This document shows positions 1-10,911 of a stretch of DNA of 10,911 nucleotides, piece after piece. The stretch's first letter is position 1. The number at the start of each line of letters is the position of its first letter. Source of the stretch: Candidatus Nealsoniibacteriota bacterium (lineage in GTDB: Bacteria > Patescibacteriota > Minisyncoccia > Minisyncoccales > GWA2-38-27); NCBI GenBank assembly GCA_003556925.1, contig PWQC01000029.1:1-10911 (forward strand), written 5' to 3'. Position numbers and translations under genes: made by a program. Under the pieces are notes generated by a model, which was not told the origin of the DNA, did no database searches, and was given only the letters and a program-made list of their open reading frames with translations.

Positions 1-648
1 AACCACTTCTCCCTTATATCTACCCAAAAAAAGAGCTATCTGATTGTCTTCAGAAAATAATTTAAACTGATCTAAAAGATACTGATAAGAAAAACGAACA
101 AAATCATGCCTTTGAGCTGTTTTTGAATATAATTCGCTAAAAAGCTTTAAATCATCGCTTTTTTTTATCTCTATCTCTGGATCTTTTATTCCTTTCCTAA
201 TTAAATATCTCGTAGTTTTTCTCATAGGAGTTAAAAGATCTTGAGAAGTAAGGTCCAATTCCCACGTTTGCTCTGGATGAATGTGAATAGGAGCTTTCTT
301 TAAGCTATTATCCTGAAAGGAATTTTTCTCCCAGATAAAGGAAATTCGAGCAAAAGAGACTTTGTCTATTTTTTTAAAATATTGAACTAAGGCTTGAAAC
401 ACTTCTTTTCTATTCTTTAAAACAACCGGCCCATGAGGAATGAAAAAAAAGCTACCTCTTTTAGCTTTTATCTTTATTATCAAAGCAACCCCCTTTAAAT
501 TAGGATCAAAGAAACCAACGCGCCATATCTGATGTCCTATTTTTTTTTGAAATTCCCCCCAGTTCCAAGAATGCAAAAAGGTTTTTTCTTGACAAGAAAA
601 TAGAAATTCCTCCCATTCTTTTTTATCTTTTAACTCTTTAACTTCCAT
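1..648 (-). CDS. FemAB-family peptidoglycan interpeptide-bridge aminoacyltransferase, N-terminal 216 residues (3' end outside window)
   Basis: Reading from ATG at 648-646 gives 216 uninterrupted codons that run off the window edge, so the C-terminal part is missing; complete family members are usually about 330-420 residues. FemA/FemB/FemX proteins are cytoplasmic, GNAT-fold transferases that move an amino acid from aminoacyl-tRNA onto the stem peptide of lipid-linked peptidoglycan precursors. Visible family marks are FLHSWNWGEFQ at 24-34, IPHGPVV at 70-76, the segment at 128-153 (TWELDL followed by MRKTTRYLIRKG) and the SELYSKTAQRHDF stretch at 171-183. Which amino acid and which acceptor are used cannot be told from this part. 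It lies downstream of hsp20 beyond a strong terminator and seems to have its own promoter. The ATG is chosen because the family N-terminus begins there and a -10-like box abuts it; there is no Shine-Dalgarno at normal spacing. Family assignment is firm, exact role inferred. Confidence 0.88.
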   Translation of the reverse strand, partial: MEVKELKDKKEWEEFLFSCQEKTFLHSWNWGEFQKKIGHQIWRVGFFDPNLKGVALIIKIKAKRGSFFFIPHGPVVLKNRKEVFQALVQYFKKIDKVSFARISFIWEKNSFQDNSLKKAPIHIHPEQTWELDLTSQDLLTPMRKTTRYLIRKGIKDPEIEIKKSDDLKLFSELYSKTAQRHDFVRFSYQYLLDQFKLFSEDNQIALFLGRYKGEVV

Positions 649-654
649 AAAATA

Positions 655-683
655 ATCTTATCATCCTTTTCTTTTATAGGCAA
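655..683 (-). promoter_or_regulatory. Putative extended -10 promoter of the FemAB-family gene, giving a leaderless mRNA
   Basis: On the minus strand a -35-like TTGCCT (683-678; 4 of 6 matches) is followed after 17 nt by TAAGAT (660-655; 4 of 6), which is preceded by TGA, i.e. the TGn of an extended -10. The -10 box ends six bases before the ATG at 648-646, so transcription would start at or next to the start codon. The -35 overlaps the distal arm of the hsp20 terminator. The call rests on sequence match only, and weak boxes are common in AT-rich DNA. Confidence 0.4.
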
Positions 684-719
684 GAATAAAAAAAGCGCCT
701 TAGGCGCTTTTTTTATTCT
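683..719 (-). terminator. Intrinsic terminator of hsp20 (perfect 18-bp inverted repeat)
   Basis: Bases 683-700 and 702-719 are perfect inverted complements around a single central base. The GC core (GCGCC/GGCGC) is flanked by seven A and seven T, so it looks like a factor-independent terminator in either direction. It overlaps the hsp20 stop codon TAA (715-713) and the last two sense codons. Because FemAB lies downstream on the same strand, the natural reading is that it ends the hsp20 transcript and insulates FemAB. Confidence 0.9.
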
Positions 720-1126
720 GTTTCTATCTTTATTTTTTTCTTCTCCTTCTTTGTCTTCTTAAGATTAATATTTAATACTCCATCTTTCATTTTAGCTTCT
801 ACTTTGTCTGGATCAACTTCGGCGGGCAAAGGAAAAAACCTGCTAAACTCTCCATATTCTCTTTCATATCTATAAAATTTCTTCTTTTTCTCTTCTTTTT
901 CTTTTTCTTTTTTCCCGCTTATCTTTATGCTGTCTGGATTTACATCTATCTCTATATTTTCTGATTTTATTCCAGGAACATTAGCTGTAACTACTACCTC
1001 TTTCTCACTTTCCGAAATGTCTACCTTAGGAAATTTTGGCTCAAAGTCAAATAGTTCGTCCATTTCAAATAGAGAAGGAATTTCAGAATCTGAAAATAAA
1101 GAAGGAAGGTTTTTTCGAATTTTCAT
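713..1126 (-). CDS. Small heat-shock protein, Hsp20/alpha-crystallin family
   Basis: This 137-residue protein has the size and layout of bacterial small heat-shock proteins, ATP-independent holdases that bind unfolding proteins as oligomers in the cytoplasm. A short N-terminal arm (1-32) is followed by the alpha-crystallin domain from PKVDISE (33-39) to the diagnostic GVLNINL (116-122). A C-terminal IKI (132-134) matches the I-x-I motif that docks on a neighbouring subunit. A lysine/glutamate-rich stretch (72-83) fills the loop before YRYEREYGEF (85-94). The gene is monocistronic: its own consensus promoter lies upstream and a perfect-palindrome terminator overlaps the stop. A CIRCE-like dyad over the promoter suggests HrcA repression and heat induction (inference). 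The start is the only ATG fitting the family N-terminus. There is no Shine-Dalgarno; the roughly 30-nt leader is almost entirely A/T. Confidence 0.95.
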   Translation of the reverse strand: MKIRKNLPSLFSDSEIPSLFEMDELFDFEPKFPKVDISESEKEVVVTANVPGIKSENIEIDVNPDSIKISGKKEKEKEEKKKKFYRYEREYGEFSRFFPLPAEVDPDKVEAKMKDGVLNINLKKTKKEKKKIKIETE

Positions 1127-1164
1127 AATAATTTATTTTATTATTTTTTTTCGACCTTTCTTTC

Positions 1165-1192
1165 ATTATAAAAAAGTTAGCAGTCTTGTCAA
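1165..1192 (-). promoter_or_regulatory. hsp20 promoter, perfect sigma70 hexamers
   Basis: On the minus strand TTGACA (1192-1187) and TATAAT (1170-1165), both full consensus, are separated by 16 nt. The predicted transcript starts near 1158 and has a leader of about 32 nt before the ATG at 1126. The -35 box overlaps the TGA stop (1191-1189) of the upstream aminotransferase. Such a strong core promoter before a stress gene implies that a repressor keeps it down, which fits the dyad laid over the -35. Confidence 0.85.
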
Positions 1193-1203
1193 GAGTCTGC
1201 TAA
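1177..1203 (-). promoter_or_regulatory. CIRCE-like operator (putative HrcA site) over the hsp20 -35; also a terminator-like hairpin
   Basis: The minus strand reads TTAGCAGAC-N9-GACTGCTAA. The CIRCE consensus bound by the heat-shock repressor HrcA is TTAGCACTC-N9-GAGTGCTAA, so 15 of 18 arm positions match with exact spacing, and all six outermost bases of each arm are identical. The N9 contains TTGACA, the -35 box, so a bound repressor would block polymerase. The outer left arm is the Leu-Ala-Asp codons of the upstream gene, followed by its Ser codon and TGA. The dyad is followed by C and six T, so in RNA it could instead, or also, terminate the lysS operon. HrcA control is inferred; hrcA itself is not in the window. 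Confidence 0.65.
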
Positions 1204-2379
1204 TAAAGAGACCACCCTCTCAGCTTTTTTTTCAGAAATATTAATATGAGTGGGTAAATTTATTGTTTTTTGAGCGTATTCTTCGGCTATGGGGCAATCT
1301 CCCTTAATATATCCCATCTTTCTTAAATTGGCGTCATCAGGGGCGATAGGACTAGTGTACCAGTCCCCTATTAAAATGTTCTGACTCCACGCTTTTTTGA
1401 TAATCTCATGGGCCTTAAACTTTACTACCGGGAATCTTAAATAACTCTGTTTTTCGTCAGGTAGGTCAATTGATAGTTTTTCAGCGTAAAAATTAGCTAT
1501 CTTTTTTCTATGAAGATAAAATTTATCAATTTTCTTAAATTGATGACAAGCTAAAGAGGCTAAAGCGTTAGGCATCTTCCTGGGAAAATAATTAGGCTTA
1601 CCTCCTTGTTTCTCTTTGTCGGTTACCGCCTTAGAAAGAAGATGAATTTTTTGAAAAAAAACTAGAAGATATTTACCTGGAAAAGAATAAAAAGGTACAA
1701 CAAAAAAATTAACCAATAAAGGATGTAAAAGTTGCTGGAAGATCCAAAAATAAGAAGGATACTTCTGTTCTTCTATCTTTTCTGCTAACTTTAAGTCTTT
1801 AACTATAATCCCTCCCCCATACACAGATGAGATAACTTTATCCCGAGAAAAGCTTAAAAAGCTTGCATCTCCAAAGGTTCCTATTTTTCTTCCTTTGTAC
1901 TCTGCGCCCAGGGCATGAGCGCAGTCTTCAATCAAAATTAAGTTATTTTCTTTAACTATTTCCATTATCTCTTCCATTCGACAAGGCTTTCCGAAAGTAT
2001 GTTGAATAATTAATACTTTTGTTTTCGGGCTTATCTTTCTTTTAAGGTCCTCCGGGTCGATGTTGAAATCATCTTTGATATCTACGTACTTCGGATTTAA
2101 ATTATTCCACAAGATTGGAGTAACCAAAGCAGAGCAGGTAAAGGCCTGAAGTAAAACTTGATCATTTTTCTCTAGCTTTAATGCTTTTAATAAACAGTAA
2201 AGAGAAGATCTTCCGCTATTGTAGAGAAAGATATTAGAAATATTAAAATATTCTTTTAAAAGGCTTTTTAATTCCTCTTCTTTTTTCCCTCTTTTCCAGT
2301 TAAAACATTGAAAGAGAAGTTTAAAAGCTAAAAAAAAATCATCTCTTTCTGTATTTGGAGAGATTGAGATAGAAATCAT
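1189..2379 (-). CDS. DegT/DnrJ/EryC1/StrS-family PLP-dependent aminotransferase
   Basis: This 396-residue protein is a fold-type I, PLP-dependent enzyme of the family that usually transaminates keto-sugars on nucleotide carriers, for example in surface-glycan amino-sugar synthesis. Visible marks are the cofactor phosphate region NSGRSSL (54-60), EDCAHALGAEYKG (151-163) with Asp152 expected to hold the pyridine nitrogen, and FSRDKVISSVYGGG (177-190) with Lys181 as the expected Schiff-base lysine. A C-terminal helix resembling ISEKKAERVVSLL (381-393) closes the domain. Oddly, residues about 212-250 are strongly hydrophobic and aromatic, suggesting a membrane-facing or substrate loop. The start ATG overlaps the stop of the MurF-like gene (ATGA), so the two are probably translationally coupled. 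No Shine-Dalgarno is seen. Substrate is unknown; the envelope-gene context suggests a cell-surface sugar. The family call is firm, the pathway is not. Confidence 0.88.
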   Translation of the reverse strand: MISISISPNTERDDFFLAFKLLFQCFNWKRGKKEEELKSLLKEYFNISNIFLYNSGRSSLYCLLKALKLEKNDQVLLQAFTCSALVTPILWNNLNPKYVDIKDDFNIDPEDLKRKISPKTKVLIIQHTFGKPCRMEEIMEIVKENNLILIEDCAHALGAEYKGRKIGTFGDASFLSFSRDKVISSVYGGGIIVKDLKLAEKIEEQKYPSYFWIFQQLLHPLLVNFFVVPFYSFPGKYLLVFFQKIHLLSKAVTDKEKQGGKPNYFPRKMPNALASLACHQFKKIDKFYLHRKKIANFYAEKLSIDLPDEKQSYLRFPVVKFKAHEIIKKAWSQNILIGDWYTSPIAPDDANLRKMGYIKGDCPIAEEYAQKTINLPTHINISEKKAERVVSLLADS

Positions 2380-3899
2380 ATCTTTTTAATTATTTCTTTT
2401 TTAACCCTGCCTTCTATTAATATAGTGTCTTCCTTTGAGCAAAAAGATTTAATTTTTTGAACTGCTTTTTGAGGGTCCTCTATTAAAACGGCTCTCTGAG
2501 ATTCCATCTCTTTAAAATAGTCTGGGGTAGTAATAATAGCCAGGTCGCAAACTTCATCAATCTTTCCTCCTATCTTTTTATGAACCTTTGAAGCGGCCGA
2601 TCCCAGCTCTATTAAGCAAGGCATAATGATAACTTTTTTCCCCTTACATCTCTTTAAATAATTTAAATCTGCTATAACCCCCGTCGGATTGGCAGAATAA
2701 GAAGAATCTATGACAATATAGCCCCTCTTACTTCTAAAAACTCTTATTCCGGTCATTTCAGGGGTAATATTAAGACACCCTTTCTTAATCTCGGGCCAAG
2801 TCATTCCTACTTCTTTAGCTGCTCCTATGGCTAGTAATAGATTGTTAATATTATGTTTGCCATAAGTTTTAACTTCAATATCTATAAGATCATTGACGCG
2901 GCCAGAGATAAAATCAAGACCCATCTCATAATCAGAAAACCAAAAATCAGCCTCTCTTTTAAAGGCACAAAGCTTTTTCCGCTTCTTTGTTTTTTGGAAG
3001 ATTTCTAAACATAATTTATCGTCCCCGTTAAAAAATACAACGTTGGCCACCTCTATCAACTCTTTCCCTCCTTCAGCTTCAATCAGATTCTCCATTGAAC
3101 CGAAAAGAGCTAAATGCTGTTCGTTAATACCAGCGACTATCCCTATTTTAGGTTTTGCTATATCAGCCAATAATTTGACTCCTCCTTTGTTGTAAGCGGC
3201 CATCTCACAGACAAAGATATCGTGATCTTCTTTTAAATCTTTTAAAATAGTCTGAGAAATTCCCATCTCTGAATTTTTGTGATCCTCGGTTTTTAAAACA
3301 TTAAATTTCTCCGATAAAATAGCAGCTAAAAATTCTTTAGTAGTGGTCTTCCCATAACTGCCGGTAATGCCAATAACAATTAATTTTTGTTTTTCCCTCT
3401 TTAGTTTCGCTTTTTTAATTATTCTCTTTCTTTCCAAGATAGTAATTGGTTGTAAAATAAAGATCAAAAAAGGGAAAATAAGACAAGAAAAAATATCAAA
3501 TACCAAGAGATAAATAATAATCTTTTCTGAAAACAAAGAAAAAGAGAGATAAGAAAAGATGATTAAAAATAAAAAGAAAGCTACAGGTAGGGTTTTTTTA
3601 GTGAAAACGGGTTTTTTAAGTGTCCCCTCAACAAACTTTATAGAGACATTTAAAAATTCAGCGAAATATAAAATAAATAAAAGAGAGAGAATAATTAATC
3701 GACCAAAATCGATTAAAAGAAAAAACAAGATAATTATTTTTACAATAACCACTTTATTAAAAAATAAAGAGCTACCTTGTTTTGTTTTGAGATAGTCTAA
3801 AAGTCTTCCCCAATGATATTCCTTTAATTGACACAAGTAAAGAAAAAATAGAGCAGACTTAATCTCTTTTATAATCCAGAAAAGAATTAGAAAAATCAT
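2376..3899 (-). CDS. MurF-like Mur ligase with an N-terminal multi-pass membrane domain
   Basis: Residues from about 172 to 507 form the catalytic and C-terminal domains of a Mur ligase. They show P-loop ITGSYGKTTT (178-187, Lys184), CEMAAY with Glu232 for Mg2+, INEQHLALFGS (258-268), YGKHNINN (346-353), DSSYSANP (398-405; the MurF signature is D-D-x-Y-N-A-N-P) and ELGSAASKVHKKIG (431-444). MurF joins D-Ala-D-Ala to UDP-MurNAc-tripeptide, the last cytoplasmic step of stem-peptide synthesis. The first 170 residues are not the usual UDP-binding domain. They hold about five hydrophobic segments (near 1-21, 48-66, 67-84, 105-123, 127-152) followed by a basic stretch (157-172), so the catalytic part should sit on the inner face of the membrane. 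Both ends overlap neighbours by 4 nt. It may be the cell's MurF or a paralogue acting on another or lipid-linked substrate; no second MurF can be excluded. Confidence 0.85.
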   Translation of the reverse strand: MIFLILFWIIKEIKSALFFLYLCQLKEYHWGRLLDYLKTKQGSSLFFNKVVIVKIIILFFLLIDFGRLIILSLLFILYFAEFLNVSIKFVEGTLKKPVFTKKTLPVAFFLFLIIFSYLSFSLFSEKIIIYLLVFDIFSCLIFPFLIFILQPITILERKRIIKKAKLKREKQKLIVIGITGSYGKTTTKEFLAAILSEKFNVLKTEDHKNSEMGISQTILKDLKEDHDIFVCEMAAYNKGGVKLLADIAKPKIGIVAGINEQHLALFGSMENLIEAEGGKELIEVANVVFFNGDDKLCLEIFQKTKKRKKLCAFKREADFWFSDYEMGLDFISGRVNDLIDIEVKTYGKHNINNLLLAIGAAKEVGMTWPEIKKGCLNITPEMTGIRVFRSKRGYIVIDSSYSANPTGVIADLNYLKRCKGKKVIIMPCLIELGSAASKVHKKIGGKIDEVCDLAIITTPDYFKEMESQRAVLIEDPQKAVQKIKSFCSKEDTILIEGRVKKEIIKKI

Positions 3900-4591
3900 A
3901 TATTGTTTAGTATTTTTTCTACCAACAAATCAGGCACTTCTATCTCTAGGGCATGTCCGGCATAGGGAATAATTTCTAAAACGTCTTTTTCTATCAATTT
4001 AACATGGGATAAGGGGGTTATTCTATCATTTTTCCCCCAAATTAAAACAGTTTTATCTAAAGACCTTAAAGAAGAAAGGTCTTGAGAAATTATATTTTGT
4101 AAAGTTTCTTTCATTACTCCTTGATAATAAGGATAATCTGTCTTAATTAATTTGTAAATAACTTTTTTGCAAAAAAGAGGGCATGGAACCCTTAAAGAGA
4201 AAATTCTTTTTTTAAGGGTATTTTTTCTTACCAAAGAGGGAGCAACAAGAAATAATCTCTTTACCTTTTTTTCTATATTATAAATCAAAGCAATACTTCC
4301 GCCAAAAGAGTGCCCTAAAAGATAAAAATTTTTAATTTTAACTTTTTTAATAAATTCATCTAAAAATTCTTTGAAATCATCCATCTGCCAAGCCTCTTTA
4401 GGCTCTTCTGATTTTCCGAAACCAGGAAGATCGGGAACAATAACCTGAAATTTAAATGATAGAAGATTGATTACTTTAATCCATTTTTGAGAAGATGATC
4501 CCCAACCATGTAAAATTAAAAAAGGACTCCCCTCCCCTGAAATCTTATAGTTTATATCTAACCCCTTAATTTGAATTTTTTTTTCTTGCAT
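3896..4591 (-). CDS. Alpha/beta-hydrolase fold protein
   Basis: At 231 residues this is a compact alpha/beta hydrolase with a complete catalytic set: oxyanion-hole HGWG (28-31), nucleophile elbow GHSFGG (93-98, Ser95), acid Asp189 in WGKNDR (185-190) and His213 in YAGHALEIEVP (210-220). PDLPGFGKS (53-61) is the usual strand-4 turn. No signal peptide is seen, so it is probably cytoplasmic. The cap (about 120-175) is basic and aromatic. The substrate cannot be named; the family includes esterases, peptidases, lipases and thioesterases. Its ATG lies 26 nt inside the end of serS, and its TGA overlaps the MurF-like ATG as ATGA, so it is locked between the two and probably co-translated. No other in-frame ATG occurs before residue 70, which supports the start. 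Its place in front of MurF hints at an envelope role, but that is inference. Confidence 0.88.
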   Translation of the reverse strand: MQEKKIQIKGLDINYKISGEGSPFLILHGWGSSSQKWIKVINLLSFKFQVIVPDLPGFGKSEEPKEAWQMDDFKEFLDEFIKKVKIKNFYLLGHSFGGSIALIYNIEKKVKRLFLVAPSLVRKNTLKKRIFSLRVPCPLFCKKVIYKLIKTDYPYYQGVMKETLQNIISQDLSSLRSLDKTVLIWGKNDRITPLSHVKLIEKDVLEIIPYAGHALEIEVPDLLVEKILNNI

Positions 4592-5822
4592 TAATGGTTT
4601 TTAATTTCAAATAAGGATGCAAAGCCTCTGGCACCTTAACACTACCATCTTCTTGTTGAAACTGCTCCAAGATGGCGGGAATTAAGCGACTAGTTGCCAG
4701 ACCTGAGGCATTTAAGGTATGAACAAAATAAGTCTTATTTGTCTTTTTTTCTCTGTATTTTATATTTCCTCTTCTAGCTTGATAATCTAAAGCATTTGAA
4801 ACACTGCTAACCTCTTTATATATACCCATACTGGGAATCCACACTTCAATATCAACGGTTTTGGCCATAGCGACAGAAGCATCACCGGCGGCCAAAAGAG
4901 ACGATTGAAAGTGCAAACCCAAATCAGCGGTTAATTTTTCGGCGTTTTCTAATAACTCCTCAAAAGTTTTCCAAGATTCTCCGGGTAAGACAAATTGAAA
5001 CATCTCTATCTTGTTAAACTGATGACCCCTTATCATCCCTCTTTCTTCTTTTCTATAAGCACCCGCCTCTCTTCTAAAGCACGGGGAATAAGCAAAATAT
5101 TTTAGAGGTAATTCGCTTCCATTTAAAATCTCGTCTCGATGATAATTAGCTAGCATCATCTCACTAGTAGCGTTTAAACATAAATTATCTTGTGTCCAAA
5201 AAAGATCATCTCTAAATTTCGGTAAATGACCAGAAGTATAAGCTGATTTTTCGTTTAATAAAAAGGGAGGAATTAAAAAGGTATAACCGTTTTTTCGATG
5301 AAAATCGATAAAATAATTCAAGAGAGCCCATTCCAACAAAGCGCCTTCATTTTTATAGATCCAAAAGCCGGAACCGGCCATTTTAGCCGCCCTCTTGTAA
5401 TCAATTATATCTAAATCAGAGGCTAATTGAATATGATCTTTAGGAGAGTGTTTTGGCTTTTCTTTAAAAGTTTTAATCACTTGATTGCTTTCTTTCCCTC
5501 CGGGCGGAACATCTGAAGCCACTATGTTTGGTAGAGCAAAAAGATTGTTCTGTATCTCTTTTTTTATTTCTTTAATCTCTTCATCGATTTTTTTAACCTT
5601 ATCTCCTATTAATTTCAATTCTTGAATATCTTTTTCGTCGGGCTTTACTTTTGATCTTTTGTTTCTCTCTTTTTTTAATTCCTCCACTTCGGTTAATAGT
5701 TTTTTTCTTTTATCATCTAAAGAAATTACTTTATCTAAATCAAACTCATCTTCATTAAGCCTTTTAAGTAATGATTTTTTAATCTCTTCTTTATTTTCTC
5801 TGATTTTATTAATATCTAACAT
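4566..5822 (-). CDS. serS: Serine--tRNA ligase (seryl-tRNA synthetase, class II)
   Basis: Charges tRNA-Ser (and tRNA-Sec where present) with serine in the cytoplasm. The 418-residue length is normal for bacterial SerRS. Residues about 30-95 form the charged two-stranded coiled-coil arm that grips the long variable arm of tRNA-Ser. The catalytic domain shows NATSEMML (217-224), motif 2 with FRREAGAYRKEERGMIRGHQ (249-268), EVSSVSNALDYQARR (337-351; the usual form is E-V-S-S-C-S-N-x-x-D-F-Q-A-R-R) and motif 3 around NASGLATSRLIPAILEQFQ (371-389) with Arg379. All expected ATP and serine contacts seem present. It starts one base after the lysS stop (TAA-T-ATG). A GAGG lies 13 nt upstream of the ATG, farther than an ideal Shine-Dalgarno. 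Its last 26 nt overlap the hydrolase gene. Confidence 0.97.
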   Translation of the reverse strand: MLDINKIRENKEEIKKSLLKRLNEDEFDLDKVISLDDKRKKLLTEVEELKKERNKRSKVKPDEKDIQELKLIGDKVKKIDEEIKEIKKEIQNNLFALPNIVASDVPPGGKESNQVIKTFKEKPKHSPKDHIQLASDLDIIDYKRAAKMAGSGFWIYKNEGALLEWALLNYFIDFHRKNGYTFLIPPFLLNEKSAYTSGHLPKFRDDLFWTQDNLCLNATSEMMLANYHRDEILNGSELPLKYFAYSPCFRREAGAYRKEERGMIRGHQFNKIEMFQFVLPGESWKTFEELLENAEKLTADLGLHFQSSLLAAGDASVAMAKTVDIEVWIPSMGIYKEVSSVSNALDYQARRGNIKYREKKTNKTYFVHTLNASGLATSRLIPAILEQFQQEDGSVKVPEALHPYLKLKTINARKKNSN

Positions 5823-5823
5823 A

Positions 5824-7260
5824 TTATTTTTTTTTCCTCATAGTAGGAAATAAAATTATTTCTCTTAGAGAGTGAGAGTCTGTTAAAAGAGCGACTAGTC
5901 GGTCTATCCCCATGCCAAAGCCGGCCGCCGGAGGCATGCCGTGTTCTAGGGCTTCTAAAAAATCTTGATCGCTTCTTTGAACGTCCTCTAGTCCTTTTTT
6001 GAATAACTTCTCCTGTTCTTTAAATCTTTTTTCTTGCTCAAGAGGATCATTTAGTTCAGAAAAGGCGTTGATTAACTCCCACCCACCCACTACTAATTGA
6101 AAATTGGCTAACTTTTTTGGCTCTTTTTCCGTAGATTTGGCTAAGGGCTGAAAGCCCAAGGGGTGATGGATGATAAAAGTAGGATCCCATATCTTTGGGC
6201 GGCAATATTTTTTGTATATCTCATCAGCAATCTTGGCCTTCCCCGATCCCTTGGGAATCTCTACTTTTAGTCTTTTTGCCTCTTTTTCAAGACCCGCTAA
6301 ATTAATATCTTCCAGATCGATATTGGTATATTTTTTTAGAAGTTGAGAAAATTCTATTCGTTGCCATGGTGTTTTAAAGTCTATCTCTTTGTCTTGATGT
6401 TTAATTTTTAAAGAATTAAAGATATTTTTAAGAAAAGTTTTAAACATTTTTTCTGTCATCTTCATTACCTCTTTATAGTCAGCATAGGCCCAATAAAACT
6501 CAAAGTGAGTGTAATCCGGATTGTGAGATTTATCTATCCCTTCATTTCGAAAAACTCTACCAATCTCATAAATTTTTTCAAAGCCACCGATTAAAAGTCT
6601 CTTTAAATAAAGTTCGGGGGCGATACGTAAGTATAAATCCATCTTTAAAGCGTTTAAGTGAGTCTTAAAGGGCTTAGCCATAGCACCTCCATAGGATGAT
6701 TGCAAGATTGGTGTCTCCACCTCTAAAAAACCCTCTTTTTCTAAAAAGTTTCTTATCTCTTTGATAATTTTAGCCCTAATTAAAAATTTTTCTCTAACTT
6801 CTTGGTTAAAAATCAAATCTAAGTACTTCTTTCTATATCTTTCTTCTGTGTCCTGAAGACCATGCCATTTTTCTGGCAAGGGCAAAAGTGACTTAGACAA
6901 CATCTTAAAATCAAAGACATCAAGAGTCTTTTCCCCTTTTTTTGTTTTAAACATCTCTCCTTTTGCTTGAATGAAGTCCCCCACATCAAAGCAGTTTAAA
7001 AAGAAGTTAAAAAATTTTTCTCCAAGATTATTTTTTCTAAAAAGGAGCTGCAGTTTTCCTGATTCATCTTGAATATGACTAAAGATTAAAGAGCCATGTC
7101 TTCTTATAGAGATTATCCTCCCGACAAGATATATCTCCCCTTTTTTATTGCTCAAAGCCTGAGAGCAAGTATGAGTTCTCTTGCAAGAGACGGGATAGGG
7201 AAGATCTATCTCCTTAAGTTTTTTAATTCTATTTGCTCTTATTTCGTCTATAGTAGCCAT
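5824..7260 (-). CDS. lysS: Lysine--tRNA ligase (lysyl-tRNA synthetase, class II)
   Basis: Charges tRNA-Lys with lysine. The 478-residue protein is slightly shorter than the roughly 500-residue enterobacterial enzyme. An N-terminal OB-fold anticodon-binding domain (about 42-122, GEIYLVGRIISIRRHG onward) precedes the class II core: motif 1 near FLEVETPIL (178-186), motif 2 RVFRNEGIDKSHNPDYTHFE (235-254) and motif 3 GMGIDRLVALL (449-459, Arg453). Glu254 and Tyr256 plus N-A-F-S-E (398-402) match lysine-binding positions, supporting lysine rather than aspartate or asparagine. The loop usually reading P-x-E-V-S-P-L-A reads HHPLGFQPLAK (365-375), a divergent version. The gene opens the second block, 61 nt after murG, with a consensus -10 promoter in the gap. 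The ATG at 7260 matches the family N-terminus; the short leader has no Shine-Dalgarno. Confidence 0.96.
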   Translation of the reverse strand: MATIDEIRANRIKKLKEIDLPYPVSCKRTHTCSQALSNKKGEIYLVGRIISIRRHGSLIFSHIQDESGKLQLLFRKNNLGEKFFNFFLNCFDVGDFIQAKGEMFKTKKGEKTLDVFDFKMLSKSLLPLPEKWHGLQDTEERYRKKYLDLIFNQEVREKFLIRAKIIKEIRNFLEKEGFLEVETPILQSSYGGAMAKPFKTHLNALKMDLYLRIAPELYLKRLLIGGFEKIYEIGRVFRNEGIDKSHNPDYTHFEFYWAYADYKEVMKMTEKMFKTFLKNIFNSLKIKHQDKEIDFKTPWQRIEFSQLLKKYTNIDLEDINLAGLEKEAKRLKVEIPKGSGKAKIADEIYKKYCRPKIWDPTFIIHHPLGFQPLAKSTEKEPKKLANFQLVVGGWELINAFSELNDPLEQEKRFKEQEKLFKKGLEDVQRSDQDFLEALEHGMPPAAGFGMGIDRLVALLTDSHSLREIILFPTMRKKK

Positions 7261-7284
7261 GTTATTAAAAGTATTTAGTCTTTA

Positions 7285-7313
7285 ATTATAGTAAAGATTA
7301 ACAATATCTGCAA
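7285..7313 (-). promoter_or_regulatory. Putative promoter of the lysS-serS-hydrolase-murF-aminotransferase block
   Basis: In the 61-bp gap between murG and lysS the minus strand has TTGCAG (7313-7308; 3 of 6 to -35) and, after an ideal 17 nt, a perfect TATAAT (7290-7285). Start would fall near 7278, leaving about 18 nt before the lysS ATG. No hairpin terminator for murG is seen in the gap, so readthrough from the murD block may add to expression. Confidence 0.65.
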
Positions 7314-7321
7314 ATTATTTT

Positions 7322-8425
7322 TTATTGATCTAAGTAAGCCACTATGTATTTAGCGATCATTTTGGCCGCGTTCGGCTTAGCAAAAGACTTGCAATTTTCT
7401 GCCATCTTCTTTAAAAATCCCTTTTCAGCAAATAAGTTTTTTAACTGTTGAAGTAAAAAATGAGCCTTTAAATTTTCCTGTTCTATTACTATTGCTCGAT
7501 CGTCTTGGGCAAAAGCATAGGCATTTTTTGTCTGATGATCTTGAGCGGCTCCCTTCAAGGGGACTAAAATACTTGGCTTTCCCATAGCCGCGATTTCAAA
7601 GATGGTTCCCGCCCCCGCTCGGGCAATAATTAGATCTGCCGAATGGTAAGCATCTCTAATTTCTTTCTGTTTTAACAAACCAACCAGATGGTAATATTTT
7701 TCTAATTTTTCAGGAACAACCACTTTTGATTCTTTTTTGATTTCTTCAAGGTTTCTTTCTCCTGTCTGGTGAATTACTTCAAAGGTCTCTAAAAAATCAG
7801 GCATCATCAAAAGAACCGTATCATTGATTATCTGCGCTCCTTGAGATCCCCCTAAAATTAAAATGACCGGCCTTCCTCCAGTTAAGGAAAAAGTGTCTTT
7901 CGACCCCTCCTTTAAAAGCTCTTCTCTAATGGGATTTCCGGCAACTATTATCTTGTTAGAAGGGAAAGAAGCTGTCTTTTCGATTCCAAAGGCGGTAAAG
8001 ATAACCATGGCCATTTTGCCGTTTATTTTATTTGCCAAACCGGGACTAACATCTGACTCGTGCAAAAAGATAGGAGTTCTTAATATCCAAGACATGATAA
8101 CCGGAGCAACCGAACCATAGCCGCCCTTACTAAAGATTAGGTCAGGATTAATTGTGTAGATATGATAGAAAGACTGAATGAAACCCTTGGGAATCCTAAA
8201 AAATATATCAACTATATTTTGAAAAGAAAAATACCTTCTAATCTTTCCTGCCGAAACGATCCTTAGATTAACCTTCTCTCTTTTTAACGCCTCTAAGGCA
8301 AAATCATCTTTTGGTCCGATATAATAAAAAGAGATATCAGGTTTAATCTTTTTAATCTCTTCTATTATCGCTATTATGGGATATATATGTCCGGCTGTTC
8401 CGCCGCCTGTAAAAACAACTTTCAT
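7322..8425 (-). CDS. murG: UDP-N-acetylglucosamine--N-acetylmuramyl-(pentapeptide) pyrophosphoryl-undecaprenol N-acetylglucosamine transferase
   Basis: MurG adds GlcNAc to lipid I to make lipid II on the inner face of the membrane. The 367-residue length is typical. This is a two-Rossmann-domain GT28/GT-B glycosyltransferase. The N-terminal acceptor domain shows GGGTAGHIYP (7-16), SKGGYGSVAPV (99-109) and HESDVSPGLANK (122-133; many bacteria have H-E-Q-N here). The C-terminal UDP-GlcNAc domain shows GNPIR (163-167), GGSQGAQIIND (192-202), RAGAGTIFEIAAMGKP (269-284) and DHQTKNA (296-302). It follows ftsW after 15 nt, as part of a dcw-type murD-ftsW-murG run, which places lipid II synthesis next to its polymerase. 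No Shine-Dalgarno is visible in the A/T-only gap. The start at the first residue before the glycine loop fits the family. Confidence 0.96.
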   Translation of the reverse strand: MKVVFTGGGTAGHIYPIIAIIEEIKKIKPDISFYYIGPKDDFALEALKREKVNLRIVSAGKIRRYFSFQNIVDIFFRIPKGFIQSFYHIYTINPDLIFSKGGYGSVAPVIMSWILRTPIFLHESDVSPGLANKINGKMAMVIFTAFGIEKTASFPSNKIIVAGNPIREELLKEGSKDTFSLTGGRPVILILGGSQGAQIINDTVLLMMPDFLETFEVIHQTGERNLEEIKKESKVVVPEKLEKYYHLVGLLKQKEIRDAYHSADLIIARAGAGTIFEIAAMGKPSILVPLKGAAQDHQTKNAYAFAQDDRAIVIEQENLKAHFLLQQLKNLFAEKGFLKKMAENCKSFAKPNAAKMIAKYIVAYLDQ

Positions 8426-8440
8426 AATTAATTTATCATA

Positions 8441-9505
8441 TCATTTTTTGGAAAATTTTAAAACATTAAACAGTAAACCAAGGGCAACTAATTCCATTAA
8501 AATATGAGAGCCTCCATAACTTATCAAGGGAAGAGGAACTCCCGTTATCGGAAGAACACCGGTCATCGCTCCCGTATTAATTAGGGCCTGAATTAAAAAC
8601 CAGACGCCAATCCCAATTATAATAAGTTGGATAGATCGGTCCTTGTTTTTTTTAGCTAAATTAAAACACCTCCAAAAAAAGAGAAAAAAGAGAAAAAGCA
8701 CCAAGAAAGCTATAATAAAGCCCCCCTCCTCAGCGATAATGGCAAAGATAGAGTCAGACATAGCATGAGGGACTAAAAACTTTTGACTGGAAAAACCCAA
8801 TCCTCTCCCCCAAAAACCACCAGAGCCGATACTAATAAAAACGTGATGAGCCTGAAAACCGGCCCCTAATATATCTTCGCTTAAACCCAAAAGGGTTAAT
8901 ATCCTCTCCCAGCGATACTCTGTTTGAGTAAAAAAATAGACAATAGAAGCAACACCAGCCCAAATGCCGATATTTTCCCAAAGAGATTTCCGTGCTAAAA
9001 AATACAACGTTAAGGCGATAGCGATTATAATAACAAAAGTACTTAAATCTCTTTGCAGATAAAGAGACAATGAAACAAAAAAAACAATAACAATGAAAGG
9101 TAAAAAAATCTTTTCTTTTTTTGAAGGAAGCCAGTTGGCTAAATAAAAAATAAGGGTTAGTTTTAATAGTTCCGCCGGCTGAAAGGTAATGATCCCTAAA
9201 TTAAACCATCTTCTTGCTCCACCCATCTCTATCCCAAGGCCCGGCAAAAGGGTTAAAAACATTAAAAAAATAGAGATTAAAAAGGCAGGAAAGGCCATTT
9301 TTTTTAAAGTTTTGAGGGGAATTTTATAAACAATAAAAGCAAGTATTAAACCCCCCACGATAAAAAATAATTGTCTATTTAAATAATAACTTGTAGTCCC
9401 ATAATCTCTAAAAGAGTAAACGGCCGAAACACCACTTAATATCAAGATGCCAATCCCTAAAAGAGCCAAGACAATAGAGAATAAGAGATAATCAACTTTT
9501 TTCAT
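8441..9505 (-). CDS. ftsW: FtsW, SEDS-family septal peptidoglycan glycosyltransferase
   Basis: A 354-residue integral membrane protein with about ten hydrophobic segments. SEDS proteins (FtsW, RodA) polymerise lipid II glycan chains together with a class B penicillin-binding protein; FtsW works at the septum. Visible family marks are GGARRWFNLGIITFQPAELL (95-114), QRDLSTFVIII (151-161; usually Q-P-D-L-G-T), HAMSDSIFAIIAEEGG (247-262), in which Asp251 is the expected catalytic aspartate, and TGVPLPLISYGGSHIL (321-336). FtsW rather than RodA is preferred because it sits between murD and murG, the classical dcw order; sequence alone separates them less well. Its ATG overlaps the murD TGA (ATGA), suggesting coupling, with an AGGG 3 nt upstream that may act as a weak ribosome site. 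Confidence 0.94.
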   Translation of the reverse strand: MKKVDYLLFSIVLALLGIGILILSGVSAVYSFRDYGTTSYYLNRQLFFIVGGLILAFIVYKIPLKTLKKMAFPAFLISIFLMFLTLLPGLGIEMGGARRWFNLGIITFQPAELLKLTLIFYLANWLPSKKEKIFLPFIVIVFFVSLSLYLQRDLSTFVIIIAIALTLYFLARKSLWENIGIWAGVASIVYFFTQTEYRWERILTLLGLSEDILGAGFQAHHVFISIGSGGFWGRGLGFSSQKFLVPHAMSDSIFAIIAEEGGFIIAFLVLFLFFLFFWRCFNLAKKNKDRSIQLIIIGIGVWFLIQALINTGAMTGVLPITGVPLPLISYGGSHILMELVALGLLFNVLKFSKK

Positions 9506-10752
9506 AAACCCTGAACCGCTTTTTTAAATTTATCTCCCCGATCAAATTCGTTTTTAAACAGATTAAAAGAAGCCGCTCCGGGAGACAAGACGACATAATC
9601 CCCCGCCTCTGCTCTTCTGGATGCTTCTTTCACCGCCGCTTCCATAGAAGAAAACTTTTTTATACTTTTATTAATTTTATCAGAGGCAGAGCCTTTAAGT
9701 AAAATTAAATGTTTAACTTTTTTGATCTCTCTTATCATCTCTCTATAATCTAAACCTTTATCTTCTCCCCCGGCGATTAAAACAAGATTAGGAGAGAACT
9801 TTTTTATTGCCCTTATGGTCGATTTGGGCATGGTAGAAGCAGTGTCATTAATATATTTGACCTTGTTTTTTTCTGCTACCGATTCTTGTCTGTGAGGCAC
9901 CCCTTTGAAGTTAGCAATAGTTTGCTCTATTTTAAGAGAAGATACTCCTAATAGTTTTGCTGTTAAAACGGCCGGCAAGGCGTTACTCAAAGAAGTCTGA
10001 CAGACTTTTTTCCCTTGATAAAAGATTTTGTTTTCCTTGAAATAACAATCAACTTTTGTATTTTTTTCTGAAAAGAAATATCCGTTGTTTTTCCTTAAAT
10101 AAAAAGTATCATAATCTAAAATTAAGAGATCGTCGTTTTTTTGAAATTTAAATATTCTTTTTTTTGTTTTAATATATTCTCTAAAATTTTCGTACCGATC
10201 TAAATGATCTGGATATATATTAGTAATTATTGCCAAGTTTGGGCTTTGATTAAGATTCTCTAAGGCAAAACTAGAGAGCTCTAAAATAGTTATACTCCTT
10301 GAATTCAATTGAAAAAGAAAATTTAAAGGAGAAAAACCTAAATTTCCTCCTAAGAAAAGATTTTTTCTTTTAAGTAGCTGATAGATTAAATGACAAGTAG
10401 TCGTCTTTCCTTTAGTTCCGGTTACTCCAATAATATATCCTTGAGCGTATTTAAAAAAGATACTAATATCAGTCTCTACTTTTCGAGCTAATTTTAAGTA
10501 GGGAGAATCATTAGGAACGGCAGGATTTTTAATAACTAAATCACTTGCTAAAAAATCTTTTTTACGGTGTCTTCCTAAGACATAATTTATTTTAAGTCCC
10601 TCTAATTTTTTTAACGACTCTTTTAAATAAACTTTGTCTCTTAAGTCGGTTACCGTAACTTTAGCCCCTTGAGAACAAAAAAATTTAGCACTAGAAGCGC
10701 CCCCGCCATGAAGACCCAATCCCATAATTAAGATTTTTTGATCTTTAAACAT
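9502..10752 (-). CDS. murD: UDP-N-acetylmuramoyl-L-alanine--D-glutamate ligase
   Basis: MurD adds D-glutamate to UDP-MurNAc-L-Ala, using ATP, in the cytoplasm. Three Mur-ligase domains fit in 416 residues, slightly shorter than usual (about 430-450). An N-terminal Rossmann-like UDP domain (KILIMGLGLHGGG, 6-18) is followed by P-loop GVTGTKGKTTT (109-119, Lys116), ELSSFAL (158-164; MurD usually E-L-S-S-F-Q-L), NIYPDHLDRY (178-187), Lys197 in KTKKRI as likely carbamylated lysine, PHRQE (286-290), NDTASTMPKST (302-312), GGEDKG (328-333) and SPGAASFNLF (390-399). The NDTAST motif replaces the common D-S-K-A-T-N. It heads the murD-ftsW-murG block. The ATG is preceded directly by AAGGGGG with no spacer, and by an extended -10 box, so initiation may be leaderless. 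The start fits the family N-terminus and no other start codon lies just upstream in frame. Confidence 0.95.
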   Translation of the reverse strand: MFKDQKILIMGLGLHGGGASSAKFFCSQGAKVTVTDLRDKVYLKESLKKLEGLKINYVLGRHRKKDFLASDLVIKNPAVPNDSPYLKLARKVETDISIFFKYAQGYIIGVTGTKGKTTTCHLIYQLLKRKNLFLGGNLGFSPLNFLFQLNSRSITILELSSFALENLNQSPNLAIITNIYPDHLDRYENFREYIKTKKRIFKFQKNDDLLILDYDTFYLRKNNGYFFSEKNTKVDCYFKENKIFYQGKKVCQTSLSNALPAVLTAKLLGVSSLKIEQTIANFKGVPHRQESVAEKNKVKYINDTASTMPKSTIRAIKKFSPNLVLIAGGEDKGLDYREMIREIKKVKHLILLKGSASDKINKSIKKFSSMEAAVKEASRRAEAGDYVVLSPGAASFNLFKNEFDRGDKFKKAVQGL

Positions 10753-10759
10753 CCCCCTT

Positions 10760-10768
10760 ATAATATCA
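10760..10768 (-). promoter_or_regulatory. Putative extended -10 promoter of murD-ftsW-murG, abutting the start codon
   Basis: The minus strand reads TGA-TATTAT (10768-10760), an extended -10 (TGn plus a 5 of 6 TATAAT match). Seven bases (AAGGGGG) separate it from the murD ATG, so the mRNA would begin at about the last base before the ATG. No good -35 is seen; the region 17 nt upstream is T-rich loop sequence of the upstream terminator. The G-rich run touching the ATG is too close for a standard Shine-Dalgarno. Confidence 0.45.
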
Positions 10769-10801
10769 CAAAACCCACCCTTAAAAAAGAGTGGGCTTTT
10801 A
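10769..10801 (-). terminator. Intrinsic terminator of the gene upstream of murD
   Basis: On the minus strand CCCAC (10795-10791) pairs with GTGGG (10778-10774). The stem is extended by a G-U pair and several A-U pairs, has a 12-nt T-rich loop, and is followed by TTTT. It lies 12 nt after the stop of the upstream partial gene and directly before the murD promoter. The flanks also give a T tract on the plus strand, so it could work both ways. Confidence 0.75.
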
Positions 10802-10812
10802 CCTTCTCCCCC

Positions 10813-10911
10813 TTAAATCCCTAAATCAAAGTTAATGATTCCCTTCTTGGCGTCTATTCTACTCTCATAGACCTTGACGTAAGATTCGTCTGACTGCTTC
10901 TTTTCTACTTG
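10813..10911 (-). CDS. C-terminal 32 residues of an unrecognised protein (5' end outside window)
   Basis: An open frame enters at the window edge and ends with TAA at 10815-10813. The visible tail is charged and then closes with KVYESRIDAKKGIINFDLGI; there is no membrane segment or known motif I can name. The frame is accepted because a hairpin terminator follows 12 nt after the stop and the spacing fits a gene end on the same strand as murD. In many bacteria mur or fts genes lie here, but the tail does not match one I recognise, so no function is given. Confidence 0.6.
   Translation of the reverse strand, partial: QVEKKQSDESYVKVYESRIDAKKGIINFDLGI

Follow-up and report, generated by a model that had tools for sequence, protein, structure and literature searches.

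A predicted HrcA operator over the −35 box of an hsp20 promoter in a Candidatus Nealsoniibacteriota genome

Background

CIRCE-controlled small heat-shock genes have already been published. In Lactobacillus acidophilus, hsp16 has a CIRCE upstream and control by HrcA is proposed (PMC3179173). According to PMC545781, groESL is the sole constant HrcA target in delta-proteobacteria, and the CIRCE of the hrcA-grpE-dnaK-dnaJ operon controls chaperone genes and hrcA itself. Functional CIRCE of Mycoplasma gallisepticum are reported to bear at most two mutations, and the HrcA targets named for Mollicutes are dnaK, clpB and lon (PMC5138195). Our literature search, which mostly covered papers outside subscription, returned nothing for HrcA with Candidate Phyla Radiation, HrcA with Parcubacteria or CIRCE with Patescibacteria; the only match for HrcA with Saccharibacteria concerned Enterococcus.

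Here we describe a further, predicted case, in a stretch of 10,911 nucleotides from a Candidatus Nealsoniibacteriota bacterium (the window). It forms contig C15 of an assembly that is 61% complete and comprises 44 contigs and 335,519 bases. As in L. acidophilus, a small heat-shock gene here has a CIRCE-type dyad of its own upstream. The arms of the hsp16 element are perfect consensus, whereas the dyad in the window agrees at 15 of 18 arm positions and holds a −35 box and the stop codon of the upstream gene. It shares with the CIRCE of hrcA-grpE-dnaK-dnaJ operons (in PMC545781 and in related genomes) an N9 dyad at a vegetative-type promoter, and in the relatives that dyad overlaps the −35 box, as it does here. 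The predicted target in the window differs in being a stand-alone hsp20. The lineage also resembles the Mollicutes of PMC5138195 in having HrcA among few regulators in a small genome; hsp20 is not among the Mollicutes targets named there.

Results and discussion

The features of the locus are as follows.

1..648, minus strand: FemAB-family gene, truncated where the contig ends; the congeners both have an ftsQ-like gene, a CIRCE and hrcA after it
683..719, no strand assigned: terminator-like hairpin past hsp20, symmetric, with flanking A and T runs, called on the plus strand
713..1126, minus strand: hsp20, 137 amino acids (PF00011, 86.6 bits)
1125..1144, minus strand: weak A+U-rich hairpin, from a fold, immediately ahead of the hsp20 start codon and extending over its first one to two bases
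1152..1159, minus strand: AAAGGTCG leader motif, 5 nt past the −10 box, enriched order-wide
1165..1170, minus strand: −10 hexamer TATAAT with a 16-bp spacer, from the promoter scan; spacing and −10 box are the same in congener G002
1177..1203, minus strand: CIRCE-type dyad, predicted HrcA operator (15 of 18 against consensus, 17 of 18 against the lineage spelling, matrix score 26.6)
1187..1192, minus strand: −35 hexamer TTGACA within the dyad, from the promoter scan
1189..2379, minus strand: DegT/DnrJ/EryC1-type aminotransferase; the dyad contains its final four codons and TGA

The minus strand of the dyad reads TTAGCAGAC-TCTTGACAA-GACTGCTAA, in full TTAGCAGACTCTTGACAAGACTGCTAA. The arm matches and exact N9 spacing given in the original prediction are present, measured against the consensus TTAGCACTC-N9-GAGTGCTAA; the spelling of the lineage is TTAGCAGTC-N9-GACTGCTAA. 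A relaxed CIRCE pattern allowing up to three mismatches finds one match in the window, with an expected mean of 0.01 and one match-bearing sequence among 200 shuffles. The dyad has no mismatches to a still looser pattern used for a genome scan (up to two mismatches allowed); that pattern has one match in the assembly and so does its reversed control, so the scan alone proves little.

A stronger test is a matrix trained on 32 distinct operators that precede hrcA or groES in related genomes. The score of the dyad is 26.6 (28.6 for the opposite strand), close to the training median of 27.3 (range 18.6 to 31.6), and the second-best site in the window reaches only 6.2. None of 1,999,974 simulated positions attained the score of the dyad, the null maximum being 16.9. 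Most of the matrix loci were retrieved by a CIRCE-like pattern, so the matrix is biased towards that pattern. Twelve of the 71 hrcA loci were retrieved by protein, independently of the pattern, and a site matching at 14/18 or better is present in every one of the 12. In the available loci, recognition via a protein motif gave 33 operators, 19 before hrcA and 14 before groES, and missed other hrcA loci (for example L001, L005, L006, L011 and L012). Two groES starts have no site within 150 nt; their sites are at 174 and 191 nt.

Three departures from consensus, compared with the two or fewer reported for M. gallisepticum CIRCE (PMC5138195), count mildly against an operator, yet operators of the relatives deviate just as much. 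Eleven of the 32 matrix operators have G at position 7 and 14 have C at position 21, so two of the three departures belong to the spelling of the lineage; one of the 32 shares the third, A at position 8. The matrix score and the spelling shared with congeners and other relatives give the predicted HrcA operator good support, and we predict that the dyad is very probably a CIRCE in the lineage's own spelling, through which HrcA would repress hsp20 until heat or unfolded protein intervenes.

The hsp20 promoter, TTGACA-16-TATAAT, has all 12 hexamer positions and its TTGACA sits in the dyad spacer, as originally proposed. Of the 33 recognised operators, all 19 before hrcA contain TTGAC and none of the 14 before groES does, and the predicted operator in the window follows the hrcA plan, with the dyad over the −35 box. 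The relatives' groES elements are the same type of dyad. They differ from the one in the window in lacking TTGAC and, in congeners G001 and G002, in lying downstream of the −10 box; AAAGGTCG is found in six of the 14 as well, within the spacer.

Upstream of groES in G001 and G002 (L091-L094) we noted by eye a second, different inverted repeat between the CIRCE and the start, AAGCAT...ATGCTT and AGCACAAC...GTTGTGT, possibly a conserved RNA hairpin. Many hrcA starts in the relatives are just 17 to 25 nt past the operator that holds the −35 box, so the hrcA RNA would be nearly leaderless.

At normal temperature, we infer, HrcA would bind the dyad, cover the −35 box of hsp20 and exclude RNA polymerase. 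Heat or a load of unfolded protein would release it, inducing hsp20 as a one-gene transcript that would end at the hairpin at 683..719, which in our reading may also serve the minus strand. The hairpin at 1125..1144 (−2.1 kcal/mol, a value that 7 of 200 shuffles equal or better) resembles an inverted repeat seen by eye in G002, and could be a weak RNA thermometer. A search of the window for known RNA families found none at gathering score, and a tRNA and tmRNA search of the window found none.

The dyad was also proposed to form a terminator hairpin with six T. If its symmetry were the terminator of the aminotransferase gene (a hairpin and six U), the likeness to CIRCE would be due to chance. 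A hairpin does exist in the RNA of the dyad, at −8.2 kcal/mol (z −2.4), with 4 of 200 shuffles equal or better, and a T run follows after a single C. The stem contains a 2-nt bulge, and the dyad does not show the hallmark of an intrinsic terminator, a stable G+C-rich stem with a T run immediately after it. A terminator scan of the window leaves the hairpin uncalled; it calls none elsewhere between the aminotransferase gene and hsp20 either, which speaks for the terminator. The run is TTTTTT in the window versus TTTTCC in G002, which keeps the operator half but not the T run, and the likeness to the relatives' operators is far beyond chance. Scan, fold and unconserved T run lead us to reject a terminator as the main explanation, and we consider it very improbable.

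The overlap with the upstream gene agrees with the original codon reading. The aminotransferase frame ends GTC TCT TTA TTA GCA GAC TCT TGA; the dyad starts at the second TTA and the TGA falls in TTGACA. Stop codon, −35 box, operator and hairpin do have bases in common, and a device that couples the two genes by design could use these to link the end of translation and transcription of the aminotransferase with the onset and repression of hsp20. Against such a device, only one of the 33 other operators (G052) contains an upstream stop codon, which looks like occasional compaction. The C-terminus of the aminotransferase is also variable (VVSLLADS in the window versus IVSILRELIK in G001), and in G001 the hsp20 unit is absent between the same neighbors. 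We give the device almost no credence. Of the several roles first assigned to this one element, the overlap of stop codon, −35 box and operator is real and the terminator role is weak; we read the shared bases as a by-product of compaction with no linked mechanism. Because the genome is compact, the predicted operator also supplies the end of the upstream gene, four codons and the stop.

An hrcA gene in the same genome, and the same dyad at other chaperone genes, had been named as checks on the prediction. The assembly, at 61% completeness, gave no match in an HrcA search and no second CIRCE-like site with up to two mismatches. GroES and DnaK are absent from it too. Three weak Hsp70 matches were considered as DnaK and rejected; the best two are MreB. 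With HrcA, GroES and DnaK all absent, the chaperone loci seem to be missing from the assembly.

Both congeners have what the assembly lacks. The gene order in G001 is aminotransferase, FemAB, ftsQ-like gene, CIRCE, hrcA, grpE, dnaK, dnaJ, and in G002 it is hsp20, FemAB, ftsQ-like gene, CIRCE, hrcA, grpE, followed by the contig end. In the direction of hrcA the operator of both reads TTATCAGTC-N9-GACTGCTAA, and the dyad also occurs before groES in both. The contig of the window stops in FemAB, about 1.1 kb short of the position of the congeners' hrcA start, and from their order the missing cluster is expected just past its left end. We infer that this genome has hrcA. Loss of hrcA by the species, with a real operator left as a relic and hsp20 expressed without HrcA, would account for the failed HrcA search. 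The incomplete assembly, the contig end so close to the expected gene and an operator undecayed by its matrix score speak against this loss, which we judge most unlikely.

The hsp20 of G002 is 75% identical to that of the window and lies about 1.9 kb upstream of hrcA. Its upstream region is 69 nt long; the half of the operator on the contig is identical at 16 of 16 bases, the left half being beyond the contig end, and the 16-bp promoter spacing and TATAAT are kept. In G001 the aminotransferase and FemAB genes are 15 nt apart with no hsp20 between them, so the unit of promoter and hsp20 was gained or lost there. The unit is found between aminotransferase and FemAB in the window and before FemAB in G002 (L081, 3196-3518 end), and is absent in G001 (L082, 3199-3215).

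Across 119 related genomes, HrcA was found in 71. The loose CIRCE pattern (up to two mismatches) occurs in 104 of the 119 and its reversed control in 76, so chance explains many of the loose matches. CIRCE-like sites outnumber the control where HrcA is found, with 184 versus 80 in those 71 genomes. The 48 genomes without HrcA show no such excess (55 versus 61).

The congeners' proteins have the Pfam HrcA domain (72.4 and 61.2 bits, cut-off 22.2). The closest PDB relative of a congener HrcA is 1stz (E 9e-14, residues 3-94), which we take to be a T. maritima-type HrcA. All three proteins tested against NCBIfam TIGR00331, those of G001 (L082), G002 (L081) and G004 (L086), miss its equivalog cut-off of 197.2 (172.8, 164.8 and 191.4 bits), and we name them HrcA-family for that reason; the shortfall also counts against the operator reading. 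The model has 338 positions, some 100 more than these proteins have residues. HrcA-family proteins of the order are short in general, with 70 of 71 frames at 214 to 292 amino acids and the PF01628 match beginning at profile position 72 to 128 of 215. The middle part of HrcA is a dimerising domain, and these short proteins may be without it.

To see how common such control is, we examined the upstream regions of 133 of 139 hsp20 entries (left out were G108:C19, G079:C2:10008, G033:C9, G043:C27, G024:C79 and G112:C40); one region is shorter than 27 nt and four are shorter than 120 nt. Scored against the lineage spelling, only the window (17) and G110:C5 (16) exceed the maximum of 14 among 2,660 shuffled regions. 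G022:C7 has a symmetric site at 13/18 and G050 also reaches 13/18, both within chance, as 32 of the 2,660 shuffled regions reach 13 or 14. A CIRCE of its own on hsp20 is rare in this order, with two clear cases in 133. G110 and G022 both belong to one other genus, and their dyads are downstream of the −10 box, unlike that of the window, which points to a separate origin.

Conservation of the arms across hsp20 promoters, suggested as a further check, holds for the operator half in G002 and fails in the closest hsp20 relatives from other genera, which are without CIRCE arms (G040, G004, G079 and G085, at 55%, 51%, 46% and 42% identity). Also found, in 14 genomes, is an hsp20 that follows hrcA, co-oriented and at most 4 kb away; the four such loci that we read (L052, L053, L055 and L057, genes named by eye) have the order hrcA, grpE, hsp20, dnaK. 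HrcA control of hsp20 is on this evidence a recurring theme reached two ways, by an own operator and by a place downstream of hrcA, and the own-operator form of the window is a local one. The implied idea that CIRCE control of an Hsp20 gene is unusual is partly borne out: the hsp16 precedent and these 14 genomes speak against it, the rarity of an own CIRCE in the order for it.

The leader of hsp20 contains AAAGGTCG. In the 119 genomes, TATAAT-N4-16-AAAGGTCG has 227 matches versus 28 for the reversed pattern, about eight times the control, and occurs in 97 genomes versus 24; a few places with two TATAAT before one motif are counted twice. The last 120 nt before the 133 hsp20 genes contain the motif 24 times, 19 of them at 32 to 51 nt, compared with none for the reversed word, none for the reverse complement and an average of 0.17 in shuffles. 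We opened 30 of the places, and 25 have an ATG frame of at least 50 codons within 150 nt, 19 of them at 20 to 45 nt past the motif.

Nine translations were run against Pfam, and the seven from genes led by the motif gave DUF5679, HU, KhpA, DUF4870, a mechanosensitive-channel helix, a pilin-type N-methylation motif and GroES. Past the grpE stop in L052 and L055, inside the hrcA operon, the motif is found with no evident promoter. There is no plain excess of the word in the genome of the window (16 versus 13 for the reversed word); what stands out is only where it lies, downstream of −10 boxes and ahead of start codons. As far as we could find, the signal is unnamed; it usually lies 30 to 50 nt before the start codon. 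We tentatively suggest, from its placement, that it may be a lineage-wide leader signal acting at the RNA level, ribosome-recruiting or stabilising, that would set hsp20 output together with HrcA.

Conclusions

The locus shows ordinary control, tightly packed in a reduced genome, followed by an unexplained leader motif that relatives share. A repressor and its CIRCE, a simple and old heat-shock circuit, are extended here to an order of very small genomes, and a candidate regulon can be named: hrcA-grpE-dnaK-dnaJ and groES, with hsp20 added in a few lineages. The AAAGGTCG motif would matter more should it turn out to serve gene expression in these bacteria generally.
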